A stretch of 64,000 nt of DNA, from positions 744,001 through 808,000 of the forward strand of contig NC_021169.1 in assembly GCF_000385565.1 (NCBI RefSeq). The letters run 5' to 3'. Position numbers and translations under genes: made by a program. Below the pieces are notes generated by a model, which saw nothing but the letters and a program-made list of their open reading frames with translations, was not told the DNA's origin and did no database searches. The number at the start of each line of letters is the position of its first letter. Within the stretch, counting starts at the first letter, position 1. Shown piece after piece: positions 1 through 64,000 of the stretch. The stretch is from Archaeoglobus sulfaticallidus PM70-1. GTDB taxonomy: Archaea; Halobacteriota; Archaeoglobi; Archaeoglobales; Archaeoglobaceae.

Positions 1-341
1 GATACTCTGACAGCCTCTCCGGATTCAATCGCGACATCTTTCTGTTCACCAATCTCAATCGAGTCGATAACTCTGAAAATTATCGGATTGGATGTTGATG
101 CAGAGTATGTATCCTCGGCAATTACAGCGTATCCATCTACCGCAGACCTGTCAAAGTGAGGAACATCTCTCTTCGAGTAAACATCTTCATAGCAAACTCT
201 ATTCAGAGCGTTAAAGAAATCCACTTCCTCCCAGTCGAGCAGGGGAACATTCTTCAAAAAGAGTTTGAGGGCTTGATATACATTCACCTTCCTGTAAAAT
301 CCTTTCTCGCGAACATCTTCGAATTCAGATGGGGAGTTCAT
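1..341 (-). CDS. moeA: Molybdopterin molybdenumtransferase MoeA, N-terminal part (gene runs off the window)
   Basis: Reading the minus strand from an ATG at 339-341 gives an open frame of about 113 codons that leaves the window. It begins MNSPSEFEDVREKGF and carries DVPHFDRSAVDGYAV, the hallmark of the MoeA/MogA-fold family. MoeA inserts molybdate or tungstate into adenylylated molybdopterin, the last step of molybdenum/tungsten cofactor synthesis in the cytosol. Only the N-terminal region (start of domains I/II) is visible, so catalytic residues further on cannot be judged. The gene is divergent from the DUF2240 gene. The motif makes the family assignment strong. Whether a C-terminal extension exists is unknown. 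Confidence 0.9.
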   Translation of the reverse strand, partial: MNSPSEFEDVREKGFYRKVNVYQALKLFLKNVPLLDWEEVDFFNALNRVCYEDVYSKRDVPHFDRSAVDGYAVIAEDTYSASTSNPIIFRVIDSIEIGEQKDVAIESGEAVRV

Positions 342-436
342 AAAAATTGTTGATCACAGAGATTTAACATTTTTTGATTTGTGGAAGGTAACATGAGGGC
401 CTTAAAAGATTTAAATCCATCAGCGAGCATCGGATT

Positions 437-889
437 ATGCTTTCACTTGTGATAGCATCAGCCTTCAAAAGCAAAGGAAAAAAGAGAATGAGCAAGTCCG
501 ATCTGACGTATCTGCTGTCCTTCGATCTCAAGTGGTTCTCCCACAGCACGAGCAAAAAGGTTGTTGAGGAGGCGATAAGGAAGGGGCTGCTTACCTTCAA
601 CGAAGGCATGCTCGAACCAACTTTCGATTTGAAGCAGGTGGATGTTCCCGTGGGCTTCAAGCCGGATGTAAAAAAGATATTCGATCTGGGGGTTTTCGAG
701 GAACTCGTGGATCTGATTTCAGAAAGGCTTGGAATTGATAAATCTGAAGTTGTCTCTGCTATAAACAGAAAACAGGAGGAAATGTCGAACCTGCTTTATG
801 CTGAAGTTATCTCTTTAATCTATGCTAAGGAGTGCGGTATCGATGTGAAGCCCTACCTCCCAAAACTCTGGGAGGAGGTGTTTTTGTAG
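437..889 (+). CDS. DUF2240 family archaeal protein
   Basis: A 150-residue cytosolic protein resembling the DUF2240 family found across Euryarchaeota. No enzymatic motif, signal peptide or membrane segment is visible. The N-terminal half is basic and helical, with a winged-helix feel around residues 18-50 (KSDLTYLLSFDLKWFS then KKVVEEAIRKGLL). The C-terminal half (residues 75-150) is acidic and helical. The start is supported by an AT-rich TATA-like stretch (TTAAAAGATTTAAAT) about 25 bases upstream, fitting a leaderless transcript. The family function is not established. A nucleic-acid-binding role is only a guess from the helical N-terminus. Confidence 0.75.
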   Translation: MLSLVIASAFKSKGKKRMSKSDLTYLLSFDLKWFSHSTSKKVVEEAIRKGLLTFNEGMLEPTFDLKQVDVPVGFKPDVKKIFDLGVFEELVDLISERLGIDKSEVVSAINRKQEEMSNLLYAEVISLIYAKECGIDVKPYLPKLWEEVFL

Positions 890-918
890 GGGGCAGCTTT
901 ATGATGGATGCTGCTCCC
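889..918 (+). terminator. Stem-loop directly after the DUF2240 stop codon
   Basis: GGGGGCAGC and GCTGCTCCC form a 9-bp stem with one mismatch around a 12-base loop, starting at the last base of the TAG stop. No T-run follows immediately, so it may be an RNA 3'-end stabiliser rather than a classic terminator. The following ~270 bases up to thiD show no gene I can support. Confidence 0.4.
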
Positions 919-1185
919 TTCGCACACCTTCAACCTTTATCCTCTCATAACTCTCAAATTTTTAATGGAGTGTGGTCCAAGACCACTATCTCTCGCATCT
1001 CCATAGCTGAACACTTCCAAGATAAATATTTGGATCTTGAATGATTTTTATGATCTAGGACATTTTGATGAAAAATTACCAGAATGGAAAGTTAAATGTT
1101 GGCGAAAACTGTAAAAGGATCTTAAAATTGTATTCAACTTGTGTTCAACTCTAAAATATTAAAAAACTAGCGCCTAATTACGAGT

Positions 1186-1956
1186 ATGGCAAACAGAACA
1201 TCGATACTTTCAATTGCAGGACTTGATCCATCCGGATGTGCGGGCATTACACTTGATAGTGCCGTTATTAGAGCTCTCGGGTTTCATTCATGCACCATTG
1301 TCACCTCAATAACCTTCCAGAACACATGCAAAGCTATAGGTCATGAGGTAGTTCCCAGAGAGGTTGTGGAGAAACAGCTCTTGAGTATTTTAGAAGATCT
1401 GAACATTGCTGGTGTTAAAATCGGAGTAATACACGAAGCCCATACTGAAACTTTAAAGCTTCTGAATGATTTCGATGTTGTTGTATGGGATCCTGTTTTC
1501 AAATCCACAACCGGACATACATTTTCAGATATAAGCAGAATTGCTAAAAGGGTTTGCGAGGTTGCAAAGGTCATAACCCCCAATAAATATGAGGCCGAGG
1601 TTCTTTCAGGAGTTAAAATCGAATCCATAGATGACGCCAGAGCCTGTGCTGAAAAGCTTTCAGAGATGCTGAATGTCTCCGTCGTGATCACCGGTGGTGG
1701 GCTAGAGGGTAATGATGTCGTCTATGACATGATAAGAGATCATGTATTCACAGTATCTGCGGAATTTTCGGATTTTGAGATAAGGGGAACTGGCTGCGCT
1801 TACAGTACGGCACTCACATGTTTCCTAACAAAAAGGAAACTTGATGATGCATGCAGACTTGCGAGGCTTTATTTACTCAGTTCAGTTAAATCAGCAAAGC
1901 CTGTGGGAAAGTGCCATCCCTGTGTGACTCCTGCAACAGATTTCGTTCAGTTTTAG
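1186..1956 (+). CDS. thiD: Hydroxymethylpyrimidine/phosphomethylpyrimidine kinase (ThiD-like)
   Basis: A 256-residue ribokinase-fold kinase. It opens with SIAGLDPSGCAGITLD (substrate-binding loop), has GVKIGVI near residue 80, TPNKYEAEVLSG near residue 134, and the catalytic anion-hole motif RGTGCAYSTAL near residue 204. ThiD phosphorylates HMP and HMP-P for the pyrimidine half of thiamine. The protein lacks the C-terminal ThiN domain often fused in archaea, so it is a single-domain form. A TATA-like AATATTAAAAAA lies about 25 bases before the ATG, indicating a leaderless start. No other thiamine gene is adjacent. A related pyridoxal or HMP-analogue kinase role is possible. Confidence 0.87.
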   Translation: MANRTSILSIAGLDPSGCAGITLDSAVIRALGFHSCTIVTSITFQNTCKAIGHEVVPREVVEKQLLSILEDLNIAGVKIGVIHEAHTETLKLLNDFDVVVWDPVFKSTTGHTFSDISRIAKRVCEVAKVITPNKYEAEVLSGVKIESIDDARACAEKLSEMLNVSVVITGGGLEGNDVVYDMIRDHVFTVSAEFSDFEIRGTGCAYSTALTCFLTKRKLDDACRLARLYLLSSVKSAKPVGKCHPCVTPATDFVQF

Positions 1957-2028
1957 CCTATACGGCACTTATCATTGAAAGTCAAGATTCCAGAATTTTT
2001 AAATACTCTGGAGTGGATACTCTGGTTT

Positions 2029-2262
2029 ATGTCATTGAAAGAAAAGGTTGAGGAAGTAATTGATAAGGATATCAGGCCTGCATTGATGAGGGATGGAGGT
2101 AACATAGCGCTTGTTGATGTGGAAGAGGATAAGGGTATTGTTAAGGTTCAGCTCCTCGGAGCCTGTGGTGGATGCCCGATGTCACAGTTAACGCTCACAA
2201 TGGTGGTTGAACAGCACCTGAGGAGGAAAATACCCGAGGTTAAGAAGGTGATTCCTGTTTAA
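2029..2262 (+). CDS. NifU-like C-terminal-domain iron-sulfur scaffold (Nfu)
   Basis: A 77-residue stand-alone NifU C-terminal domain: KVEEVIDKDIRPALMRDGGNI at the start, then LLGACGGCPMSQLTL, whose CxxC pair binds a transferable [4Fe-4S] cluster. It should carry clusters to apo-enzymes in the cytosol. The ATG at 2029 is preferred over an upstream in-frame GTG-type start because TTTTTAAATA sits about 25 bases before it and the protein then begins exactly at the domain edge. Expected length for archaeal Nfu proteins is 75-85 residues. It is adjacent to thiD but has its own promoter. Confidence 0.9.
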   Translation: MSLKEKVEEVIDKDIRPALMRDGGNIALVDVEEDKGIVKVQLLGACGGCPMSQLTLTMVVEQHLRRKIPEVKKVIPV

Positions 2263-2383
2263 AATTAGAAGATTATTTATTAATTTTAATTTAAAAAAAA
2301 CTATTATTTATTTTGTAGCCAATATTACTCAATCAAATAAAAAAATCAAAAAAATTAAATAACATGAGACAAATCCCCCATCG

Positions 2384-2797
2384 ATGATACTTATAGAGCC
2401 AATAAATAGACTGATATTCAGAGATAGAGCAATAAAAGGAGAAAGAGTCAAAGGAAAATACTTTGGCGGATTTTGCACATGTGGTGGCATAATGTATCAG
2501 AAATCGTGGTTTGCTGAGGACGGAAAGCTAATACTCGTATCAGAGTGTGAAAAGTGCTGGAAGAATGAAGCTATGGTTTTTAACAATAACACCCCCGTTG
2601 GTCAAAAAGAGGAAGTAAAAACAATCGAAAGACCGTATCTTGAAGATGTTCTCGAGGAATTACTATCTCCCTCAGAATTTGAGGCAGTAATGGCAAAAGC
2701 CAGGGGAGAGAACTACAACCCAACCGCATTCAGCAGAGCGAAGAAAAGACTGAGCGATTTCAATCTGGATCTTGATGAAATCCTTTCCTACCTATGA
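2384..2797 (+). CDS. Small zinc-ribbon-type protein, function unknown
   Basis: A 137-residue protein with FCTCGG near residue 31 and CEKC near residue 57, spaced like a four-cysteine zinc ribbon. The second half (EDVLEELLSPSEFEAVMAKARG) is helical and acidic, ending in RAKKRLSDFNLDLDEIL. I do not recognise a named family. A TATA-like AAATTAAATAA about 25 bases upstream supports the ATG at 2384 as a leaderless start. The ~120 bases before it are extremely AT-rich and hold only this promoter. Proteins of this shape often bind nucleic acid, but nothing here proves that. Confidence 0.65.
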   Translation: MILIEPINRLIFRDRAIKGERVKGKYFGGFCTCGGIMYQKSWFAEDGKLILVSECEKCWKNEAMVFNNNTPVGQKEEVKTIERPYLEDVLEELLSPSEFEAVMAKARGENYNPTAFSRAKKRLSDFNLDLDEILSYL

Positions 2798-2843
2798 ATT
2801 TACTTTTTTAGACTGTTTAAAATCGATTTTTAAGATTTTTAAT

Positions 2844-3860
2844 CTACTGGATATATCTATATCCAAACACCTTTATATTAACTAACAGGCCGACAACCAG
2901 GTTTGTGTGGTAGGTTATTATTCTCCAGAGCCCTACAAGCGTTCCCATGTATGCAGAGTTCACAAAGTACGAGTAAAAGTAGAGCATACCCGTCTCTGCG
3001 ATTCCACTCGCCCCAGGGGTTAGCGGTATGAGAGATAGTATGATCAGAAAGAGTTGTGATGCAATGGACTCTATCCAGTAGGGATGGCTTTTCATAGCCA
3101 AAAGTAGGGCAGAAGGCACACAGAACTCAAATATCCATGTTAGAGATGTCAAAATGAGCAATACAAGAATTCTCAGCTTCGGTATTTTAGCAAGATCTAT
3201 CAAAGCTGAACGGAAAAATAGAAGCTCTTTTTTCACAACATCATAAACCCTGCTACCAACATCCTTCTTCCAAAATCTGAAAATAAATGAAATTTTTGAA
3301 GTTATCTTGTCTATGTTCTCCTGATCCTTGAAGATCATGTACATGAGTACTAGAAAGCCAATGAAGGTGATCGTGAATATCACACCAGCGTAGACTCCAA
3401 ACCTGACTTTGAATCCTGAGAGAATTACCATGAACGGCAGTGCAGTTATGAAGAATATAGCATCCAGCAGCCTCTCAGCAAGCACGGTTGCTGTGGCCTC
3501 ACCATAACTCATGCCAGCATCACTGAGCATTTTTGCCCTTAATGGCTCTCCTCCGGCAGAGGATGGTGTTATCGCAGCGAGAAACGATGAGGAAATCGTT
3601 GCCTGCAGAGCGTATGAAAAGCTGATCCTCTTGCCGAGATTCAATGAGAGGTACTGAAGCCTTAAGGCCCAGAACGCCCAGAATGCAATGTGGAACAGCA
3701 GGGCTACAGCAAGAAATTTCTTATCAAGTGCGGATATGACTTTCCATGTGAGCTCTGTTTCGGTGAGCTTGAATATTATGAAGATCGTGGCCAGACTTAT
3801 ACCTATGGCCAGCAGTATCTTGGTGAGATTTTTTATGTTGTTCTTTTCTGTGGTTTCCAT
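2844..3860 (-). CDS. Lysylphosphatidylglycerol synthase TM-region (UPF0104/AglD C-terminal-like) membrane protein
   Basis: A 338-residue integral membrane protein with about eight hydrophobic segments. It includes the family-typical TISSSFLAAITPSSAGGEPLRA around residue 90 and LSLIPLTPGASGIAETGM around residue 280. This DUF/UPF0104 fold appears in lipid-linked sugar flippases and in the membrane half of AglD-type glycosyltransferases. It overlaps the end of the upstream GT2 gene by 28 bases and closes a five-gene minus-strand run (ileS, mptE, GT4, GT2, this). The context suggests export or transfer of a lipid-linked sugar at the cytoplasmic membrane. The exact substrate cannot be read from sequence. 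Confidence 0.8.
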   Translation of the reverse strand: METTEKNNIKNLTKILLAIGISLATIFIIFKLTETELTWKVISALDKKFLAVALLFHIAFWAFWALRLQYLSLNLGKRISFSYALQATISSSFLAAITPSSAGGEPLRAKMLSDAGMSYGEATATVLAERLLDAIFFITALPFMVILSGFKVRFGVYAGVIFTITFIGFLVLMYMIFKDQENIDKITSKISFIFRFWKKDVGSRVYDVVKKELLFFRSALIDLAKIPKLRILVLLILTSLTWIFEFCVPSALLLAMKSHPYWIESIASQLFLIILSLIPLTPGASGIAETGMLYFYSYFVNSAYMGTLVGLWRIITYHTNLVVGLLVNIKVFGYRYIQ

Positions 3861-4771
3861 TCAACCCCTCTCCTTCTCAAGTAGTCGTATATCGCCAGTA
3901 TTGCAGCTACCTGCAAGATCAGTGTGTGTATAAGCAAACCAGCACATAATTTAATCTTTTTTATATCTTTAAACTTGTAATACAGGAGGAATGGGGACAG
4001 GATCAGGAAGGGTATGAAGATGGCTATTATGTATGTTAGAGTTAGTGAAAGAATCCAGTGAAGCTTGAATCCAAAGTCAGCTTTTCTGACGAAGTTGAAG
4101 TGCTTCCACAACTGCAATCCTCCGTAGTACCATCTTCTCCTCTGAGAGAACAGATCCTTCCACCTCACAGGAGCTTGCTCGAAAACTCTCGTTTCCACCA
4201 GAACAGCCTCGTACCCCAGAGCATGCATCCTCGTGGCAAAGTCAGCGTCTTCAGTGATTGCAGACTCATCGAGTCTGTGCTCGTACAGATGTTTGGCTCT
4301 CAGAACACCGATGAGCCCGTTGAACTGCCTGAATCTGGACTTCTTAAGGAGGTAGTTTATCAGATGATATTCAGCCTCCACAGTTTCAGAGCACAGATTT
4401 ACCGGGTTTGATATGAATCTTGGAGAAGAGGCTATGTATGCCTTATCGTTTCTTTCAAGTGCTTCAACACATTTGACAACGAAATCCTCCTCTGGAATGG
4501 AATCAACATCGAAAATTGCTATGTAATCCGGATTAAAGTCTTTGAAGTGATCAATTCCATCGTTTATAGCTCCAGCCCTCTTTCCTCTCGTATTCTCTCT
4601 GTGGAGGATTTCAACTCCCTCAACATCTATTTTTCTGTCGTATCTGTCAAGAACATAGAGTATTCTGACCTCTCCCGGATACTTTAATTTCTTCAGCACT
4701 TCCATTGACCTCCTAACGAGTTCTGGAGGCTCGTATGGAGAAACCGGAACTATCACAGCAACTTTGACCAT
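3833..4771 (-). CDS. Family 2 glycosyltransferase with C-terminal membrane segments
   Basis: A 312-residue GT-A glycosyltransferase. VKVAVIVPVSPYEPP opens the nucleotide-sugar domain, DVDS (near residue 98) is the metal-binding DxD, TEDAD near residue 170 supplies the general base, and SQRRRW near residue 210 is the QxxRW motif of processive or dolichol-type GT2 enzymes. Two hydrophobic helices near residues 235-260 and 275-298 anchor it in the membrane. It starts one base from the GT4 gene and overlaps the flippase-like gene, so the three are probably translated together. Likely role: building a glycan or glycolipid for the cell surface. The donor sugar is unknown. Confidence 0.88.
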   Translation of the reverse strand: MVKVAVIVPVSPYEPPELVRRSMEVLKKLKYPGEVRILYVLDRYDRKIDVEGVEILHRENTRGKRAGAINDGIDHFKDFNPDYIAIFDVDSIPEEDFVVKCVEALERNDKAYIASSPRFISNPVNLCSETVEAEYHLINYLLKKSRFRQFNGLIGVLRAKHLYEHRLDESAITEDADFATRMHALGYEAVLVETRVFEQAPVRWKDLFSQRRRWYYGGLQLWKHFNFVRKADFGFKLHWILSLTLTYIIAIFIPFLILSPFLLYYKFKDIKKIKLCAGLLIHTLILQVAAILAIYDYLRRRGVEWKPQKRTT

Positions 4772-5815
4772 TCAGACCAACCTCAGGTATATTTTCTCTA
4801 TTTTCTCAGAAACAACTTCCCAGCTATAGTTTTTCACGGATTTTAAGCCCTTTGCAGACAGCTTTTTAGCGAAGCTATCGTTGGTCAAGATTTTCAGTAT
4901 TTTGTTCGAGAGATCATCGACATCATCAAAAACCAATCCGCCTTCCAGTGCAACCTCTCTAACTCCCGCAATGTTCGATGCTATAACCGGAGTTCCGCAG
5001 GCCATGGCTTCGAGCAGAACTATTCCAAAAGCTTCAAGTCTTGAGAATGATGGGAGCACGAGAACTCTGGCTTTCTGCATCCACCCTATCACCTCCTTTG
5101 TTGGAAGCCTTCCAAGAAATCTCGCCTTAATGTTTTTCGCCAGGTTTTCGAGTCTTGCCCTATCCTCGCCATCCCCTATCACAATCAACTCGCAGTCAAA
5201 TTCTTTCTGCACTTTTTTCATGGCCTCGATCAGAACCGGCAGACCCTTGTATTCAACCAGTCTTCCAACATAAAGCACGAAATCCTGTTTTTTTACATTT
5301 TTGCAGTTGAATTTCTTCAAATCAACCGCATTCGGTACAACTTCAACCTTATCGATGAATCTGGAGAGTACTGGAGATGTTACAGCGTAACTTTTAGTTG
5401 TGGCGATGATGACATCACAGGACTCGAGAACTGGCACTATAACCTTCTCGTTCACTCTCTCTACTAAATATCCAACATTTCCCGGAATTCTGTAGCCGTT
5501 TACAGTTGATGGTACAACAACATCGTTGTGGTAGGTTATGACATGAGGGCTGTACCCCTTTTTCATCACCCACCATGCGAAAAAGGGAGATGGAACATGG
5601 GAGTGATAGATATCAGCTTGAACACCAGGAAAGCTTACAGGAATTGGAGAGTACGGGATTTCGATGCATCTGGTGTTGTTGCTTGAAATAACAGTTACAT
5701 TATACTTCTTAGAGAGTTGCCTGACAAGTCCCTCAACATGGATTTCAACCCCTCCAATGTGGGGTGGGTAGTACGGGGTTGTGAGAGCTATTTTAATCTC
5801 ACAGCACTCCTTCAT
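4772..5815 (-). CDS. Family 4 (GT-B) glycosyltransferase
   Basis: A 347-residue GT-B enzyme. The N-terminal acceptor domain begins IKIALTTPYYPPHIGGVE. The donor domain contains LYVGRLVEYKGLPVLIEAM near residue 180 and the EX7E-like region EAFGIVLLEAMACGTPVIAS near residue 262, typical of retaining group 1 transferases. It overlaps mptE by 17 bases and abuts the GT2 gene. Together with its neighbours it likely assembles a lipid-linked or surface oligosaccharide on the cytosolic face of the membrane. No signal peptide or TM segment is seen. Confidence 0.9.
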   Translation of the reverse strand: MKECCEIKIALTTPYYPPHIGGVEIHVEGLVRQLSKKYNVTVISSNNTRCIEIPYSPIPVSFPGVQADIYHSHVPSPFFAWWVMKKGYSPHVITYHNDVVVPSTVNGYRIPGNVGYLVERVNEKVIVPVLESCDVIIATTKSYAVTSPVLSRFIDKVEVVPNAVDLKKFNCKNVKKQDFVLYVGRLVEYKGLPVLIEAMKKVQKEFDCELIVIGDGEDRARLENLAKNIKARFLGRLPTKEVIGWMQKARVLVLPSFSRLEAFGIVLLEAMACGTPVIASNIAGVREVALEGGLVFDDVDDLSNKILKILTNDSFAKKLSAKGLKSVKNYSWEVVSEKIEKIYLRLV

Positions 5816-6422
5816 GCTTCAGTATTCTTTCAGCCCATACAAGCTTTTTTTTCTTCAAACCCTCTGCCCTCTCAAAGTCGAATCCGATAAGCTTTATGCC
5901 GTTAGCGTTGAAATGCTTGGCCATGCACGCTGCCCTGTCTCCGTCAGTAAACCCTCCAAAGTTGTATATCTTGTCAAAAGGGATGCTCTGGGTTGTTCCA
6001 ACAAAATATCCGATCTTCGGTATCACAGACATGACCCTGTCGATGTTATCTCCATGGGCATGCAGAACGAGGATACATCTTTCACCAATCTCAACGAGCA
6101 AATCATCGCTTTCCTCCATATCTGTGACATGGATGTCCGGTACAAAGTCTGGAATAAACTCTCTTACAGCATTTATCGCCTTTCCTGCTGTTATCTTCAC
6201 ACCCTCAAACTCTCTTATCTCTTCTGCATCATCTTCTGACAGAATTGGGCCGATGATAAGAACATCCTTCCCGCCGATTTTCTTTTCCAGAATCAGCGTG
6301 TCCATGAGCTTCTCCCTTGCGATGCTGTGCATCACTACTGCACTCCTCTCATCCTCCTCTTTTGAAAAATTAAAATCGATGAGGATCTGTCTGTAGAACT
6401 CAATCCATTCCTCGAACTCCAT
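5799..6422 (-). CDS. mptE: 6-hydroxymethyl-7,8-dihydropterin pyrophosphokinase MptE-like
   Basis: A 207-residue member of the archaeal MptE/DUF115 family. VTDMEESDDLL, LHAHGDNIDRV and FGGFTDGDRAACMA match the family's nucleotide- and pterin-binding core. MptE transfers pyrophosphate from ATP to 6-hydroxymethyldihydropterin in tetrahydromethanopterin synthesis. It begins 12 bases after the ileS stop, in a spot where the short sequence AATCCTCTTTC is repeated in tandem, and overlaps the GT4 gene by 17 bases. Its position in a sugar-transfer operon is odd for a cofactor enzyme. The DUF115 fold also occurs in surface-glycan proteins, but the compact size and HAHGDN motif favour the pterin kinase. 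Confidence 0.85.
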   Translation of the reverse strand: MEFEEWIEFYRQILIDFNFSKEEDERSAVVMHSIAREKLMDTLILEKKIGGKDVLIIGPILSEDDAEEIREFEGVKITAGKAINAVREFIPDFVPDIHVTDMEESDDLLVEIGERCILVLHAHGDNIDRVMSVIPKIGYFVGTTQSIPFDKIYNFGGFTDGDRAACMAKHFNANGIKLIGFDFERAEGLKKKKLVWAERILKHEGVL

Positions 6423-6434
6423 TTCAATCCTCTT

Positions 6435-9400
6435 TCAATCCTCTTTCAGCCTCTTTATCGAAATCCTGACCTTTATGCCTTCAATATCCCATTCTCTGAT
6501 GTAAGCGTTTTCATCGACTTTGGAGAACCTGAGGCTCTCTGCCCTCGTCTCGTTCTTTATGTAGTCCGAGAAACCCTTAACGAAGTCCTCGCTTTCGGAT
6601 ATGCCAACCTCTATGAACTCCTCAACATCCAGATCAAGCTCTTTTCTCATCTCCTGAACTCTCCTGACTATCTCTCTTGCATATGCCTCCTTCAAAAGCT
6701 CTTCATCGAGTTCTGTTGTGATGTAAACCCATCCGCTTCTGAACTCAGAGTACTCATATCCTTCAGGAACTTTCGCCTCGATTTCAGCAATTTCTTCCAG
6801 CCTGTATTTCTGTCCAAAGACCTCGATGCCATTTCTTGTGGCCTCAGTTATTGATGCCGAATCCATATTTCTGATCATCTCTGCAACTTCCTTCGCTCTA
6901 TCCTTGAACAGTGGCCCTATCTTCTTGAAGTTTGGTTTTGCAACCAGTTCTTTCTCAAACTCAGAAACAACCTCTACTTCCTTGACATTGCACTGTGCTT
7001 TGAGGATGTCCTCAAGCTCCTTTACTGCTCTGGCAACCTTTTCATCCTGACTTTCTATGATTAGCTTTCTCAGAGGCCACCTCAGCTTCTTTTTGGCCTT
7101 CTGCCTTGCGTTGCTCGCGGACTCAACTATATCTCTAACGAAGTCCATCATCTCCTCGAGTTCGTTGTCTATCAATCCCTTATCCGGCTCTGGAAATCTT
7201 TCAAGGAATATCGACTCCTTTGAATCTCTGAAGGCTTTCACGAAGTTTATATAGATCCATTCTGCAAGATATGGAGCTATTGGAGCTATTATCCTGCTAG
7301 CTTTATCCACGACTTTCAAAATTGTTGTGTAAACGGCAAGCTTCGATGGCGAGTCCTTTTCCTCCCAGACAACAGGTCTGACGAGCTGTATGTACCACCT
7401 GCTGAAATCCTCAACGACAAAGTTCAGGAAGGCCCTTACGATCCTGTGGAGGCTGTAGTTCTCATACGCATCCTTGGCAACCATGTTCAGGTTCTCAAGC
7501 CTCGAGAGAATCCATCTGTCCTCCTTCCTTAAATCGAGTTCTCTTCCAAGCCTGAATCTGTCAAGGGACATGTATGTGTGGGCGAACCTTATAGCATTCC
7601 AGAAGATGTTCAGAACCCTGTTGATGTTCCTGACCTCGTCCCAGCTGAACCTTAAATCCTCCCATACGGCTGAAGATAGAACATATAATCTGAAAGAGTC
7701 AACTCCAACCTCTTTAACAACATCCTCTGGCTCAACAACATTTCCGAGGCTCTTGCTCATCTTTCTTCCCTGCTCATCGAGCGTGAAGCCGTGCATCAGC
7801 ACGGTTTTGTAAGGAGCTTTTCCAAAGGCTATAACGCTCGCTCCGAGCTGTGAATAGAACCACCCTCTGGTCTGATCGTGTCCTTCGGTTATGAAGTCAG
7901 CCGGCCAGAGATTTTCGAAGTCCTCCCTAAATCTTGGATACTTGAGAGTTCCCCAGGAGGCAACACCGCTGTCGAACCAGACATCGAAGACATCAGGAAC
8001 TCTCTTCATCTTCCCTCCGCATTCGCAGTCGAATGTGACCTCGTCAACTTTCGGCCTGTGGAGGTCGAGATCGCTTTCCCATGGAATTTCGTTGATATCT
8101 CCAACAACCTTCATCTTCCCGCACTTTTCGCAGACCCATACGGGAATCGGTATCCCCCAGTACCTCTGCCTGCTTATGCACCAGTCTTTGGCGTTTCCAA
8201 CCCAGTCCTTGAACCTCGCCTCTCCAGCCCATGAGGGAATCCATCTCGTTTTCTCTATCTCCTCGATCATCTTGTCCTTCAGCTCTGAAACTTTCAGGAA
8301 CCACTGTTCGGTCGATCTGTATATGATCGGGCTTTTGCACCTCCAGCAGTGCCCATATCTGTGTACTATGTGCTCATGAGCCAAAAGCAAGCCCTTTTCC
8401 TTCAAATCCTCAATTATAACCTGGTTGGCATCCCTAACATTTATACCAGCATATTTTCCAGCCTTCTCAGTGTAAACTCCCCTGTCATCAACCGGGTTAA
8501 ATATATCCAGTCCATGCTCAAGACCGAGCTCGTAGTCCTCAAGACCATGCCCCGGAGCTATGTGAACACAGCCAGTATTCTCAGCAGAAACGAATTCTGC
8601 CATATACACAGCATGTCTGAACTTCTTCTGCTCAGGAACAAACTCAAACAGAGGGTGTTCGTATTCCAGTCCTACAAGATCTTCTCCCAAAAAGGTATCC
8701 ACTATCTCCCAGCTATCGTATCCGGCCTTTTCAAGAACATTGTCTGCAAGCTCTTTCGCCAAGATCAGTATCTCCTCTTTACCATCCTTTTTGGCTTTGA
8801 TCTTGGCGTATTCCAGTGAGGGATGAACAGCAACAGCCATATTGGCTGGTAGCGTCCATGGGGTTGTTGTCCAGATGACTATGTAACCTTCCTCCTTCTT
8901 CAGCGGGAACTTGACATAGATTGATGGATCCTTTTCATCCCAGTACTCAACCTCTGCATCAGCCAGAGCTGTCTCACATCTCGGGCACCAGTTCACGACC
9001 ATCTGCTTCTTTTCGAGCAAGCCCCTCTCATATCCCTGTTTTATCGTCCACCATGCCGCGTTTATGTAGTCTGCCTTTATCGTCATGTATGGGTTATCCC
9101 AGTCCATCCAGACTCCGAGCATCTTGAACTGTTCCTCCATGGCCTTCTTGTTCTTCAAAGCGTAGTTCAGGCACATCTCCACAAATTTGTCGATTCCATA
9201 GTCCTCTATGTCTTTCTTGCTCCTGAACCCCAGTTCCTGCTCAACCTTAACTTCAATTGGCAGACCGTGCATGTCCCACCCTGGTGTATCCGTTACCCTG
9301 TATCCCATCATTCTCCTGTATCTCAAAATTGAGTCCTTCAAAACCTTGTTCCAGGCAGTTCCGAGGTGTATTCTTCCTGTGGTGTATGGTGGGCCATCTA

Positions 9401-9527
9401 CAAAAAAGAACTTCCTATCTCCTCTGTTTTTCACCCGCTCATATATTTTGTTCTCTTTCCAGAACTTCTCGATTTCCTCAGCAACCATCTCGGGATTATA
9501 GACCTTTGGAAAAACCTTTGCCATCAT
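6435..9527 (-). CDS. ileS: Isoleucyl-tRNA synthetase
   Basis: A 1030-residue class Ia synthetase, normal for archaeal IleRS. The HIGH-box variant GRIHLGTAWNK lies at about residue 52 and KMSKSLGNVVEPEDV at about residue 590. CPRC near residue 180 and CEKCGK plus CECGGK near residues 460-500 look like zinc sites. The CP1 editing domain lies between them, with GCVHIAPGHGLEDYE near residue 320. It charges tRNA-Ile in the cytosol. A GGTGAT Shine-Dalgarno motif sits four bases before the first of two tandem ATG codons. It heads the run ileS-mptE-GT4-GT2-flippase. Confidence 0.97.
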   Translation of the reverse strand: MMAKVFPKVYNPEMVAEEIEKFWKENKIYERVKNRGDRKFFFVDGPPYTTGRIHLGTAWNKVLKDSILRYRRMMGYRVTDTPGWDMHGLPIEVKVEQELGFRSKKDIEDYGIDKFVEMCLNYALKNKKAMEEQFKMLGVWMDWDNPYMTIKADYINAAWWTIKQGYERGLLEKKQMVVNWCPRCETALADAEVEYWDEKDPSIYVKFPLKKEEGYIVIWTTTPWTLPANMAVAVHPSLEYAKIKAKKDGKEEILILAKELADNVLEKAGYDSWEIVDTFLGEDLVGLEYEHPLFEFVPEQKKFRHAVYMAEFVSAENTGCVHIAPGHGLEDYELGLEHGLDIFNPVDDRGVYTEKAGKYAGINVRDANQVIIEDLKEKGLLLAHEHIVHRYGHCWRCKSPIIYRSTEQWFLKVSELKDKMIEEIEKTRWIPSWAGEARFKDWVGNAKDWCISRQRYWGIPIPVWVCEKCGKMKVVGDINEIPWESDLDLHRPKVDEVTFDCECGGKMKRVPDVFDVWFDSGVASWGTLKYPRFREDFENLWPADFITEGHDQTRGWFYSQLGASVIAFGKAPYKTVLMHGFTLDEQGRKMSKSLGNVVEPEDVVKEVGVDSFRLYVLSSAVWEDLRFSWDEVRNINRVLNIFWNAIRFAHTYMSLDRFRLGRELDLRKEDRWILSRLENLNMVAKDAYENYSLHRIVRAFLNFVVEDFSRWYIQLVRPVVWEEKDSPSKLAVYTTILKVVDKASRIIAPIAPYLAEWIYINFVKAFRDSKESIFLERFPEPDKGLIDNELEEMMDFVRDIVESASNARQKAKKKLRWPLRKLIIESQDEKVARAVKELEDILKAQCNVKEVEVVSEFEKELVAKPNFKKIGPLFKDRAKEVAEMIRNMDSASITEATRNGIEVFGQKYRLEEIAEIEAKVPEGYEYSEFRSGWVYITTELDEELLKEAYAREIVRRVQEMRKELDLDVEEFIEVGISESEDFVKGFSDYIKNETRAESLRFSKVDENAYIREWDIEGIKVRISIKRLKED

Positions 9528-9624
9528 GATATCACCATCAACTGTAATCGTGAGCGTTGAGAGTTGATTACTGGAGCTTAAAATGTTTTCCTTAAAGACT
9601 TCTTACAGAAAGTTGCTAAGAAAG

Positions 9625-9644
9625 CTCACGGTTTTAACCGTGAG
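9625..9644. repeat. Perfect palindromic hairpin, possible left end of a solitary IS200/IS605-type element
   Basis: CTCACGGTT and AACCGTGAG form a 9-bp perfect stem with a two-base loop. Single-strand IS200/IS605 elements are bounded by subterminal hairpins of this kind. It lies about 195 bases before a second, right-end-like hairpin (9840-9860), with no transposase gene between them. It could instead belong to an unrelated transcript end after the ileS promoter region. Confidence 0.45.
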
Positions 9645-9699
9645 ATGAATTAGGGTGGGAGGGAGGTTTATGGAGAATTAAGTTTAATTACCTTGCATT

Positions 9700-9868
9700 C
9701 GAATTAAATTGAATACCCGGTCCGACAGGAGGACGGGGAACGGGGTGCTGGCATACCCATTGCTTCTAGGGCAGACGACTGGCTGAAGGGTAAAAGCCCG
9801 ATGCAGGCTGATGGGGATGAGAGCCTTAGAAGCAAGAATCTCCCGGCTTTAGCCGTGGAGAGTGTCAA
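9700..9868 (+). ncRNA. Solitary TnpB-type omega-RNA / IS605-family right-end remnant
   Basis: The segment ends in a hairpin CTCCCGGC-TTTA-GCCGTGGAG (9840-9860) followed by AGTGTCAA, which closely resembles the right ends of IS605/IS1341 elements, where the 3' end of the omega-RNA lies. Upstream, GCTTCTAGGGC (about 9758-9768) can pair with GCCTTAGAAGC (about 9823-9833), enclosing small G/C hairpins (GGGTAAAAGCCC). GGGTGCTGGCATACCC forms another. No tnpA or tnpB reading frame is present. This looks like the structured RNA part of a TnpB element left on its own. If transcribed it would carry a guide taken from the sequence after 9868. It is more GC-rich than the flanking DNA. Confidence 0.55.
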
Positions 9869-9928
9869 AGAATCCTAACCAGCTACAAATAGATGCCCGT
9901 AGGATGTCCGTACTTAATCTCGAAAAAG

Positions 9929-9938
9929 TTATATATTA
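9929..9938 (+). promoter_or_regulatory. TATA box for the 56-codon gene
   Basis: TTATATATTA lies about 40 bases before the ATG at 9973, giving a predicted short leader of roughly 10-15 bases. Confidence 0.45.
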
Positions 9939-9972
9939 TCCACTTCAAAACTTTTAAAAAATAAAAGGGTAG

Positions 9973-10143
9973 ATGGCTTTGAAGAGGGCGAAAAAGTTCG
10001 AAGACTGGATGGATTTAAAGCCCGTGACGGATGAGGAATTTGAAGAGCTTTTGAACGACCCTCCCCGTCAGAATTTCAAAGGCAATAGAAGAAAAAAGAT
10101 GAAAAAACTGAAAAAGAAAGAGTTCAGGGTCGAATATTTTTAG
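9973..10143 (+). CDS. Small basic protein of 56 residues, function unknown
   Basis: ATG at 9973 opens a 56-codon frame ending TAG. The product starts MALKRAKKFEDWMDLKPV, has an acidic middle (TDEEFEELLNDPP) and a very basic tail (GNRRKKMKKLKKKEFRVEY). The charge pattern is not random, codon use matches neighbouring genes, and a TATA box lies at a sensible distance. I do not recognise a family. The basic tail suggests RNA or ribosome contact, which is only an inference. Confidence 0.6.
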   Translation: MALKRAKKFEDWMDLKPVTDEEFEELLNDPPRQNFKGNRRKKMKKLKKKEFRVEYF

Positions 10144-10209
10144 CTGTGTCGGAACTTCAAGGTTTTATTTTTTATTTAACTTTATTTATATCGCCTATTT
10201 AATTGTTCT

Positions 10210-10992
10210 TCAAGCATCTATTACAAACTTACGCATGTACTCTGGAATGAACCCTTCTGCATCTATGCCCAAAGCCCTGCTGAAATTATAGACCATTATG
10301 TATCCGGCTAAGTGAAAAATCGCCTCCACTATCTCTACATCTCTCTCCATACTCGCCATGCAGGGGTATGCACATTGGTGCTGATGTACATCCTTCCACA
10401 GCTCGTGTTTATCTGTTATGATATATCCCTTCATCTTTTTTGCGACATAGTATGCACACCCACATGTATCCCGAAAAGCTTTAACATCCTCTATCACATT
10501 TCCTGCCGACTTTATCTCAAAGTCCGGCGTTCCAATTCTGAATTCGTCGCAGAACTTTTTGATGTGCCTTCCACCAGCCCTAATCGAGCAGAATGGTTTT
10601 GGAGCTGTGAATTCGATTCCTATCTCGTCACAAATCTCTTTGATCTGCTTTCTCAGTCCTAAAGGGCACCAGGAGGGATCTTCTATCGGGATTATCAGGG
10701 CTTTTGCTTCAGCAGCCTCCGGCAGTTCGATCAGAACATCCGGGTGGATATTTATTGCTATAATGACATCGGACTGTAAGTCCTGAAGGTATTCAGAAGG
10801 GTCTTCGATGTATAGCTGTCCTGACAGGTTTAGCTCCCTAACAAAGGCAATCTTATCTGAAAAATCGTAGTCCTTGCACTTATCACAGAATTCTATCCCG
10901 CAGGCTCCCAGATGTGGACATGATTCTGGATAGGCAAGATTTAAAACAAATCTCCTCCCAAACTCCCCGCTGAATATTATCCCGAGATCCAC
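10210..10992 (-). CDS. DUF166 family archaeal protein (thymidylate-synthase-like annotation in some archaea)
   Basis: A 260-residue cysteine-rich protein: PESCPHLGACGIEFCDKCKDY near residue 23, DPSWCPLGLRKQI near residue 107, APKPFCSI, GCAYYVAKK and HQCAYPCMASM near residue 210. The pattern is that of DUF166, an archaeal family sometimes annotated as a putative thymidylate synthase without proof that I know of. The many conserved cysteines suggest a metal or iron-sulfur site. It is monocistronic, ending against an AT-rich gap and starting about 40 bases from the PhoU-like gene end. No membrane segment is visible. Confidence 0.75.
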   Translation of the reverse strand: MDLGIIFSGEFGRRFVLNLAYPESCPHLGACGIEFCDKCKDYDFSDKIAFVRELNLSGQLYIEDPSEYLQDLQSDVIIAINIHPDVLIELPEAAEAKALIIPIEDPSWCPLGLRKQIKEICDEIGIEFTAPKPFCSIRAGGRHIKKFCDEFRIGTPDFEIKSAGNVIEDVKAFRDTCGCAYYVAKKMKGYIITDKHELWKDVHQHQCAYPCMASMERDVEIVEAIFHLAGYIMVYNFSRALGIDAEGFIPEYMRKFVIDA

Positions 10993-11030
10993 AATTACGG
11001 AATCTTTTTGAGAAATTTAATCTTATTCAT

Positions 11031-12005
11031 TTATCGCTCATTTTTGACATTCTTCTTAAGCATCTCTCTCACGCATTTGTTGAATGTTATCTCGCCTATG
11101 GACTCGAGCATTCTGCATATCTGGAGCAGGAATTCCTTGAGGATTATTCCGTCTTCGGTCTCTTCAATGGATTTCTGTATTTTATTGCTGACCTTCTCAA
11201 CTTCCGTCAGAAATTCGGTGGTCTTTGAGATGTCCGAAGCTCTGAAAGACTCAAACCCCATTTCCAGGACCTGCTTAATTGATTTCATATGCTCTTTAAT
11301 GCTTCTTCTGTCAAAATCGTGGTTTTTGAGATATCTCGTCATTATAAACAAAATGTCTGCTATCTCTTCGCAGAACTTCGATATGATCCTTGAGCCGAGT
11401 AGAGACCTCATCTCGTCCCATTCGGACACAGTAATCCTCTTCATACCCTTGTTCACTATCCTGACCGATAGGAGATACAGCCTGTCAAAATCGTTCTCGT
11501 AACTCCTGATTTTCTTCTCGAACGCATTGTAATCTGTGTTATCTTCAAGAACATCTTCAATTTCAGAGATCAGGCTCTTCAGAATCTGAAACATTCTCTT
11601 TATTATGGTCACGACATCGAAGTCCGGAATTGTGAAGCAGTGGACGATAATCTTGCTCTCGCTTGCATCTAAAACCTCCATGCCTATGTAGTGGTGAGTC
11701 AGATCCGAGATGTCCGTGATGTATTTTCCAACTTCCGGATCTTCTATCACTATTCTGTCTGCGCCAAGAGAGTAGATGGCTCCAAAGAATCGCTTAAGAA
11801 AGCTGGTTTCGTAGCTTGGCATCTTTTTGATGCCAACCTTGACCTCCCTGCTGCCATTGATGTTCGGCTGTATGACTATGAAATCATCAAAATCGTTAAG
11901 TATCAGCTCATCTCCCTGTTTCAGCTTATATCTGTACACCCATTCCTTTGGCAGTGAAACCATGTAGCTCGAACCGCCAACCAGCTGCAGCTTCCTGACT
12001 TTCAT
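11031..12005 (-). CDS. PhoU-domain regulator with N-terminal AbrB/SpoVT-type DNA-binding domain
   Basis: A 324-residue protein. It begins MKVRKLQLVGGSSYMVSLPKEW, the swapped-hairpin AbrB-like domain seen in archaeal phosphate-uptake regulators, followed by helical PhoU-type repeats (residues ~110-320, e.g. FRASDISKTTEFLTEVEKV). Such proteins are thought to regulate phosphate transport genes by binding DNA. The ATG at 12005 is chosen over a longer upstream frame because the domain starts there and the extra 43 residues look non-coding. It is divergent from mfnA across about 100 bases. No pst genes are in the window. Confidence 0.87.
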   Translation of the reverse strand: MKVRKLQLVGGSSYMVSLPKEWVYRYKLKQGDELILNDFDDFIVIQPNINGSREVKVGIKKMPSYETSFLKRFFGAIYSLGADRIVIEDPEVGKYITDISDLTHHYIGMEVLDASESKIIVHCFTIPDFDVVTIIKRMFQILKSLISEIEDVLEDNTDYNAFEKKIRSYENDFDRLYLLSVRIVNKGMKRITVSEWDEMRSLLGSRIISKFCEEIADILFIMTRYLKNHDFDRRSIKEHMKSIKQVLEMGFESFRASDISKTTEFLTEVEKVSNKIQKSIEETEDGIILKEFLLQICRMLESIGEITFNKCVREMLKKNVKNER

Positions 12006-12103
12006 TATCCATATGTACGCTAAGTAGTACTTAAAATTAATTGTATCGATATATATTTTCAATCTCAGATAGCTATTTAAAACCTGCCGAACTCTCTTCT
12101 GCG

Positions 12104-13279
12104 ATGAACTCGCAGAATAATTTAGAATATTCAAAATATTCAGAACATGCAGAAACTTCAGAAACTATAAGGATTCTCAAAGAGTTCAGAAGTCAGGATA
12201 TCCCCTATAATAGGGTTTTAAGCTCGATGTGCACCACACCCCACCCACTCGCTTTAAAGGCCCATGAGATGTTTATAGAAACAAACCTCGGAGATCCTGG
12301 GATTTTTCAAGGTACAAAGAAGCTTGAAGAGAAACTGATAGGAATGATTGGTGAACTGCTGCATGGCAGCGAGGTTGCCGGATACATATGCTCTGGAGGG
12401 ACTGAGGCGAACATTCAGGGGATAAGGGCTGGAAGAAATAAAATGAGAGATAAAATAAAGGATTCCCGAAATCCAAACATTGTCATCCCGAAGTCCGCTC
12501 ACTTCTCGTTCGAGAAAATCGGAGATATACTTGGTGTTGAGGTCAGAAGAGCCAAACTGGATGAGGAGTATAAGGTTGATGTGTCAGAGGTCGAGAAGCT
12601 GATGGATGAGAACACTGTATGCCTTGTTGGAATAGCCGGCACAACAGAGCTTGGCCAGATAGATCCAATAGTTGAGCTTTCTAAGCTTGCTGAGGAGAAT
12701 TGTGTCGAACTGCATGTAGATGCGGCCTTTGGCGGGCTGGTTATACCATTCATGAATAATCCCTATCCATTTGACTTCCAGAACGATGGTGTTTCATCGA
12801 TAACGATCGATCCGCACAAGATGGGCATGGCAACGATACCTTCTGGAGGAATTCTTTTCAGGAATGAGAGCTACCTCAGGGCTCTGGAGGTTGAAACACC
12901 ATACTTGACATCAAGAACGCAGTTCACACTAACAGGCACTAGGCCGGGGACAGGTGTGGCCTCTGCCTTTGCTGTCCTTCATGGTCTGGGATTCGATGGG
13001 ATGAAGAAGATAGTAATGGAATGTCTGAAAAATACAAGACTGCTGACGGAAGAAATGATTTCTCTTGGATTTGAGCCTGTAATTGATCCAATAATGAATG
13101 TGGTCAGCTTTAAAACAGAGAAGGCTGAAAAAATAAGGAATGAACTTATGAAAAGGAGATGGATTATTTCATCAATAAAAGAGCCAAGGGCTATAAGGTT
13201 CGTGATAATGCCACATGTTACCGAAGAAGTTATCAAGGAATTCCTGAGCGAGTTCAGGAAAATTATAAATTGGGTTTAA
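12104..13279 (+). CDS. mfnA: L-tyrosine/L-aspartate decarboxylase MfnA
   Basis: A 391-residue PLP-dependent decarboxylase of the MfnA/group II family. Motifs are SSMCTTPHPLALKAH near residue 41, YICSGGTEANIQGIRAGRN near residue 92, HVDAAFGGLVIPF near residue 204 and the lysine motif TIDPHKMGMATIPSGG near residue 236. In methanogens and Archaeoglobus relatives it makes tyramine for methanofuran; aspartate decarboxylation to beta-alanine for CoA is the other role. The ATG at 12104 is chosen because CTATTTAAAA lies about 25 bases upstream, suggesting a leaderless transcript; an earlier in-frame start would precede the TATA box. Substrate preference cannot be decided from sequence. Confidence 0.93.
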   Translation: MNSQNNLEYSKYSEHAETSETIRILKEFRSQDIPYNRVLSSMCTTPHPLALKAHEMFIETNLGDPGIFQGTKKLEEKLIGMIGELLHGSEVAGYICSGGTEANIQGIRAGRNKMRDKIKDSRNPNIVIPKSAHFSFEKIGDILGVEVRRAKLDEEYKVDVSEVEKLMDENTVCLVGIAGTTELGQIDPIVELSKLAEENCVELHVDAAFGGLVIPFMNNPYPFDFQNDGVSSITIDPHKMGMATIPSGGILFRNESYLRALEVETPYLTSRTQFTLTGTRPGTGVASAFAVLHGLGFDGMKKIVMECLKNTRLLTEEMISLGFEPVIDPIMNVVSFKTEKAEKIRNELMKRRWIISSIKEPRAIRFVIMPHVTEEVIKEFLSEFRKIINWV

Positions 13280-13342
13280 TTTTTATTTTGGACATATATC
13301 CAGGTTTTATTTTTGTTCTGAACGGTGTTTGGACTGTATCTG

Positions 13343-14110
13343 CTAAACATCCTCCGCAAGCTGGTGAGCTGGTGTAAACAACCTCTTCTTTGTTAGATAT
13401 GTAGCATTTACTGCTGCAACAATCCCGGAGCTGATAATCATGAAAAAGATCGATATCTGATAAACAGCAGCAGTTGTCGGATCGATTCCGGCCATAAGCA
13501 TTCCAGTCATTGCTCCTGGAATGAAAATTATGCCGAGAGTCCTCATATTGTCGATGCTTGGAATAAGGGCCGATTTTATAGATGTCCTTTCATACTGTTC
13601 CACAGCTTGCTGAGCAGTAGCCCCAAGTGCAAGCATAGCCTCAATTCTACTTCTGTTATTCCTGACTTCACTCAAAAGTCTGTTGAGTGTTAGCGAGCAA
13701 ATGTTCATTGCATTTCCAAATGCCATGCCTGCGAGAGGAATGACAAACTTCGGTTGTAGTGGTATAACCTTAAGGACAGTCATTGCTGCAAGCGATGTTG
13801 TGGCGCCGATGGCTATGCTCGGTGTGGTTATCAATGTTGCTTTAGGCATGCCGACTCTTTTAGCGGATGTATATCCAGCAAGCAAAGCCATTGCAATGAA
13901 TATTGGCAGGGCAAAAATGTGCCATATTGTAGATGTGAAAACATAAGTCAGCACGATAGAAAGAAGCATTAGCTGAGCGAACCCTCTCAGAGCGGCGAAA
14001 GAAAAATCTCTACCGATTTCTATCCTTCTGAGATAAGATACGGCCATGACGAGTATGGCAAGAGCGGATGCGTAGGCAAGCTTAATTAAGGGTTCAGCGT
14101 ACATAAACAT
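13343..14110 (-). CDS. fetB: FetB/UPF0014-type ABC transporter permease
   Basis: A 255-residue membrane protein with about seven hydrophobic segments and UPF0014 family signatures: FGNAMNICSLTLNRL near residue 133, EAMLALGATAQQAVEQ near residue 155 and the loop TMRTLGI-like NMRTLGIIFIPGAMTGMLMAG near residue 188. It pairs with the ATPase gene just upstream, overlapping its end. FetAB in bacteria is described as an iron exporter; the archaeal substrate is unknown. Start codons at 14110 and 14104 are both possible. Located in the cytoplasmic membrane. Confidence 0.87.
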   Translation of the reverse strand: MFMYAEPLIKLAYASALAILVMAVSYLRRIEIGRDFSFAALRGFAQLMLLSIVLTYVFTSTIWHIFALPIFIAMALLAGYTSAKRVGMPKATLITTPSIAIGATTSLAAMTVLKVIPLQPKFVIPLAGMAFGNAMNICSLTLNRLLSEVRNNRSRIEAMLALGATAQQAVEQYERTSIKSALIPSIDNMRTLGIIFIPGAMTGMLMAGIDPTTAAVYQISIFFMIISSGIVAAVNATYLTKKRLFTPAHQLAEDV

Positions 14111-14774
14111 CGCTCCATAAAATCTTCTCAGGATCTTCAACCGTAACAATCCTTCCATCTTTCATAACCGCTACTCTGTCTCCAATTCTCTTTGCCTGCT
14201 CAACATCGTGAGTTACCCATAAGACAGTCAGATCTCTTGATCTAACGAGCTTTAACACGAGATTTTCAATTTTTCTGACATTTTCAGGATCGAGTGATGC
14301 AGTTGGCTCATCAAGAAGCAGAACTTTCGGTTCTAAAGCTAATGTTCTCGCTATCGCAACCCTCTGCTGCTCTCCCCCACTGAGTTTGCTGGCATCAGCA
14401 TCAAGTAAATTTTCAATTCCAACTTCTCTGGCAAGCTTTTCAACACTTTTTTCAGTCGCCGTTTTACCTAAAAGTCTTAAACCATAGGCTATGTTGTCTT
14501 TAACACGCCCTTCAAACATCACGGGAAACTGAAACACCATTCCTACATTCCTTCTGAGCTGGATAGGATTGTATTTCTTAATTGAGATACCATCAACCAG
14601 TATGTCCCCACCATCTATTTCCGTGAGCCTGTTTATGCACCGTAGAAGTGTTGACTTGCCACTGCCTGATGGCCCAGCAATAACCATCACTTCCCTCCTC
14701 TTCACTTTCAAATTCACACCCTTGAGAATTTCTTTCCCTCTTATGCTTTTTCTGACATTTATCACCTCTATCAC
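14094..14774 (-). CDS. fetA: FetA-type ABC transporter ATP-binding protein
   Basis: A 226-residue ABC ATPase with Walker A GPSGSGKST near residue 34, Q-loop VFQFPV, signature LSGGEQQRVAIART near residue 130, Walker B VLLLDEPTASLDPE and switch H in VTHDVEQA. It partners the FetB permease immediately downstream and overlaps the PadR gene by four bases (ATGA). Short length with no extra domain is typical of FetA/YbbL. Confidence 0.92.
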   Translation of the reverse strand: MIEVINVRKSIRGKEILKGVNLKVKRREVMVIAGPSGSGKSTLLRCINRLTEIDGGDILVDGISIKKYNPIQLRRNVGMVFQFPVMFEGRVKDNIAYGLRLLGKTATEKSVEKLAREVGIENLLDADASKLSGGEQQRVAIARTLALEPKVLLLDEPTASLDPENVRKIENLVLKLVRSRDLTVLWVTHDVEQAKRIGDRVAVMKDGRIVTVEDPEKILWSDVYVR

Positions 14775-15070
14775 TCCATCACCTCGCTGAAAAGTTCCTT
14801 TACCCTCTTTTTCGCCATCTCCAGCATCTTTAAGCCCTTTTCTGTAATTCGATAGACCTTTCTCACCTTCCCATTAACAACAACCTTTTTCGACTGCAGC
14901 AGTCCGTCCCTCTCCATTTCGTGAAGTATTGGATAAAGCGTCCCGGGGCTTAAAGAGTAGCCGTGCCTCGCAAGCTCTTTCATCATCCAGGCTCCATAGA
15001 TTTCACCCTTCGATGCGTGGTATAGGATGTGTACTCTTACGAAGCCGAGGAATAGCTTTCGATCCAGCAA
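14771..15070 (-). CDS. PadR family transcriptional regulator
   Basis: A 99-residue winged-helix PadR protein: FVRVHILYHASKGEIYGAWM, GYSLSPGTLYPILHEMERDGLL (recognition helix and turn) and KVYRITEKGLKMLE (wing). It likely represses its own operon (padR-fetA-fetB) and responds to a ligand of the exporter. The start is a TTG preceded by AAGGTGAT at four bases. An inverted repeat lies between its TATA box and the start (separate entry). Confidence 0.92.
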   Translation of the reverse strand: MLDRKLFLGFVRVHILYHASKGEIYGAWMMKELARHGYSLSPGTLYPILHEMERDGLLQSKKVVVNGKVRKVYRITEKGLKMLEMAKKRVKELFSEVME

Positions 15071-15085
15071 GATATCACCTTTCGT

Positions 15086-15100
15086 TATCGGTTTTCGATA
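15086..15100 (-). promoter_or_regulatory. Probable PadR operator between TATA box and start
   Basis: TATCG-GTTTT-CGATA is an inverted repeat with 5-bp arms, downstream of the minus-strand TATA (AATTTTATAT, 15104-15114) and upstream of the Shine-Dalgarno motif. Its position would block transcription start, fitting autorepression. Confidence 0.45.
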
Positions 15101-15150
15101 TTGACATATAAAATTTCTTAAGGGGTATGTCTAATACTTCTATCTAACCC

Positions 15151-15615
15151 ATGCTAAAATTTGGGGCTTTTGGCATGATGTAGGAACGGATTATCTGACA
15201 GTTCCACTTTCAAAGATATTCAAAAAGGTATGCAGTTGAGATGGGCCCTGAAATGGCAGATAAGCTCAGAACAAATTGGTAGATATGGATGGAAAATGTT
15301 GAAATCATAATCTCGGATAAGCCAACAGAGATTGATTCCGAGATCGATCTTGTACTATTTCAACTTTCTACATGATATAGAAGATCCATCAGGTTAATCA
15401 ACTGGGCGAGGAGAGCTGCTTACATCGTGGTTGCTGAATGGAAGAAGATTGAGACTCCTCCCAGTCCGCCAATTGAAGAAAGAATCACTGTTGAAGAGTT
15501 GATGAAGATGAGTCCGGGTTTTGAGCTTATGAAGCTCGATGAATCGCTACCCTACTACATAGCCGTTTTAAGACCTTTGAAGTTTTTGATTATGGGTTCG
15601 ACAGAAACCTTATAA
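15151..15615 (+). pseudogene. Decayed class I SAM-dependent methyltransferase
   Basis: Pieces of one protein appear in different frames: DVGTDYLTVPLSKIFKKV, then AVEMGPEMADKLRTN, then MENVEIIISDKPTEIDSEID, then FNFLHDIEDPSG, then LINWARRAAYIVVAEWKK followed by PPSPPIEERITVEELMKMSP and YYIAVLRPLKF. Read in order this is a Rossmann methyltransferase (motif I, the acidic E of motif II in AVEM, LHDIEDP of the post-IV region). At least three frameshifts and an in-frame stop separate the parts, and motif I has DVGTDY where DxGxGxG is expected. The gene is dead. The last 190 bases remain open and contain the TATA box of the marR operon. Most similar in layout to small archaeal arsenite- or ubiquinone-type methyltransferases, but the substrate is unknown. 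Confidence 0.75.
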
Positions 15616-15620
15616 ACAAA

Positions 15621-15636
15621 AGTTTCATATGAAACT
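15621..15636 (+). promoter_or_regulatory. Perfect 16-bp palindrome, probable MarR operator
   Basis: AGTTTCATATGAAACT is a perfect palindrome placed between the TATA box (CTTATAAA, about 15609-15616) and the marR ATG at 15639, where it would cover the transcription start of the efflux operon. MarR dimers bind palindromes of this size. Confidence 0.65.
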
Positions 15637-15638
15637 CT

Positions 15639-16049
15639 ATGGACATAGGAAAGATACTCTTCATGATCCTCCAGAACATAAAGAAGCTCGTAATGAGAAA
15701 TCTTTCTGGAGAGCTGACTTTCCTTGAGTTTAAATGTCTCAAAATCATATATCAAAATCCAATAACTCAGAAGGAGATAATCGAGGAGACCGGAATGACT
15801 AAAGGAACCGTCTCAAAAGCTCTGAGAAGTCTGGAGGAGAGAGGGTTTGTAACGAGGAGAAGGGTGGGAAGAGAGTACAGGGTGGAGATAACAGAAGAAG
15901 GTAAGGCTGTAATGAGGAAATTTGAAAAAATCGCTTCAGAGATTAACGAAATTCTCCTGAAAAACTTCACCGAAGACGAAAAGCAGACTCTGCAGACCCT
16001 TCTGAAAAAAATGCTAAGAAATCTTGATCAGGTGGAGGACGAGACATGA
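15639..16049 (+). CDS. MarR family transcriptional regulator
   Basis: A 136-residue winged-helix protein: LTFLEFKCLKIIYQNPITQKE, GMTKGTVSKALRSLEERGFV (recognition helix) and RRRVGREYRVEITEEG (wing), flanked by dimerisation helices. It probably represses its own operon and is released by a toxic ligand. It overlaps the MATE gene by four bases (ATGA), so marR, MATE and MFS are one translationally coupled unit. The TATA box lies about 25 bases from the ATG, so the message is probably leaderless. Confidence 0.92.
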   Translation: MDIGKILFMILQNIKKLVMRNLSGELTFLEFKCLKIIYQNPITQKEIIEETGMTKGTVSKALRSLEERGFVTRRRVGREYRVEITEEGKAVMRKFEKIASEINEILLKNFTEDEKQTLQTLLKKMLRNLDQVEDET

Positions 16050-17419
16050 AAGAGTTACGAGAGGTTAAAGTTCTTACCGGAGACCCGAAAAAGGCACTTA
16101 TAAAGCTATCAACTCCGATGATGGTAAGCAACCTCGTTTTCACGCTGTACAACTTGGCAGACGGAGCGTGGGTTGCTGGGCTTGGGGCTGATGCTTTATC
16201 GGCGATAGGCATCTTCTTCCCGCTTTTCATGATCTTCATCTCATTATCGATGGGGTTAGGGATAGGAGCAAGCTCCGCCATGTCGAGAAGGATAGGGGCT
16301 AAGGATAAGAAAAATGCAGACAATATCGCGATGCACGCTATCGTAACGGGTTTTGCTGTGGCATTAATACTCACTTTAATCGTAATCCGGCTCGAGCATT
16401 TGCTGAAACTGCTCGGAGCTGAAGGCAACGTTCTGAACCTCGCCTTAGAGTATTCGAGAATAATTGTCGCAGGCTCAGTCTTTCTCGTTTTCAATAACAT
16501 ATCGACGGGCATACTGAACGGCGAAGGAAATACGAGAAGGACGATGTATGCAAATGTTGCTGGGACGGTCATTAATATCATTTTGGACCCTATCTTCATC
16601 TACATTCTCAACCTCGGCGTTGCTGGAGCTGCCTACGCAACTGTGGTGTCGATGGCAATCTCATCTGCCGTTTTCATCTACTGGTTCTTTGGCGGAAAAA
16701 CCTTTGTTGATGTAGGTGTGAAGAGCTTCAGAGCAGATAGAAAAATCATGTTTGACATTCTCAGAGTTGGTCTGCCTTCATCCTTCTCAATGCTGTCCAT
16801 GTCGATTGCGATGGTCTTTCTAAATATGATAATAGTCAGGGCGGGAGGGAGCGATGGGATTGCTGTTTTTACAAGTGCATGGAGATTGATAAGCTTCGGC
16901 TTCATCCCGCTCTTCGGGATGAGTGGAGCTGTCACAGCCGTCGTTGGAGCATCTTTTGGAGCGAAAAATGCTGAGAAGTTGAGAACAGCCTATCTTCATG
17001 CAATAAAGCTAACAGCTCTGATAGAAGTATTCATAGTTTCAGCAATGATAATTACCGCTCCAAAAATAGCATTCGTTTTCACATACTCCGAGGCTTCAGT
17101 CAGAATATACCAGGAACTCGTTAATGCGATGAGGATTCTACCAGCTTTCCTGCTCTTCACACCAATGGGGATGATGACTGTAGCGATGTTTCAGGGAATT
17201 GGAAGGGGGGAGAACTCCTTGGCTATCACGATCCTGAGAACCATAATCCTGCAGCTCAGCTTCGCCTACATTTTCGCTTTTCTGCTTGGCTTTGGATTTT
17301 ACGGAGTGCTGATAGGGGTTACTATTGGAAACGTAACCGCATCTCTGATCGCATTCATGTGGGGGACGCTGACCGTCAGAAAACTTGAAAGAGAGTTAGC
17401 AGTAAAGGTGAGAGCATGA
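16046..17419 (+). CDS. MATE family efflux transporter
   Basis: A 457-residue membrane protein with about 12 hydrophobic segments in two homologous halves. MVSNLVFTLYNLADGAWVAG in TM1, GIGASSAMSRRIGAKD after TM2 and ILNGEGNTRRTMYANV near residue 154 are typical of the MATE (MatE) family, which exports cationic drugs or metabolites in exchange for protons or sodium. It is the middle gene of a marR-MATE-MFS operon with four-base overlaps at both ends. Two multidrug exporters under one regulator implies defence against a shared small-molecule stress. Confidence 0.93.
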   Translation: MKELREVKVLTGDPKKALIKLSTPMMVSNLVFTLYNLADGAWVAGLGADALSAIGIFFPLFMIFISLSMGLGIGASSAMSRRIGAKDKKNADNIAMHAIVTGFAVALILTLIVIRLEHLLKLLGAEGNVLNLALEYSRIIVAGSVFLVFNNISTGILNGEGNTRRTMYANVAGTVINIILDPIFIYILNLGVAGAAYATVVSMAISSAVFIYWFFGGKTFVDVGVKSFRADRKIMFDILRVGLPSSFSMLSMSIAMVFLNMIIVRAGGSDGIAVFTSAWRLISFGFIPLFGMSGAVTAVVGASFGAKNAEKLRTAYLHAIKLTALIEVFIVSAMIITAPKIAFVFTYSEASVRIYQELVNAMRILPAFLLFTPMGMMTVAMFQGIGRGENSLAITILRTIILQLSFAYIFAFLLGFGFYGVLIGVTIGNVTASLIAFMWGTLTVRKLERELAVKVRA

Positions 17420-18759
17420 GGCGATCAGCGCTCATAACAATAACCCTCGCCTCATTCTTAACTCCTTTCACGCTTTCATCGGTAAATGTCGCTCTTCCAA
17501 CGATCGGAAGTGAGTTTGGGGTAGATGCAATAACCCTTAACTGGATTGCTACAGCCTTTCTGCTTTCATCAGCAATGTTCTTAGTTCCATTCGGAAGGCT
17601 TGCGGACATCAAGGGCAGGAAGAGGGTTTTTGTAACTGGCATGACCGTATTTACAGCCGGGTCTCTCCTTTCAGGAGTATCGAATTCGGCTGAAATGCTG
17701 ATAGCATTCAGAGTTCTGCAGGGAATTGGAGGGGCGATGGTATTTGCGACAGGTATAGCAATTCTCACCTCTGTCTTTCCAATCAAAGAGAGGGGAAAAG
17801 TTCTCGGAATTAATGTTGCTTCCGTCTACACCGGCTTGAGTTTTGGACCATTCTTTGGCGGCATTTTAACCCAGAACTTTGGATGGAGGAGTGTTTTTCT
17901 TGTAAATGTCCCCCTCGGCGTTTTGGTTGTTGCAATTGCCTTATGGAAGCTGAAAGCAGAGTGGGCTGATGCAAAGGGAGAGAGATTCGATATAACTGGC
18001 TCAGTCATTTACAGCCTGATGCTTGTTCTGATAATGATTGGCGTATCTGAGTCATCTCCGATTCTGATAACAGCGGGCTTGGCTCTGCTGATTACCTTCA
18101 TTTTGTGGGAAAGCAGAATCGAGCATCCTGTCCTCGAAATAAAGCTTTTCAGGAGAAACATGACTTTTGCCTTCTCAAATCTCGCTGCACTGCTGAACTA
18201 CAGTGCAACATTCGCTGTGACTTATCTTCTCAGCCTGTATCTGCAGTACATCAAGGCTCTTACACCCCAGCAGGCTGGGGCTATCCTTGTCGCACAGCCG
18301 GTCGTTCAGGCTATGCTCTCTCCATTTGCAGGCTGGCTTTCTGACAGAATAGAGCCGAGAGTTGTTGCCTCTGCAGGAATGGCTGTCACCGCAATGGGAC
18401 TTTTCGTATTCTCCGGGATAAACTCCAGCACATCCATTTCGATGATCGTGGCGAATCTAATGCTTATGGGCTTCGGATTTGCACTGTTCAGCTCTCCAAA
18501 TACGAATGCGATTATGAGTTCAGTCGAGAAAAAATTTTACGGAATCGCATCAGCAACACTTTCAACGATGCGTGTTGTGGGGCAGATGCTCAGCATGGCT
18601 ATCGTTATGCTCGTCTTTGCCATTTATATCGGAAAGGTTTTAATTACTCCTGAAGTTTACTCGCTACTGATAGAGAGCACACGCACATCCTTTGCTATTT
18701 TCTCACTGCTCTGCTTCTTCGGAATATTCGCTTCTCTTGCGAGAGGGAGGATAAGATAG
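17416..18759 (+). CDS. MFS multidrug transporter (DHA2/EmrB-like)
   Basis: A 447-residue membrane protein with 12-14 hydrophobic segments. TLSSVNVALPTIGSEFGVD (motif D1 region), GRLADIKGRKRVFVTGM (motif A between TM2 and TM3), RVLQGIGGAMVFATGIAIL (motif B) and VLGINVASVYTGLSFGPFFGG (motif C) mark an antiporter of the drug:H+ DHA family. It overlaps the MATE gene by four bases and ends the operon. Confidence 0.93.
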   Translation: MRRSALITITLASFLTPFTLSSVNVALPTIGSEFGVDAITLNWIATAFLLSSAMFLVPFGRLADIKGRKRVFVTGMTVFTAGSLLSGVSNSAEMLIAFRVLQGIGGAMVFATGIAILTSVFPIKERGKVLGINVASVYTGLSFGPFFGGILTQNFGWRSVFLVNVPLGVLVVAIALWKLKAEWADAKGERFDITGSVIYSLMLVLIMIGVSESSPILITAGLALLITFILWESRIEHPVLEIKLFRRNMTFAFSNLAALLNYSATFAVTYLLSLYLQYIKALTPQQAGAILVAQPVVQAMLSPFAGWLSDRIEPRVVASAGMAVTAMGLFVFSGINSSTSISMIVANLMLMGFGFALFSSPNTNAIMSSVEKKFYGIASATLSTMRVVGQMLSMAIVMLVFAIYIGKVLITPEVYSLLIESTRTSFAIFSLLCFFGIFASLARGRIR

Positions 18760-18826
18760 ATACAATATTCCAATTTTCACGAGTTTGAGAACGGCAAAAT
18801 GTGCTAGCTCCTTCCCTGAAGATATT

Positions 18827-18864
18827 AATTTAAACCTATATTAAGTTTTGGTTTAAATTATAAA
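18827..18864 (+). promoter_or_regulatory. Inverted-repeat operator upstream of the Lrp-like regulator
   Basis: AATTTAAACC (18827-18836) and GGTTTAAATT (18850-18859) form an inverted repeat. The 21 bases at 18844-18864 recur exactly, in opposite orientation, at 19557-19577 directly before the permease gene. A shared site before the regulator and before its likely target points to binding by the 18951-19514 protein. Confidence 0.55.
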
Positions 18865-18950
18865 CTGAATAATATTTTAGAAAGTAAAACTGATAGCCAC
18901 AGAAATGTTTAGGTAATAAACTTTAAGTTAGGAGGGAAAGAAAAAACAGC

Positions 18951-19514
18951 ATGGATGAAAAGGATAGAAAGATCATATCGATTCTCCAGAGAAATGGAAA
19001 GGCAACGCTCTCCGAGATAGCTGAAGAGATCGGCATGTCGGCTATGGGCGTTAAAAAAAGACTTGATAAGCTTGAAAAAGGAGAAATAAAGTTAACTGCA
19101 TTGCTAAATGTTGAAAAGCTCAAAATTATAACCGCTATAATTGCGATGGAGGTCGAGAGTGCTGAGGCACTGGAAAAGCTCTTGAAGCGATTTGAAAACT
19201 GTCCGAGGATAATAAAGTTCTTTGTCACCACGGGCAGCTACAACCTCTTTGCTTTAATTTTCGCTGAAGACTATCATTCGTTGGAAAGTGTCAGTCTTGA
19301 AAGGTGCTCTTTGAGATCCCAGCCCGGAATCAGGAGATTCGAGATATATCCAATCCAAGAAATATACTATGATAGCTATCTCGATATTAGGGTTGTAGCG
19401 GATAAGAGTGAGGAGATTGCACCTTGCGGAGTCTTTTGTGGAGACTGCAAGAGATATGAAGCAGGGAAATGCCTTGGGTGTCCTGCGACAAAATTTTACA
19501 GAGGCAGATTATAA
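18951..19514 (+). CDS. Lrp/AsnC-type winged-helix regulator with C-terminal cysteine cluster
   Basis: A 187-residue protein: N-terminal AsnC HTH (DRKIISILQRNGKATLSEIA, then MSAMGVKKRLDKLEKG), a RAM-like ligand domain (residues ~60-140) and an unusual 29-residue tail with cysteines at about 159, 163, 166, 174 and 177 (CxxxCxxCx7CxxC), resembling a metal site. Normal Lrp proteins are about 150 residues and lack the tail. It sits between two copies of a 21-base inverted motif and next to an ArsP-like permease. The inference is a metal- or metalloid-sensing autoregulator. No other protein in the window has this tail. Confidence 0.82.
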   Translation: MDEKDRKIISILQRNGKATLSEIAEEIGMSAMGVKKRLDKLEKGEIKLTALLNVEKLKIITAIIAMEVESAEALEKLLKRFENCPRIIKFFVTTGSYNLFALIFAEDYHSLESVSLERCSLRSQPGIRRFEIYPIQEIYYDSYLDIRVVADKSEEIAPCGVFCGDCKRYEAGKCLGCPATKFYRGRL

Positions 19515-19556
19515 TCAATTCTTAGTTTAAATTTTAAACAGAAACTCTTAAATATC

Positions 19557-19577
19557 TTTATAATTTAAACCAAAACT
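19557..19577 (+). promoter_or_regulatory. Operator copy abutting the permease start codon
   Basis: The 21 bases here are the exact reverse complement of 18844-18864. They end at the base before the ATG at 19578, overlapping the expected start of a leaderless transcript (TATA-like TTAAATATC about 25 bases upstream). A related AGTTTAAATTTTAAAC lies at 19524-19539. Confidence 0.6.
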
Positions 19578-20633
19578 ATGGAGTATCTGATTGAGAATCT
19601 ACTAGTTGCTGGTTTGAAAGCTCTTGAAGAATACGTTGCACTCCATGTTCTAACTTGCTTAGTTCCAGCATTCCTAATAGCTGGGGCATTAATGTCGATG
19701 ATGAATAAAGCTGTGCTTGTCAGTTATCTTGGGGCTGCAACTTCAAAGCTCAGATCGTTTCCTCTCGCAGTAATCTCTTCCTTCTTCCTTGCCGTCTGCT
19801 CGTGCACGGTAATTCCAATAGCATCAGGAATCTATAAAAGAACGAATGCAACTGCTCCAGCAATGATGATCCTCTGGGTAGCTCCCGCGACCAACATACT
19901 TGCAGTTACATATACCGGAGCAATTCTCGGAGTTGAGCTGGCTCTTGCAAGGATAATTGCAGCTATTTCAACTGCTTTCATTGTGGGAATCGTCCTATAC
20001 TATTTTTTTGACAGGAATCTGGAAATTGAAGCTTTACCAACAAACCCCGGAAGGCTTATTGAAAGAAAAGCCTTTATCTTGTTCGTACTGTTAATCGCAA
20101 CTCTGCTTTTGCCAAACTATCTTGGCTTGGGAAAGCCATACATTTTCAAGGTTGAAGTTTTTGGCGTTTTAATTCTGGCAACTATGCTTTATGCTGTAAA
20201 AAGCTTTTCAATGGAGGAGCTAAAGTACTGGATGCTTGAAACATGGTTCTTTGTGAAAGTAATCATTCCCCTATTGTTGCTGGGTGTTTTCATCGTTGGA
20301 GTGATTGGAGAAATACTGAAAAACACGGATGTAATTTACGTGTGGCTTGGTGGCGAAGGTTTGAGGCAGAGCTTTCTCGCAACGATAATCGGTGCTTTGA
20401 GTTATTTCGCAACAATGACAGAGGCACCATTTGTTGAAATGCTTATGAGGCTTGGTATGGGAAGTGGAGCAGCTTTAGCTTTGCTTTTAGCCGGGCCAGG
20501 GTTAAGTTTACCAAACATGCTTGCCATTGGCAGGTTGTTTGGAGTTAGAAGAGCTGTGATTTATGTTCTAACAATAATTGTACTTTCAACGCTCGCTGGA
20601 TATGTGTATGGAATCTGGGAGGTGATGGCATGA
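19578..20633 (+). CDS. ArsP/SO_0444-type permease (DUF318)
   Basis: A 351-residue membrane protein with about ten hydrophobic segments in two halves. FFLAVCSCTVIPIASGIYKR places a CxC pair at residues 74-76, as in the DUF318 permeases that include methylarsenite exporter ArsP and the SO_0444 metal efflux group. It overlaps the thioredoxin-like gene by four bases (ATGA), a pairing common in this family. Likely a cytoplasmic-membrane exporter of an arsenic compound or heavy metal. A broken arsC nearby supports arsenic but does not prove it. Confidence 0.85.
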   Translation: MEYLIENLLVAGLKALEEYVALHVLTCLVPAFLIAGALMSMMNKAVLVSYLGAATSKLRSFPLAVISSFFLAVCSCTVIPIASGIYKRTNATAPAMMILWVAPATNILAVTYTGAILGVELALARIIAAISTAFIVGIVLYYFFDRNLEIEALPTNPGRLIERKAFILFVLLIATLLLPNYLGLGKPYIFKVEVFGVLILATMLYAVKSFSMEELKYWMLETWFFVKVIIPLLLLGVFIVGVIGEILKNTDVIYVWLGGEGLRQSFLATIIGALSYFATMTEAPFVEMLMRLGMGSGAALALLLAGPGLSLPNMLAIGRLFGVRRAVIYVLTIIVLSTLAGYVYGIWEVMA

Positions 20634-20863
20634 AAATTAAGGTTTTAGGGCCGGGATGCCCGAGATGTAAGGCGACTTATGAGGTTGTGAAAAAGGTGGT
20701 CGAAAAGGAAAGGACAGATGCGGATATAGAATATGTCACAGACATGAGTGAGGCTACGAAGTTTGGAGTACTGGTAACACCGGCAGTATGGGTAGATGGA
20801 GAGATTGTTATCCAGGGCAAGATACCGAGTGAGAGCGAGATACTAAAGTTCATTAAGAAGTAA
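20630..20863 (+). CDS. Thioredoxin-fold protein with CPRC active site (MTH895/TM0996 type)
   Basis: A 77-residue small redox protein: KIKVLGPGCPRCKATYEVV with the CxxC pair at residues 10 and 13, and the cis-proline segment GVLVTPAVWVDGEIVIQG. These small proteins are usually coupled to DUF318 permeases and may reduce the cargo or the permease cysteines in the cytosol. It is translationally coupled to the permease. Confidence 0.92.
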   Translation: MKIKVLGPGCPRCKATYEVVKKVVEKERTDADIEYVTDMSEATKFGVLVTPAVWVDGEIVIQGKIPSESEILKFIKK

Positions 20864-21049
20864 TAAAAATCAAATTTATTTTTATTTTCTATTTTCTAGA
20901 AATAAGATAGAACCAAGCTTTTTAGCATCTTTTCTGTTTGCAATTAACACTCGCATGTTCATTACCTCAACTCCGTACCTGCCATATTGATCCATATATT
21001 TTAAAGCGAGTGCGATTTGATGTCAATTATTGACTACCCTCACAAGAGA

Positions 21050-21336
21050 TTAAAAGTAAAAGTGCAGTGAGACATCGTATAGAATCTCAATAACAATTTC
21101 TACAACCGCGTTGGCAAACTTACTTATATCGACATACTTGGTCAGAAAAATTCACTTCTCTTGATTTTTCATTGAAATACCGATCTCTTCCATCACCTTT
21201 ACGCCAATGGATCAACTTCCTCAGCTGGCTTTGTGCCAGCACTTTGAGCTATCGTTTTCTTAATCAAAGCATTGAACCAAACTTCAGCCATCTACGATCT
21301 GCAAGAACCCTCAGTACAAACGAACAAGACATTCAT
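21050..21336 (-). pseudogene. arsC: Broken arsenate reductase / low-molecular-weight phosphatase (ArsC-type)
   Basis: Reading the minus strand from an ATG at 21336 gives MNVLFVCTEGSCRS-stop-MAEVWFNALIKK, then AQSAGTKPAEEVDPLA, then in another frame VKVMEEIGISMKNQEK, then in a third IFLTKYVDISKFA. This is the LMW-PTP-type ArsC sequence (VLFVCTxNSCRSQMAE, SAGTKPA, NPLAVxVMxEIGI). A TAG replaces the glutamine codon, at least two frameshifts follow, and the C-terminal third is unrecognisable. It lies tail-to-tail with the permease-thioredoxin pair, suggesting a former arsenic resistance island. The stretch 20864-21049 holds nothing I can name. Confidence 0.75.
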
Positions 21337-21540
21337 AGGTCTCTTTCTTTCGAATCCTCAATAAAATTAACTGAGCTCTCATCAAGGTCTAAATTTTTAT
21401 CTTTCAATTCCAACAAAGTGTAAACAAATACTAGCAGAAATAGAGGATAAAAACAAGAAAATAATCCAAAAAAAATAGAAAAATTTAAAAACAGATGAGT
21501 CTAGTTGCTTTTCATGATTCCAAGTCATATTAGCTGAGAA

Positions 21541-22630
21541 AATAAACAGTGGAGAGCAGAAGAGAAATTTAGAATTGTAGCAATAGAATTTGCCAAAGCT
21601 GTCTCAGAAAAAGCAAGAGGTTTATTCAGAAGAAAAGAAAAGTATGGTGATTACTTAATCGATTATGATATTGTTTTATACTGTTGAAACTATTAGGTTC
21701 TTCTTTGGCTATCCTCCGATTCTCTTTTACTCAAATCTTAGAGTAGACAAAGAGTTAAAAGACATTTTAAACTTAAAAGTTCTCAAAACATTCTCAAGCT
21801 ACGAAGATTTCAGGAAAAGACTCCATACTAAAAGTTAGAATCAACAATACAATAATAGAGGAATGTTTAAGGAAAAGTGGATGAAATCTACAGACTGGAT
21901 ACAACAGTAGCAACGGTAGATTTAAACAGACTAAGACACGGAAAGAAGACAAAAGATTTTCGATGCAGAGTTCTGCTACGATTCTGTTAGAGGTGTTGAG
22001 GTAAGATACATTGTCTGCACTCTGCTCTATCTGACCAATTTCTCGGTTGTCGATATTAAAATTTATCCGAAGAACAAGAAGAAGGAGATTTGGGAAGAAA
22101 GGGTAATATCGAATTTGGGAACTGAAAGTGGCAAGATAGAGGTTGTTATAGCAGATGCTAGTTTTTTCGCCTACGACAACGTTTTGTTACCTTTAAACTA
22201 CAGAATAATTCCAGTAATCTAGGTGAAAAGAAACGTAGATAGAGTAGAGCTAAAGAAGATGGTTGAAAGAACTCTACCAAACGTTAGATGGTTCGACAGC
22301 AGATACAACAAGATTTTGTCAACTCTTATTGAAGATTTTAATTATGTTATAAAAAAGACTGCAGAGGGAAGTGATAGATACGAGGAGTTTGCTGAAATAA
22401 GGTCGCCTCGGATAGATTCGCTTTGCGGAAAGTATCTCTCCTCGCTCTCCTCTCTGCTACCCCGCCAGCGCCGATCGTCCGGAGTTGACCTGATCCCTTC
22501 CGGGCTTGATGTTTCAACTAAGGAGAATATTGTAAAAGTTTATGGAGTCAATGTGGAAATTTTCGAAAGAAAATCAGGTATGTGTTTTCAGCTGTTACTT
22601 AAGTCACTAGATGTTCGAAAACAGCAATGA
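21541..22630 (+). pseudogene. Broken DDE-type transposase
   Basis: Fragments in several frames share the character of one transposase: ETYRLDTTVATVDLNRLRHG, then YDSVRGVEVRYIVCTLLYLTN, then KIEVVIADASFFAYDNVLLP, then ELKKMVERTLPNVRWFDSRYN. VIADASF fits the second acidic residue of a DDE core (DDE_Tnp_1-like). Several frameshifts and stops interrupt it, so no functional protein can be made. About 100 bases near 22399-22505 are much more GC-rich than the rest and may be a later insertion. Terminal inverted repeats were not found. The 22631-22926 stretch after it has no gene I can support. Confidence 0.7.
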
Positions 22631-22926
22631 TATCGCATCAAGCTCTTCCGAAGTGCTCCATGCCCGCATTGGTCAACTAGCCATTGCTTTTATAGGACAT
22701 GCACTTCTAATTTCGTGATTATGCCTATTGCCATAATTTTTATGTTATCTTTGCTACAACCTAATCTGGAATCTCGTCGATTACAACCTCTTTAGCACCA
22801 TGAAGCCCTTGGACTGTTCGATACCAAGTTCTTGTAGGGTGTGCTTTGTAGAATACCAACTCCTGTATTTAAGAACCACAAACCCTCAATACATCTATTT
22901 CCGTCCTATCTTCATCTGAAAGAGGT

Positions 22927-23319
22927 CTAATGAATTTTATCTCCCTTTCCATATGCAATCGCCTCTCCCTTGGCGACTATATCATTTCCCCGCATCACTT
23001 TAAGCTCGCAGAAAACTATTCTCTTACCACCATGAACTACCCTTGCCTCCGCTGTAAGTTCATCACCCTCGTAAGCTGGTTTGTAAAAGTCTATTTTAAT
23101 TGAAATTGCCGCTCTCCTGATGTTATCTGAATTCGCTGCAATTGCAAAGGCGAAGTCTGCAAGACTCATTAAGTAAGAGCCGTGAGCTGTCCCGTGGAAG
23201 TTGAGATAACCTTCTTTAACAACACCTCTAACTTTTGCATATCCCTCGGAAATTTCTAGGATCTCCACTCCTAGGAACTCTCTGAACTTGTCTTTGCTAA
23301 GCTCATCAAAGAGATTCAT
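22927..23319 (-). CDS. PaaI-type hotdog-fold thioesterase
   Basis: A 130-residue single hotdog domain. NFHGTAHGSYLMSLADFAFAIAAN is the PaaI-family active-site region (HGG-like motif with the catalytic Asp in SLADFAF), followed by SIKIDFYKPAYEGDELTAEARVVHGGKR. It should hydrolyse small acyl-CoA or aryl-CoA thioesters in the cytosol as a tetramer. It is intact although surrounded by transposase debris, and is monocistronic with its own upstream region. Confidence 0.9.
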   Translation of the reverse strand: MNLFDELSKDKFREFLGVEILEISEGYAKVRGVVKEGYLNFHGTAHGSYLMSLADFAFAIAANSDNIRRAAISIKIDFYKPAYEGDELTAEARVVHGGKRIVFCELKVMRGNDIVAKGEAIAYGKGDKIH

Positions 23320-23502
23320 GTCTTGTTTATAAGCTCAGAGCTATTTAAGCGATGCCATATATCTGGGCAACCAGGTTGGGAAATTCTAAAAGTTATTTTG
23401 ACTATCTATGTACAAGCTGCATACGAATACTTTTTTGTGTATATCAAGTCCAATACAGACCATCAGTATTTTTCAGATTAGAGCTCTTACATTGTTGAAG
23501 AA

Positions 23503-24340
23503 TTGAAGAAGAGAGAAAAACTGAGAAAGCTTTTGAATTTATCTTATATTCCAGATATAAAAGAAGTTTACGATTTCGTGGCAAAATTAGAAGAAGAGTC
23601 ATTCAGAAAGGCTATAGAGCAGATGATCAGCTCTTTGTTCGGTAAAATTGGTAGAGGATGCTTTAAGATCGTAGTGGATACTTCAAGAATAGACTTGGAT
23701 TTGAACAAGCAGAAAAACAGGAAATCAAACGAAGATCTCAAGAAAGACTATAAATGGGGACACGATGGCAACAAGTTCTTTATTGGTTTCAAACTCGCTT
23801 TTGCAGTGGATCACAGAACAAAAAGACCTCTGCTGTTTTTGATCTATCCAGCAAATACTCACGACAGCCATATCTTTGAGGATGTGCTTGAACAATTGCT
23901 TTAAAGGAGTACAAGGTGGTTCCTGTTATCTGGTTGAAGGAAAACATGAGTTTGAACATGTTATTAAGCATGACCTCAACCCCCTCTGACTTATTTCATC
24001 GAAAATAAAATTAAAGAAATAATTTTCTTCAAAAAAGCTTATAAAGATACTTGTTGACTGTTTGAAGAGATATGATTTAAAATCTGAAAGATCGGAAGTA
24101 GAAGACCTGCTCAAGTGGAAATGTGGGCTTTTTATGGACAAAATACAGGTTTGCAAGGACTTCTGTTGCAAATTCGTCTATTCTACTTCTCATTGCAATC
24201 CTCATTCGATTGGGATTTAGGGAAAGAAGGTATTACAGAGGCTGGCTGAGTGGTGAGTTTGCAGACACATATTGGAAGTGTTTATCCTTACACTCTTGCT
24301 ATGACATTGAAATTGATGTCAGATTACATAAAAAGATTTA
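23503..24340 (+). pseudogene. Second broken DDE-type transposase
   Basis: The first 133 codons are open: KIVVDTSRIDLDLNK (first catalytic Asp), KFFIGFKLAFAVDHRTKRP and IYPANTHDSHIFEDVLEQL, typical of IS4/IS5-like transposases (DDE_Tnp_1). Then the frame breaks. Continuations appear in other frames (YKVVPVIWLKENMS, LVDCLKRYDLKSERSEVEDLL), and a final open stretch ends near 24340. It differs in sequence from the 21541-22630 remnant. No intact ends were identified. Confidence 0.72.
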
Positions 24341-24465
24341 AAGATGTTACCAAAAGTTCGATTTTGGGACAAAATTGCCCCATAACCCTCACCGCAAATA
24401 AAATCATAAAAAATAAGTAGTTTGTGTGTCAACTTGAGCTAAACATAATAGTATTTGGTGAGATC

Positions 24466-25452
24466 ATGAATGGCAAAGTAGTCGCAGCGATCATAGCAAT
24501 AATTTTGCTTCTTGCATTCATACTACCGCTTTTCGTTGAGGATATTTTCAAAGAAGAAAAAGTGTACAGGCGTGAATATCTAGAAATAAAAAACATCGAT
24601 GTCAAAGCAGAGAAAATCAATGATAGCCATGCTGAGATGAAGTTTCTCATCTCACTTTATCGCTCAGAGAGTGTGAAGAACGCATCACTGGTTGTGGGTG
24701 TGTATGATATGAAAACCAGCATCCTGCTCAAAAGGATATGGGCGAAAATTCCGGAGAAAGGCGAGGAAGGTCTTTCAGAGGTGAACGTGACGATTGCATT
24801 AGAGAAGGATAGAAGCTACAACATCAGGTTTGAGTTGAGGAAGGATAATAAATTGCTGGCTGTGAGGGGTATGTCTTTAAGCGGGCTTGAAACACTTGTG
24901 CCGAAAAGCAAGGAGCTTAAGATGACGTTAAAAGACGTTGATTTTGAGGTTGCTGGAGTTGACAACAGAATGGCGATAATCAAGGCAAGATTCTACATTG
25001 AAACTCTCGAGAATTACGATGATGTAACGTTTCACATAAAGGCAATTCAGCACGAGTCGAATGTTCTTGCCAATGAAAGCTGGATTGAGATGCAGAAAGT
25101 TAGTAAGGGTAAAACGCTGCTTGTTGAGACAGTATTCAGCGTTCCAAAGGACTACAACTACATCGTCAAGCTCGAGGTGTGGAGAAATGGAACAATGCTT
25201 AAAACATGGAGTAAGGGACTCAACCTTGCACCAACGAGGGCGGTGCCGGAGGATGTGAAGGAAGAGAAAGTGAAATTTGAGATTACTGAGTTTATAAAGC
25301 CGACTCCACATCCAACACCTATGCCAACGCCAACACCTATGGAGGAAAGATATCCAGTGCCTGCAGCGCCAGATAAAGCAATGCCAGGATTTGAAGTTGT
25401 ATCTGCAATTCTTGCAGGAGGTGTCATTTTATGGATGGTGAGAAGAAGATAA
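24466..25452 (+). CDS. Secreted surface protein with C-terminal PGF-CTERM sorting signal
   Basis: A 328-residue protein. It has an N-terminal hydrophobic segment (VVAAIIAIILLLAFILPLF), a long extracytoplasmic beta-rich region with two similar halves (residues ~30-130 and ~150-255), a PT-rich linker (PTPHPTPMPTPTPM) and a tail MPGFEVVSAILAGGVILW ending in arginines. That is the PGF-CTERM signal recognised by archaeosortase A. The repeats resemble the DUF7490 group of archaeal surface proteins. It is probably lipid-anchored outside the cell after processing. The ATG at 24466 follows a GGTGAG motif. Its end overlaps the next gene by 22 bases. Confidence 0.82.
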   Translation: MNGKVVAAIIAIILLLAFILPLFVEDIFKEEKVYRREYLEIKNIDVKAEKINDSHAEMKFLISLYRSESVKNASLVVGVYDMKTSILLKRIWAKIPEKGEEGLSEVNVTIALEKDRSYNIRFELRKDNKLLAVRGMSLSGLETLVPKSKELKMTLKDVDFEVAGVDNRMAIIKARFYIETLENYDDVTFHIKAIQHESNVLANESWIEMQKVSKGKTLLVETVFSVPKDYNYIVKLEVWRNGTMLKTWSKGLNLAPTRAVPEDVKEEKVKFEITEFIKPTPHPTPMPTPTPMEERYPVPAAPDKAMPGFEVVSAILAGGVILWMVRRR

Positions 25453-25685
25453 CTGGATTCAACATTGAAGACGTGCTGAGGAGGGTATTCATAGCATTCG
25501 TGGTATTAATGCTGATGATTGCGGTATGGGGGTTATACAGCTCCATTAACGATCTAATACAAATCTGGGTCGATTACAAGTATGCCCCACTTTATAGAAC
25601 GCTACTGAATCTGGGAGTACTGGTGATAACTATATATGTTTTGAATTTGCTTGTAAGAAGAGAAAGACTGTGGAAGAAAGCATGA
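25431..25685 (+). CDS. Small two-helix membrane protein
   Basis: An 84-residue protein with hydrophobic helices at about residues 18-40 (VFIAFVVLMLMIAVWGLY) and 58-74 (LLNLGVLVITIYVLNLL) and a basic C-terminus. It overlaps the PGF-CTERM gene by 22 bases, so the two are probably co-translated and functionally linked. I do not recognise a named family. The following 25686-26094 stretch contains no supported gene. Confidence 0.72.
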   Translation: MDGEKKITGFNIEDVLRRVFIAFVVLMLMIAVWGLYSSINDLIQIWVDYKYAPLYRTLLNLGVLVITIYVLNLLVRRERLWKKA

Positions 25686-26094
25686 TTTGATTTTTATTTT
25701 TCTTCCTATGAGTGCTTAAATGAGGAGTCCTGGGGGTTTCGGTTTCATTCTTGCCATTCTCGGTGCTTTTTTATATATGATTTTTACACTTCTATGCATC
25801 CCGTCTCGCTATCTCTAAGAACATGGTGGCAGAATGGTTGTTAAAAGACATGCTTGAGATTATGCACGAAGAACACCTTGCAAGCAGAGTTATGTAAGGC
25901 TGAAGCATGCTTGAAGCACCACCTGAAAGATGACAGAAAAAGCGGGGATTGTTAAATAATAGATGTTCTGCGCGTTTCACTGAGCCATTTTTTCCCACTA
26001 TCCAGAAAAAGGTTTTCTCTAAAACTCTTGGAATTGGTGAAAAAATTATTCTTGCAGATAAATCAATAACTACTCCAAAAAGAAAAGTTATATT

Positions 26095-26397
26095 TCATCC
26101 CAGAGCGTGTCGTTTTATAAGAACCTCAATTTTATCCAGTACAGCCTTCTCCAGATCAACATCAAACAGATCGGCCAGTTTTACTAACTGCAGAAATACA
26201 TCGGCAAATTCGTCTTCCAGCTCTTTTTTCTCAGCTCGTTTATTCCTAAGTTTTTCTGAATTGATCGCTCTTGCTAATTCTCCAAGCTCCTCAATCAGTT
26301 GAGAAAGCGTAAGCTGGGCATCTCGGTTTAAATTCAGTTTTTTATCGATTTTATTGACCGTCTCTATGGCAAGTTTCTGGAATTCTTCCATCTCCAT
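26095..26397 (-). CDS. MazG-like nucleotide pyrophosphohydrolase
   Basis: A 100-residue all-alpha protein with the MazG metal-site pattern: LIEELGELARAIN (ExxE, residues ~33-45) and ELEDEFADVFLQLVKLAD (ExxD, residues ~60-77). Such enzymes hydrolyse non-canonical NTPs to NMP and pyrophosphate in the cytosol. TATA-like AATTATAAA lies about 25 bases upstream, so the message is probably leaderless. Confidence 0.87.
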   Translation of the reverse strand: MEMEEFQKLAIETVNKIDKKLNLNRDAQLTLSQLIEELGELARAINSEKLRNKRAEKKELEDEFADVFLQLVKLADLFDVDLEKAVLDKIEVLIKRHALG

Positions 26398-26775
26398 AAA
26401 TTAGGTTACGCTGGCACCTTTATAATTTTGATGATGGGACTAACACATCCCCTCACCAATTCAACAGACTTTAAAAATCCTCAAGGTAGATACTTTCCAG
26501 ATCTGCAACCAGTATATGAAGCTTATCAAAGATCAAAAGAAAAGGCATTTTGCTTGGAGGCGGAACAATATGGAACATATTCTGAATCAACAAGGAAAAA
26601 GCGGAGATCATCAAAAGAAGCCAGCAAAATAGTTGATTTGCACATCAGAATTTCAAGAGAGAACCATTTATTTCTAAAAGAGCATTTCAGAAATCGCTTC
26701 GAGACTATCGATAAACTTCCGGACTATTTGGAGACTGACATAGAAATCCAGATTTTTAAAATTGGAAATGTCCAG

Positions 26776-26848
26776 TGGGCTCGCCCGGATTCGAACCGGG
26801 GACCTTCGCCTCGTCAAGGCGACGTCATAACCGCTAGACTACGAGCCC
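26776..26848 (-). tRNA. tRNA-Val (anticodon GAC)
   Basis: The minus strand folds as a full cloverleaf: acceptor GGGCTCG/CGAGCCC, D arm GTC...GAC, anticodon stem TCGCC/GGCGA around loop TTGACGA (anticodon GAC), and T arm CCCGG TTCGAAT CCGGG. The discriminator base is A and CCA is not encoded. No intron is seen. Anticodon GAC reads valine codons GUC and GUU. Confidence 0.95.
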
Positions 26849-27222
26849 TTGGGACAAACTTAACACAATCAGTTTATGAAATTTTTGGTTATTACTTCTT
26901 AAAACCTCTATTATCTCTGTTAGGGTCTCCTTTTAATCAACCTTTTTTAAACAAATCCAACACCTAACAACCCCGGTTCATAATCCAGGAACTCCCAGAA
27001 AAGCGCCTGAAAAACCACAATCTTTCGGTTTTAAGCCAAGTCTATATACAGAACTACAGGAGAGATCAAATATACAAGAACATCATAACCATTGGAATCC
27101 CATCCCTGTAGTAAATACATATCCTTGAATCCGTATGCTTTGCAGCAGCGGAAATGCCATCTGAGATAGCAGATTTAATCTTGATATTACAGACAAAGCT
27201 TTTTATTTTACAAACAACAAAA

Positions 27223-27381
27223 CTACCTCCTCAAAATCAATGCGACAATGGAAAAGGATAACAATCCTGCAAAAAATATTACACCCATATCCACCATATC
27301 ATATAAGGAAAGCCACTTATATGCAAGCATTACTGCAGAAAATACCGCTAATACTGCAAGCCCCAAATCCTTTGCTGCCAT
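27223..27381 (-). CDS. Small membrane protein of 52 residues
   Basis: The minus-strand ATG at 27381 opens a 52-codon frame: MAAKDLGLAVLAVFSAVMLA, then YKWLSLYDMVDMGVIFFAGLL and a tail SFSIVALILRR. It has two hydrophobic helices and a positive C-terminus. Similar tiny two-helix proteins are common in Archaeoglobales, but I cannot name this one. TTATATTATT lies about 25 bases upstream as a TATA box. The gap 26968-27222 before it holds no supported gene. Confidence 0.55.
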   Translation of the reverse strand: MAAKDLGLAVLAVFSAVMLAYKWLSLYDMVDMGVIFFAGLLSFSIVALILRR

Positions 27382-27419
27382 ATATTACTATAAACAACTG
27401 AATAATATAATCTTTCTGT

Positions 27420-27890
27420 TCAGTTTGTATCGATAACCGGAGTTGACAGCTCCCTGAACAGTCCTTCGATGAACTTGAAGAGCTTTTGAACTTCTTTCTC
27501 TTTTACTCGTGTTACATCCTCAAAAAAGTCTAAAGCACATAGAATCTTTCCGTCCATATAAACCAGGATGGGGGTGCTGACACTACGAGTCCATTTCAAA
27601 AACCTCTCCGCAGAAGCAGAACTGCTTGAGAAGGCCAGAGTAATAAAAATTGGATCCAAGGATAGAATTTCATTTGGTGAGCTTTTACAAGTTCATAGAC
27701 CTCGATGTAATGTTCACAGGAAGTTTGTTGAAGTTGTAAAATGGGATGACTATGAAGGTTGAGAGACGTGAAGAGGAAATTACACGACTGGCGTTGACCA
27801 GAGCATAGTTATGGATGTCTGATTGGGATTTGCAAGGTTTAGGGTTGGAGAAGATGGTTTGAGTTTTAAATAGATCCAGCTAAAAATTAG
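27420..27890. other. Stretch with only doubtful short frames
   Basis: Two overlapping short frames run in opposite directions. A plus frame (27568-27762) has protein-like text (EAELLEKARVIKIGSKDRIS), and a minus frame from a TTG at 27659 reads VYMDGKILCALDFFEDV. Neither has a convincing promoter or Shine-Dalgarno motif. One may be a remnant of a larger gene; I cannot decide which. Confidence 0.3.
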
Positions 27891-27970
27891 GATTATATCA
27901 AGGTTTTCATGCACCAAACAATGTCAAAATGTCAATGTCCAGCAAAAAACAAAGGCAACATAAAAAATTC

Positions 27971-28306
27971 TCAAGGTTTTTTCTGTTTTTGAGGTTCAAC
28001 TTCTTGCAGTCCGAATATCTGGTTTATTATGTTTAGTATCTTTTCACCCTTTGGTGTTAGAGTATAGAGTTCATCGCCCTTCTCGACCAACTCAAATTGC
28101 ATTAAGGATTTTAAATGCCTGTCTAAAATTCCCGGATTCAGTCTAGTTTCAAACATGAGCTGAGAAAACCTCATTGGATATCTATCAAGAGCAAACAAAA
28201 TTGTACTGACGCCGCTCCTTGAAACGACTTTCAATATTTTTTCCACATCCTTCGTTCCACCTTCGTTCGATGCGATGAGTGTTTTTTGAGATGGTAGCTT
28301 CATCAT
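27971..28306 (-). CDS. Winged-helix regulator, likely EarA-type archaellum activator
   Basis: A 111-residue wHTH protein: STILFALDRYPMRFSQLMFE, LNPGILDRHLKSLMQFELV (recognition helix) and DELYTLTPKGEKILNII (wing), with a charged tail. It is transcribed away from the archaellum operon, sharing the ~350-base gap. In Methanococcus the single-wHTH protein EarA, encoded apart from or near the fla genes, activates the operon. Homologues occur widely in motile euryarchaea. Position, size and TACATA repeats in the shared gap support the same role; the assignment is inference. The start follows GGGGTGAT; 28303 is an alternative. Confidence 0.7.
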   Translation of the reverse strand: MMKLPSQKTLIASNEGGTKDVEKILKVVSRSGVSTILFALDRYPMRFSQLMFETRLNPGILDRHLKSLMQFELVEKGDELYTLTPKGEKILNIINQIFGLQEVEPQKQKKP

Positions 28307-28538
28307 GCACATCACCCCATGCTAATTATAATAACCACAATTATGCAATCGATTATTGTGCCGTAGCTCTATTTATGCCTTTTCATAGGATTTGATAATT
28401 AGATAAGTGAATTTTCAATATTGAAATAGTTATTTCTAAATTTTAAAATATAAAAATATTTGATGCTTAAGTTATAACTTCAATCCTTATTGTCTATTGC
28501 TGTGCCCGATTGCACTTTCAGTATCAAATTACATTTTT

Positions 28539-28587
28539 GAAATTACATACTAATAATTTTAATTTGAAATTACATAGTAATAATTCT
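28539..28587 (+). promoter_or_regulatory. Tandem 22-base direct repeats with TACATA, probable activator sites of the archaellum promoter
   Basis: GAAATTACATACTAATAATT (from 28539) and GAAATTACATAGTAATAATT (from 28566) repeat with a 27-base period; a third partial copy, AAATTACATTTTT, starts near 28526. TACATA is the core reported, as I recall, for EarA binding in Methanococcus maripaludis. The repeats lie about 40 bases above the TATA box of the operon. Confidence 0.6.
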
Positions 28588-28624
28588 AACTTAGAAAAAA
28601 ACTATCATAAATATAGAGAAAAAA

Positions 28625-28636
28625 ACTTATATATTT
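28625..28636 (+). promoter_or_regulatory. TATA box of the archaellum operon
   Basis: ACTTATATATTTT lies about 45-55 bases before the arlB1 start, giving a leader of about 25 bases that includes the Shine-Dalgarno motif GGTGGGAG. The remaining gap (28316-28538) is AT-rich with a 12-base palindrome AAGTTATAACTT near 28466. Confidence 0.6.
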
Positions 28637-28678
28637 TGTCATCCATTGTTTTAGTGCATAATGGTGGGAGTGGAGAAT

Positions 28679-29521
28679 ATGTGGGAAAAAATAAGAATGG
28701 ATGAGAAAGGATTTACAGGACTTGAAGCAGCCATCGTCCTGATAGCTTTCGTAGTGGTTGCAGCAGTCTTCAGCTATGTAATGCTTGGAGCAGGATTCTT
28801 CACGACTCAGAAGAGTCAGGAAGTTGTGCATACTGGTGTGCAGCAGGCAAGTAGCTCGATAGAGCTTGCTGGAGATGTTGTCGTGAAAGGAGATGACACT
28901 ATTGCAAACGCAGTAGATACGATAACTTTCTACGTAACTGTCACTGCAGGAAGTACACCGGTTGACCTGGACAAAACAATAATATCGTACAAGGATGACG
29001 ATGAGTTTTTCTCCAAAATACCCTGGGCATATGCGAGTATAGTGAGAGAGCCAAATGAGTTTCCTGCAGATAACTTAGTCGAGAAGAACGAGTTGTATAA
29101 GATAACAGTGTATTTAGATAAAAAAGTTACAGCCGTAACTGGAGAGTCGGTGACTATCACGACGGGCTCAGGATCATTAACGAACTTTCCTGTAATCCCG
29201 GGTACATTGAGTCTTAAGGATGCCAGTAACAACTATTACATGGATGATGGAAATGGGAACATAGTACAGAGTGATGGCACGGATGTGGGTGACATCGACT
29301 ACAGTACTGGTGCAATTACCACCACTCTTGCAGACGGAACTTACACTGCAAATTACAGGTATACTGAACCAGGTACTGCAGGTACAGATTATCCAAGTAG
29401 CCTCCCACAAACAAACGAAAAGATTCAGCTGGAGCTGAAGCCACCCACTGGTGCTACATTGGTAATCGTTAGAACATTACCCGCAGAACTCTCGACAAAT
29501 GACTACTATGTAGTGTACTGA
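28679..29521 (+). CDS. arlB1: Archaellin ArlB1 (FlaB) with an internal inserted domain
   Basis: A 280-residue archaellin. Class III signal peptide MWEKIRMDEKG is cut before FTGLEAAIVLIAFVVVAAVF, the helix that packs in the filament core. The C-terminal beta domain ends KPPTGATLVIVRTLP. Compared with ArlB2, about 78 extra residues (~155-232) are inserted, containing TLSLKDASNNYYMDDGNGN and DIDYSTGAITTTLADGTY. That pattern resembles beta modules of phage and bacterial surface proteins. The ATG at 28679 is preferred over an ATG at 28661 because GGTGGGAG precedes it. It is the first gene of the operon and probably a filament subunit. Confidence 0.93.
   Translation: MWEKIRMDEKGFTGLEAAIVLIAFVVVAAVFSYVMLGAGFFTTQKSQEVVHTGVQQASSSIELAGDVVVKGDDTIANAVDTITFYVTVTAGSTPVDLDKTIISYKDDDEFFSKIPWAYASIVREPNEFPADNLVEKNELYKITVYLDKKVTAVTGESVTITTGSGSLTNFPVIPGTLSLKDASNNYYMDDGNGNIVQSDGTDVGDIDYSTGAITTTLADGTYTANYRYTEPGTAGTDYPSSLPQTNEKIQLELKPPTGATLVIVRTLPAELSTNDYYVVY
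28706..28867 (+). repeat. 162-base segment identical to the start of arlB2 (29576-29737)
   Basis: The two archaellin genes are base-for-base identical over the signal-peptide junction and N-terminal helix, including third codon positions, then diverge abruptly. This indicates recent gene conversion or duplication. Confidence 0.9.
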
Positions 29522-29536
29522 GGGGGGTGAAACTCG

Positions 29537-30151
29537 ATGAGGAGACATTTTAATAAAAAATTCTTTAAGGACAAAAAAGGATTTACAGGACTTGAAGCAG
29601 CCATCGTCCTGATAGCTTTCGTAGTGGTTGCAGCAGTCTTCAGCTATGTAATGCTTGGAGCAGGATTCTTCACGACTCAGAAGAGTCAGGAAGTTGTGCA
29701 TACTGGTGTGCAGCAGGCAAGTAGCTCGATAGAGCTTACTGGGGATGTAATAGCTACAAAAGATTCTTCTGATGCCGACACTGATGGTACTAGTGATGAG
29801 ATAAATGAAGTGAAATTATTCATACAGCTCGCTTCGGGAGGAACACCAGTCGATGTGGATAAAATGGTTATAGCCCTAACAACAGCAGATGCTCACAAGG
29901 TTCTTACAAAAGGAAGTTCGGCAACTGCAACAACATTTGCTTATACTGACCTTAACGGAGACGGTGACAATTTACTGGAGAAGTACGAAAAGTTTGAGAT
30001 AGTGATAGACGTTAATTCTGCACTCGGAACTGATGATGACTTAACGGTTAACGAAAAGTTCCAAATAGAGATCAAGCCACCCCAAGGTGCCTCATTAACA
30101 GTGGTTAGAACAGTTCCACCATACATAGATCAGGTAATGGTGCTGCACTAA
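29537..30151 (+). CDS. arlB2: Archaellin ArlB2 (FlaB)
   Basis: A 204-residue archaellin of normal size. Signal peptide MRRHFNKKFFKDKKG, cleavage before FTGLEAAIVLIAFVV, and a beta domain ending KPPQGASLTVVRTVPPY. It starts 15 bases after arlB1 behind GGGGGGTGA. It lacks the insertion found in ArlB1 and is rich in Asp/Thr (DSSDADTDGTSDE), which could bind calcium. Probably the main or a second filament subunit. Confidence 0.94.
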   Translation: MRRHFNKKFFKDKKGFTGLEAAIVLIAFVVVAAVFSYVMLGAGFFTTQKSQEVVHTGVQQASSSIELTGDVIATKDSSDADTDGTSDEINEVKLFIQLASGGTPVDVDKMVIALTTADAHKVLTKGSSATATTFAYTDLNGDGDNLLEKYEKFEIVIDVNSALGTDDDLTVNEKFQIEIKPPQGASLTVVRTVPPYIDQVMVLH

Positions 30152-30208
30152 TACTGTACTAACTTTGAGAATTTTAATTTTCATTTTTTATCCAAGGAGG
30201 TTAAACCA

Positions 30209-30886
30209 ATGGTAGAAGGTAAAATAGACCAAATAATTGCAGATACCGGAACAGACACTCCAGAAAGCAGAATAGCTAAGCTTGAAGAAGAAGTTAACAT
30301 GCTCAAGGGATCGATCAAAAAGCTGCTCATAGATCTAAGAGAGATTATGAACAACCTCGAAAATCCATTCCAGATTTTGCAAAAACTTACAGACCCCCTT
30401 AGCAGCGTTCAAACTGTTCAGGGTGTTCCTACGCCAATAATCGAAGAAGACGGAGAAAAAAAGAGAGGAAAAGAGGAGAAAAAGGGAGAAGAGGATGTTT
30501 CAGGAGAAATGTCGAAGCTACTAAATGTAGAAGAAAGGATTCCAAAAGTTGATGAAGAAAAAGTTGATGAAGATATGCCAAAAGACTTCAGAATTAAAGC
30601 TAAACAAATCGATCCGATCTCACTCCACAGGTTGGTAGAATGGACGAATGAAATGGTCATGAGGTATGGCGAAGAAACACTAATAAAGCTTGTTGAGGTA
30701 TTTCAAATGGTTGGGTACATCTCTCCTGAGGTTAAAGAAGTTGTGGTGATGCTGTCAAGTTTGGTCAGGGATGGAGATATAAGTGATGCCGTTATAGATC
30801 TGTACAAATTATATATTATACTAAATCCTGAAGATACTTCTCTCGATTCTAAGGTTTTGAAGCTGATGCTGGATAAGAGAGTCTGA
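30209..30886 (+). CDS. arlD: Archaellum accessory protein, FlaC/D/E fusion type
   Basis: A 225-residue soluble protein. The N-terminus has a coiled coil (SRIAKLEEEVNMLKGSIKKLL) like FlaC. A charged linker of Glu/Lys repeats (residues ~80-130) leads to the FlaD/E domain DPISLHRLVEWTNEMVMRYG and VVVMLSSLVRDGDISDAV. In euryarchaea ArlC/D/E form the cytosolic ring linking the motor to the chemotaxis system (CheF). One gene here seems to do the work of all three. An AAGGAGG motif precedes the ATG. Confidence 0.87.
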   Translation: MVEGKIDQIIADTGTDTPESRIAKLEEEVNMLKGSIKKLLIDLREIMNNLENPFQILQKLTDPLSSVQTVQGVPTPIIEEDGEKKRGKEEKKGEEDVSGEMSKLLNVEERIPKVDEEKVDEDMPKDFRIKAKQIDPISLHRLVEWTNEMVMRYGEETLIKLVEVFQMVGYISPEVKEVVVMLSSLVRDGDISDAVIDLYKLYIILNPEDTSLDSKVLKLMLDKRV

Positions 30887-30904
30887 CTGAAGGAGTTATG
30901 CCAT

Positions 30905-31387
30905 ATGGCGAGGGAGGTAATAACTACATCACTGCTGGTAATTGCAAGCATAATAGCTACTATCGCTTTGATTAATGCTGTATTTCCCTCTCTGGCTCAA
31001 ATGGCCAGCTCCTTCACCTCCCTCGCAAACAATCTCAACGAAAGGGTTGAGACGAACGTGGATATTATATTCGTAATTGCTAGCAGCTCCACAGACACGG
31101 TGAACATCTGGATCAAAAACATAGGCAGCAATAAAATTCCTAATACTCTCATCGAAAAAAGTGATCTATTTATATATTCCTCATCTATGTATCTACACGT
31201 TCCATATAATGATTCCTCACCTCCAACATGGACATACTCCTTTGAAAATGGAGATGGTGATGATTACTGGGAGAATGGAGAAACGATTAACATCACTGTT
31301 CAGCTCAGCTCTCTGCCAGCTGGGGAGTACACTGCTAATTTCATTCTTTACAACGGTGTTTCAACCAAAGATACTTTCTCCGTTTAG
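30905..31387 (+). CDS. arlG: Archaellum stator protein ArlG (FlaG)
   Basis: A 160-residue protein with one N-terminal TM helix (TTSLLVIASIIATIALINAV) and an outer beta-sandwich (IFVIASSSTDTVNIWIKNIG onwards). ArlG caps a filament reaching the S-layer and works with ArlF. Of the two single-TM stator genes here this one best fits G because of its MA start and VNIWIKNIGSNKI segment, but the F/G assignment could be reversed. It follows arlD by 18 bases. Confidence 0.75.
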   Translation: MAREVITTSLLVIASIIATIALINAVFPSLAQMASSFTSLANNLNERVETNVDIIFVIASSSTDTVNIWIKNIGSNKIPNTLIEKSDLFIYSSSMYLHVPYNDSSPPTWTYSFENGDGDDYWENGETINITVQLSSLPAGEYTANFILYNGVSTKDTFSV

Positions 31388-31396
31388 GTGATGGAC

Positions 31397-31870
31397 ATGG
31401 GATTTGAAGTCCTCATTGCAACGGCAATATCACTCGCTTTACTCATGTTAATCGTATATTCCTTTGCAATCGGAGCGAGTATGTTTATAGAAGTTGCCCA
31501 TTCGAGCCGTGAAGACTTGCACAAAAGAGCAGTTGATCGAATACAAACAAGGATTGAAATAAAAAGTGTAGAATGGAACAGTTTGACCAGAGATATCAAT
31601 GTGAGTGTCTTTAACTCCGGAAGCACAAAAATAGACAATTTCGGCTTGATGGATGTTATAGTTGTTTACAACGAAGCAAAATACCTCAGATATGAAACAG
31701 ATTGGAAAGCAACCATTGAAAACGAAACAATTAATCCGGGTATTCTTGACCCCGGAGAGACCTTGGCCATGCTTATCTATGGACCTTTTGAACAGGGTAC
31801 AGTAGTTTGGATGAAAATTTGCACACCTAATGGCGTTTGTGCAGCTTCAAGGTATGTGATAGGTGGTTGA
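31397..31870 (+). CDS. arlF: Archaellum stator protein ArlF (FlaF)
   Basis: A 157-residue protein beginning MGFEVLIATAISLALLMLIV, one TM helix, then a beta-sandwich (RDINVSVFNSGSTKIDNFGL and PGILDPGETLAMLIYG). ArlF binds the S-layer and anchors the motor. The MGF start is family-like. AGGTGATG sits five bases before the ATG at 31397; 31391 is an alternative. It ends just before arlH. Confidence 0.75.
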   Translation: MGFEVLIATAISLALLMLIVYSFAIGASMFIEVAHSSREDLHKRAVDRIQTRIEIKSVEWNSLTRDINVSVFNSGSTKIDNFGLMDVIVVYNEAKYLRYETDWKATIENETINPGILDPGETLAMLIYGPFEQGTVVWMKICTPNGVCAASRYVIGG

Positions 31871-31871
31871 G

Positions 31872-32594
31872 ATGATCGCTGAAATTGAAAAAGAAAGAAA
31901 AAGCATACTTTCAAGCGGGAATTCGGAGATAGATAAAAAGCTTGGAGGTGGGATTCCCATAGGTTCTTTAACTTTAATAGAGGGTGAAAATGACACAGGA
32001 AAGAGTGTTTTAAGCCAGCAGTTTACGTATGGTGGCCTGCATCAGGGACACAGTGTTGCCTATTATACAACTGAGAACACGATAAAGAGCCTTTTAAAGC
32101 AGATGGAATCATTAAGCTTAGATGTTTCAGAGTTCTATGCATGGGGATATCTAAGAGTTTTTCCAATACACTTCGAGGGCGTTGAGTGGACGCATGATCA
32201 GATGAAAAGAATACTAAGCCTGGTTGCCAATCACATTAAAACTGCACGGGAGAATGTGGTAATAATTGATTCTTTGACGATGTTTACCACATACTCTACT
32301 GAAGACGATATTCTTGAGTTTTTAACGAGGTTGAAGAATTTTTGCGATAAAGGAAAGACAATTCTGATTACTCTGCACCAGCATGCATTCAAGGAAGACA
32401 CACTTGTCAGAATAAGGTCTGCATGCGATTGTCACCTCTTCCTCAGAAAAGAACAGGTTGGAGATCGATACGTTAACGTTATTGAAGTTGCTAAGGTTAG
32501 AGGAGCAAGAAAAACGACAGGAAATATAGTAAGCTTTCAAGTACGCCCAGGATTTGGCTTGAAAATAATGCCTCTCTCAGAAGCTCGGGCATAG
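31872..32594 (+). CDS. arlH: Archaellum RecA/KaiC-fold ATPase ArlH (FlaH)
   Basis: A 240-residue single KaiC-type domain: GGGIPIGSLTLIEGENDTGKS (Walker A near residue 36), ENVVIIDSLTMFTTYS (Walker B near residue 130) and KTILITLHQHAFKED. ArlH binds ATP and forms a ring docking on ArlI inside the motor. It starts one base after the arlF stop, with GGTGGTTGAG as Shine-Dalgarno. Confidence 0.94.
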   Translation: MIAEIEKERKSILSSGNSEIDKKLGGGIPIGSLTLIEGENDTGKSVLSQQFTYGGLHQGHSVAYYTTENTIKSLLKQMESLSLDVSEFYAWGYLRVFPIHFEGVEWTHDQMKRILSLVANHIKTARENVVIIDSLTMFTTYSTEDDILEFLTRLKNFCDKGKTILITLHQHAFKEDTLVRIRSACDCHLFLRKEQVGDRYVNVIEVAKVRGARKTTGNIVSFQVRPGFGLKIMPLSEARA

Positions 32595-32602
32595 GTGGTG
32601 CT

Positions 32603-33259
32603 ATGTTACAGATGCTTAGTGCACTGACTGTGGATTATAGCATCATCATCGGATCGGTTGTGGCAGTTTTGGTTATCAGCATCACAGCACTCTATGATGT
32701 AAAGAGGGAGAAAGCAAAATCAGAGGGCAATGAGCCGAAAAAAGGAATTCTACAATTTATAGTTGATTTTAAAGGAAGAAAAAAGAGGAAAGAAGAAAAA
32801 CTAAAAGAGATCGATGAGAAACTGAGAGAGGTTACGGGTGTTGAGAAAGAGTTGGAGAGGAGTGAAGAGGTATCGGCTGAAAAGAATCTGATTGATAAGA
32901 TGCACAGTGGAGCGTTAGTGGGGAAGAACATCGAGGAGAATATCACTTTTGGGATACAAAACTCTGGGATACAAAACATAGACTTTGATGATCTGACCGA
33001 GCTCGAACCAACTAGTGAGGTCAATGAGGCGTTGCCTGAAGAATTCAACACGGGGATGGAAGAGGACATAGGAGAAAATGATGTAAAAGGGAAAGATAGT
33101 CTGATTGAGTCCTTGCAAAAAGAGCTTTCAATAAAAAGGGAGGAAAAGCTTAATTTGATGCGAGATTTGGAAGGGCAAAAGCTTGATACAGCCGAACTTG
33201 AGTCCGAGTTAAAAGAGATTTTGAGTAGAATAAAACATTATGAAAAATATCTAGGCTAA
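32603..33259 (+). CDS. Membrane-anchored coiled-coil protein inserted between arlH and arlI (ArlX-like topology)
   Basis: A 218-residue protein not matching any standard euryarchaeal archaellum subunit. It has one N-terminal TM helix (residues ~13-32, IIIGSVVAVLVISITALYDV), a highly charged stretch (GRKKRKEEKLKEIDEKL), an acidic low-complexity middle and a C-terminal coiled coil (SLIESLQKELSIKREEKLNL onward). This is the topology of crenarchaeal ArlX, which forms the ring around the motor in place of ArlC/D/E. It follows arlH by eight bases behind GGTGGTG. The gap to arlI contains only a T-run and GGAGGG. A role in the motor scaffold is inference. Confidence 0.7.
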   Translation: MLQMLSALTVDYSIIIGSVVAVLVISITALYDVKREKAKSEGNEPKKGILQFIVDFKGRKKRKEEKLKEIDEKLREVTGVEKELERSEEVSAEKNLIDKMHSGALVGKNIEENITFGIQNSGIQNIDFDDLTELEPTSEVNEALPEEFNTGMEEDIGENDVKGKDSLIESLQKELSIKREEKLNLMRDLEGQKLDTAELESELKEILSRIKHYEKYLG

Positions 33260-33323
33260 ACCATAAACACCATCAACAAGTTTTTTTTAGTAATCATTAT
33301 TATTGTAATATGGAGGGATAGAG

Positions 33324-35156
33324 ATGCTACTGAGAAAACCTAAAACTAATGATCGTTCAGCAAAACTAAATGGGATCGCTGCAAACTTTCCTTTTGATCC
33401 CAGTAACTATGAGAGCCACAATCACATAGATCTAAAAAGATGTGGAATCTACAGATTGCTGCCAAATGAAATGAAAAGAGAAGTCGCAAAGAATCTCCAC
33501 CTGCTTGAATATCTGCACGTGCTTCCAATTGATAAAGTGGGGATACCTAGATACTATCCCGAGCTCGATAAGAAACTTGAAAATTTGGAAAATCCCAATT
33601 TAATCTATCCTGCAGACGATCAGATTTACATCCATATATACCCAGATAAAAACGATGTGAGAAACTACTACATCCCGATCGAACCAACACTATTAACGGG
33701 CATTGATGAACTTCTAAAAGAAGTTGAGATCAGACTTGTCGATTATCTGGCTGAGATTGAGTTTGATCCCTCTGAGCCGGAGGAAAAGGAAAGGATTCTT
33801 AAGGAGGCTCTAAGAAAGATATGTGCTGTAACAGATGAAAAGAAATTGAGTAAATTTATGAGAGATGAATCTGGAATGCTTAAATTCTTAAGAAGTAACA
33901 GCAATATGGGCAATCGTGTTTATGTGACATATCAGCAATTTAAGGCTTTGGAGTATGCGTTAATAAGAGATAAGGTTGGTTTGGGCATTTTAGAGCCCTA
34001 TATAAAGGATAAGTACATTGAAGATATAACATGCAATGGATTGGGACCAATCTTCGTAGAACACAAGATTTTTAAGGGATTAAAAAGTGTAATGGAGTTC
34101 AGAGATGAAGAAACGCTAAATAGATTTGCTATAAAGCTTGCTGAGAGAATTGGGAAACCTATAACCTACAAAGATCCAATCGTAGATGCTGTTTTGCCCG
34201 ACGGTTCGAGAATTAATATAGTTTACGGGAATGATATAAGTAAAAATGGGACGAACTTCACCATAAGAAAGTTCAGTGAAACTCCTCTCAGCATTCTACA
34301 AATAATAGAGAATGGAACGATGGATTACATGATCGCTGGCTATTTATGGCTGCTCATTTCTGAAGGTATGAGTGGTTTCATCTGTGGAGAGACTGCAAGC
34401 GGAAAAACAACGACATTGAATGCGATAACAACCTTCATTTCTCCCGATGCAAAGATAGTATCGATTGAGGATACGCCTGAATTGCAGGTACCACATAAAA
34501 ACTGGACTAGGGAAGTTACAAGGGGTAGCACCAGAGGGGGTAAGATCGGTGAAGGGAGCGGTTCAGATGTAACGATGTTCGACCTGCTTAAAGCTGCTCT
34601 TAGGCAGAGACCAAACTACATAATAGTTGGTGAAATTAGGGGTATTGAAGGTAACATAGCATTCCAAGCCATGCAGACCGGACATCCCGTCATGTCAACA
34701 TTTCATGCTGCAACCGTGGAAAAGCTAATACAGAGGCTTACAGGTGAACCGATAAACGTCCCTAAAACCTACATTGACAACCTAAACTTTGTAATCATAC
34801 AAAGCATCGTCAAAAGACCAGATGGAAAACTTGTAAGGAGAGTTTTGAGTGTTAACGAAATCGTGGGTTACAACCCGCAGAAAGGAGGAGTTTCGTTTGT
34901 AGAAGCTTTCTCCTGGGATCCGGTCACAGACACCTTTGTGTTTAGTGGTCACGGCAGTTCATATCTACTGGAGCAGAAGATAGCCACAAGACTTGGCATT
35001 CCGATGAACAAAAGAAGGATAATTTACGAAGAAGTTGAGAGAAGAGCAAGGATTCTGCAGAGGTTGCACGAAGAAGGTATAACGGGCTTCTATGAACTTT
35101 TCAACACAATCTCCAAGATTCAGAAGAGTGGATTGCTTAAGATCAAGTGGACATGA
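33324..35156 (+). CDS. arlI: Archaellum motor/assembly ATPase ArlI (FlaI)
   Basis: A 610-residue GspE-type secretion ATPase, slightly longer than the usual ~540-580. It has an N-terminal three-helix region, GLGILEPYIKDKYIEDITCN, Walker A CGETASGKTTT near residue 355, Asp box IVSIEDTPELQVP, Walker B IIVGEIRGIE and His box TFHAAT. It powers filament assembly and rotation beneath ArlJ. It overlaps arlJ by four bases (ATGA). Confidence 0.96.
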   Translation: MLLRKPKTNDRSAKLNGIAANFPFDPSNYESHNHIDLKRCGIYRLLPNEMKREVAKNLHLLEYLHVLPIDKVGIPRYYPELDKKLENLENPNLIYPADDQIYIHIYPDKNDVRNYYIPIEPTLLTGIDELLKEVEIRLVDYLAEIEFDPSEPEEKERILKEALRKICAVTDEKKLSKFMRDESGMLKFLRSNSNMGNRVYVTYQQFKALEYALIRDKVGLGILEPYIKDKYIEDITCNGLGPIFVEHKIFKGLKSVMEFRDEETLNRFAIKLAERIGKPITYKDPIVDAVLPDGSRINIVYGNDISKNGTNFTIRKFSETPLSILQIIENGTMDYMIAGYLWLLISEGMSGFICGETASGKTTTLNAITTFISPDAKIVSIEDTPELQVPHKNWTREVTRGSTRGGKIGEGSGSDVTMFDLLKAALRQRPNYIIVGEIRGIEGNIAFQAMQTGHPVMSTFHAATVEKLIQRLTGEPINVPKTYIDNLNFVIIQSIVKRPDGKLVRRVLSVNEIVGYNPQKGGVSFVEAFSWDPVTDTFVFSGHGSSYLLEQKIATRLGIPMNKRRIIYEEVERRARILQRLHEEGITGFYELFNTISKIQKSGLLKIKWT

Positions 35157-36760
35157 CGGAAGCGGCATCTGGATTTAAGCTCGGAAGGTTAAAGTTATTT
35201 GGTAACATAATTGAAAGACTAAAGTCTTTAAGAGAAGAGATGTATATAGACAACGACTTGCTCTTCATTCTCACGTACATGGCTTCTATATCTACTGCCC
35301 AGATAAACAGAGACAAGATATTCGAGAAAACATCCGAGAAAGTTGAATATGCCCCAAGCAAGTACTTCAAAAAAATAAAGGATTTAGCCCAGAACTGGCA
35401 TTACGATTATGCAACAGCATGTGAATTAATAGCTCGAAAAGTTAAGCATGAAAGGTTAAAAAATTTGCTTAATAGGTTTTCAAATGCCATTTCCGCCGGT
35501 GAGCCCGACAGAGATTTTCTTGAGCATGAGTGGAAGGCGTTCAAAACAATCAGAAAGGATGAATTCGAAAGGAGTCTTGAATCGTTAAAGAAGTGGGCTG
35601 ATGCTTATACGGCCCTACTCGTCTCTTCATCTCTTATTTCGGTAATTATTCTACTTTCCGTTGTTATATACAAAGCTGGCGATCCAGCTCAAACACTCTA
35701 TTTTTCAGTTTTTGGCATCTTCCTCATCTCTTTATTTGGCGTTGGAATGCTCTACAGATCCGTGCCCAAAGATGTAAAAACCCATAATCTGGAAGTAAAA
35801 TCCAGAGAGCAATACCTGATTAAAAAATGGTCACCAATCTGCTTAGTACTGGCAGCATTATCTTTTACAGCCATATCAGTTATACCAACAATGCTAAACA
35901 TTTCTGTTTTTAGAGACTACACAGGACTCGGTTTCGTGATTGCAGGTGCTATGATTCTACCCCTGGGAATGCTTGGAAAGATTGACGATAGAAAAGTTAG
36001 TGATAGAGACGAGAAATTCGCAGTATTCATAAGGAATTTGGGGTCAATAGTAAGCGGAGCAGGTGTATCAGTTGTGGAGGCACTCAGCAGAATAGATCAG
36101 AAAAATCTTGGAGAGCTCAAAGATCCAGTTAATATACTATACAAACGACTAGCCATGGGTTTGGATCCCAAAATTTGTTGGGATAGATTTATTGGAGAGT
36201 GTGGGAGCTACATCATACATAAACTCACAAGCATTTTTGTTGATGCTGTGAATTTGGGCGGAGATGCTGACATAGTTAGTGAGATCGTTAGCTCATCAAA
36301 CCTCGAAATGGTCTTATTGAGGATGAAAAGAGATCTGATATCCTCAGGTTTTTTGGGGTTGATAATACCTTTACATGCAGCGATGGCATCTCTTGTGATA
36401 TTCATAACCGAGATTCTAACAATTTTCACACAATTTATTGATTATCTCTTTAAAACTTTCTTTGCCAAGATGGGAGGCTCTACTACAAATGTTGTCCAAA
36501 ACATCTCCATAGGTTTGAACTTGGGTATTTTCGAGGGGTTGCCGGTTGAATTACTACACCAATATACTTTTTTAATAATACTTGCAATAACAATTTCAAA
36601 CACCCTAGCATCAAAGATAGTTAAAGGTGGGAACAATTATCTGCTGTATTACTATGGTAGCATCCTTCTCATAATCTCCGGTATCGTGATGTTGGTTGTA
36701 CCACCCATAGTTAACGCCGCATTTTCGCTTCCATCGTTTATGGAGGTGGGAGGTAAATGA
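35153..36760 (+). CDS. arlJ: Archaellum membrane platform protein ArlJ (FlaJ)
   Basis: A 535-residue membrane protein of the GspF/TadC family with cytosolic helical domains (residues ~20-150 and ~285-400) and about nine TM segments. FVIAGAMILPLGMLGKIDDR and the second T2SSF domain (RNLGSIVSGAGVSVVEALSR) are visible. It is the membrane core on which ArlI acts. The ATG at 35153 overlaps the arlI stop. Its own stop overlaps the ATG of a broken lipoprotein gene. Confidence 0.95.
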   Translation: MTEAASGFKLGRLKLFGNIIERLKSLREEMYIDNDLLFILTYMASISTAQINRDKIFEKTSEKVEYAPSKYFKKIKDLAQNWHYDYATACELIARKVKHERLKNLLNRFSNAISAGEPDRDFLEHEWKAFKTIRKDEFERSLESLKKWADAYTALLVSSSLISVIILLSVVIYKAGDPAQTLYFSVFGIFLISLFGVGMLYRSVPKDVKTHNLEVKSREQYLIKKWSPICLVLAALSFTAISVIPTMLNISVFRDYTGLGFVIAGAMILPLGMLGKIDDRKVSDRDEKFAVFIRNLGSIVSGAGVSVVEALSRIDQKNLGELKDPVNILYKRLAMGLDPKICWDRFIGECGSYIIHKLTSIFVDAVNLGGDADIVSEIVSSSNLEMVLLRMKRDLISSGFLGLIIPLHAAMASLVIFITEILTIFTQFIDYLFKTFFAKMGGSTTNVVQNISIGLNLGIFEGLPVELLHQYTFLIILAITISNTLASKIVKGGNNYLLYYYGSILLIISGIVMLVVPPIVNAAFSLPSFMEVGGK

Positions 36761-37397
36761 TTAAAATTATTTAAAGTTATGTGCCTTAGCAAGCTTGTTG
36801 TTTGCTGGATGCATTGATATAACCCATACAGATCAATCCATCGAAATGGCCGAAAAATCGTCTCTAATTTTACAGAAATGCCAAATATAAATATTAAAAA
36901 AATATCTGGGGAATAATTCAAAGTCTGAGATTTCATCTCAAAGTTGGAGAGGTTGCAAAAACATCCACCAAAGGCAAATTTTACCGATTCATTGGATTCT
37001 CTTGATACCTTACAAAAAACTACTTTGACCTATTTTATGGGGAAAGCTCCAGAGGGTATAAATTTCTTGGTTGTAGAAGTGAAAATAAAAAACATCGGAG
37101 AGGAAAAATATATCCTACTGCCCACAGTTGTCGACTCTGAAGGAAACATCTACAGCTACAGTTTTTACACCCATTCTCTGACAGATTATTTGAAGCTTGT
37201 TGAACTACATAAAGGAGAAAAAAATTCGTGGATGTATTTGAAGTTCCTGTAGATGCGACGGGATTGAAAATAGTCTATGACTTTGGGGTAGTCACGGATT
37301 TCTGGCAGATTTTTTCATTTTTTAAGTCGAAATTGGCTGTTTGGGATTTAGGAAAGGGAGGTAGTGGATATAGAGATAGAGGACTTTATGTATCTTG
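36757..37397 (+). pseudogene. Broken lipoprotein gene at the end of the archaellum operon (DUF4352-like)
   Basis: An ATG overlapping the arlJ stop (ATGA) starts MIKI; after an apparent one-base loss the frame reads LKLCALASLLFAGCIDITHT, a lipoprotein signal with lipobox FAGC. Later pieces in other frames are HLKVGEVAKTSTKG, then a 102-codon open part with GINFLVVEVKIKNIGEEKYI, then (after an A-run near 37219) VDVFEVPVDATGLKIVYDFG. Together they look like a DUF4352-type immunoglobulin-like domain. At least three frame breaks make it non-functional, or are sequence errors. The 37398-37543 gap is empty. Confidence 0.65.
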
Positions 37398-37543
37398 ACC
37401 AAATGTGAATCCTTTTGAACAGATCGTAAAAGCCAGTGATTAGTGGCAGTCTTGCTGTCAAAGCGGTATCTGACTTAACGAATACAGTGTATCCCGAAAT
37501 TAACCAAATTATAAGAATTAGGGTGGGGTGGAAAGATCGCTTA

Positions 37544-37618
37544 TAGCGGGGCGTGGATTTGAACCACGGATCTGCGGGTTATGAGCCCGCCGGGATTACC
37601 TGGCTACCCCACCCCGCT
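37544..37618 (-). tRNA. Initiator tRNA-Met (anticodon CAT)
   Basis: The minus strand folds as a cloverleaf: acceptor AGCGGGG/CCCCGCT with the A1:U72 pair of archaeal initiators, anticodon loop CTCATAA flanked by GGG/CCC (the three G:C pairs that mark initiators), T arm CGTGG TTCAAAT CCACG, discriminator A. No intron is seen and CCA is not encoded. Confidence 0.94.
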
Positions 37619-37861
37619 TCAAAAATTAGTATGCCTTACGATATTTAAGTTTTTGGTAATTGTCCTGATTATTTCCTGATTATTCCATGATGGCAATATT
37701 AACTCCCGGTTGCATTAAATTCAACTAATTCCGTAAAAAATAGCAAGATGTTAAACAAAAAACAATAAACATAATAAACATAAAATAAAAAATAACAATT
37801 TAGTTAGGCATCACTGAGATATGAACCTTAATCTTTTATACTCTCGGTTCAACTTTGGTCT

Positions 37862-38644
37862 GTGTCAAAACTCAGGGTAAAGGACTACATGACAAGGAGC
37901 GTAGTAACACTGAGCCCGGAAAATACTGTTGAGGATGCGATCAATCTGATCGAAAAAACCGGACATGATGGATTTCCGGTTGTAGATTCTGAAAAAAAGG
38001 TCATAGGCTACATCTCCTCAATAGACTTACTGAAAAAAGATCCTTCGTCCAAGATCAAGGACATCATGGCCAGGCAGCTGTATGTTGCAAGGGAGTTCAT
38101 GGATCTGAGGGATGCTGCAAGGGTTATGTTCAGAACCGGGCATTCAAAACTGCCAGTTGTCGATGAGGATGGTAAGCTCGTTGGCATAATCTCAAATTCA
38201 GATGTCATAAGGAGCCAGATTGAAAGGGTCGATCCGTCCAAGGTTGAAAAGTTCAAGAAAACGATAGAGAAAGTGCACAATGTTGAGGTTGAACTCAAGA
38301 GGGGAAACGTTGAGGTCGACAGATTGATCCCAACCCAGACCAAGGTTTTTGCCGATGAGCTTAAAGGCAGGGTTTATGAGATTCGAAGAGGTCTTGCGGA
38401 GCCGATTCTTGTCGTGAAAAAAGGTAAGAGGTACTACCTGATAGATGGGCATCACAGGGCTGTTGCCGCTAAAAGGATGGGTTTGAAGCATCTTGAGGCA
38501 TATATTCTGGAGGTACCGGACACTGTAGAGCTTGGAGTTGAAAAGCTGATCAGAAAAAGAGGTGTGAAATCGCTCGCAGATGTTGAGGTTATTGAGAACA
38601 CACACCATCCCCTGGTGGAGATAACATTCAAGAATACGGATTAG
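37862..38644 (+). CDS. Two-CBS-domain protein fused to a ParB/SerK-like domain
   Basis: A 260-residue cytosolic protein. It has two CBS motifs (VVTLSPENTVEDAINLIEKT and RDAARVMFRTGHSKLPVVDE, residues ~1-120), then a ParB-superfamily domain (residues ~150-230) with VDRLIPTQTKVFADEL and YYLIDGHHRAVAAKRMGL. The DGHHR motif is shared by ParB CTPases, sulfiredoxins and the archaeal serine kinase SerK. CBS pairs usually sense adenine nucleotides, so the catalytic part is probably nucleotide-regulated. The start is GTG at 37862, with CTTTTATACT about 22 bases before it. It precedes srp19 by eight bases. Confidence 0.8.
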   Translation: MSKLRVKDYMTRSVVTLSPENTVEDAINLIEKTGHDGFPVVDSEKKVIGYISSIDLLKKDPSSKIKDIMARQLYVAREFMDLRDAARVMFRTGHSKLPVVDEDGKLVGIISNSDVIRSQIERVDPSKVEKFKKTIEKVHNVEVELKRGNVEVDRLIPTQTKVFADELKGRVYEIRRGLAEPILVVKKGKRYYLIDGHHRAVAAKRMGLKHLEAYILEVPDTVELGVEKLIRKRGVKSLADVEVIENTHHPLVEITFKNTD

Positions 38645-38652
38645 GTGAGATT

Positions 38653-38976
38653 ATGGAAAAAGAGTGTGTCATCTGGCCTGTAAATTTAGATAAGAGAAAG
38701 TCGAGAAAAGAAGGCAGAAAGATCCCGAGAAGACTTTCAGTTCCAAATGTCAAGCTCAACGAACTCGTTTCAGCATGCAAAGAGCTGGAGATAAAGTACA
38801 GGGTTGAAGAGGAAAAAAAATACCCCAGATGCTGGTGGGAGTCTGGTGGGAGAATTTTCGTTGAAAAGAGGGCAAAGAAAACCCACATTATGATCGAGAT
38901 AGCGAAAAAGATACTTGAGCTTAGAGAGAAAAGCGAGGCAGACAGGAAGAAGAAAAAGAAAAGGAAGAAGCGATGA
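38653..38976 (+). CDS. srp19: Signal recognition particle 19 kDa protein
   Basis: A 107-residue RNA-binding protein: ECVIWPVNLDKRKSRKEGRK and RRLSVPNVKLNELVSACKEL are the SRP19 helix-6/8 contact regions; EKKYPRCWWESGGRIFV completes the domain. The C-terminus is a run of Lys/Arg. SRP19 helps fold 7S RNA so that Ffh/SRP54 binds. It overlaps the methyltransferase gene by four bases. Confidence 0.95.
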   Translation: MEKECVIWPVNLDKRKSRKEGRKIPRRLSVPNVKLNELVSACKELEIKYRVEEEKKYPRCWWESGGRIFVEKRAKKTHIMIEIAKKILELREKSEADRKKKKKRKKR

Positions 38977-39962
38977 GATACGGTTTTCTCCTCTTAGGAG
39001 AGCATGAAGAATTCGGAAAGCTGGAAATTCTGAACCTCCTGAACTCATACTCCCATGCTAGAATTGTTGATGAAGATGACAGAATACTCATCATGGAAAG
39101 TGAGCCTCCTGACAGAACATTTTTTGACAGGCTTGCGATGGTTCGCGAGTCCTTTATCCACATAGATACTGTGGATATAGACTACCTCGAAAGAAGGTTT
39201 AAAGATCTGAATTTTGAAGGTAAGCGTGTCTGTGTCAGGGTCAAAAAGCTCAATAAAAGCCTGGCAATATCCACGGTTGAACTGGAAAGGAAGCTTGGAG
39301 CGATACTGTACAGAAACGGAGCCATAATAGATCTGAAAGATTCCGATATCACGATCAAGGTTTACATAACGGACAGATGTCACATCGGCATCCTGAACCA
39401 TGTAACCAACACAGCCCAGTTCTTTGAGAGGAGACCCGATAAGAAGCCATTCTTCAAACCTGGAGCGCTTCTGCCAAGACTTGCAAGGGCTCTGGTTAAC
39501 TTTACCGGCATAACAGATGACACACTGCTCGATCCAATGTGTGGAACCGGAACGATACTGATCGAAGCAGGTTTGATGGGAATAGATTTCGTGGGAATCG
39601 AGGCTTTCAAAAAAGTCTTGTACGGATGTGCTGAGAACCTCATTTACTACAATTTGCCAGTGAACCTGATCAGAGGAGATGCCAGAAACATCAGTCTGAG
39701 AGATGATACAGTTTCTGCAATTGTTACAGATTATCCATACCTAAGATCGTCCAAGAGCTTTGGAGAGTTATCCGAGCTGTATGAGAGATCCTTTGAGGAG
39801 ATATCGAGAGTACTTAAAAAGGGTAAGAGGCTGGTTATCGTTTCGAACATCGATGTTGAAGAGAGGTACTCGATAGAGAACTACTTTAAGATCGAAAGAA
39901 AGCTTTTCCAGAGAGTTCACAAAAATCTTTACAGGAGAATATACATTCTCCAGAATCGTTAG
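38973..39962 (+). CDS. tRNA guanine-10 N2-methyltransferase (TrmG10/Trm11 type)
   Basis: A 329-residue protein with an N-terminal THUMP-type RNA-binding half (residues ~1-140) and a Rossmann methyltransferase half: DDTLLDPMCGTGTILIEAGL (motif I near residue 188), NLIRGDARNISLRDD (motif III) and IVTDYPYLRSS (motif IV). Family members make m2G/m2,2G at tRNA position 10. The catalytic motif is usually DPPY; here it reads DYPY, which may alter activity. Translationally coupled to srp19. Confidence 0.88.
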   Translation: MRYGFLLLGEHEEFGKLEILNLLNSYSHARIVDEDDRILIMESEPPDRTFFDRLAMVRESFIHIDTVDIDYLERRFKDLNFEGKRVCVRVKKLNKSLAISTVELERKLGAILYRNGAIIDLKDSDITIKVYITDRCHIGILNHVTNTAQFFERRPDKKPFFKPGALLPRLARALVNFTGITDDTLLDPMCGTGTILIEAGLMGIDFVGIEAFKKVLYGCAENLIYYNLPVNLIRGDARNISLRDDTVSAIVTDYPYLRSSKSFGELSELYERSFEEISRVLKKGKRLVIVSNIDVEERYSIENYFKIERKLFQRVHKNLYRRIYILQNR

Positions 39963-40038
39963 ATTTACAACAAAACAACCTTGAAATATCCGTGATGTTT
40001 AAGTATTAGTAAAGTGCAGTTAATTGGGGGGTGGCGAG

Positions 40039-40440
40039 TTGCCGATCGATGGGCCAACTGGATTGTTCGAAGTTGCCGAACCAGATTTCGAGTACATAGT
40101 CAAGTGTGTTTTGAAGCTGACCATATCCGAGCTAGAGGTTTACCTCACGCTGATCGAGAATCCAGGCATAGGCGTTGATGAGCTATCGGAGATAATGAGA
40201 AAGGACAGGAGCGGGATATACAGGAGTCTGCAAACTCTCCTAGAGAAGGGTCTCGTGAAGAGGGAATACAGAATACTGAAACATGGGGGTTACAAGTACA
40301 TCTATACTCCGCTCGAGATCGATACACTAAAGGCAATTCTGAAGGAGGAGCTTGAGAGGTGGTTCAAGCGGCTAAATGAGGTTGTGGACAAGTTCACGCT
40401 GGATGAGTTCAAAGGTGAAACCAAGGAGGCTGAGACCTGA
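40039..40440 (+). CDS. TrmB-like winged-helix transcriptional regulator
   Basis: A 133-residue protein with LTISELEVYLTLIENPGIGV, ELSEIMRKDRSGIYRSLQTLLE and a basic wing (REYRILKHGGYKYIY), followed by a helical tail. It resembles the DNA-binding half of TrmB regulators without the sugar-binding domain. The start is likely TTG at 40039, because GGGGGGTGGCGAG lies just upstream; a longer TTG start at 40024 is possible. It is convergent with guaA. The regulated genes are not evident. Confidence 0.82.
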   Translation: MPIDGPTGLFEVAEPDFEYIVKCVLKLTISELEVYLTLIENPGIGVDELSEIMRKDRSGIYRSLQTLLEKGLVKREYRILKHGGYKYIYTPLEIDTLKAILKEELERWFKRLNEVVDKFTLDEFKGETKEAET

Positions 40441-40992
40441 TCATTTCCTGCAGATCTCTATGAAGTTCCTGTAAATCTCCTCACCGTAGCTGGAGTGATA
40501 GACCTCCGGATGCCACTGGATGCCGTATATCGGTTTATCAGGATGCCTTATAGCTTCATAGTTGCAGATGTCTGATTTTGCCAGATGGATGAATCCTTCG
40601 GGGATCTCCTTGACCTCATCTGCATGGCTTGCCCACACCTTTATTCTGCTTGGTATTTCATTAAAGAGTTCATCATCCTGAAGTATGTTCACCTCCACCT
40701 CTGCATAGCCACCAATGTTACCTTTTCCAACCTTTCCACCAAAATGCTCGGCGATTATGTGCAATCCGAGACATATCCCCAGAATGGGAATATCAAGCTC
40801 TAAATACTGAAAAGAGTTGCCCGCTCTTTCTATGCTTGGCCCCCCTCCTATAACGAGACCATCGAGATCCTTCAGCTCTTCAGCAGGAGTTGTGTTCTGT
40901 ATCAGCTTTGTTTCGACATCCAGATCCCTGAGGGTTCGATGAATCAGGTGGTTGTACTGACCGTAGTTATATACAACATATATCCTGACCAT
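40441..40992 (-). CDS. guaAA: GMP synthase, glutamine amidotransferase subunit
   Basis: A 183-residue class I amidotransferase: LVIGGGPSIERAG, the nucleophile elbow GICLGLHIIA with Cys near residue 76, and the His/Glu pair in IYGIQWHPEVYHS. It supplies ammonia to the separate GuaAB synthetase subunit to convert XMP to GMP. The archaeal two-subunit arrangement explains its small size. MVRIYVV at 40992 is preferred as start over a 12-base longer frame. It ends directly against the convergent regulator. Confidence 0.93.
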   Translation of the reverse strand: MVRIYVVYNYGQYNHLIHRTLRDLDVETKLIQNTTPAEELKDLDGLVIGGGPSIERAGNSFQYLELDIPILGICLGLHIIAEHFGGKVGKGNIGGYAEVEVNILQDDELFNEIPSRIKVWASHADEVKEIPEGFIHLAKSDICNYEAIRHPDKPIYGIQWHPEVYHSSYGEEIYRNFIEICRK

Positions 40993-41083
40993 ACTTTTTT
41001 GCATTTGAAATCATTGGATTTCAATTTTTTGCTCATTGAAAAAAAATTAATGTTTTAAATATATCTATAACTTTATTTTTTTG

Positions 41084-42400
41084 ATGTCAGATGCTTCCCT
41101 GAAATCCCACAGACATCGTAAAATTTATCTTCCGAGCGAAATATTAAAGATGAACCTGATGAAGGCTGTTATTCTTTCAGCGGGTTTTGGATCAAGAATT
41201 GGCGGTTATCCAAAACCTCTGCTGAAAGTTGGAGGCATTGAGATAATTAAAAGGACGATAACCCTGCTATCACCTCATGTTGATGAGTTCATAATAGTTG
41301 CCGGAAAGTATTACGAAGATATAAAGCAGTTTCTTGAGAAAAACTGTAGAATCAAATACAGACTGATCAGAAATGAGCATCCTGAATATGGCAATGGCTA
41401 CTCGCTTCTCCTTGCAAAAGACCACATCGACGGAAAATTCGTGCTTGTGATGGGTGACCACATCTACAGCAAAGAGTTCGTGGACAAAGCTGTAAAGCTC
41501 GAAGGGCTGATAGGTGATGCAAAGCCAGCCTTTGTTGATGTCAATGAGGCGACGAAAGTAAAGATATCCAATGGAGTTGTTGAAGATATTGGGAAGAAGT
41601 TGAGCAGTTTTGACTGCATCGATACAGGGTTCTTCGTCCTCGACAGATCGATACTCGATGGTATCGAGTTCAGAGGAGAGGAGCTTACAGTCAGCGACAT
41701 AATGAAGAAAGCGAAGCCAAAGGTCTCAATCCTCAGCGGCTACTTCTGGATAGATGTCGATACCAAAGATGATCTGAGAAGAGCGAACTGGCTCATCGTC
41801 AGGAACTCCGTTAAGGGTAGCGGGGATGGTCTGGTATCGAAGTACATCAACAGAAGGATTTCGACGAGAATCTCGGCCATGCTCGTGAACTCAGCAACTC
41901 CAAACATGATGACTGCCATATCCTTCCTTACCGGGATAGCTTCATCCCTCCTCGTGCTATTCAGCCTCCCTTTAGCAGGCATAGCCTATCAGCTATCCTC
42001 AATTCTAGATGGATGCGATGGGGAAATAGCCAGAGCAAGCCTGAAGCAATCGAGGTTTGGTGGCTATATAGACTCAATCCTCGACAGATATGTGGACTTT
42101 CTGTTTCTGGCCATGCTGACTTTCTGCTATGGCCTGAGCTATCCGGCGATTTTCGCAATATTCGGAAGCTTCATGGTCAGCTACACTTCTGAAAAGTACA
42201 GGGCTGACTTCGGCAGGAGTATCTTCTCGGATGTAAGGTGGATGAAGTACCTAATAGGAAAGAGGGATGAGAGAATCTTTCTGATAATGCTTCTCTGCAT
42301 ATTGGGTATGGTTAATGAAATATTCTGGGCTATAGCAATTATAACGAACATGAGGGTTATACTTACAGTACTGTTCGTTGCTCTGAATTCCAGATCGTGA
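41084..42400 (+). CDS. Bifunctional CTP:inositol-1-phosphate cytidylyltransferase / di-myo-inositol-phosphate-phosphate synthase
   Basis: A 438-residue fusion. Residues ~25-245 are a nucleotidyltransferase (KAVILSAGFGSRIGGYPKPLLKVGG, VLVMGDHIYS, YFWIDVDTKDDLR). Residues ~260-438 are a CDP-alcohol phosphatidyltransferase with DGCDGEIARASLKQSRFGGY and SILDRYVD in the membrane. The pair makes CDP-inositol and then the phosphorylated di-myo-inositol solute that protects hyperthermophiles against heat. TTTTAAATATAT lies about 25 bases before the ATG, so the message is probably leaderless. It is followed by aroA 35 bases later. Confidence 0.92.
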   Translation: MSDASLKSHRHRKIYLPSEILKMNLMKAVILSAGFGSRIGGYPKPLLKVGGIEIIKRTITLLSPHVDEFIIVAGKYYEDIKQFLEKNCRIKYRLIRNEHPEYGNGYSLLLAKDHIDGKFVLVMGDHIYSKEFVDKAVKLEGLIGDAKPAFVDVNEATKVKISNGVVEDIGKKLSSFDCIDTGFFVLDRSILDGIEFRGEELTVSDIMKKAKPKVSILSGYFWIDVDTKDDLRRANWLIVRNSVKGSGDGLVSKYINRRISTRISAMLVNSATPNMMTAISFLTGIASSLLVLFSLPLAGIAYQLSSILDGCDGEIARASLKQSRFGGYIDSILDRYVDFLFLAMLTFCYGLSYPAIFAIFGSFMVSYTSEKYRADFGRSIFSDVRWMKYLIGKRDERIFLIMLLCILGMVNEIFWAIAIITNMRVILTVLFVALNSRS

Positions 42401-42435
42401 GGAAAGATTATTATTTCTCCCGCCAACTTTTATGT

Positions 42436-43707
42436 ATGGATGTTATTATAAAAGGGGGAGAGATTGACGGCAAAGCTGTACCTCCCCCATCAAAGAGCTA
42501 CACACATCGAGCCTTCATCTCCGCATCGCTTTCAAGATCAAGCAGAGTAGAGAACCCGCTGATATCCTTGGATACCCTGGCAACACTCAAAGCCTGTAGA
42601 TTCATTGGTGCCGCTTTTGAAAGAAACGAGGGTTTTAGATTTCGTGGAGTTGAGGAGATAAAGACCTCAGGCTACTTAAACCTCATGAACTCTGGCACAA
42701 CGATAAGAATATTTACGGGCCTGCTATCCTTATCCAGATCCGGAAGGTTCTCCGTGCTGGATGGGGATCCATCTTTGAGGAAAAGACCGAATCTGGAGCT
42801 TGTTCTGGCATTGAAAAAACTCGGTGCCCGAATCTATGGAAGCAGCAGTTATGCCCCACCAATATGGGTTAAAGGCGTCGTTAAGGGTGGAGAGGTTGAG
42901 ATATCAGCTAAAAGCTCACAGTTCATCTCAAGCTTGTTGTTCACACTCCCGCTCTGTGATCAGGATTCTGAAGTCAGGGTTAAGGAGGTTAAGTCCAGGC
43001 CCTATATCGATATCACGCTCGATGTGCTGGCAGCAAGTGGAATCAATGTTGAGGAAGAGGGTAATACATACTTCATAGATGGTGGGCAAGAATACCGTTT
43101 GGGGAAATATATCATCCCATCGGATTTTTCATCTATAGGCTACATTCTTTCTGCCGGGATCGCTGGTGGTAGCGTCAGGATATACAACGCCTTTCCTTCC
43201 AAACAGGGAGATCAGGTAATCGTGGACATAATCAGAGAGATGGGTGGAGAGGTCAGATGGGATAAAGAGAGAGGTATAGTTGAAGCAGAAAAATCGGATC
43301 TTGAAGGGATTGAGATTGATGCTGAGAACTTCCCGGATCTCGTTCCCGTTCTGGCTGCTTTATCCGCCATAGCGAAGGGAAAAACCAAGATAAAGAGGAT
43401 ATCCCATCTGAGGATAAAAGAAATTGATAGAATAGAAGGCATTGTTAGAAACCTTGGATCACTTGGTGTGAAAACAGAGGTAGTTGAAGAGGACAACGAC
43501 CTAAGCTTGATCATCTGGGGAGGAAGAGACGAGTTTCATGGAACCGTGGACTCATTTGGAGACCATAGAATGGCTTTGGCTTTCTCAATTCTTGGATTGA
43601 AATCCAGAGGTCTTATGATAAGGAATGCTGAAGTTGTTTCGGTCTCATTTCCTGGATATTTTGAGGTCATGAAAAGGCTGGGAATGAACATCGAGGTGAG
43701 GGCATGA
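42436..43707 (+). CDS. aroA: 3-phosphoshikimate 1-carboxyvinyltransferase (EPSP synthase)
   Basis: A 423-residue two-domain enzyme: PPPSKSYTHRAFISASLS (phosphate-binding Lys), LMNSGTTIRIFTGLLSLS (LxNxGTxxR) near residue 80, SSQFISSLLFTLPL, and the C-terminal LRIKEIDRIEGIVRNLG and DSFGDHRMALAFSILGLK. It joins shikimate-3-phosphate with PEP on the way to chorismate. ATG 42436 starts the domain exactly. It overlaps aroC by four bases. Confidence 0.95.
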   Translation: MDVIIKGGEIDGKAVPPPSKSYTHRAFISASLSRSSRVENPLISLDTLATLKACRFIGAAFERNEGFRFRGVEEIKTSGYLNLMNSGTTIRIFTGLLSLSRSGRFSVLDGDPSLRKRPNLELVLALKKLGARIYGSSSYAPPIWVKGVVKGGEVEISAKSSQFISSLLFTLPLCDQDSEVRVKEVKSRPYIDITLDVLAASGINVEEEGNTYFIDGGQEYRLGKYIIPSDFSSIGYILSAGIAGGSVRIYNAFPSKQGDQVIVDIIREMGGEVRWDKERGIVEAEKSDLEGIEIDAENFPDLVPVLAALSAIAKGKTKIKRISHLRIKEIDRIEGIVRNLGSLGVKTEVVEEDNDLSLIIWGGRDEFHGTVDSFGDHRMALAFSILGLKSRGLMIRNAEVVSVSFPGYFEVMKRLGMNIEVRA

Positions 43708-44795
43708 ACACTTTCGGAAGGATATTCAGGATAACTACATGGGGAGAGAGCCACGGAAAGGCTGTTGGCTGTGTTATTGATGGCTGTCCATCAAATCTAA
43801 AGCTCAGTGAGGAAGACATCCAGAGAGAACTCGACAGAAGGAAGCCTGGCAAGAAGCTCACGAGCAAAAGGATGGAAGAAGACAGAGTTGAGATACTCTC
43901 CGGAGTGTTCGAGGGAAAAACAACCGGAGCGCCAATATCGATGATCGTCTACAACAGGGATGTGAGAAGTGAGCATTATGTGAAGCTGAAAAACACTCCC
44001 CGGCCAGGACATGCCGATCTAACCTATTTTCTGAAGTATAGGCACAGGGACTGGAGAGGTGGGGGCAGGAGTTCAGCAAGGGAGACTGTGGGAAGGGTTG
44101 CGGGTGGTGCGGTGGCGAAGAAGCTGATAAATGCTTTTGGCATCAATGTTCTTGGATATGCAATCGAGGTTGCAGGGATAAGGTGGGAGAGAGACAGCGA
44201 TGACTATCATGAGGTCTTCCAGCGGGCTGAGAGATCTCCTCTGAGGATTCCGGATGAGAGTGTATCAGAGAGGGCAGAGGAAAGGGTGGTTGAGCTAATG
44301 AAGGAGGGAGACAGTGCCGGAGGGGTTGTGGAGATTGTAGCCACAAATGTTCCTCCCGGGCTTGGAGAGCCCGTGTTCGACAAGCTGAGTGCAAGGCTTG
44401 CCTATGCGGTAATGGGTGTTCCGGCAGTTAAAGGTGTTGAAATAGGTTCTGGCTTCAGACTGGCGAAGATGAAAGGTTCAGAAAGCAACGACCCCATAGT
44501 AATAAGAGATGGAAAAGTAAGGCTCGAAAAGAACGATTGTGGGGGGATACTTGGAGGAATATCTGTTGGGGAGACTATAATTGTAAGATGTGCAATAAAG
44601 CCAACCCCTTCAATATCGAAGAGGCAGAGGACTGTCGATATCGAAAAGATGGAAGAGGTTGAGATCGAGATAACTGGAAGGCACGACCCATGCATAGTTC
44701 CGAGAGCAGTCCCGGTTCTGGAGTCGATGGTTGCCCTAACCCTCGCTGACTTCATGATTCTGCAAGGGTTGATTCCGAAGAGCCTGTCAGAGTAA
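43704..44795 (+). CDS. aroC: Chorismate synthase
   Basis: A 363-residue protein: GRIFRITTWGESHGKAVGCV, RPGHADLTYFLKYRHRDWRG and GGRSSARETVGRVAGGAVAKK, then KPTPSISKRQRTVDI and GRHDPCIVPRAVPVLE are the family signatures for flavin and EPSP binding. It catalyses the last step of the shikimate pathway with reduced FMN. Translationally coupled to aroA. Confidence 0.97.
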   Translation: MNTFGRIFRITTWGESHGKAVGCVIDGCPSNLKLSEEDIQRELDRRKPGKKLTSKRMEEDRVEILSGVFEGKTTGAPISMIVYNRDVRSEHYVKLKNTPRPGHADLTYFLKYRHRDWRGGGRSSARETVGRVAGGAVAKKLINAFGINVLGYAIEVAGIRWERDSDDYHEVFQRAERSPLRIPDESVSERAEERVVELMKEGDSAGGVVEIVATNVPPGLGEPVFDKLSARLAYAVMGVPAVKGVEIGSGFRLAKMKGSESNDPIVIRDGKVRLEKNDCGGILGGISVGETIIVRCAIKPTPSISKRQRTVDIEKMEEVEIEITGRHDPCIVPRAVPVLESMVALTLADFMILQGLIPKSLSE

Positions 44796-44940
44796 ACTCA
44801 TTCACTCTAAGTTTCAGAAAGTTTTGAGGGTAATCAAGATCGCATTATCAAACTACCATACCACAACATCAGAAAATGTTTTTTGCTAACAAATGTATTC
44901 TTCAGAAAAATTTTTAATAAAGACAGGTTAAACACCAATT

Positions 44941-45573
44941 ATGGTGAACTATATAGAACCAATATACAATCCAGACAACTTTTTCAGAAAGGCTAAAGCA
45001 GAGGGTATCGGATTTATTGTGCCGGTTGCCATAGTTGTTATATCGGCAGTTATTGCAACGATCAACGCATATATCACAGCGGACGAGATTGCAAGGATTA
45101 CTGTTGAGATCATAAACAATAAATTCGCCCCAGATCCAGGGGCAATGTACCAGACAATATACATCTCAACAATAGCTGGATCCTTCATAACTCCAATAAT
45201 CGGATGGGTAATCCTCAGTGGATTTGCTCAGGGATTGTCTGCACTCTTTGGTGGGGAGGGAAGCTTTTCACAGACTTTGAAGTTCACAGCCTTCAGTTTC
45301 TATCCGGGCATAATTCTCTCTCCAATTTCGATAAAGATCGCATTGGATTACGAACTGCTTTTGAGAACCTATGGTGTTCAGGCTTTGCTTAGCAAACCGT
45401 TCGTTCAAACCCAGATATTAATTGGCATTATCACAATACTGTGGCAGCTGTTCATATGGATGTTCGCGATAAAGCACGCAAGAAACCTCAGCCTGAAAAA
45501 GAGTTTCATTGTAGCAGCAATGCCGCTGCTGATCTACATAGCGCTAATAGCCATGTCCTCAAACAGGTTCTGA
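44941..45573 (+). CDS. YIP1 family membrane protein
   Basis: A 210-residue protein beginning YIEPIYNPDNFFRKAKAEG, the typical lead-in of archaeal YIP1-domain proteins, followed by five hydrophobic segments (e.g. IGFIVPVAIVVISAVIATIN and ILIGIITILWQLFIWMFAI). The function is unknown. It is monocistronic with TTTTTAATAAAG about 25 bases before the ATG. Confidence 0.8.
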   Translation: MVNYIEPIYNPDNFFRKAKAEGIGFIVPVAIVVISAVIATINAYITADEIARITVEIINNKFAPDPGAMYQTIYISTIAGSFITPIIGWVILSGFAQGLSALFGGEGSFSQTLKFTAFSFYPGIILSPISIKIALDYELLLRTYGVQALLSKPFVQTQILIGIITILWQLFIWMFAIKHARNLSLKKSFIVAAMPLLIYIALIAMSSNRF

Positions 45574-45646
45574 CTGGTAGGTAAGCCAGTTAGGTAACAG
45601 GAGGTAACAGGATAGCAAAATAAAATTTAAGAAAATTTAAAGCTCT

Positions 45647-47167
45647 TTAAAGCCTTTCAAGGTTCTTCTTATTTTTCTTGATCTTGTAGTTCGCGAGCTT
45701 TTCTACAACTGAAAGATCTGCTTCCCTGAACTCGGCATATCCCTTCTCTTTTATGTATTCTATGATCTCCCTACCCCTCTCCGTTCTGACAATTATCGTC
45801 GAAAATCCAGCATCGCTGCCAACACTCCCGACACTGATGTCGCTCTCAACTCCAGTGAAGTCTATGCACATCCTGCATCCGGATGGGATTATCTCCTCAA
45901 GCTCCTTCACAGGGAAACTAACCTCTCCATCCTCGAACTTCACAATGAACTTGCCCTTGGTTATGTCCGTCTTGACAGCTTTGCTCAGATCAATCCCCTT
46001 CCTCGCCAGAAACTCCTTTAGCTGATTGTGATAGAAATTCTCCGTGCAGAATAGTGCCACTGCTACTCCAACCCTGTCCCTGAAGCTCTCTATATTCTGA
46101 ATCTTTCTGAGTCCTGAGACCATACAGGGAGTCCCTACAAATCCCACTCCTTTCTTGCTCCTGAAAACGGCCTTTCTGAGCTCTGGCATCACATCAGCAA
46201 AGCTGTACTTCGTCCCAGTGGCTGTGGATTTTTCGAGCTGTTTGGGTTTCCTTATCGTGACTATTTTTGTTCTCCATTCCTCATCCCTGTCAACGAAAAG
46301 CGATGCATCTATGATACCCATCTCCAGCGCTGAAGCCATGATCTCTGTAACCATCGCCCCATCCTGTCCTGTGAACCTCTTCGACCTTCCGGCAAGTATC
46401 TCAATGTAATCTCCAACACCGCTGAGAGGTTCGTACTCCCATCTCGGGCAGACCCTTATACATGCTCCGCAGTCAATGCAATCGTTCTCCCAGTTCGGGA
46501 AGTCGATTGGCTTGTCTCCGGCTGTTATACCATACACAGGACAGATGGCTGTGCATGTTGAGCAGTGACTGCACAGTCCAGAATCTATCACTTTCTTTTT
46601 CAGATTTCCGAAGTACTTTGCATCGATGATCTTCTCTGGCAGTTCCACCTTCACAGAAAAAGTGCCATTCAAATCCACGAGATCCAGAGCCATCGCAGGG
46701 CAGTTTCTGACACAAACACCACAGGCACCGCATTTATCCGGATCGATGGAGATTTCAGCATCCCCATTCCTCGAGCAGCTTATCGCACCCACAGGACATG
46801 AAAGAACGCAGAGCTGACATGCAATGCAGTTTTCTGGCTTTGAGAAGCCAGATCTCCTGTTCCTGTCAAGTCCAAGCTGCTTTTTGAGCTCCACGAACAT
46901 GCTCGCATCATACACCTTATCGCCAACAATGCTCTCCATCTTTTCGCGATCTTCGATCATCTCTATTACATCGTATGGACATTTCTTAGCACACTCTCCG
47001 CAAAAGTTGCATTTCGAGTAATCCAGCCTGTATGATTTAGGCATTCTTCTTCCATCAGGCATTATCTCGACTTCAATCGCTATGGCCTTCTGCTTGCATG
47101 CCCTCTCACAGGCTTTACAGAATATACAGCCATCCATGGTATATACCGGATGCCCTTTATACTCCAA
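45647..47167 (-). CDS. FrhB-domain F420-hydrogenase-beta-like protein with six [4Fe-4S] motifs
   Basis: A 506-residue iron-sulfur flavoprotein. Six CxxCxxCxxxC motifs start at about residues 14, 53, 114, 146, 199 and 230, then an FrhB/FdhB domain (GRSKRFTGQDGAMVTEIMAS, FVGTPCMVSGLRKI, CRMCIDFTGVESDISVGSVG) binds FAD and F420. FrhB-like proteins move electrons between F420H2 and ferredoxins or partner reductases. So many clusters suggest an electron relay working alone or docking to a soluble partner. TTG start with GGGGTGAT five bases upstream. No partner gene is adjacent. Confidence 0.88.
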   Translation of the reverse strand: MEYKGHPVYTMDGCIFCKACERACKQKAIAIEVEIMPDGRRMPKSYRLDYSKCNFCGECAKKCPYDVIEMIEDREKMESIVGDKVYDASMFVELKKQLGLDRNRRSGFSKPENCIACQLCVLSCPVGAISCSRNGDAEISIDPDKCGACGVCVRNCPAMALDLVDLNGTFSVKVELPEKIIDAKYFGNLKKKVIDSGLCSHCSTCTAICPVYGITAGDKPIDFPNWENDCIDCGACIRVCPRWEYEPLSGVGDYIEILAGRSKRFTGQDGAMVTEIMASALEMGIIDASLFVDRDEEWRTKIVTIRKPKQLEKSTATGTKYSFADVMPELRKAVFRSKKGVGFVGTPCMVSGLRKIQNIESFRDRVGVAVALFCTENFYHNQLKEFLARKGIDLSKAVKTDITKGKFIVKFEDGEVSFPVKELEEIIPSGCRMCIDFTGVESDISVGSVGSDAGFSTIIVRTERGREIIEYIKEKGYAEFREADLSVVEKLANYKIKKNKKNLERL

Positions 47168-47483
47168 GTTATCACCCCTATGTATCTATTTTAATTGACT
47201 AAAACCAATTAGAACTTAAAGTTTTTCTCGAAAAAGTTTTTTAGCAGAAGGTAAATAAAGATTTCTTCGGGTTTTAAACAAAAAATAAAAGATCTCAATT
47301 GGATAAATGAAATAAGGAAGGAGCAACATTAAATAAACCTGAATAATTCTTAAGATTACTGTTTAATTTGCGAAAGATTTAAAAGCAAATTGTCTTAATG
47401 AATTTGCATCGCTGATAAATCCACAAGGGGATTTGATAATATGGTTAAATTCGGGGTGAAAAGCATGATGATAGGTGATGACG

Positions 47484-47822
47484 ATGATAGTGGGGAAGCA
47501 CATAATTGCGGAATTTTATGGAGTCCCAGAGGAGCTGATCTCAAAAGAGGAAACAGTGAGGGCTATCGTCGAGGAGGTGGTCGATAAAGCGGAGCTGACA
47601 AAAGTAGGCTCTGTATATAAGCAGTTCAACCCCCATGGGGTTACTGGAATTGTTCTGATCGCTGAATCTCATGTTTCTATACACACATGGCCTGAGTACG
47701 GGCTTGTGAACCTCGACATTTTTACATGTGGCGACACTTCAAAAACGGAGAAGGCTTTTCGCCTTTTCGTTGAAAAGTTTAAACCAAAATCCTATAGACA
47801 CTATATTCTGGACAGGGGATAA
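47484..47822 (+). CDS. speD: S-adenosylmethionine decarboxylase proenzyme (SpeD/SpeH type)
   Basis: A 112-residue pyruvoyl proenzyme: the self-cleavage site is the Ser in AESHVSIHTWPEYGLVNLD, with catalytic His and Cys (FTCGDTSK) in place. It makes decarboxylated SAM, the aminopropyl donor. AGGTGATG sits five bases before the ATG. It ends three bases before bpsA, confirming the SAM role over the crenarchaeal arginine decarboxylase variant. The ~300-base gap upstream is AT-rich with no convincing gene. Confidence 0.93.
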   Translation: MIVGKHIIAEFYGVPEELISKEETVRAIVEEVVDKAELTKVGSVYKQFNPHGVTGIVLIAESHVSIHTWPEYGLVNLDIFTCGDTSKTEKAFRLFVEKFKPKSYRHYILDRG

Positions 47823-47824
47823 TA

Positions 47825-48847
47825 ATGTCCGAGAGAATTTACAACCAGATACTCCAGAGTTTGGATGGAGAGAAATCGGTTTATGAACTGCTGTATCTGC
47901 AGGATGCAAGCCTTCCAGAGGTATTTGAGATCCTCAACGACCTGCAGAGCAATGGGTTGATAGAGATAAAGGATGGTAAAGCAAGGCTGACAGAAAAGGG
48001 TAGGCAGGAAGTCAGAGAGAGGGGATTAAAGCACCTCGGTAACATCTACTGCACGGCCTGTGAGGGAACTGGAGTTGCTATCAACGAATTCTTTAAAGAG
48101 ATACTCGAGAAGTACTCTGAGATCTCGAACAACAGGCCAGAAGCTATAGAGAAATACGACCAGGGGTTCATAAGCCTTGAAGGAGTTATAAGGAGAGTCG
48201 AGTTCATATACGATCGTGGAGAGCTGAATTCGAGAATATTCGTTGTTGGAGATGACGATCTGCTGAGCATAGCTGCATCCCTGACGGGTTTGCCGAAAAA
48301 AGTTGTGGCTGTGGATATAGATGAGAGGCTCATTAACTTCATCAATAAAACTGCTGAGGAGTATGGACTTAATGTTGAGGCTTTAGTTTATGATGTCCAG
48401 CAACCTTTCATGGACGAATTCAGGAAAAAGTTCGATGTTTTCGTAACTGATCCTGTTGAAACCATTCCGGGACTTAAGCTGTTCCTTTCGAGAGGTGTTT
48501 CAACGCTGAAAGGACCCGGGTGCTCAGGATATTTTGGAATCACAACGCTTGAGGCTTCCCGCAAAAAGTGGTATGAAATACAGAGAATGATCATGGACAT
48601 GGGCTTCATCATAACAGACCTCAGAAGGCACTTCAACATCTACCCACAGGAGGAAAAGAACTTTTTCAGATTTCAGGAGAAGCTCCCAATAGTCGAGAGG
48701 CTCGGGTTCAATGTTGACTTCAACTGGTACAACTCCACGCTCTTCAGGATCGAAGCTGTCATGGACCCGAAGCCTCTGGTAGAGGGAGAGATGATTCTGG
48801 ACGAGAAAGTTTACAAGGATGACGAGAGCTGGGCAACACCATACTGA
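47825..48847 (+). CDS. bpsA: N4-bis(aminopropyl)spermidine synthase
   Basis: A 340-residue protein of the DUF43/BpsA family: N-terminal winged-helix-like region (residues ~1-65), CTACEGTGVAINEFFKE, the catalytic/SAM site VVGDDDLLSIAASLTG and FVTDPVETIPGLKLFLSRG. It adds two aminopropyl groups to make branched polyamines that protect nucleic acids in hyperthermophiles. It forms an operon with speD. Confidence 0.95.
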   Translation: MSERIYNQILQSLDGEKSVYELLYLQDASLPEVFEILNDLQSNGLIEIKDGKARLTEKGRQEVRERGLKHLGNIYCTACEGTGVAINEFFKEILEKYSEISNNRPEAIEKYDQGFISLEGVIRRVEFIYDRGELNSRIFVVGDDDLLSIAASLTGLPKKVVAVDIDERLINFINKTAEEYGLNVEALVYDVQQPFMDEFRKKFDVFVTDPVETIPGLKLFLSRGVSTLKGPGCSGYFGITTLEASRKKWYEIQRMIMDMGFIITDLRRHFNIYPQEEKNFFRFQEKLPIVERLGFNVDFNWYNSTLFRIEAVMDPKPLVEGEMILDEKVYKDDESWATPY

Positions 48848-48860
48848 ACACCATACTGAC

Positions 48861-49187
48861 ATGAAAGTAGCGATTCCATGCACAGATGCTGAAGGAAAAG
48901 AGATTTCAAAATATTTTGGTAGGGCTAGGTACTTCTACATCTACGACACCAAGAGTCAAGAAGGTGGTTTGGTTAGGATTCCCTACATCACAGTCCTACC
49001 AGGAGATGCTCTGAAGTTCCTCGAGTCCCTGAATGTCGATGCCGTCGTCGTCAACACCATAGGAAACAGAAGCAGGGAATATCTACAAAAACGTGGAATA
49101 AAGGTGTTAGAGGGTTTTGATGGGAAAGTTGAAGATATCATAAGCAATTTTATATCTCGGTTTGCTGAGCCATCAGTTGAGTCATGA
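48861..49187 (+). CDS. Dinitrogenase iron-molybdenum cofactor (NifX/NafY-type) domain protein
   Basis: A 108-residue single-domain protein: KVAIPCTDAEGKEISKYFGRARYFYIY and DAVVVNTIGNRSREYLQKRG fit the family, although the common GxG cluster-binding loop is weak. Such small proteins in archaea are thought to carry metal clusters; no nitrogenase is implied. It follows bpsA by 13 bases. The first ATG of the domain (48861) is chosen. Confidence 0.8.
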   Translation: MKVAIPCTDAEGKEISKYFGRARYFYIYDTKSQEGGLVRIPYITVLPGDALKFLESLNVDAVVVNTIGNRSREYLQKRGIKVLEGFDGKVEDIISNFISRFAEPSVES

Positions 49188-49900
49188 TCTAATCATGACT
49201 CATGAATCCATAATTAACCTCTTTTAACTAATTTTTTAGACAGATAGAGCAGCAAGGGGCTGATTATGAAATATACTGGAGCAGCATTCAAACCGAACTC
49301 TAATCCAAACAGAGGTTCGATTTCCGGGTTTTGATCTCTTCTGGCGCTTCTTTTGGCGCTTTAATCCCGTGTTCTAATTTCCTTAAGTTCCTTAATTTCC
49401 GGTGCACTTTCTCTATTGATTTTGATTTTTTCCGTTTTCAGTACAGCTTCATACACAGCGAGGAGCTTTCTTTCCAACAAACACAGCCTTTACAAAAACC
49501 GAGGGGGGTTTACCCCCCATAATTCTCATAAATCTCAGAGATGTAGTTCCTTTTTATAACCTCCCTGAGCTCATCCACAGCGGAAATCACTCTATCGGCG
49601 TATGATGTCAACTTCAACCCTCCTGTCAAAGATTATGACATATTTGAGACACATAATGTGATCACCAGCATATCTCGAGACACCATAGATATAGAGTCCG
49701 ATCTTATGCCAGCGACACAACAAACATTGCCGAAATTAGCATGATTAGCAGAAAGAGGATTAGTGCAGACCTTCTTGAAATACTTCTTCCTTAACTTTTT
49801 CAATTCCAGCCGGGATACGCTCAATAATTTCATTGAACTTTTGTTGACTGCATTCTGTAAATTCCTTACGATTTTATGGTAAAAGCGAAATAATTAAACG
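49188..49900. other. No intact gene; decayed or non-coding stretch
   Basis: Only broken fragments are readable. On the minus strand there are SPLLLYLSKKLVKRG near 49210 with a hydrophobic lead-in (LNAAPVYFII), and AVDELREVIKRNYISEIYEN near 49530-49600. They may belong to one lost gene. No promoter, RNA or repeat stands out. Confidence 0.4.
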
Positions 49901-51946
49901 ATGAGATATGGCTTTCTGCCTATGAAATTCCTTATGGAGAATGAGGTTAAGGACATACTTGAAGATTATGGCATAAAAACTGCAAAATGCCTTTTTGCGA
50001 GAGATGAGGATGAGGCTGTGGAATATGCTAAACAGATAGGATATCCTGTTGTGATGAAAGTTGCATCCAGAAAGATCATTCACAAGAGCGATGTTGGTGG
50101 GGTTCTGCTGAATCTGAACAGCGAGGAAGAGGTCAGGCAGGGTTTCAGGAAGCTCATCAGCATAAAGGATGTTGAGGGAGTTAATGTCCAGCCCGCTCTG
50201 AAAAAGGGTATAGAGGTTATAGTTGGTGTGTCTGAGAACGAGCAGTTCGGAAGCGTTGTAATGTTCGGTCTTGGTGGTGTTTTCGTCGAGGTTTTAAAAG
50301 ATGTCTCAATGAGACTGCTTCCGTTAAGCAGAAAGGATGCTGAAGAGATGGTAAAAGAAATTAAAGGATACAGGCTGCTTGAAGGCTACAGAAACTATAA
50401 AGGAGATGTTAAGGCTCTGGTTGATCTTTTGCTGAAGCTGAACGATGTTGTCGAGGAGCAGAACATAATAGAAATGGATCTGAACCCAATCTTCGTTTAC
50501 GAGGATGGCTATGCTGTTGCGGATGCTAGGGCGGTTGTAGGAAAAAGAAGAGAGTTTGATAGGGTTACTAAAAAAGATCTTCACAGGCTGTTCTATCCTG
50601 AGAGTGTTGCGATAATCGGAGCATCAAGAACAGTCGGGAAACCGGGCTACAACATAGTATGGAACCTAAAGCAGCATGGATTCAGGGGCAGAATATATCC
50701 TGTCAACCCAAATGCGGATAAGATACTCGACTACAAGTGCTATCCCAGCATTCTGGACATACCTGATGAGATAGACATGGCGATAATAGCCGTGCCGGCG
50801 AAACTCGTGCCACAGGTTATGGAGCAGTGTGCAGAGAAGCATGTAAAGGGTGCGGTTATAGTCAGCTCCGGATTCAGCGAGGAGGGAGAAATTGGGGCTG
50901 AATATGAGAGAAGGGTGCTTGAAATAGCCAAAAGCAGCGGGATCAGAATATTCGGACCGAACACCACAGGAGTTCTGAACACAGATAACGGATTCATAAC
51001 AACCTTCGCCAAAATGCCGATAATAAAGGTTGGGGATATTGGCATTGTCGCCCAGACTGGGCTGTTTCTTGGAATAATCATGGCCCATGTGGCAACCAGC
51101 CATCCGAGCATAGGATTCAGCAAGATAGTTGGAATGGGAAACAAGATAGATGTTGAAGATTATGAGGTTCTCGACTTTCTGCTTGATGACGAGAAAACAA
51201 AGGTTATAGGAATGTACATTGAAGGCTTGAAGAATGGAAGGAGTTTCTACGAGATCTCAAGAGAGGCTGAAAAGCCAATAGTTGTTTTCAAGAGTGGGAG
51301 AAGCGATTACGGGAAAAAAGCTGCTATGAGCCATACAGCTTCAATTTGCGGTGATGATGAGGTTTTCTCTGCGATGTGCAAACAGGCGAATATAACGAGG
51401 GTTTATAGCTTCGAAGAGATGTTCAATGTTACTAAGGCTTTCTCCCTCCAGCCACTCCCCTCAGGAGATAATGTGGCATTAATACACTACACAGGCTCGG
51501 GATGCGTTCAGGGTGCCGATGCGATCTACTTCAACAACTTGAAGCTTGCTGAGCTCTCAGAGGAGACTGTTAAGAAAATAGAGGAGGTTACACCAGAGTG
51601 GCACAGGGTCAACAACCCCCTCGACATCTGGCCGATGGTTGAATACTATGGCCCCTACAGAGCATACGATACGGCAATTAACGCATTGTTGAGCGATGAA
51701 AATGTTGACTCGCTGGTGGTTGCGATGTGGGCGGGGATAGACATCGGAGGAAGTATATACAATCCAGACTTCAAAAAAATCAAAGAATATGGTAAACCAG
51801 TTTACTTCGTTGCTGAGGGTTTGAGAGAGGGAGTTTTCGAGACCAAAAATAGATATGAGTTCAACGGCTTTCCTGTGTACCCTGATATAATCACAGCGGT
51901 CAATGTGCTTGGCAAGGTTAGCAGATATGCACGCAGATGGGATTGA
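49901..51946 (+). CDS. ADP-forming acyl-CoA synthetase (beta-alpha fusion)
   Basis: A 681-residue fusion. Residues ~10-220 are the ATP-grasp (beta) domain (YPVVMKVASRKIIHKSDVGG). Residues ~230-681 form the alpha part: CoA-binding (VAIIGASRTVGKPGYNI), ligase domain (GPNTTGVLN) and phospho-His segment AMSHTASICGDDEVF. It converts acyl-CoA, ADP and phosphate to acid, ATP and CoA in the cytosol, giving energy from acyl-CoA breakdown. The domain order is beta before alpha, the reverse of many archaeal versions. The substrate (acetyl, aryl or branched) cannot be told. A start at 49922 is also possible. Confidence 0.9.
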   Translation: MRYGFLPMKFLMENEVKDILEDYGIKTAKCLFARDEDEAVEYAKQIGYPVVMKVASRKIIHKSDVGGVLLNLNSEEEVRQGFRKLISIKDVEGVNVQPALKKGIEVIVGVSENEQFGSVVMFGLGGVFVEVLKDVSMRLLPLSRKDAEEMVKEIKGYRLLEGYRNYKGDVKALVDLLLKLNDVVEEQNIIEMDLNPIFVYEDGYAVADARAVVGKRREFDRVTKKDLHRLFYPESVAIIGASRTVGKPGYNIVWNLKQHGFRGRIYPVNPNADKILDYKCYPSILDIPDEIDMAIIAVPAKLVPQVMEQCAEKHVKGAVIVSSGFSEEGEIGAEYERRVLEIAKSSGIRIFGPNTTGVLNTDNGFITTFAKMPIIKVGDIGIVAQTGLFLGIIMAHVATSHPSIGFSKIVGMGNKIDVEDYEVLDFLLDDEKTKVIGMYIEGLKNGRSFYEISREAEKPIVVFKSGRSDYGKKAAMSHTASICGDDEVFSAMCKQANITRVYSFEEMFNVTKAFSLQPLPSGDNVALIHYTGSGCVQGADAIYFNNLKLAELSEETVKKIEEVTPEWHRVNNPLDIWPMVEYYGPYRAYDTAINALLSDENVDSLVVAMWAGIDIGGSIYNPDFKKIKEYGKPVYFVAEGLREGVFETKNRYEFNGFPVYPDIITAVNVLGKVSRYARRWD

Positions 51947-51965
51947 GAATTAAGGGCCGTGGGAG

Positions 51966-54209
51966 TCAGTCTTCGTAGGGTGTCGTGAGAATTTCCCTTA
52001 TCTTTTTCGCTGTTTTTACTCCAACTTTCGGTACCTTGACAAGCTCGTCAACATCTGCTGTTGCTATCCTCTCGATCGTTTTGAAGTGTTTGAGCAGATT
52101 TCTTGCAATGACGGGGCCTATATTCGATATGGATGATACTATGTACTCCTGCTGCTCCTTCAAATCCATCTTCGTCTTTCCGGAATGAACTGCTACCTCT
52201 CTCGAAAGAAGCTTCTGCTCTCTTCTCGCGATGGCGAGCAGTATCTCTGCTGTCTCAATCTCGTTCTTCGTCTGGATTATAGGTATCGATAGATCAACGG
52301 CTATCGCCGCAATAGCCCCTCTGATGGCATTCGGATGTATTCTGCCATACAGCTCCCCTTCTATTATCAGTATGGGCTTTTGATAGCTTTTTTTAAGCTC
52401 CAAAAGTTGATTGAAGATGTTCCTGTCAGCGGATGTTATGCTATCTATGAAATCTTCAGCCGTCTTTCTCTCCACACCAACCCTATCGCTCAGAACATAG
52501 TCTGCTGCCTCGAGGTTCCTGATCTTTATCTCAGCGTGCTTGAAGAGTTCTTTGACAACTCCGCTCTTCATCTCTCTCGAATCGACATAGATCACCACCT
52601 CCTTGCTCTCTTCAGGCCTCTTGTATTCAGCAGTGGCTTTGCTCCTAAGCCACTCCTTAACCCTGTATATCTGCTCATACATCAGCCTCTCCTTCCTCAG
52701 GCTCGACCAGTAATAAGCCTCATCTCTCGTTCCCTTGGCTATCAGCACAATTATTTTCCCCTTCCTGAACCTTCCGGTTCTTCCCTTTCGCTGTATCGCC
52801 CTTATCTCTGAGGGGACTGCTTCGTAAAATATCACGAGGTCTGTAGCTGGAATATCCAGTCCCTCTTCCCCAACAGAGGTTGCAACGAGGACATTGAACT
52901 CTCCTTTCCTGAACTTCTCAACAACCTCTATCTGCTCCTTCTGCCTCATACCCTTGTCATCTATCCTGCTGGACTGGCCAACGAACCTTGCAGCCCTGAT
53001 ATTCTCAAGCCTGTTAAGCTCCTTTACCAGGACTTCTGCTGTATCCCGGTATGTGCAGAAAACTATCGCTCTCATGTCATCCTTGAGCCCTTTAAGCACT
53101 TCCTTGATCTTCTCCAGCTTTGGATGATCGATCGTGCACTTCATCGCTTTGAACATAACCTCCCTGAAGATCGGATCTGAAACGAGGTTTCTGGATGCCT
53201 TGCTACCTCCTTTCGATTTGCTCTCCTTCACAAGCCTTTTGAGATAATTTTTAAGGGCATCGAGCCCCTGAGTTTCGATCAGCTCGATTCCATGAACGAT
53301 TTTCATTACCTCCGCCATCAGAGAGATTGCTTCGAAGGTTTCCGGATCCTTGCTCTCCATCGCCATCATTTGCAGGGATTCCTGAATTGCAAGCAGCTCT
53401 CTCTTGGTATTATATGATACATTTATTCCGAGCTTCTCGAGCCTCTTTAATCGGATCTCCAGAGCTTTCTGAAACTTCTCCCTGACATCCTTTAGCTCAT
53501 CAGGAATGTCAACCTTTATCCATACGATCTCCTTCTCGTGGATGTAGGGCTTGACATCGGGATCGAACTCGGTTCTTACCTCAACCTCCTCTATGCCAAG
53601 GTTCTCAACGACCTCCTTTATCCTCTCGATATCACTTCCCGGACTGGCTGTTATTCCAAGAATCAACGGGTTTTTTGCAGTTTCAAGATAGTGCTTCGCT
53701 ATGAACACATAGGAGTAGTTCCCTACAGCCCTGTGTGCCTCATCAAAGGTTATGTGAACAACATCCTCCAAGCTCAGTCTGCCGGCTATGATGTCATTCT
53801 CAATAACCTGAGGTGTTGAAACTATTATTCTTGCCATGCCATAAAGCTCAGCCCTTTTTTCCGGGCCTATTTCTCCTGAGAGAGTTATTATCTCATCAGC
53901 ATCAATCTTCAGATTCTTCCTCAAAAACTCAGCATGCTGCTCAACAAGTGGCTTTGTCGGAGCAAGAAACAGGGCTTTTCCACCATAGTTAAGCAGCCGT
54001 GAGGCTATCACATATAATGCAATAACGGTCTTGCCCAGTCCTGTTGGGAGAACTACCAGTGTGTTTCTGAGCAGGGCAGTTGCAGATATGGATACCTGAT
54101 ACGCCCTTCTCTCGATGGCCTTCTCCCTTATCAGGGGATGGCTGATATACTCCTTTTCGGTGAAGAAATCGAGGGTTAGCTCTCCTTTCGATTTTTTTAT
54201 CACACTCAT
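51966..54209 (-). CDS. hef: Hef: helicase-endonuclease for branched DNA
   Basis: A 747-residue protein. It has an SF2 helicase half (Walker A LPTGLGKT near residue 54, ITFDEAHRAVG near 155, QRKGRTGR near 455) and an XPF/ERCC4 nuclease half (VIYVDSREMKSGVV and VERKTAEDFIDSI), ending in tandem helix-hairpin-helix (ISNIGPVIARNLLKHF, KVPKVGVKTAKKI). Hef processes stalled forks and Fanconi-type lesions with PCNA. All catalytic motifs look intact. It follows the CDP-alcohol transferase by 18 bases. Confidence 0.95.
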   Translation of the reverse strand: MSVIKKSKGELTLDFFTEKEYISHPLIREKAIERRAYQVSISATALLRNTLVVLPTGLGKTVIALYVIASRLLNYGGKALFLAPTKPLVEQHAEFLRKNLKIDADEIITLSGEIGPEKRAELYGMARIIVSTPQVIENDIIAGRLSLEDVVHITFDEAHRAVGNYSYVFIAKHYLETAKNPLILGITASPGSDIERIKEVVENLGIEEVEVRTEFDPDVKPYIHEKEIVWIKVDIPDELKDVREKFQKALEIRLKRLEKLGINVSYNTKRELLAIQESLQMMAMESKDPETFEAISLMAEVMKIVHGIELIETQGLDALKNYLKRLVKESKSKGGSKASRNLVSDPIFREVMFKAMKCTIDHPKLEKIKEVLKGLKDDMRAIVFCTYRDTAEVLVKELNRLENIRAARFVGQSSRIDDKGMRQKEQIEVVEKFRKGEFNVLVATSVGEEGLDIPATDLVIFYEAVPSEIRAIQRKGRTGRFRKGKIIVLIAKGTRDEAYYWSSLRKERLMYEQIYRVKEWLRSKATAEYKRPEESKEVVIYVDSREMKSGVVKELFKHAEIKIRNLEAADYVLSDRVGVERKTAEDFIDSITSADRNIFNQLLELKKSYQKPILIIEGELYGRIHPNAIRGAIAAIAVDLSIPIIQTKNEIETAEILLAIARREQKLLSREVAVHSGKTKMDLKEQQEYIVSSISNIGPVIARNLLKHFKTIERIATADVDELVKVPKVGVKTAKKIREILTTPYED

Positions 54210-54227
54210 CAATAGTTTGTCTGATAT

Positions 54228-54824
54228 TTAATCCTTATCCGCCAGTTTCTTTACAGAATGGGCAATTCTGTGAAATGTCGTCAGGAATCCGAGTATCGCT
54301 ATTAGTATCAGCGTTGCATAGTACTGCCTGAAAAGCAGTCCGAGCATTACTATCGCTATTCTCGTGTCCCTGCTTCCTATCCCTACCTTGCACTCCACCC
54401 CATAAGCTTCAGCCATCGCTCTTGAGATGCTCACGCCAAAGGAGCCTATAATCGCGAGAAATCCAGCCAACCAGTAGCTCGATGGATTAATGGATACAAT
54501 ACCCATTATCAGAGCAGAATCCACAAACCTGTCAAAGATTCTGTCGAGATAGCCACCCAGTTCTGTAATCTTTCCACTAATCCTCGCGAGATCGCCATCC
54601 GTGCAGTCGAGAATCTGAGATATCAGTATAACCACAATCGACCAATAAATTCTGCCAGCATATATCAGGTATCCAGCATATATCCCGGTTATCAAAGACG
54701 CTATCGTGATGATATTCGGGTTTACATCAAATCTGGACAGAAACCTGGCCAATGGCCTGGAAAATCTTCGATACACGAGTTCGGTTAAAAAATAATCCCA
54801 CTTAATAATATCACCTCCCAGCAA
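54228..54824 (-). CDS. CDP-alcohol phosphatidyltransferase
   Basis: A membrane protein of about 198 residues with about six TM segments and the active site LDCTDGDLARISGKITELGGY then DRIFDRFVD, matching DGxxARx8GxxxDxxxD. It links a CDP-activated lipid or polyol to an alcohol phosphate. The start is unclear: the frame opens at TTG 54824, but a strong GGAGGTGAT at 54810-54818 and a TATA box (TTATTTAAAA) suggest translation starts a little later, where only ATT/AAG codons follow. It is divergent from a nucleotidyltransferase gene that may make its CDP-activated substrate. Confidence 0.86.
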   Translation of the reverse strand: MLGGDIIKWDYFLTELVYRRFSRPLARFLSRFDVNPNIITIASLITGIYAGYLIYAGRIYWSIVVILISQILDCTDGDLARISGKITELGGYLDRIFDRFVDSALIMGIVSINPSSYWLAGFLAIIGSFGVSISRAMAEAYGVECKVGIGSRDTRIAIVMLGLLFRQYYATLILIAILGFLTTFHRIAHSVKKLADKD

Positions 54825-54860
54825 TAACTTTTAAATAAGCTAAAAATTAAATAATTTTTC

Positions 54861-55604
54861 ATGGAGGTAGTTATTCTGGCTGCTGGGCTCGGCTCGAGGC
54901 TGGGCCACATTACATCCACAAAGCCAAAATCACTGCTCCGAATCGGAGACAAAACCCTGATAAGGAGGATAATAAATACAATAAGGAAATATGGCATTAT
55001 GGATGTAGTTGTTGTCACAGGCTATAAAGACAGGATGATCAGGGAGCATTTGAGAAACGCGTACAACATGAACATCGAGTTCGTCCATAATGCAGATTAC
55101 GATATAACGAACAACATCTACAGCCTGTATCTGTCAAAGGATGCTCTTTCAGGAGGAGACTTCTACATAATAAACTCGGATGTGCTGTTCCATGAGAAAA
55201 TATTCAGCATACTGCATACGAGCAAGAAAAATGGTTTGATTCTGGCTGTGGATGTTGTGAAAAAGCTTAACCGAGAATCCATGAAGGTTGTGCTGATTAA
55301 CAACAGAGTTTTGTGGATAAGTAAGAAGATTCCCACAGATAAAGCCAATGGAGAGTACATAGGGTTAGCAAAGGTTGGGAGCAAGGAGTTCAAGAGCCTC
55401 TTCAGATCGCTAAGGCAGGTTATGGAAATCCATGGTTATAACGAGTTCTATGAGTCGGCATTTCAGCACATGATAGACAACGGTAGACCTGTAACATACG
55501 AGTCAACGAGGGGTCTGCCGTGGATAGAAATAGATACCATTGAGGATCTCAGACTCGCTAACGAGCAGATATATCCAAAAATATTGAGAACTAGGTATTA
55601 CTAG
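54861..55604 (+). CDS. Sugar- or polyol-phosphate nucleotidyltransferase
   Basis: A 247-residue NTP-transferase: MEVVILAAGLGSRLGHITST, the KPKSLLRIGDKTLI loop, FYIINSDVLFHEKI (metal Asp) and LPWIEIDTIEDLRLAN at the end. The layout matches the N-terminal half of the IPCT-DIPPS fusion at 41084-42400 and LicC-type cytidylyltransferases. A TATA (TAAATAATTTT) is upstream. It is likely to activate a polyol or choline-like phosphate with CTP for the divergent CDP-alcohol transferase. Its end overlaps the convergent UPF0179 gene by four bases. Confidence 0.85.
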   Translation: MEVVILAAGLGSRLGHITSTKPKSLLRIGDKTLIRRIINTIRKYGIMDVVVVTGYKDRMIREHLRNAYNMNIEFVHNADYDITNNIYSLYLSKDALSGGDFYIINSDVLFHEKIFSILHTSKKNGLILAVDVVKKLNRESMKVVLINNRVLWISKKIPTDKANGEYIGLAKVGSKEFKSLFRSLRQVMEIHGYNEFYESAFQHMIDNGRPVTYESTRGLPWIEIDTIEDLRLANEQIYPKILRTRYY

Positions 55605-56062
55605 TTCTGATTCGCTCTTGCAAGTTCCACAACCTTTACCGAGAGTCCTTTCTCACAAACCCCTGGAGAGTCGCCGATTATCTTCTCAACCACAACCTCT
55701 TCACCATCCATCAATTCTGCAGGATGGCAGAGGTTGTACATCGAGCAGTTGAATATCTCGCAGTGCTTTTTCTCGTACCTTATCTTTGCCCCCTCAACCG
55801 ACTTCTTTGATTCGAGCAGGGCTATTATCGGCAGCTCCACGACCTCAACTGCAACAACCCCTCCATCATGCAAGGGACATTCCTGAACAGTCCCATCCCT
55901 CAGGCTGACGATCTTGTACTTGGCATTCTCCTTCAATCTTAAGCATGGCCTCTTCAATCTGCACTTTTCACATTCATCTCTTCCACCGATGAAAGTGAAC
56001 TCCACTCCTATATTTGCCCATGTTCTTCCACATAATGTGATGATCTTGTTTACCTCATCCAT
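55601..56062 (-). CDS. UPF0179 family cysteine-rich protein
   Basis: A 153-residue archaeal UPF0179 protein: LCGRTWANIGVEFTFIGGRD, ECEKCRLKRPCLRLKENAKY, VQECPLHDGGVVAVEVVE, HCEIFNCSMYNLCHP and GVCEKGLSV. Around ten cysteines suggest one or two metal or iron-sulfur sites. The function is unknown. Start ATG 56062 has GGGTGAT five bases upstream; 56065 is the alternative. Confidence 0.87.
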   Translation of the reverse strand: MDEVNKIITLCGRTWANIGVEFTFIGGRDECEKCRLKRPCLRLKENAKYKIVSLRDGTVQECPLHDGGVVAVEVVELPIIALLESKKSVEGAKIRYEKKHCEIFNCSMYNLCHPAELMDGEEVVVEKIIGDSPGVCEKGLSVKVVELARANQN

Positions 56063-56124
56063 CATAATCACCCTTGAGTTAGTGGTTTTTTTCAACATCC
56101 AAATATTTAAGTTTATGGAGATGG

Positions 56125-57054
56125 CTATGTTGTGATTTTAACGATGTTTACATGGGTGTCGTACAGCATATCAGCAATATTGAGCAGATAGGATGAGTCT
56201 TTTACCGCTCCCACCCATTTCTCCGGAATGGCTTTGAAGCCGTATTTTGCACCGCTCAAAGCCCCTGCTATGGCAGAGATCGAGTCCGTATCTCCTCCAG
56301 CATTCGCCCCCTTGGTTACGGAGGAGTAAAAATCCTTTGAGGAGAAGTAGCAGTAAAATGACATGGGAACGACATCCCATGTCATTATTGAATTTCCTAG
56401 CTTCTCAACAGCATAATCCAACCCTTCATCCCTTATCTCCATTGAATACTCAATCTTGTCCGCCAGCAATGGATCAAAGGTTCTGGTTCTTTTCAAAACC
56501 TCCTCCAGCATTTCATCTTCATTGAAATCAGAGAGTATGCAGGCTACTGCCACAGCAACAGCAACTGCACCTCCAATGGCTGAGGAGTTCTTGTGGGTTA
56601 TGGATGATGAAATCACTGCATATTTTTCAACGAGATTGATGCTGAAGTGATATACCAGCCCTACCGGAGCTACTCTCATTGATGCCCCGCATGTGGCTGA
56701 ATCAACTCCCGCCTTATCCCACTGCATACCAGCAATGAGGTTTCGAAGTGCCTGCCTTGTGGTAGGGCCGGTTCGTATTCTAAATGCTCTTTCCGCCCAG
56801 TTCCTGAGCTTATCGGCGAAATCATCCGGATCGAAATACACCCTGTCAATTATCGACTCGGCAAGCAATATCATCTGTTCAGTATCATCCGTCCACTCAC
56901 CAGCCTTTAAATCCGGAGAGGGATAAAAGTCATCCACATATCCATAAATTCTCTTTATCTCATCAAGCTTTAACCCCTCGGTGGGCATTCCCAAGGCGTC
57001 TCCAATAGCCGTGCCGAGGATACAGCCCCTAAAGAGGTCTTTAAGAGAGTCCAT
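56125..57054 (-). CDS. ADP-ribosylglycohydrolase family protein
   Basis: A 309-residue all-alpha hydrolase. FRGCILGTAIGDALGMPTEG starts the family core, EWTDDTEQMILLAE gives the first metal-binding TDD, and GANAGGDTDSISAIAGALSG the second. Members remove ADP-ribose from proteins or activate dinitrogenase reductase; here it is probably general ADP-ribose cleavage. The ATG at 57054 is chosen because the core begins there; the long upstream extension is antisense to ribL and unlikely. Divergent from ribL. Confidence 0.92.
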   Translation of the reverse strand: MDSLKDLFRGCILGTAIGDALGMPTEGLKLDEIKRIYGYVDDFYPSPDLKAGEWTDDTEQMILLAESIIDRVYFDPDDFADKLRNWAERAFRIRTGPTTRQALRNLIAGMQWDKAGVDSATCGASMRVAPVGLVYHFSINLVEKYAVISSSITHKNSSAIGGAVAVAVAVACILSDFNEDEMLEEVLKRTRTFDPLLADKIEYSMEIRDEGLDYAVEKLGNSIMTWDVVPMSFYCYFSSKDFYSSVTKGANAGGDTDSISAIAGALSGAKYGFKAIPEKWVGAVKDSSYLLNIADMLYDTHVNIVKITT

Positions 57055-57136
57055 CGAGGATAATCTGCAATTGAGAATATAAGATTTCTGAATTAAAGTG
57101 CAAAGGGTTTTTATGCAGAATAGCCCATGCAGTTTT

Positions 57137-57568
57137 GTGAGAGTCATAGCAACGGGAACATTCGAGATAATACACCCCGGACACCTGAGGTTTCTCGAGG
57201 AGGCCAAGAAACTTGGTGATGAGCTTATAGTTATAGTCGCAAGGACGAAGAATGTCAAGCATAAGCCCAAACCCGTGATACCTGAGGAACAGAGAAGGAA
57301 GGTTGTTGAGGCGATAAAGTTCGTTGACAGGGCGATTCTTGGAGACGAGAACGATATCTTCAAGCCCATCATCGAGCTAAAGCCGGATATAATCGTGCTT
57401 GGACACGATCAGCACTTCGATGAGAAATGGCTCGAGGAGGAGTTGAGAAAGAGGAATGTCCCGGCAAAAGTCGTCAGGATTAAGGTTAAAGAACCATGTG
57501 AATTCTGCAGCTCTGCAAAGATCATTCAGGCAATAGTCGAAAGCAGAACCAAGGCCAAAATCAATTAA
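57137..57568 (+). CDS. ribL: FAD synthetase RibL
   Basis: A 143-residue archaeal nucleotidyltransferase. TGTFEIIHPGHLRFLEEAKK carries the HxGH motif, PVIPEEQRRKVVEAIKFVD follows, and VKEPCEFCSSAKII contains the conserved cysteines seen in RibL. It adenylates FMN to FAD. GTG at 57137 is taken as the start because GGGTTTTTATG lies about 25 bases upstream (leaderless) and the domain begins there. Confidence 0.93.
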   Translation: MRVIATGTFEIIHPGHLRFLEEAKKLGDELIVIVARTKNVKHKPKPVIPEEQRRKVVEAIKFVDRAILGDENDIFKPIIELKPDIIVLGHDQHFDEKWLEEELRKRNVPAKVVRIKVKEPCEFCSSAKIIQAIVESRTKAKIN

Positions 57569-57633
57569 TTTGATATTTTCTGCTTTGAAAAACTTTTTAT
57601 TTTTCGGTTAGGAAATAAGCAGAGGAGGACTGG

Positions 57634-58221
57634 ATGCTGGATATAGCAAAGCTGTCTCCGCTCCACATATACATCCTGATACATTTGCGGAGAGCCAACA
57701 TAGACTATGCCAAGTCCATATCCAAAATCACAAAGATCGACCAGCAGGAGATTGAGAAAGCTCTGAAGGAGCTGGAAGAGCTTGGACTGATAGATCGCTC
57801 TCATGGATCGGCAATCAAGAGAACAGCAGCCAGATTCAAGCTGAGCCATGAGGTGCACAAGCACCACACATACTATTGCTTAACAAGGCTTGGTGAGCAC
57901 ACATCGCGAATGCTGAGGGATCTGCTTGGTGACTACCTGAGCAGTATCACAGGTTATGATGCTGCACTTGACATCATAGAATATCTCGCAAAGGCAGAAT
58001 GTGAGCATGCTGGATGGCTGGCAAGGGTTTTCTCGATGAAGGTGAGTGATGTGCAGAGCTTGCTCACCAAGCTCTTGGATCTGGGACTGCTTTCCGAATG
58101 CAAGGCAAAGGTTCTCAAAAAGAAGCACAGAAAGGGAAAGCCGAAGAAGGAAACAAGAACCCACCACACATACTACAGGCTCTCCAGACTTGGAGAGATG
58201 ATGCTCAGGTATATCAGATAG
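57634..58221 (+). CDS. DUF2250 protein with two winged-helix repeats
   Basis: A 195-residue protein made of two similar wHTH units (residues ~1-95 and ~100-195). Each ends in the same pattern: KHHTYYCLTRLGEHTSRMLR in the first and THHTYYRLSRLGEMMLRYIR in the second. The units are preceded by basic loops (RTAARFKLSHEVHK; KKKHRKGKPKKETR). This matches archaeal DUF2250. DNA binding as a pseudo-dimer is a reasonable inference. AGGAGG precedes the ATG. Confidence 0.85.
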   Translation: MLDIAKLSPLHIYILIHLRRANIDYAKSISKITKIDQQEIEKALKELEELGLIDRSHGSAIKRTAARFKLSHEVHKHHTYYCLTRLGEHTSRMLRDLLGDYLSSITGYDAALDIIEYLAKAECEHAGWLARVFSMKVSDVQSLLTKLLDLGLLSECKAKVLKKKHRKGKPKKETRTHHTYYRLSRLGEMMLRYIR

Positions 58222-58308
58222 CTTTCAGGTTGAATCTGATAACACAGTCGAGCATTATGTTTAGAGAGTTAGACCAAAACTTTATATTCTTGAGACCATA
58301 CTGTGTGC

Positions 58309-58752
58309 ATGCGTTATACGCTTGCAGTGTTACTGGTGCTGCTCACATGCGCAATCACGGTCAATGCTCAGAACCACAACCCGAATGATGTTAATGAATT
58401 GAATAACCCAGGTAATAACCTGCTTGACATAAAGAAGATTGAAGTACTGATAGAGAATGATTCTGTCATAGTTAATTTGAGGTACAATGTCGATGCAATC
58501 CAGAAGTTTCAGGTTCTGCTTTTTGGAGCCATGTCCATCAAAGACATTCTGGAAAATCACTTCGCAGGATGGGAAACGCTGAAGGTTGACTCCAGTGAGG
58601 CCATATTCAAAATGAATCTGGTCTACATCAACGGCACGGCATATTTCAAGGGCTTGAAATTGAACGATAGCTTTGACTTATACCTCAACATAAGCGGAAG
58701 CAGCATATACTATGGCACCACAGACGAGATACCGGAGTTCTTCTATTCTTAA
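58309..58752 (+). CDS. Small secreted protein, function unknown
   Basis: A 147-residue protein with a clear signal peptide (MRYTLAVLLVLLTCAITVNA, cleavage after AQN-adjacent Ala). The mature part is predicted beta-rich with several Asn-X-Ser/Thr sites (NDS, NGT, NDS, NIS). I do not recognise a family. CTTTATATTC about 28 bases upstream supports the ATG at 58309 as near-leaderless. It is monocistronic. Confidence 0.72.
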   Translation: MRYTLAVLLVLLTCAITVNAQNHNPNDVNELNNPGNNLLDIKKIEVLIENDSVIVNLRYNVDAIQKFQVLLFGAMSIKDILENHFAGWETLKVDSSEAIFKMNLVYINGTAYFKGLKLNDSFDLYLNISGSSIYYGTTDEIPEFFYS

Positions 58753-58803
58753 CCCTGCTTAACTTTCGCTTAACCCAGTTCAACTTAAGCCTAATTACTA
58801 GGA

Positions 58804-59448
58804 TTACTCTTCCTTTTCAATTTCTATGATCTTTATGAACTCAGGGGGGATCTCCTCAGAAAGCACTATGTGATTATTCGCCTTCAGGAACTTTATACCT
58901 GCCGTTCTGGCCTTTTTCGCATCGACCATGAGTATTATCGGCTCATCCGTCCTCAATAAGGCAACCTCTATACCCTTATCTATTGTTGTCGAGAGATGGA
59001 CAAATTTCTGGTTTACAGGCTTTATTCCAATCTCCAGCAGTCTGTGTGCCTCTTCCTCACTCGTTCCATAATAGAGAACATCGTTTTCAGCCTCTTCATA
59101 GTCGTTCAGCTTAACATCAACACTGTGTCCGTACCTCGCTCTTATCTTTCCATCGGAGAGTTCATATCTGCCCTTCTTGTCTGAATACACGATTGCCTTT
59201 ATTAGCCACTTGTTCGCCCATCTGTACTTTCTCGATACAACCTTAGATAGCTTCTCAAAATCGACCCAGCCGTTCTCATCCATTTCAAGCCCAAATCTAT
59301 CTGGAAAATGCCGCAAAATTCCAGAAATAAACCTTCCAAGCTTCTCAACCTTTACCTTGTCGAGTATTAGCTCACCCTTATGGTTGCACCTGTCGCACCT
59401 CTCTCCCCGATAATATCCATGTTCTGGACAGAACCTTATGTCTTCCAT
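58804..59448 (-). CDS. kptA: RNA 2'-phosphotransferase (Tpt1/KptA)
   Basis: A 214-residue protein. It has an N-terminal zinc-ribbon (CPEHGYYRGERCDRCNHKGE), then KLGRFISGILRHFPDRFGLE (KptA N-lobe) and the NAD-binding part VLYYGTSEEEAHRLLEIGIK and FVHLSTTIDKGIEVA. It removes a 2'-phosphate from RNA using NAD+. GGGTGATG lies three bases before ATG 59448. It follows DUF531 directly on the minus strand. Confidence 0.93.
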   Translation of the reverse strand: MEDIRFCPEHGYYRGERCDRCNHKGELILDKVKVEKLGRFISGILRHFPDRFGLEMDENGWVDFEKLSKVVSRKYRWANKWLIKAIVYSDKKGRYELSDGKIRARYGHSVDVKLNDYEEAENDVLYYGTSEEEAHRLLEIGIKPVNQKFVHLSTTIDKGIEVALLRTDEPIILMVDAKKARTAGIKFLKANNHIVLSEEIPPEFIKIIEIEKEE

Positions 59449-59452
59449 TTCA

Positions 59453-59950
59453 TCACCCATGCATCAGCCAGTAAATTGTTGATGCTATTACTCCGATTGC
59501 AGAGCATGTTTCGAGACTCACGCCCTTCCAAGTTATATCCAGATGGTATTTTGATTTTTTCAATAAATCTTTCGGCAGACCCTTTCTCCCCAGCCCTATT
59601 AAGAATGTCAGTGATTCGCTCTTTAAAAGTTTTTTTAACTCCTCAACACTCAAGCCTTTTTCAGGCCTAGAAGTTGTAGCCACAATGCTCCCAAAATGGG
59701 CTGGTATCTTGTCGATGAGATGTATCTTTCCAGATTCGAGCATGCTTTCAGCATACTTGGGATCTCCGATGGTGGTGTACTCAACAATCTCCTTCACAAG
59801 CTCCTTTTCATCGTTCCAGAAGCCAAAATCCAGCAATGCGAGATGGAAGCTGTACGCATAGCAGATCGGGATCGCTCTTGCTATACTTCTGTAATGGATT
59901 TCGTGAAGCTTCAGCTTATCGTAGGTGTTGACGAGGCAGAGGGAGATCAT
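59453..59950 (-). CDS. DUF531 family archaeal protein
   Basis: A 165-residue protein matching the archaeal DUF531 group: HYRSIARAIPICYAYSFHLALLDF, AHFGSIVATTSRPEKGLS and FLIGLGRKGLPKDLL then SLETCSAIGVIASTIYWLM at the C-terminus. The last part looks like the trefoil-knot cofactor loop of SPOUT methyltransferases, so an RNA-methyltransferase role alongside KptA is plausible but unproven. It is the first gene of the pair. Confidence 0.75.
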   Translation of the reverse strand: MISLCLVNTYDKLKLHEIHYRSIARAIPICYAYSFHLALLDFGFWNDEKELVKEIVEYTTIGDPKYAESMLESGKIHLIDKIPAHFGSIVATTSRPEKGLSVEELKKLLKSESLTFLIGLGRKGLPKDLLKKSKYHLDITWKGVSLETCSAIGVIASTIYWLMHG

Positions 59951-60063
59951 ACATCCATTCGAGTGGCTTTGATAAAATACTTAACTCGATAAACCCAATC
60001 CAACTTAAATCCAAACTGGCATCCCAATAAAGTATTTAAGGTTGGAAGTCGAGGGTAGAGAGA

Positions 60064-60417
60064 ATGTTTGGGTGGGGAGAACTCGGGATAGTGATAATAC
60101 TCGCAATAGTCCTTCTCGGTCCGGATAAACTGCCGGAGATATTTAGAACTCTCGGAAAAATATATGCAGAATATAAGAAGGCCAAAAAAAGGTTCGAGCT
60201 TGAAGTACTTTATGGATTCAGCATGCCTGATGACGATCTGATCGATAAGCTATCTAAAAAGAGGATAGATGAAATAATGAAATCTGAACTGATAGGAGAG
60301 AAAGAATGGGATGAGAACATCAAAAAGCTCCTGATGGACGATATCGATATGAAACCCACAAAACAGGCAAATCCAGAACCTGAAAAATCAGCCAGTATAA
60401 AGGAAAAGAAAGACTGA
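60064..60417 (+). CDS. tatA: TatA/TatB-like twin-arginine translocase component
   Basis: A 117-residue protein: short N-terminal TM helix (ELGIVIILAIVLLGPDKLPE) with the conserved GPDKLPE hinge, then an amphipathic helix (TLGKIYAEYKKAKKRFELEV) and a long charged tail. It forms the pore or receptor of the Sec-independent pathway for folded proteins. No tatC is in the window. Extra tail length is closer to TatB than to TatA. Confidence 0.9.
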   Translation: MFGWGELGIVIILAIVLLGPDKLPEIFRTLGKIYAEYKKAKKRFELEVLYGFSMPDDDLIDKLSKKRIDEIMKSELIGEKEWDENIKKLLMDDIDMKPTKQANPEPEKSASIKEKKD

Positions 60418-60530
60418 TTTTTGCTCTTTTATTCATTTTGTGAGCTGTTAACAATTCAATGTCCTGAGAAGATTTTACTGGCAAAAGAGGAGATTATTCT
60501 CAGTCAAAGCTCCACAGGATAATGGCAGGT

Positions 60531-61412
60531 TTATGAGTGAGAGAGTTCATGGTGAAGCTTTTTCAATTTTTCCCATTTCTTCTGTGTGAACTTCTCAATC
60601 TCATCTATCTCCTCATCGCTCAGATTGCTGAATCTGCCCTGAATTCTCAAATAGTCCCTCAAGTCCCTTAGCTTTCTTTTCCCTTCCACAATGCTCCTGC
60701 TCAAGCCCGTGAACCTGAACTCACCATGGATGTGCTCGTACAGGATCCACATACCCGTCTCGACTGCGAGTCTTCCGACTTCAACCGTTCTATCCATCGG
60801 AAACCTCCATCCCGGCGGACAGGGAGCCAGGATTTCTATGTATCTGAACCCCTTAATTTTCCTCGCCTTCCTGACCTTGCTGTAAAGATCCCTCAGGTAG
60901 CCTGCAGATGCCGTGGCAACATATGGCACATCATGGGTTATCAGGATTTCCGCAACATCCTTTCTGTGCTCCCTCTTTCCGCTAACCGTTGTGTTCGTCC
61001 AAGCTCCATACGGTGTTGCTCCACTCCTCTGAATGCCAGTATTCGAGTAGATCTCGTTGTTGTAGCATATGTAAAGTATGTCCTCATTCCTCTCTGCCGC
61101 TCCGGAGAGAGCCTGAAGTCCGATGTCATATGTTCCACCATCTCCTGCCCACACAACAACCTCTGCATCAATTCCCTTGAACTCGAGGGCACCCTTAATT
61201 CCAGTTGCTGTAGATGCTGCCGATGCAAAGGTGCAGTTGAAAACGGGTATGTTTATTGCTGAATGCGGATAGGCTCCCATATATACCGAGGTGCATGATG
61301 CAGGAACCACAAGAACAGCCTTATCCAAAGCCTCCAGCACGGTTCTGAGGCACATGGTCGATGGACATCCCTGACAGGCGGCAGTTCCGGGGAGCAATTT
61401 AGCAGTAATCAT
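60531..61412 (-). CDS. porB: Pyruvate:ferredoxin oxidoreductase beta subunit
   Basis: A 293-residue TPP-binding subunit. GTAACQGCPSTMCLRTVLEAL holds two cluster cysteines, EVVVWAGDGGTYDIGLQALSG is the TPP/Mg motif, and YICYNNEIYSNTGIQRSGAT is the beta signature of pyruvate-type enzymes. It oxidises pyruvate to acetyl-CoA with ferredoxin, or the reverse in carbon fixation. It overlaps porA by four bases. Confidence 0.9.
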   Translation of the reverse strand: MITAKLLPGTAACQGCPSTMCLRTVLEALDKAVLVVPASCTSVYMGAYPHSAINIPVFNCTFASAASTATGIKGALEFKGIDAEVVVWAGDGGTYDIGLQALSGAAERNEDILYICYNNEIYSNTGIQRSGATPYGAWTNTTVSGKREHRKDVAEILITHDVPYVATASAGYLRDLYSKVRKARKIKGFRYIEILAPCPPGWRFPMDRTVEVGRLAVETGMWILYEHIHGEFRFTGLSRSIVEGKRKLRDLRDYLRIQGRFSNLSDEEIDEIEKFTQKKWEKLKKLHHELSHS

Positions 61413-62527
61413 GTGAACCCCCTCAACCTTTTCAAAGACCCAACTATCGCCTCTGCGGTAACATCAACCCCTCCAAGCCCGAGTATTGCTGAGTTCACAT
61501 CCCCCAGAATCGATGACATCTCATGATGGAGTATACCACCTGTTCCGGGACTCAGCGAGCGGTCGATGACAAAAACCTCTTTGCCTGAGAGCATCGCCTT
61601 GATTATTTTCTTGGGGAGGGGCTTAAAGCTCTTCACCTTCAGCAACCCCCACTTCTCTCCTTCATCTCTCAAAAGATCCACAGCAACCCTCGCCTCAGAC
61701 GCCACAGCCCCCATGGAAACCATAACCTTCTCGGCATCATCCAGGAAATAGCCTTCACAGAGCATGGGTGTGTATCTGTTGCTGTACTCCAGAAACTCCT
61801 GCTCGATGCAGCCAATCACATCAAGCGATCCTTCTACAGCTTTGTGGATAGCTTTTCTAAGCGAGAAATAGCTTTCTGGAGGGGAAATGTTTCCGAAGGT
61901 TGTGGGATTGTCGAAGTCTATGCCTTCAGCATCCCTTTCCTCGATGAAGCCATCCAGTGGTGTTACCTCGATTGGCTTCGTGGAGTGAGATAAAACAAAT
62001 CCGTCGTAGCATACCATCACAGGGAGCATAACCTGCTCGGCGATGCGATAGGCCATCGCTATCGTATCGTATATTTCCTGAATATCGCTGCAGTAAAACT
62101 GAAGCCATCCTGTATCTCTCTGAGACAGGGAATCGCTCAGATCCGACCAGATGTTCCATCCCGGCCCGATAGCTCTGTTCGCGACAGCCATAACCACTGG
62201 CGTTCTGGCGTTGACAGCGAAATGCAACATCTCATGCATATATGCCAAACCGTGGCTGGAAGTTGCTGTGAAGGTTCTCAAACCAGCGTAACTTGCTCCT
62301 ACACATGCAGACATCGCAGAATGCTCTGACTCCACCGCAACGAACCTCGCTTTCATCTTTCCCTCGTCGATTAGCTTAGAAATCGTTTCGATAACAGATG
62401 TTGCCGGTGTTATCGGGTAGCCTGCCACGAATCTGACCTTCGCGTTCATTGCTGCGTATGCCGAGGCTTCGTTCCCCGTGAGAATCTTTGTCTGGAGCTT
62501 CTCTCTATGCTCAAGAACTTCGAACAT
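61409..62527 (-). CDS. porA: Pyruvate:ferredoxin oxidoreductase alpha subunit
   Basis: A 372-residue subunit: VRFVAGYPITPATSVIETI, VAVESEHSAMSACVGASYAG, RTFTATSSHGLAYMHEMLHF and WSDLSDSLSQRDTGWLQFY are the alpha signatures for substrate and TPP contact. The overlap with the gamma-delta gene is 17 bases and with porB four bases, so the three are co-translated. Confidence 0.93.
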   Translation of the reverse strand: MFEVLEHREKLQTKILTGNEASAYAAMNAKVRFVAGYPITPATSVIETISKLIDEGKMKARFVAVESEHSAMSACVGASYAGLRTFTATSSHGLAYMHEMLHFAVNARTPVVMAVANRAIGPGWNIWSDLSDSLSQRDTGWLQFYCSDIQEIYDTIAMAYRIAEQVMLPVMVCYDGFVLSHSTKPIEVTPLDGFIEERDAEGIDFDNPTTFGNISPPESYFSLRKAIHKAVEGSLDVIGCIEQEFLEYSNRYTPMLCEGYFLDDAEKVMVSMGAVASEARVAVDLLRDEGEKWGLLKVKSFKPLPKKIIKAMLSGKEVFVIDRSLSPGTGGILHHEMSSILGDVNSAILGLGGVDVTAEAIVGSLKRLRGFT

Positions 62528-63356
62528 ATTCTTTCACCTCCGATTCCTTAACTCCGGATATCGCCCTTTTCGGACAGACAGACATGCAGATCATGCAGCC
62601 CTTGCAGTACTCGTAGTCTATATCAACCATACCTAGGACAACCGAGATAACACCCTCAGGGCAGTAAAGGGAGCATGTCCCGCACTCATTGCACCTCTCT
62701 CTATCAACAACAGGCCTGACAATTCTCCAGAGGCCGGTTTTTCCAGCCACTCCCACAGATGGTGTTGATACTGGAATCTCACACCGTCCAATCTCCCGGA
62801 GATCGCTATCCACGCGATCGAACCGCAAATCCCTGCCAGAAACCCTTGATGCACTCATGTACGCCTCATCAAATGCTAAGAGAGCTTTCTCCCCAAATTT
62901 CCTTTCAATAACATACCTCATCGAATCATAGATCACAACATGTGACAGAGCCCCGAGCATGGGTATGTTGTAAACGGGCATCCCAGCCACAACAAGATCG
63001 TACTTCTCTGCGATGCCATCTGCATCAACCATAACGATATTTCTGGCATCGAGGAAGTCTCTGGAGTTTACTACAACCACACCATCTTCCTTAAGCCCGG
63101 AAAAAACATGTGGAAAGTTTATGAGAACCGGATCGAAGATCACCACAACATCAGGCTCATATACCTGGCTTGTACGGTATATGGGCTCATCAGATATTCT
63201 TGCAAAGGATACAACCGGAGCTCCTCTTCTTTCTGCTCCAAAAAATGGCATTGATTGGGAATAGTATCCATCAAGATACGCTGCTTCGGCTATGAGCTTG
63301 CTCGCAGTAACAACCCCCTGCCCACCCCTGCCATGAATTCTTATCTCAAGATACAT
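62511..63356 (-). CDS. porG: Pyruvate:ferredoxin oxidoreductase gamma-delta fusion subunit
   Basis: A 281-residue fusion. The gamma domain (residues ~1-180) starts IRIHGRGGQGVVTASKLIAE and has MPFFGAERRGAPVVSFARIS. A C-terminal ferredoxin-like delta part has two clusters (ERCNECGTCSLYCPEGVI and EYCKGCMICMSVCPKRAI). In many archaea gamma and delta are separate; here they are one chain. It is first in the por operon. Confidence 0.93.
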   Translation of the reverse strand: MYLEIRIHGRGGQGVVTASKLIAEAAYLDGYYSQSMPFFGAERRGAPVVSFARISDEPIYRTSQVYEPDVVVIFDPVLINFPHVFSGLKEDGVVVVNSRDFLDARNIVMVDADGIAEKYDLVVAGMPVYNIPMLGALSHVVIYDSMRYVIERKFGEKALLAFDEAYMSASRVSGRDLRFDRVDSDLREIGRCEIPVSTPSVGVAGKTGLWRIVRPVVDRERCNECGTCSLYCPEGVISVVLGMVDIDYEYCKGCMICMSVCPKRAISGVKESEVKEYVRSS

Positions 63357-63365
63357 AATGATAAT

Positions 63366-63384
63366 TAGTTTTAAAACTATATAG
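63366..63384 (-). promoter_or_regulatory. por operon promoter with a 14-bp palindrome
   Basis: On the minus strand CTATATAG (63377-63384) is a TATA box about 22-28 bases before the porG ATG. Directly downstream and partly overlapping it is the perfect palindrome TAGTTTTAAAACTA (63366-63379), which could be an operator. Confidence 0.45.
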
Positions 63385-63416
63385 CATAAGGCTCGAACAT
63401 GTTAGCATTCGCAACA

Positions 63417-64000
63417 TCAAAACTCTATCAAATGCGGCTCCCTCTCCTTGATCTCCCTTATGATCCTGCTCAAAATTTTCTGCTCGGCTATTCTGATGTG
63501 GTGCAGGCAGGTGGATTTTGCGATACCGAACCTATTTGCTATGCTGCTGAGATTTGTTTTCTTCGGATATTCGAAGTACCCATCCATGTATGCTCCAATC
63601 AGAACTTTCTTCTGCTTGGATGACAGGCTGCTCGAGATCTCATCGATAACATCCCTGAAGCCCTCATCAAGAGCCTTTACATTCTCTATTCCCAGTACCT
63701 CATACTCCAGTTCCTCGATTTCGTTCAGCTTTTCCAGCGTCATGCTCAGGTTCTTGTCATAAATCAGAATCGTCCAGTACTCATTTCCATTGTGAATGAC
63801 TATGTTGGACGGCATCATCTCCAAAGCGAAGATGTTCTCGTAAAATGTTGATGATGAGGAAAACCTTCCATGGATGTAAGCTTCCAGATTCGTCTTCCCT
63901 ATGAAAAGGATGTCTATTGCGAATTCATCGTAGTTCTTCGCGTTCTCGATGTAGTCCTTTAAAGCCTGATAGCTATCAGCAATAAGCCTGAAATTCGCTC
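63417..64000 (-). CDS. HTH_10 (bacterio-opsin-activator-type) regulator, 5' part outside the window
   Basis: At least 194 codons are open to the window edge. The visible N-terminal part (YQALKDYIENAKNYDEFAI onwards) is a sensor-like alpha/beta region. The C-terminus is the HTH_10 DNA-binding domain: SSLSSKQKKVLIGAYMDGYF then YPKKTNLSSIANRFGIAKST and CLHHIRIAEQKILSRII. It is downstream-facing on the minus strand, ending 60 bases before porG begins. It may regulate the por operon, but this is inference. Confidence 0.88.
   Translation of the reverse strand, partial: ANFRLIADSYQALKDYIENAKNYDEFAIDILFIGKTNLEAYIHGRFSSSSTFYENIFALEMMPSNIVIHNGNEYWTILIYDKNLSMTLEKLNEIEELEYEVLGIENVKALDEGFRDVIDEISSSLSSKQKKVLIGAYMDGYFEYPKKTNLSSIANRFGIAKSTCLHHIRIAEQKILSRIIREIKEREPHLIEF

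Follow-up and report, generated by a model that had tools for sequence, protein, structure and literature searches.

An open question about the euryarchaeal archaellum is how its motor is attached to the membrane. In crenarchaea, ArlX forms a cytosolic ring around ArlH and ArlI, while ArlCDE, its presumed replacement, is described in two reviews as lacking a transmembrane (TM) segment (PMC8978795, PMC4307647), and a polar cap has been proposed as the anchor (PMC8978795). The archaellum operon of Archaeoglobus sulfaticallidus PM70-1, found within the 64,000-nt stretch of NC_021169.1 analyzed here ("the window"; genome of 2,076,931 bp, labeled G000), encodes an ArlCDE fusion together with an additional small gene, here called gene X, between arlH and arlI. 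This raises the question of whether X belongs to the motor and which part it could play; being tightly linked to arl2-type motors, it is a directly testable candidate for a tether.

The operon order on the plus strand is arlB1, arlB2, arlCDE, arlG, arlF, arlH, X, arlI and arlJ (Table 1). X begins with an ATG, the arlH stop codon lies 8 bp upstream of this start, and the sequence GGTGGTG immediately precedes it. The ArlG and ArlF matches fell below the curated cut-offs, yet ranked in the expected order, and arlG before arlF is the signature of the arl2 (fla2) type of cluster, as given in Desmond 2007 (PMC1914349). A sequence-only reading had described X as a 218-residue protein with one N-terminal TM helix, a very charged middle and a C-terminal coiled coil, encoded in an operon that also carries an ArlC/D/E fusion. 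The reading frame was found exactly as described, and the fusion was borne out as well: its own match to Arch_fla_DE is weak (E 0.006), but 12 of the 14 members of its family match this model (best 2.7e-5) and an N-terminal ArlC-like block is conserved. The two archaellins are almost identical over their N-terminal ~55 residues, with extra sequence in the C-terminal half of ArlB1, which suggests a recent duplication or gene conversion.

Table 1. Features of the archaellum operon and of gene X in the window
Feature	Position	Strand	Evidence
arlB1, archaellin	28661..29521	+	Arch_flagellin 2e-40
arlB2, archaellin	29537..30151	+	ORF, N-terminal stretch identical to arlB1
arlCDE fusion	30209..30886	+	Arch_fla_DE; family alignment
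arlG	30905..31387	+	NCBIfam ArlG 4.9e-10, under curated cut-off
arlF	31388..31870	+	NCBIfam ArlF 4.2e-11, under curated cut-off
arlH	31863..32594	+	NCBIfam ArlH 1.1e-77
gene X, membrane-anchored archaellum protein, 218 aa, arlH-arlI interval	32603..33259	+	ORF, orthologues, alignments
X residues 13-31, predicted TM helix	32639..32695	+	hydropathy; AlphaFold2 helix 3-40, pLDDT >90 over 11-30
X residues 49-84, helix with conserved IDEKLxEV block, possible coiled coil	32747..32854	+	AlphaFold2, modest confidence; alignment
X residues 85-160, acidic disordered linker	32855..33082	+	AlphaFold2 pLDDT mostly 40-55; 21 D/E vs 4 K/R
X residues 161-218, C-terminal helical module	33083..33256	+	best-conserved family region; AlphaFold2 helices 164-177, 184-190, 196-217
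arlI	33324..35156	+	NCBIfam NF058587 8.7e-220
arlJ	35147..36760	+	NCBIfam ArlJ 3.6e-222
decayed DUF4352 gene, several frames, at ancestral X site	36760..37353	+	tblastn with intact relatives

Hydropathy analysis and an AlphaFold2 prediction made from 56 aligned sequences agree on the single TM helix of X. No K or R residues precede this segment and six follow just after it, so that by the positive-inside rule X should have its N-terminus outside and its C-terminus in the cytosol. The charged middle is likewise confirmed as an acidic stretch, predicted to be disordered, between a helix modeled with modest confidence (pLDDT 51-76) and three short C-terminal helices (pLDDT 83-96 over residues 191-218); the models reached a pTM of 0.24 and 0.18. 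The predicted C-terminus is helical, as the sequence-only reading had it, but is better termed a small helical module; it is the helix at residues 49-84 that resembles a coiled coil. Among 80 family members, a TM segment was predicted within the first 70 residues in 79, and the second half of the linker was net negative in 79; one TM segment was predicted in 36 members and two in 43, the two-segment forms belonging mainly to Methanomicrobiales by sequence. Conservation is strongest over the last 55-60 residues, with the consensus DxLxxSLKxE...LxRDLxGxxxxxxELxxELxxxLxxxK, and is otherwise weak. Profile and sequence searches gave no convincing Pfam, NCBIfam or PDB family match for X, and none of the PDB sequences matched X, ArlCDE or ArlJ.

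Orthologues were searched in 60 related genomes and then in a wider set of 295 Halobacteriota genomes. X was present in every Archaeoglobaceae genome among the 60 relatives that carries the close form of ArlH, but in none of these Archaeoglobaceae loci was it seen in the arlH-arlI interval; instead, it lies directly behind arlJ or, in two loci (L051 and L061), behind arlJ and a DUF4352 gene. In Halobacteriota that are less closely related, the post-arlJ site holds a longer gene with the same ends as X. A scan with ArlI yielded 80 named loci (Halobacteriota and a few with bacterial labels), in 72 of which arlJ is complete and followed by sufficient DNA; by profile match, X adjoins arlJ in 63 of these 72, with a spacing of mostly -13 to +15 bp. 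The nine others are seven ANME-1-type loci, one Chloroflexota locus and L104, where a weak X match is interrupted by the contig end. Thus, the orthologues foreseen in relatives do exist, but the conserved arlH-arlI location was not upheld, as this placement was seen only in the window genome.

Rather than being peculiar to the window operon, X marks arl2-type clusters generally. ArlH of the arl2 type was found in 99 of the 295 Halobacteriota genomes, and the full-length X profile (E<=1e-3) matched in 79 of the 295, including 77 of those 99; this association gave a Fisher p of 7.5e-48, a value that overstates independence because the genomes are related. With a profile of the C-terminal module (A7, E<=1e-3), 96 genomes were matched, namely 93 of the 99 with arl2-type ArlH plus G003, G079 and G235, although A7 includes diverged forms and was built from some of the counted loci, so that 93 of 99 leans toward the family. 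In G003, the contig is only 4.6 kb long and has X next to an incomplete arlJ. In G152, one of the 93, the best module match lies off the archaellum locus and the match at the right place has an E of 0.003. The six arl2-type genomes missed by A7 comprise five of family f7, which its inspected loci mark as ANME-1, and one of family f26. The window X itself matched the module model with an E of 4e-18, its sequence being one row of that model. No X-like gene was found behind arlJ in the arl1-type clusters examined (haloarchaea, two Archaeoglobaceae and one Methanosarcinaceae), and X could serve as a marker that separates arl2 from arl1 clusters. Gene X is therefore a co-inherited component of arl2 motors as a whole class and not a stray ORF; although it evolves fast, it is conserved in this type of motor, one of two known in archaea. 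Its presence does not prove a working motor, as Geoglobus acetivorans is reported to be non-motile despite having fla2 genes (PMC4600277) and X is present in G006, putatively this species.

Patristic distances of X and ArlI are strongly correlated (r=0.92, reached in 0 of 2000 permutations), and X evolves at ~3x the rate of ArlI. The branch of the window X is long (0.98 vs a median of 0.19), and in both trees the window copy branches off basally to the Archaeoglobus-Methanosarcina group, at a node of low resolution. The agreement of the two trees makes X look like a native gene that was moved rather than a foreign acquisition. Of the traits that define the arl2 family downstream of arlJ, the window X has the module and the co-inheritance with ArlI, and lacks the post-arlJ position. 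The site behind arlJ in the window is occupied by a broken DUF4352 gene, with fragments in three frames, followed by a tRNA-Met on the minus strand (37544-37618). The DUF4352 gene is lipoprotein-like and is intact in L051 and L061, where it lies between arlJ and X. The simplest history would be that the 3' flank of the operon and the che genes were lost and that X persisted after relocation to the arlH-arlI interval. In both trees, Methanosarcina sequences (L075-L080 and L117) nest within the Archaeoglobus-type sequences, which points to the operon having been transferred as a whole.

When the module profile was run over 4624 ORFs, two ORFs downstream of arlJ in ANME-1-type loci ranked above all other non-family ORFs, and iteration recruited further ORFs from such loci, the last three of which were admitted by position plus score. 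All seven ANME-1-type loci have, behind arlJ, an ORF without a TM segment that is a diverged X homologue. A poor AlphaFold2 model of the ANME-1 form (mean pLDDT 55.6) has a short N-terminal helix and C-terminal helices at 103-111 and 133-151. In these forms, and in one Methanosarcina-type cluster that also lacks the TM segment, the N-terminus is a short amphipathic-looking or basic stretch; the membrane-spanning anchor is therefore not universal in the family. Directly behind arlJ, all four Chloroflexota archaellum loci examined carry a gene with a TM segment, a polar linker and a C-terminal end similar to that of X. The sequence similarity of these genes to X is not significant, and the link consists of position and architecture only. 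The gene of one such locus (L111) gave an E of 0.095 in the module search, no better than noise, and had no convincing relative among 201 Chloroflexota genomes.

Considering its architecture and its linkage to arl2-type clusters, X may well be a conserved subunit of the arl2-type (fla2) archaellum in Halobacteriota that forms a membrane tether for the cytosolic motor at the ArlJ platform, a proposal for and against which we see the chances as evenly balanced. In most species, X would be made together with ArlJ, as the overlapping or abutting reading frames suggest co-translation, and would sit in the membrane beside ArlJ. The C-terminal module would dock on a cytosolic part of the motor, possibly ArlH, ArlI or the ArlCDE ring; given that the family is weakly conserved outside the module, the choice of partner is a guess. 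The linker would then tie the stator ring or the cytosolic motor to the membrane where the ArlJ platform lies, and X would supply the membrane anchor lacking in ArlCDE, a function like that of crenarchaeal ArlX irrespective of common descent. In the window genome, X would have moved from behind arlJ to the arlH-arlI interval. X is linked to arl2 motors across methanogens, Archaeoglobi, ANME-1 and, apparently, bacterial archaella. It is conceivable, if somewhat doubtful, that every arl2-type motor outside the Thermoproteota, including that of the Chloroflexota, has an overlooked membrane-anchored post-arlJ subunit that represents the missing anchor or stator tether of the cytosolic ring, a functional counterpart of ArlX beside ArlCDE.

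The arl2 (fla2) cluster of Desmond 2007 and later reviews corresponds exactly to the clusters that carry X; as published in the available sources, it ends with arlJ and X is not named. No mention of a conserved gene downstream of arlJ was found in the available portions of Desmond 2007, Makarova 2016, the 2015 and 2022 reviews and the 2025 Chloroflexota paper, and an earlier arCOG listing of X, for example in supplementary tables, is possible. The known components most similar to X are ArlC/D/E and ArlX. Like X, ArlC/D/E (FlaC/D/E) are accessory and highly diverged, have a charged low-complexity middle and are encoded in the same operons; by comparison, X is membrane anchored and has its own gene next to an intact ArlCDE fusion. 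Neither Arch_fla_DE nor FlaC_arch was among the Pfam families matched by 23 X members, and comparison of the X and ArlCDE profiles gave an hhalign probability of 0.1%; with no Pfam or profile match, X as a diverged ArlCDE or ArlC was ruled out.

X and ArlX (FlaX) of the Thermoproteota both have one N-terminal TM segment followed by cytosolic helices, and both genes lie in arl2-type operons. X could be a diverged and displaced orthologue of crenarchaeal ArlX, both having descended from one monotopic ring protein that the ancestral arl2 motor possessed, and may be a missing link to ArlX. The FlaG/H/I/J trees of Desmond 2007 (PMC1914349) group the arl2 motors of Methanomicrobia and Archaeoglobus with the crenarchaeal ones, and loss of ArlX, which binds ArlI and ArlH, is described in PMC8978795 and PMC4307647 as destabilizing ArlJ. 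However, the arlX gene lies near the start of the cluster, between arlB and arlG (in S. acidocaldarius it follows arlB in flaX-J, roughly the place of arlCDE in operons with X), whereas X lies behind arlJ or, in the window, between arlH and arlI. ArlX also replaces ArlCDE, while X coexists with it. In addition, FlaX and a thaumarchaeal protein of unknown function are reported in Makarova 2016 (PMC4858521) as relatives of FlaC/D/E detectable by sensitive comparison, in contrast to X with its lack of an ArlCDE profile match. The long acidic disordered linker sets X apart from ArlX. ArlX forms a 30-nm ring, for which it needs a coiled coil midway along its soluble domain; the helix at residues 49-84 of X, modeled at a pLDDT of 51-76, may be a counterpart of this coiled coil. 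Orthology with ArlX is unlikely, and on topology X is termed ArlX-like here without being called an ArlX. The description of X as a genuine extra archaellum gene of ArlX-like topology, and as a candidate scaffold element, agrees with its orthologues, hydropathy and predicted structure.

The tight coupling of the X and arlJ reading frames, together with the instability of Sulfolobus ArlJ without ArlX (PMC8978795), could also suggest that X is an assembly factor that stabilizes or inserts ArlJ or recruits ArlI during filament assembly, without being part of the rotating or static frame. In the window, X lacks this coupling, and the role is quite unlikely.

A further reading would have X couple the motor to chemotaxis, through CheF and receptor arrays, instead of to the frame of the motor itself. 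In the Methanomicrobial loci L065 and L066, the gene behind X is CheF-like, and in several Archaeoglobaceae CheF and CheW are encoded downstream of X, at a distance of a few kb. Among the 60 relatives, both CheF and CheW occur in all other Archaeoglobaceae genomes that carry arl2-type ArlH; in the whole window genome neither was found, X is intact there, and A. sulfaticallidus has been stated to have no chemotaxis genes (PMC4600277). Chemotaxis thus appears to have been lost in this genome; its archaellum operon, including ArlCDE, is complete. That X was kept while chemotaxis was lost argues that X serves the motor itself. Furthermore, a Methanoliparum-type genome (G045) retains X with neither CheF nor CheW, and G054 retains X without CheF, both genomes being only 84-86% complete. 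X is thus probably not a chemotaxis adaptor, and we regard such a role as very unlikely. That X is a functionless, fast-evolving ORF inserted by chance between arlH and arlI, as its low sequence identity and the long branch of the window copy might suggest, is hardly credible and was rejected, since its frame and module are kept in ~90 genomes, its orthologues share synteny with arlJ and its tree matches that of ArlI.

Several further observations concern individual loci. Viral contigs were scanned for archaellum loci and none were found. A 728-residue X in G276 proved to be merely an unbounded reading frame, the actual gene being an ordinary X of 382 aa. In two Methanomicrobial-type loci (L186, 6447-9640, and L187, 3951-5212), X is in two reading frames, ~1.7 kb apart in L186, possibly due to an insertion or frameshift. 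Two Chloroflexota archaellum operons (L206, 5324-8813, and L207, 4076-7567) each carry two tandem arlI genes, and both arlH and arlI are doubled in a Methanoregula locus (L144).
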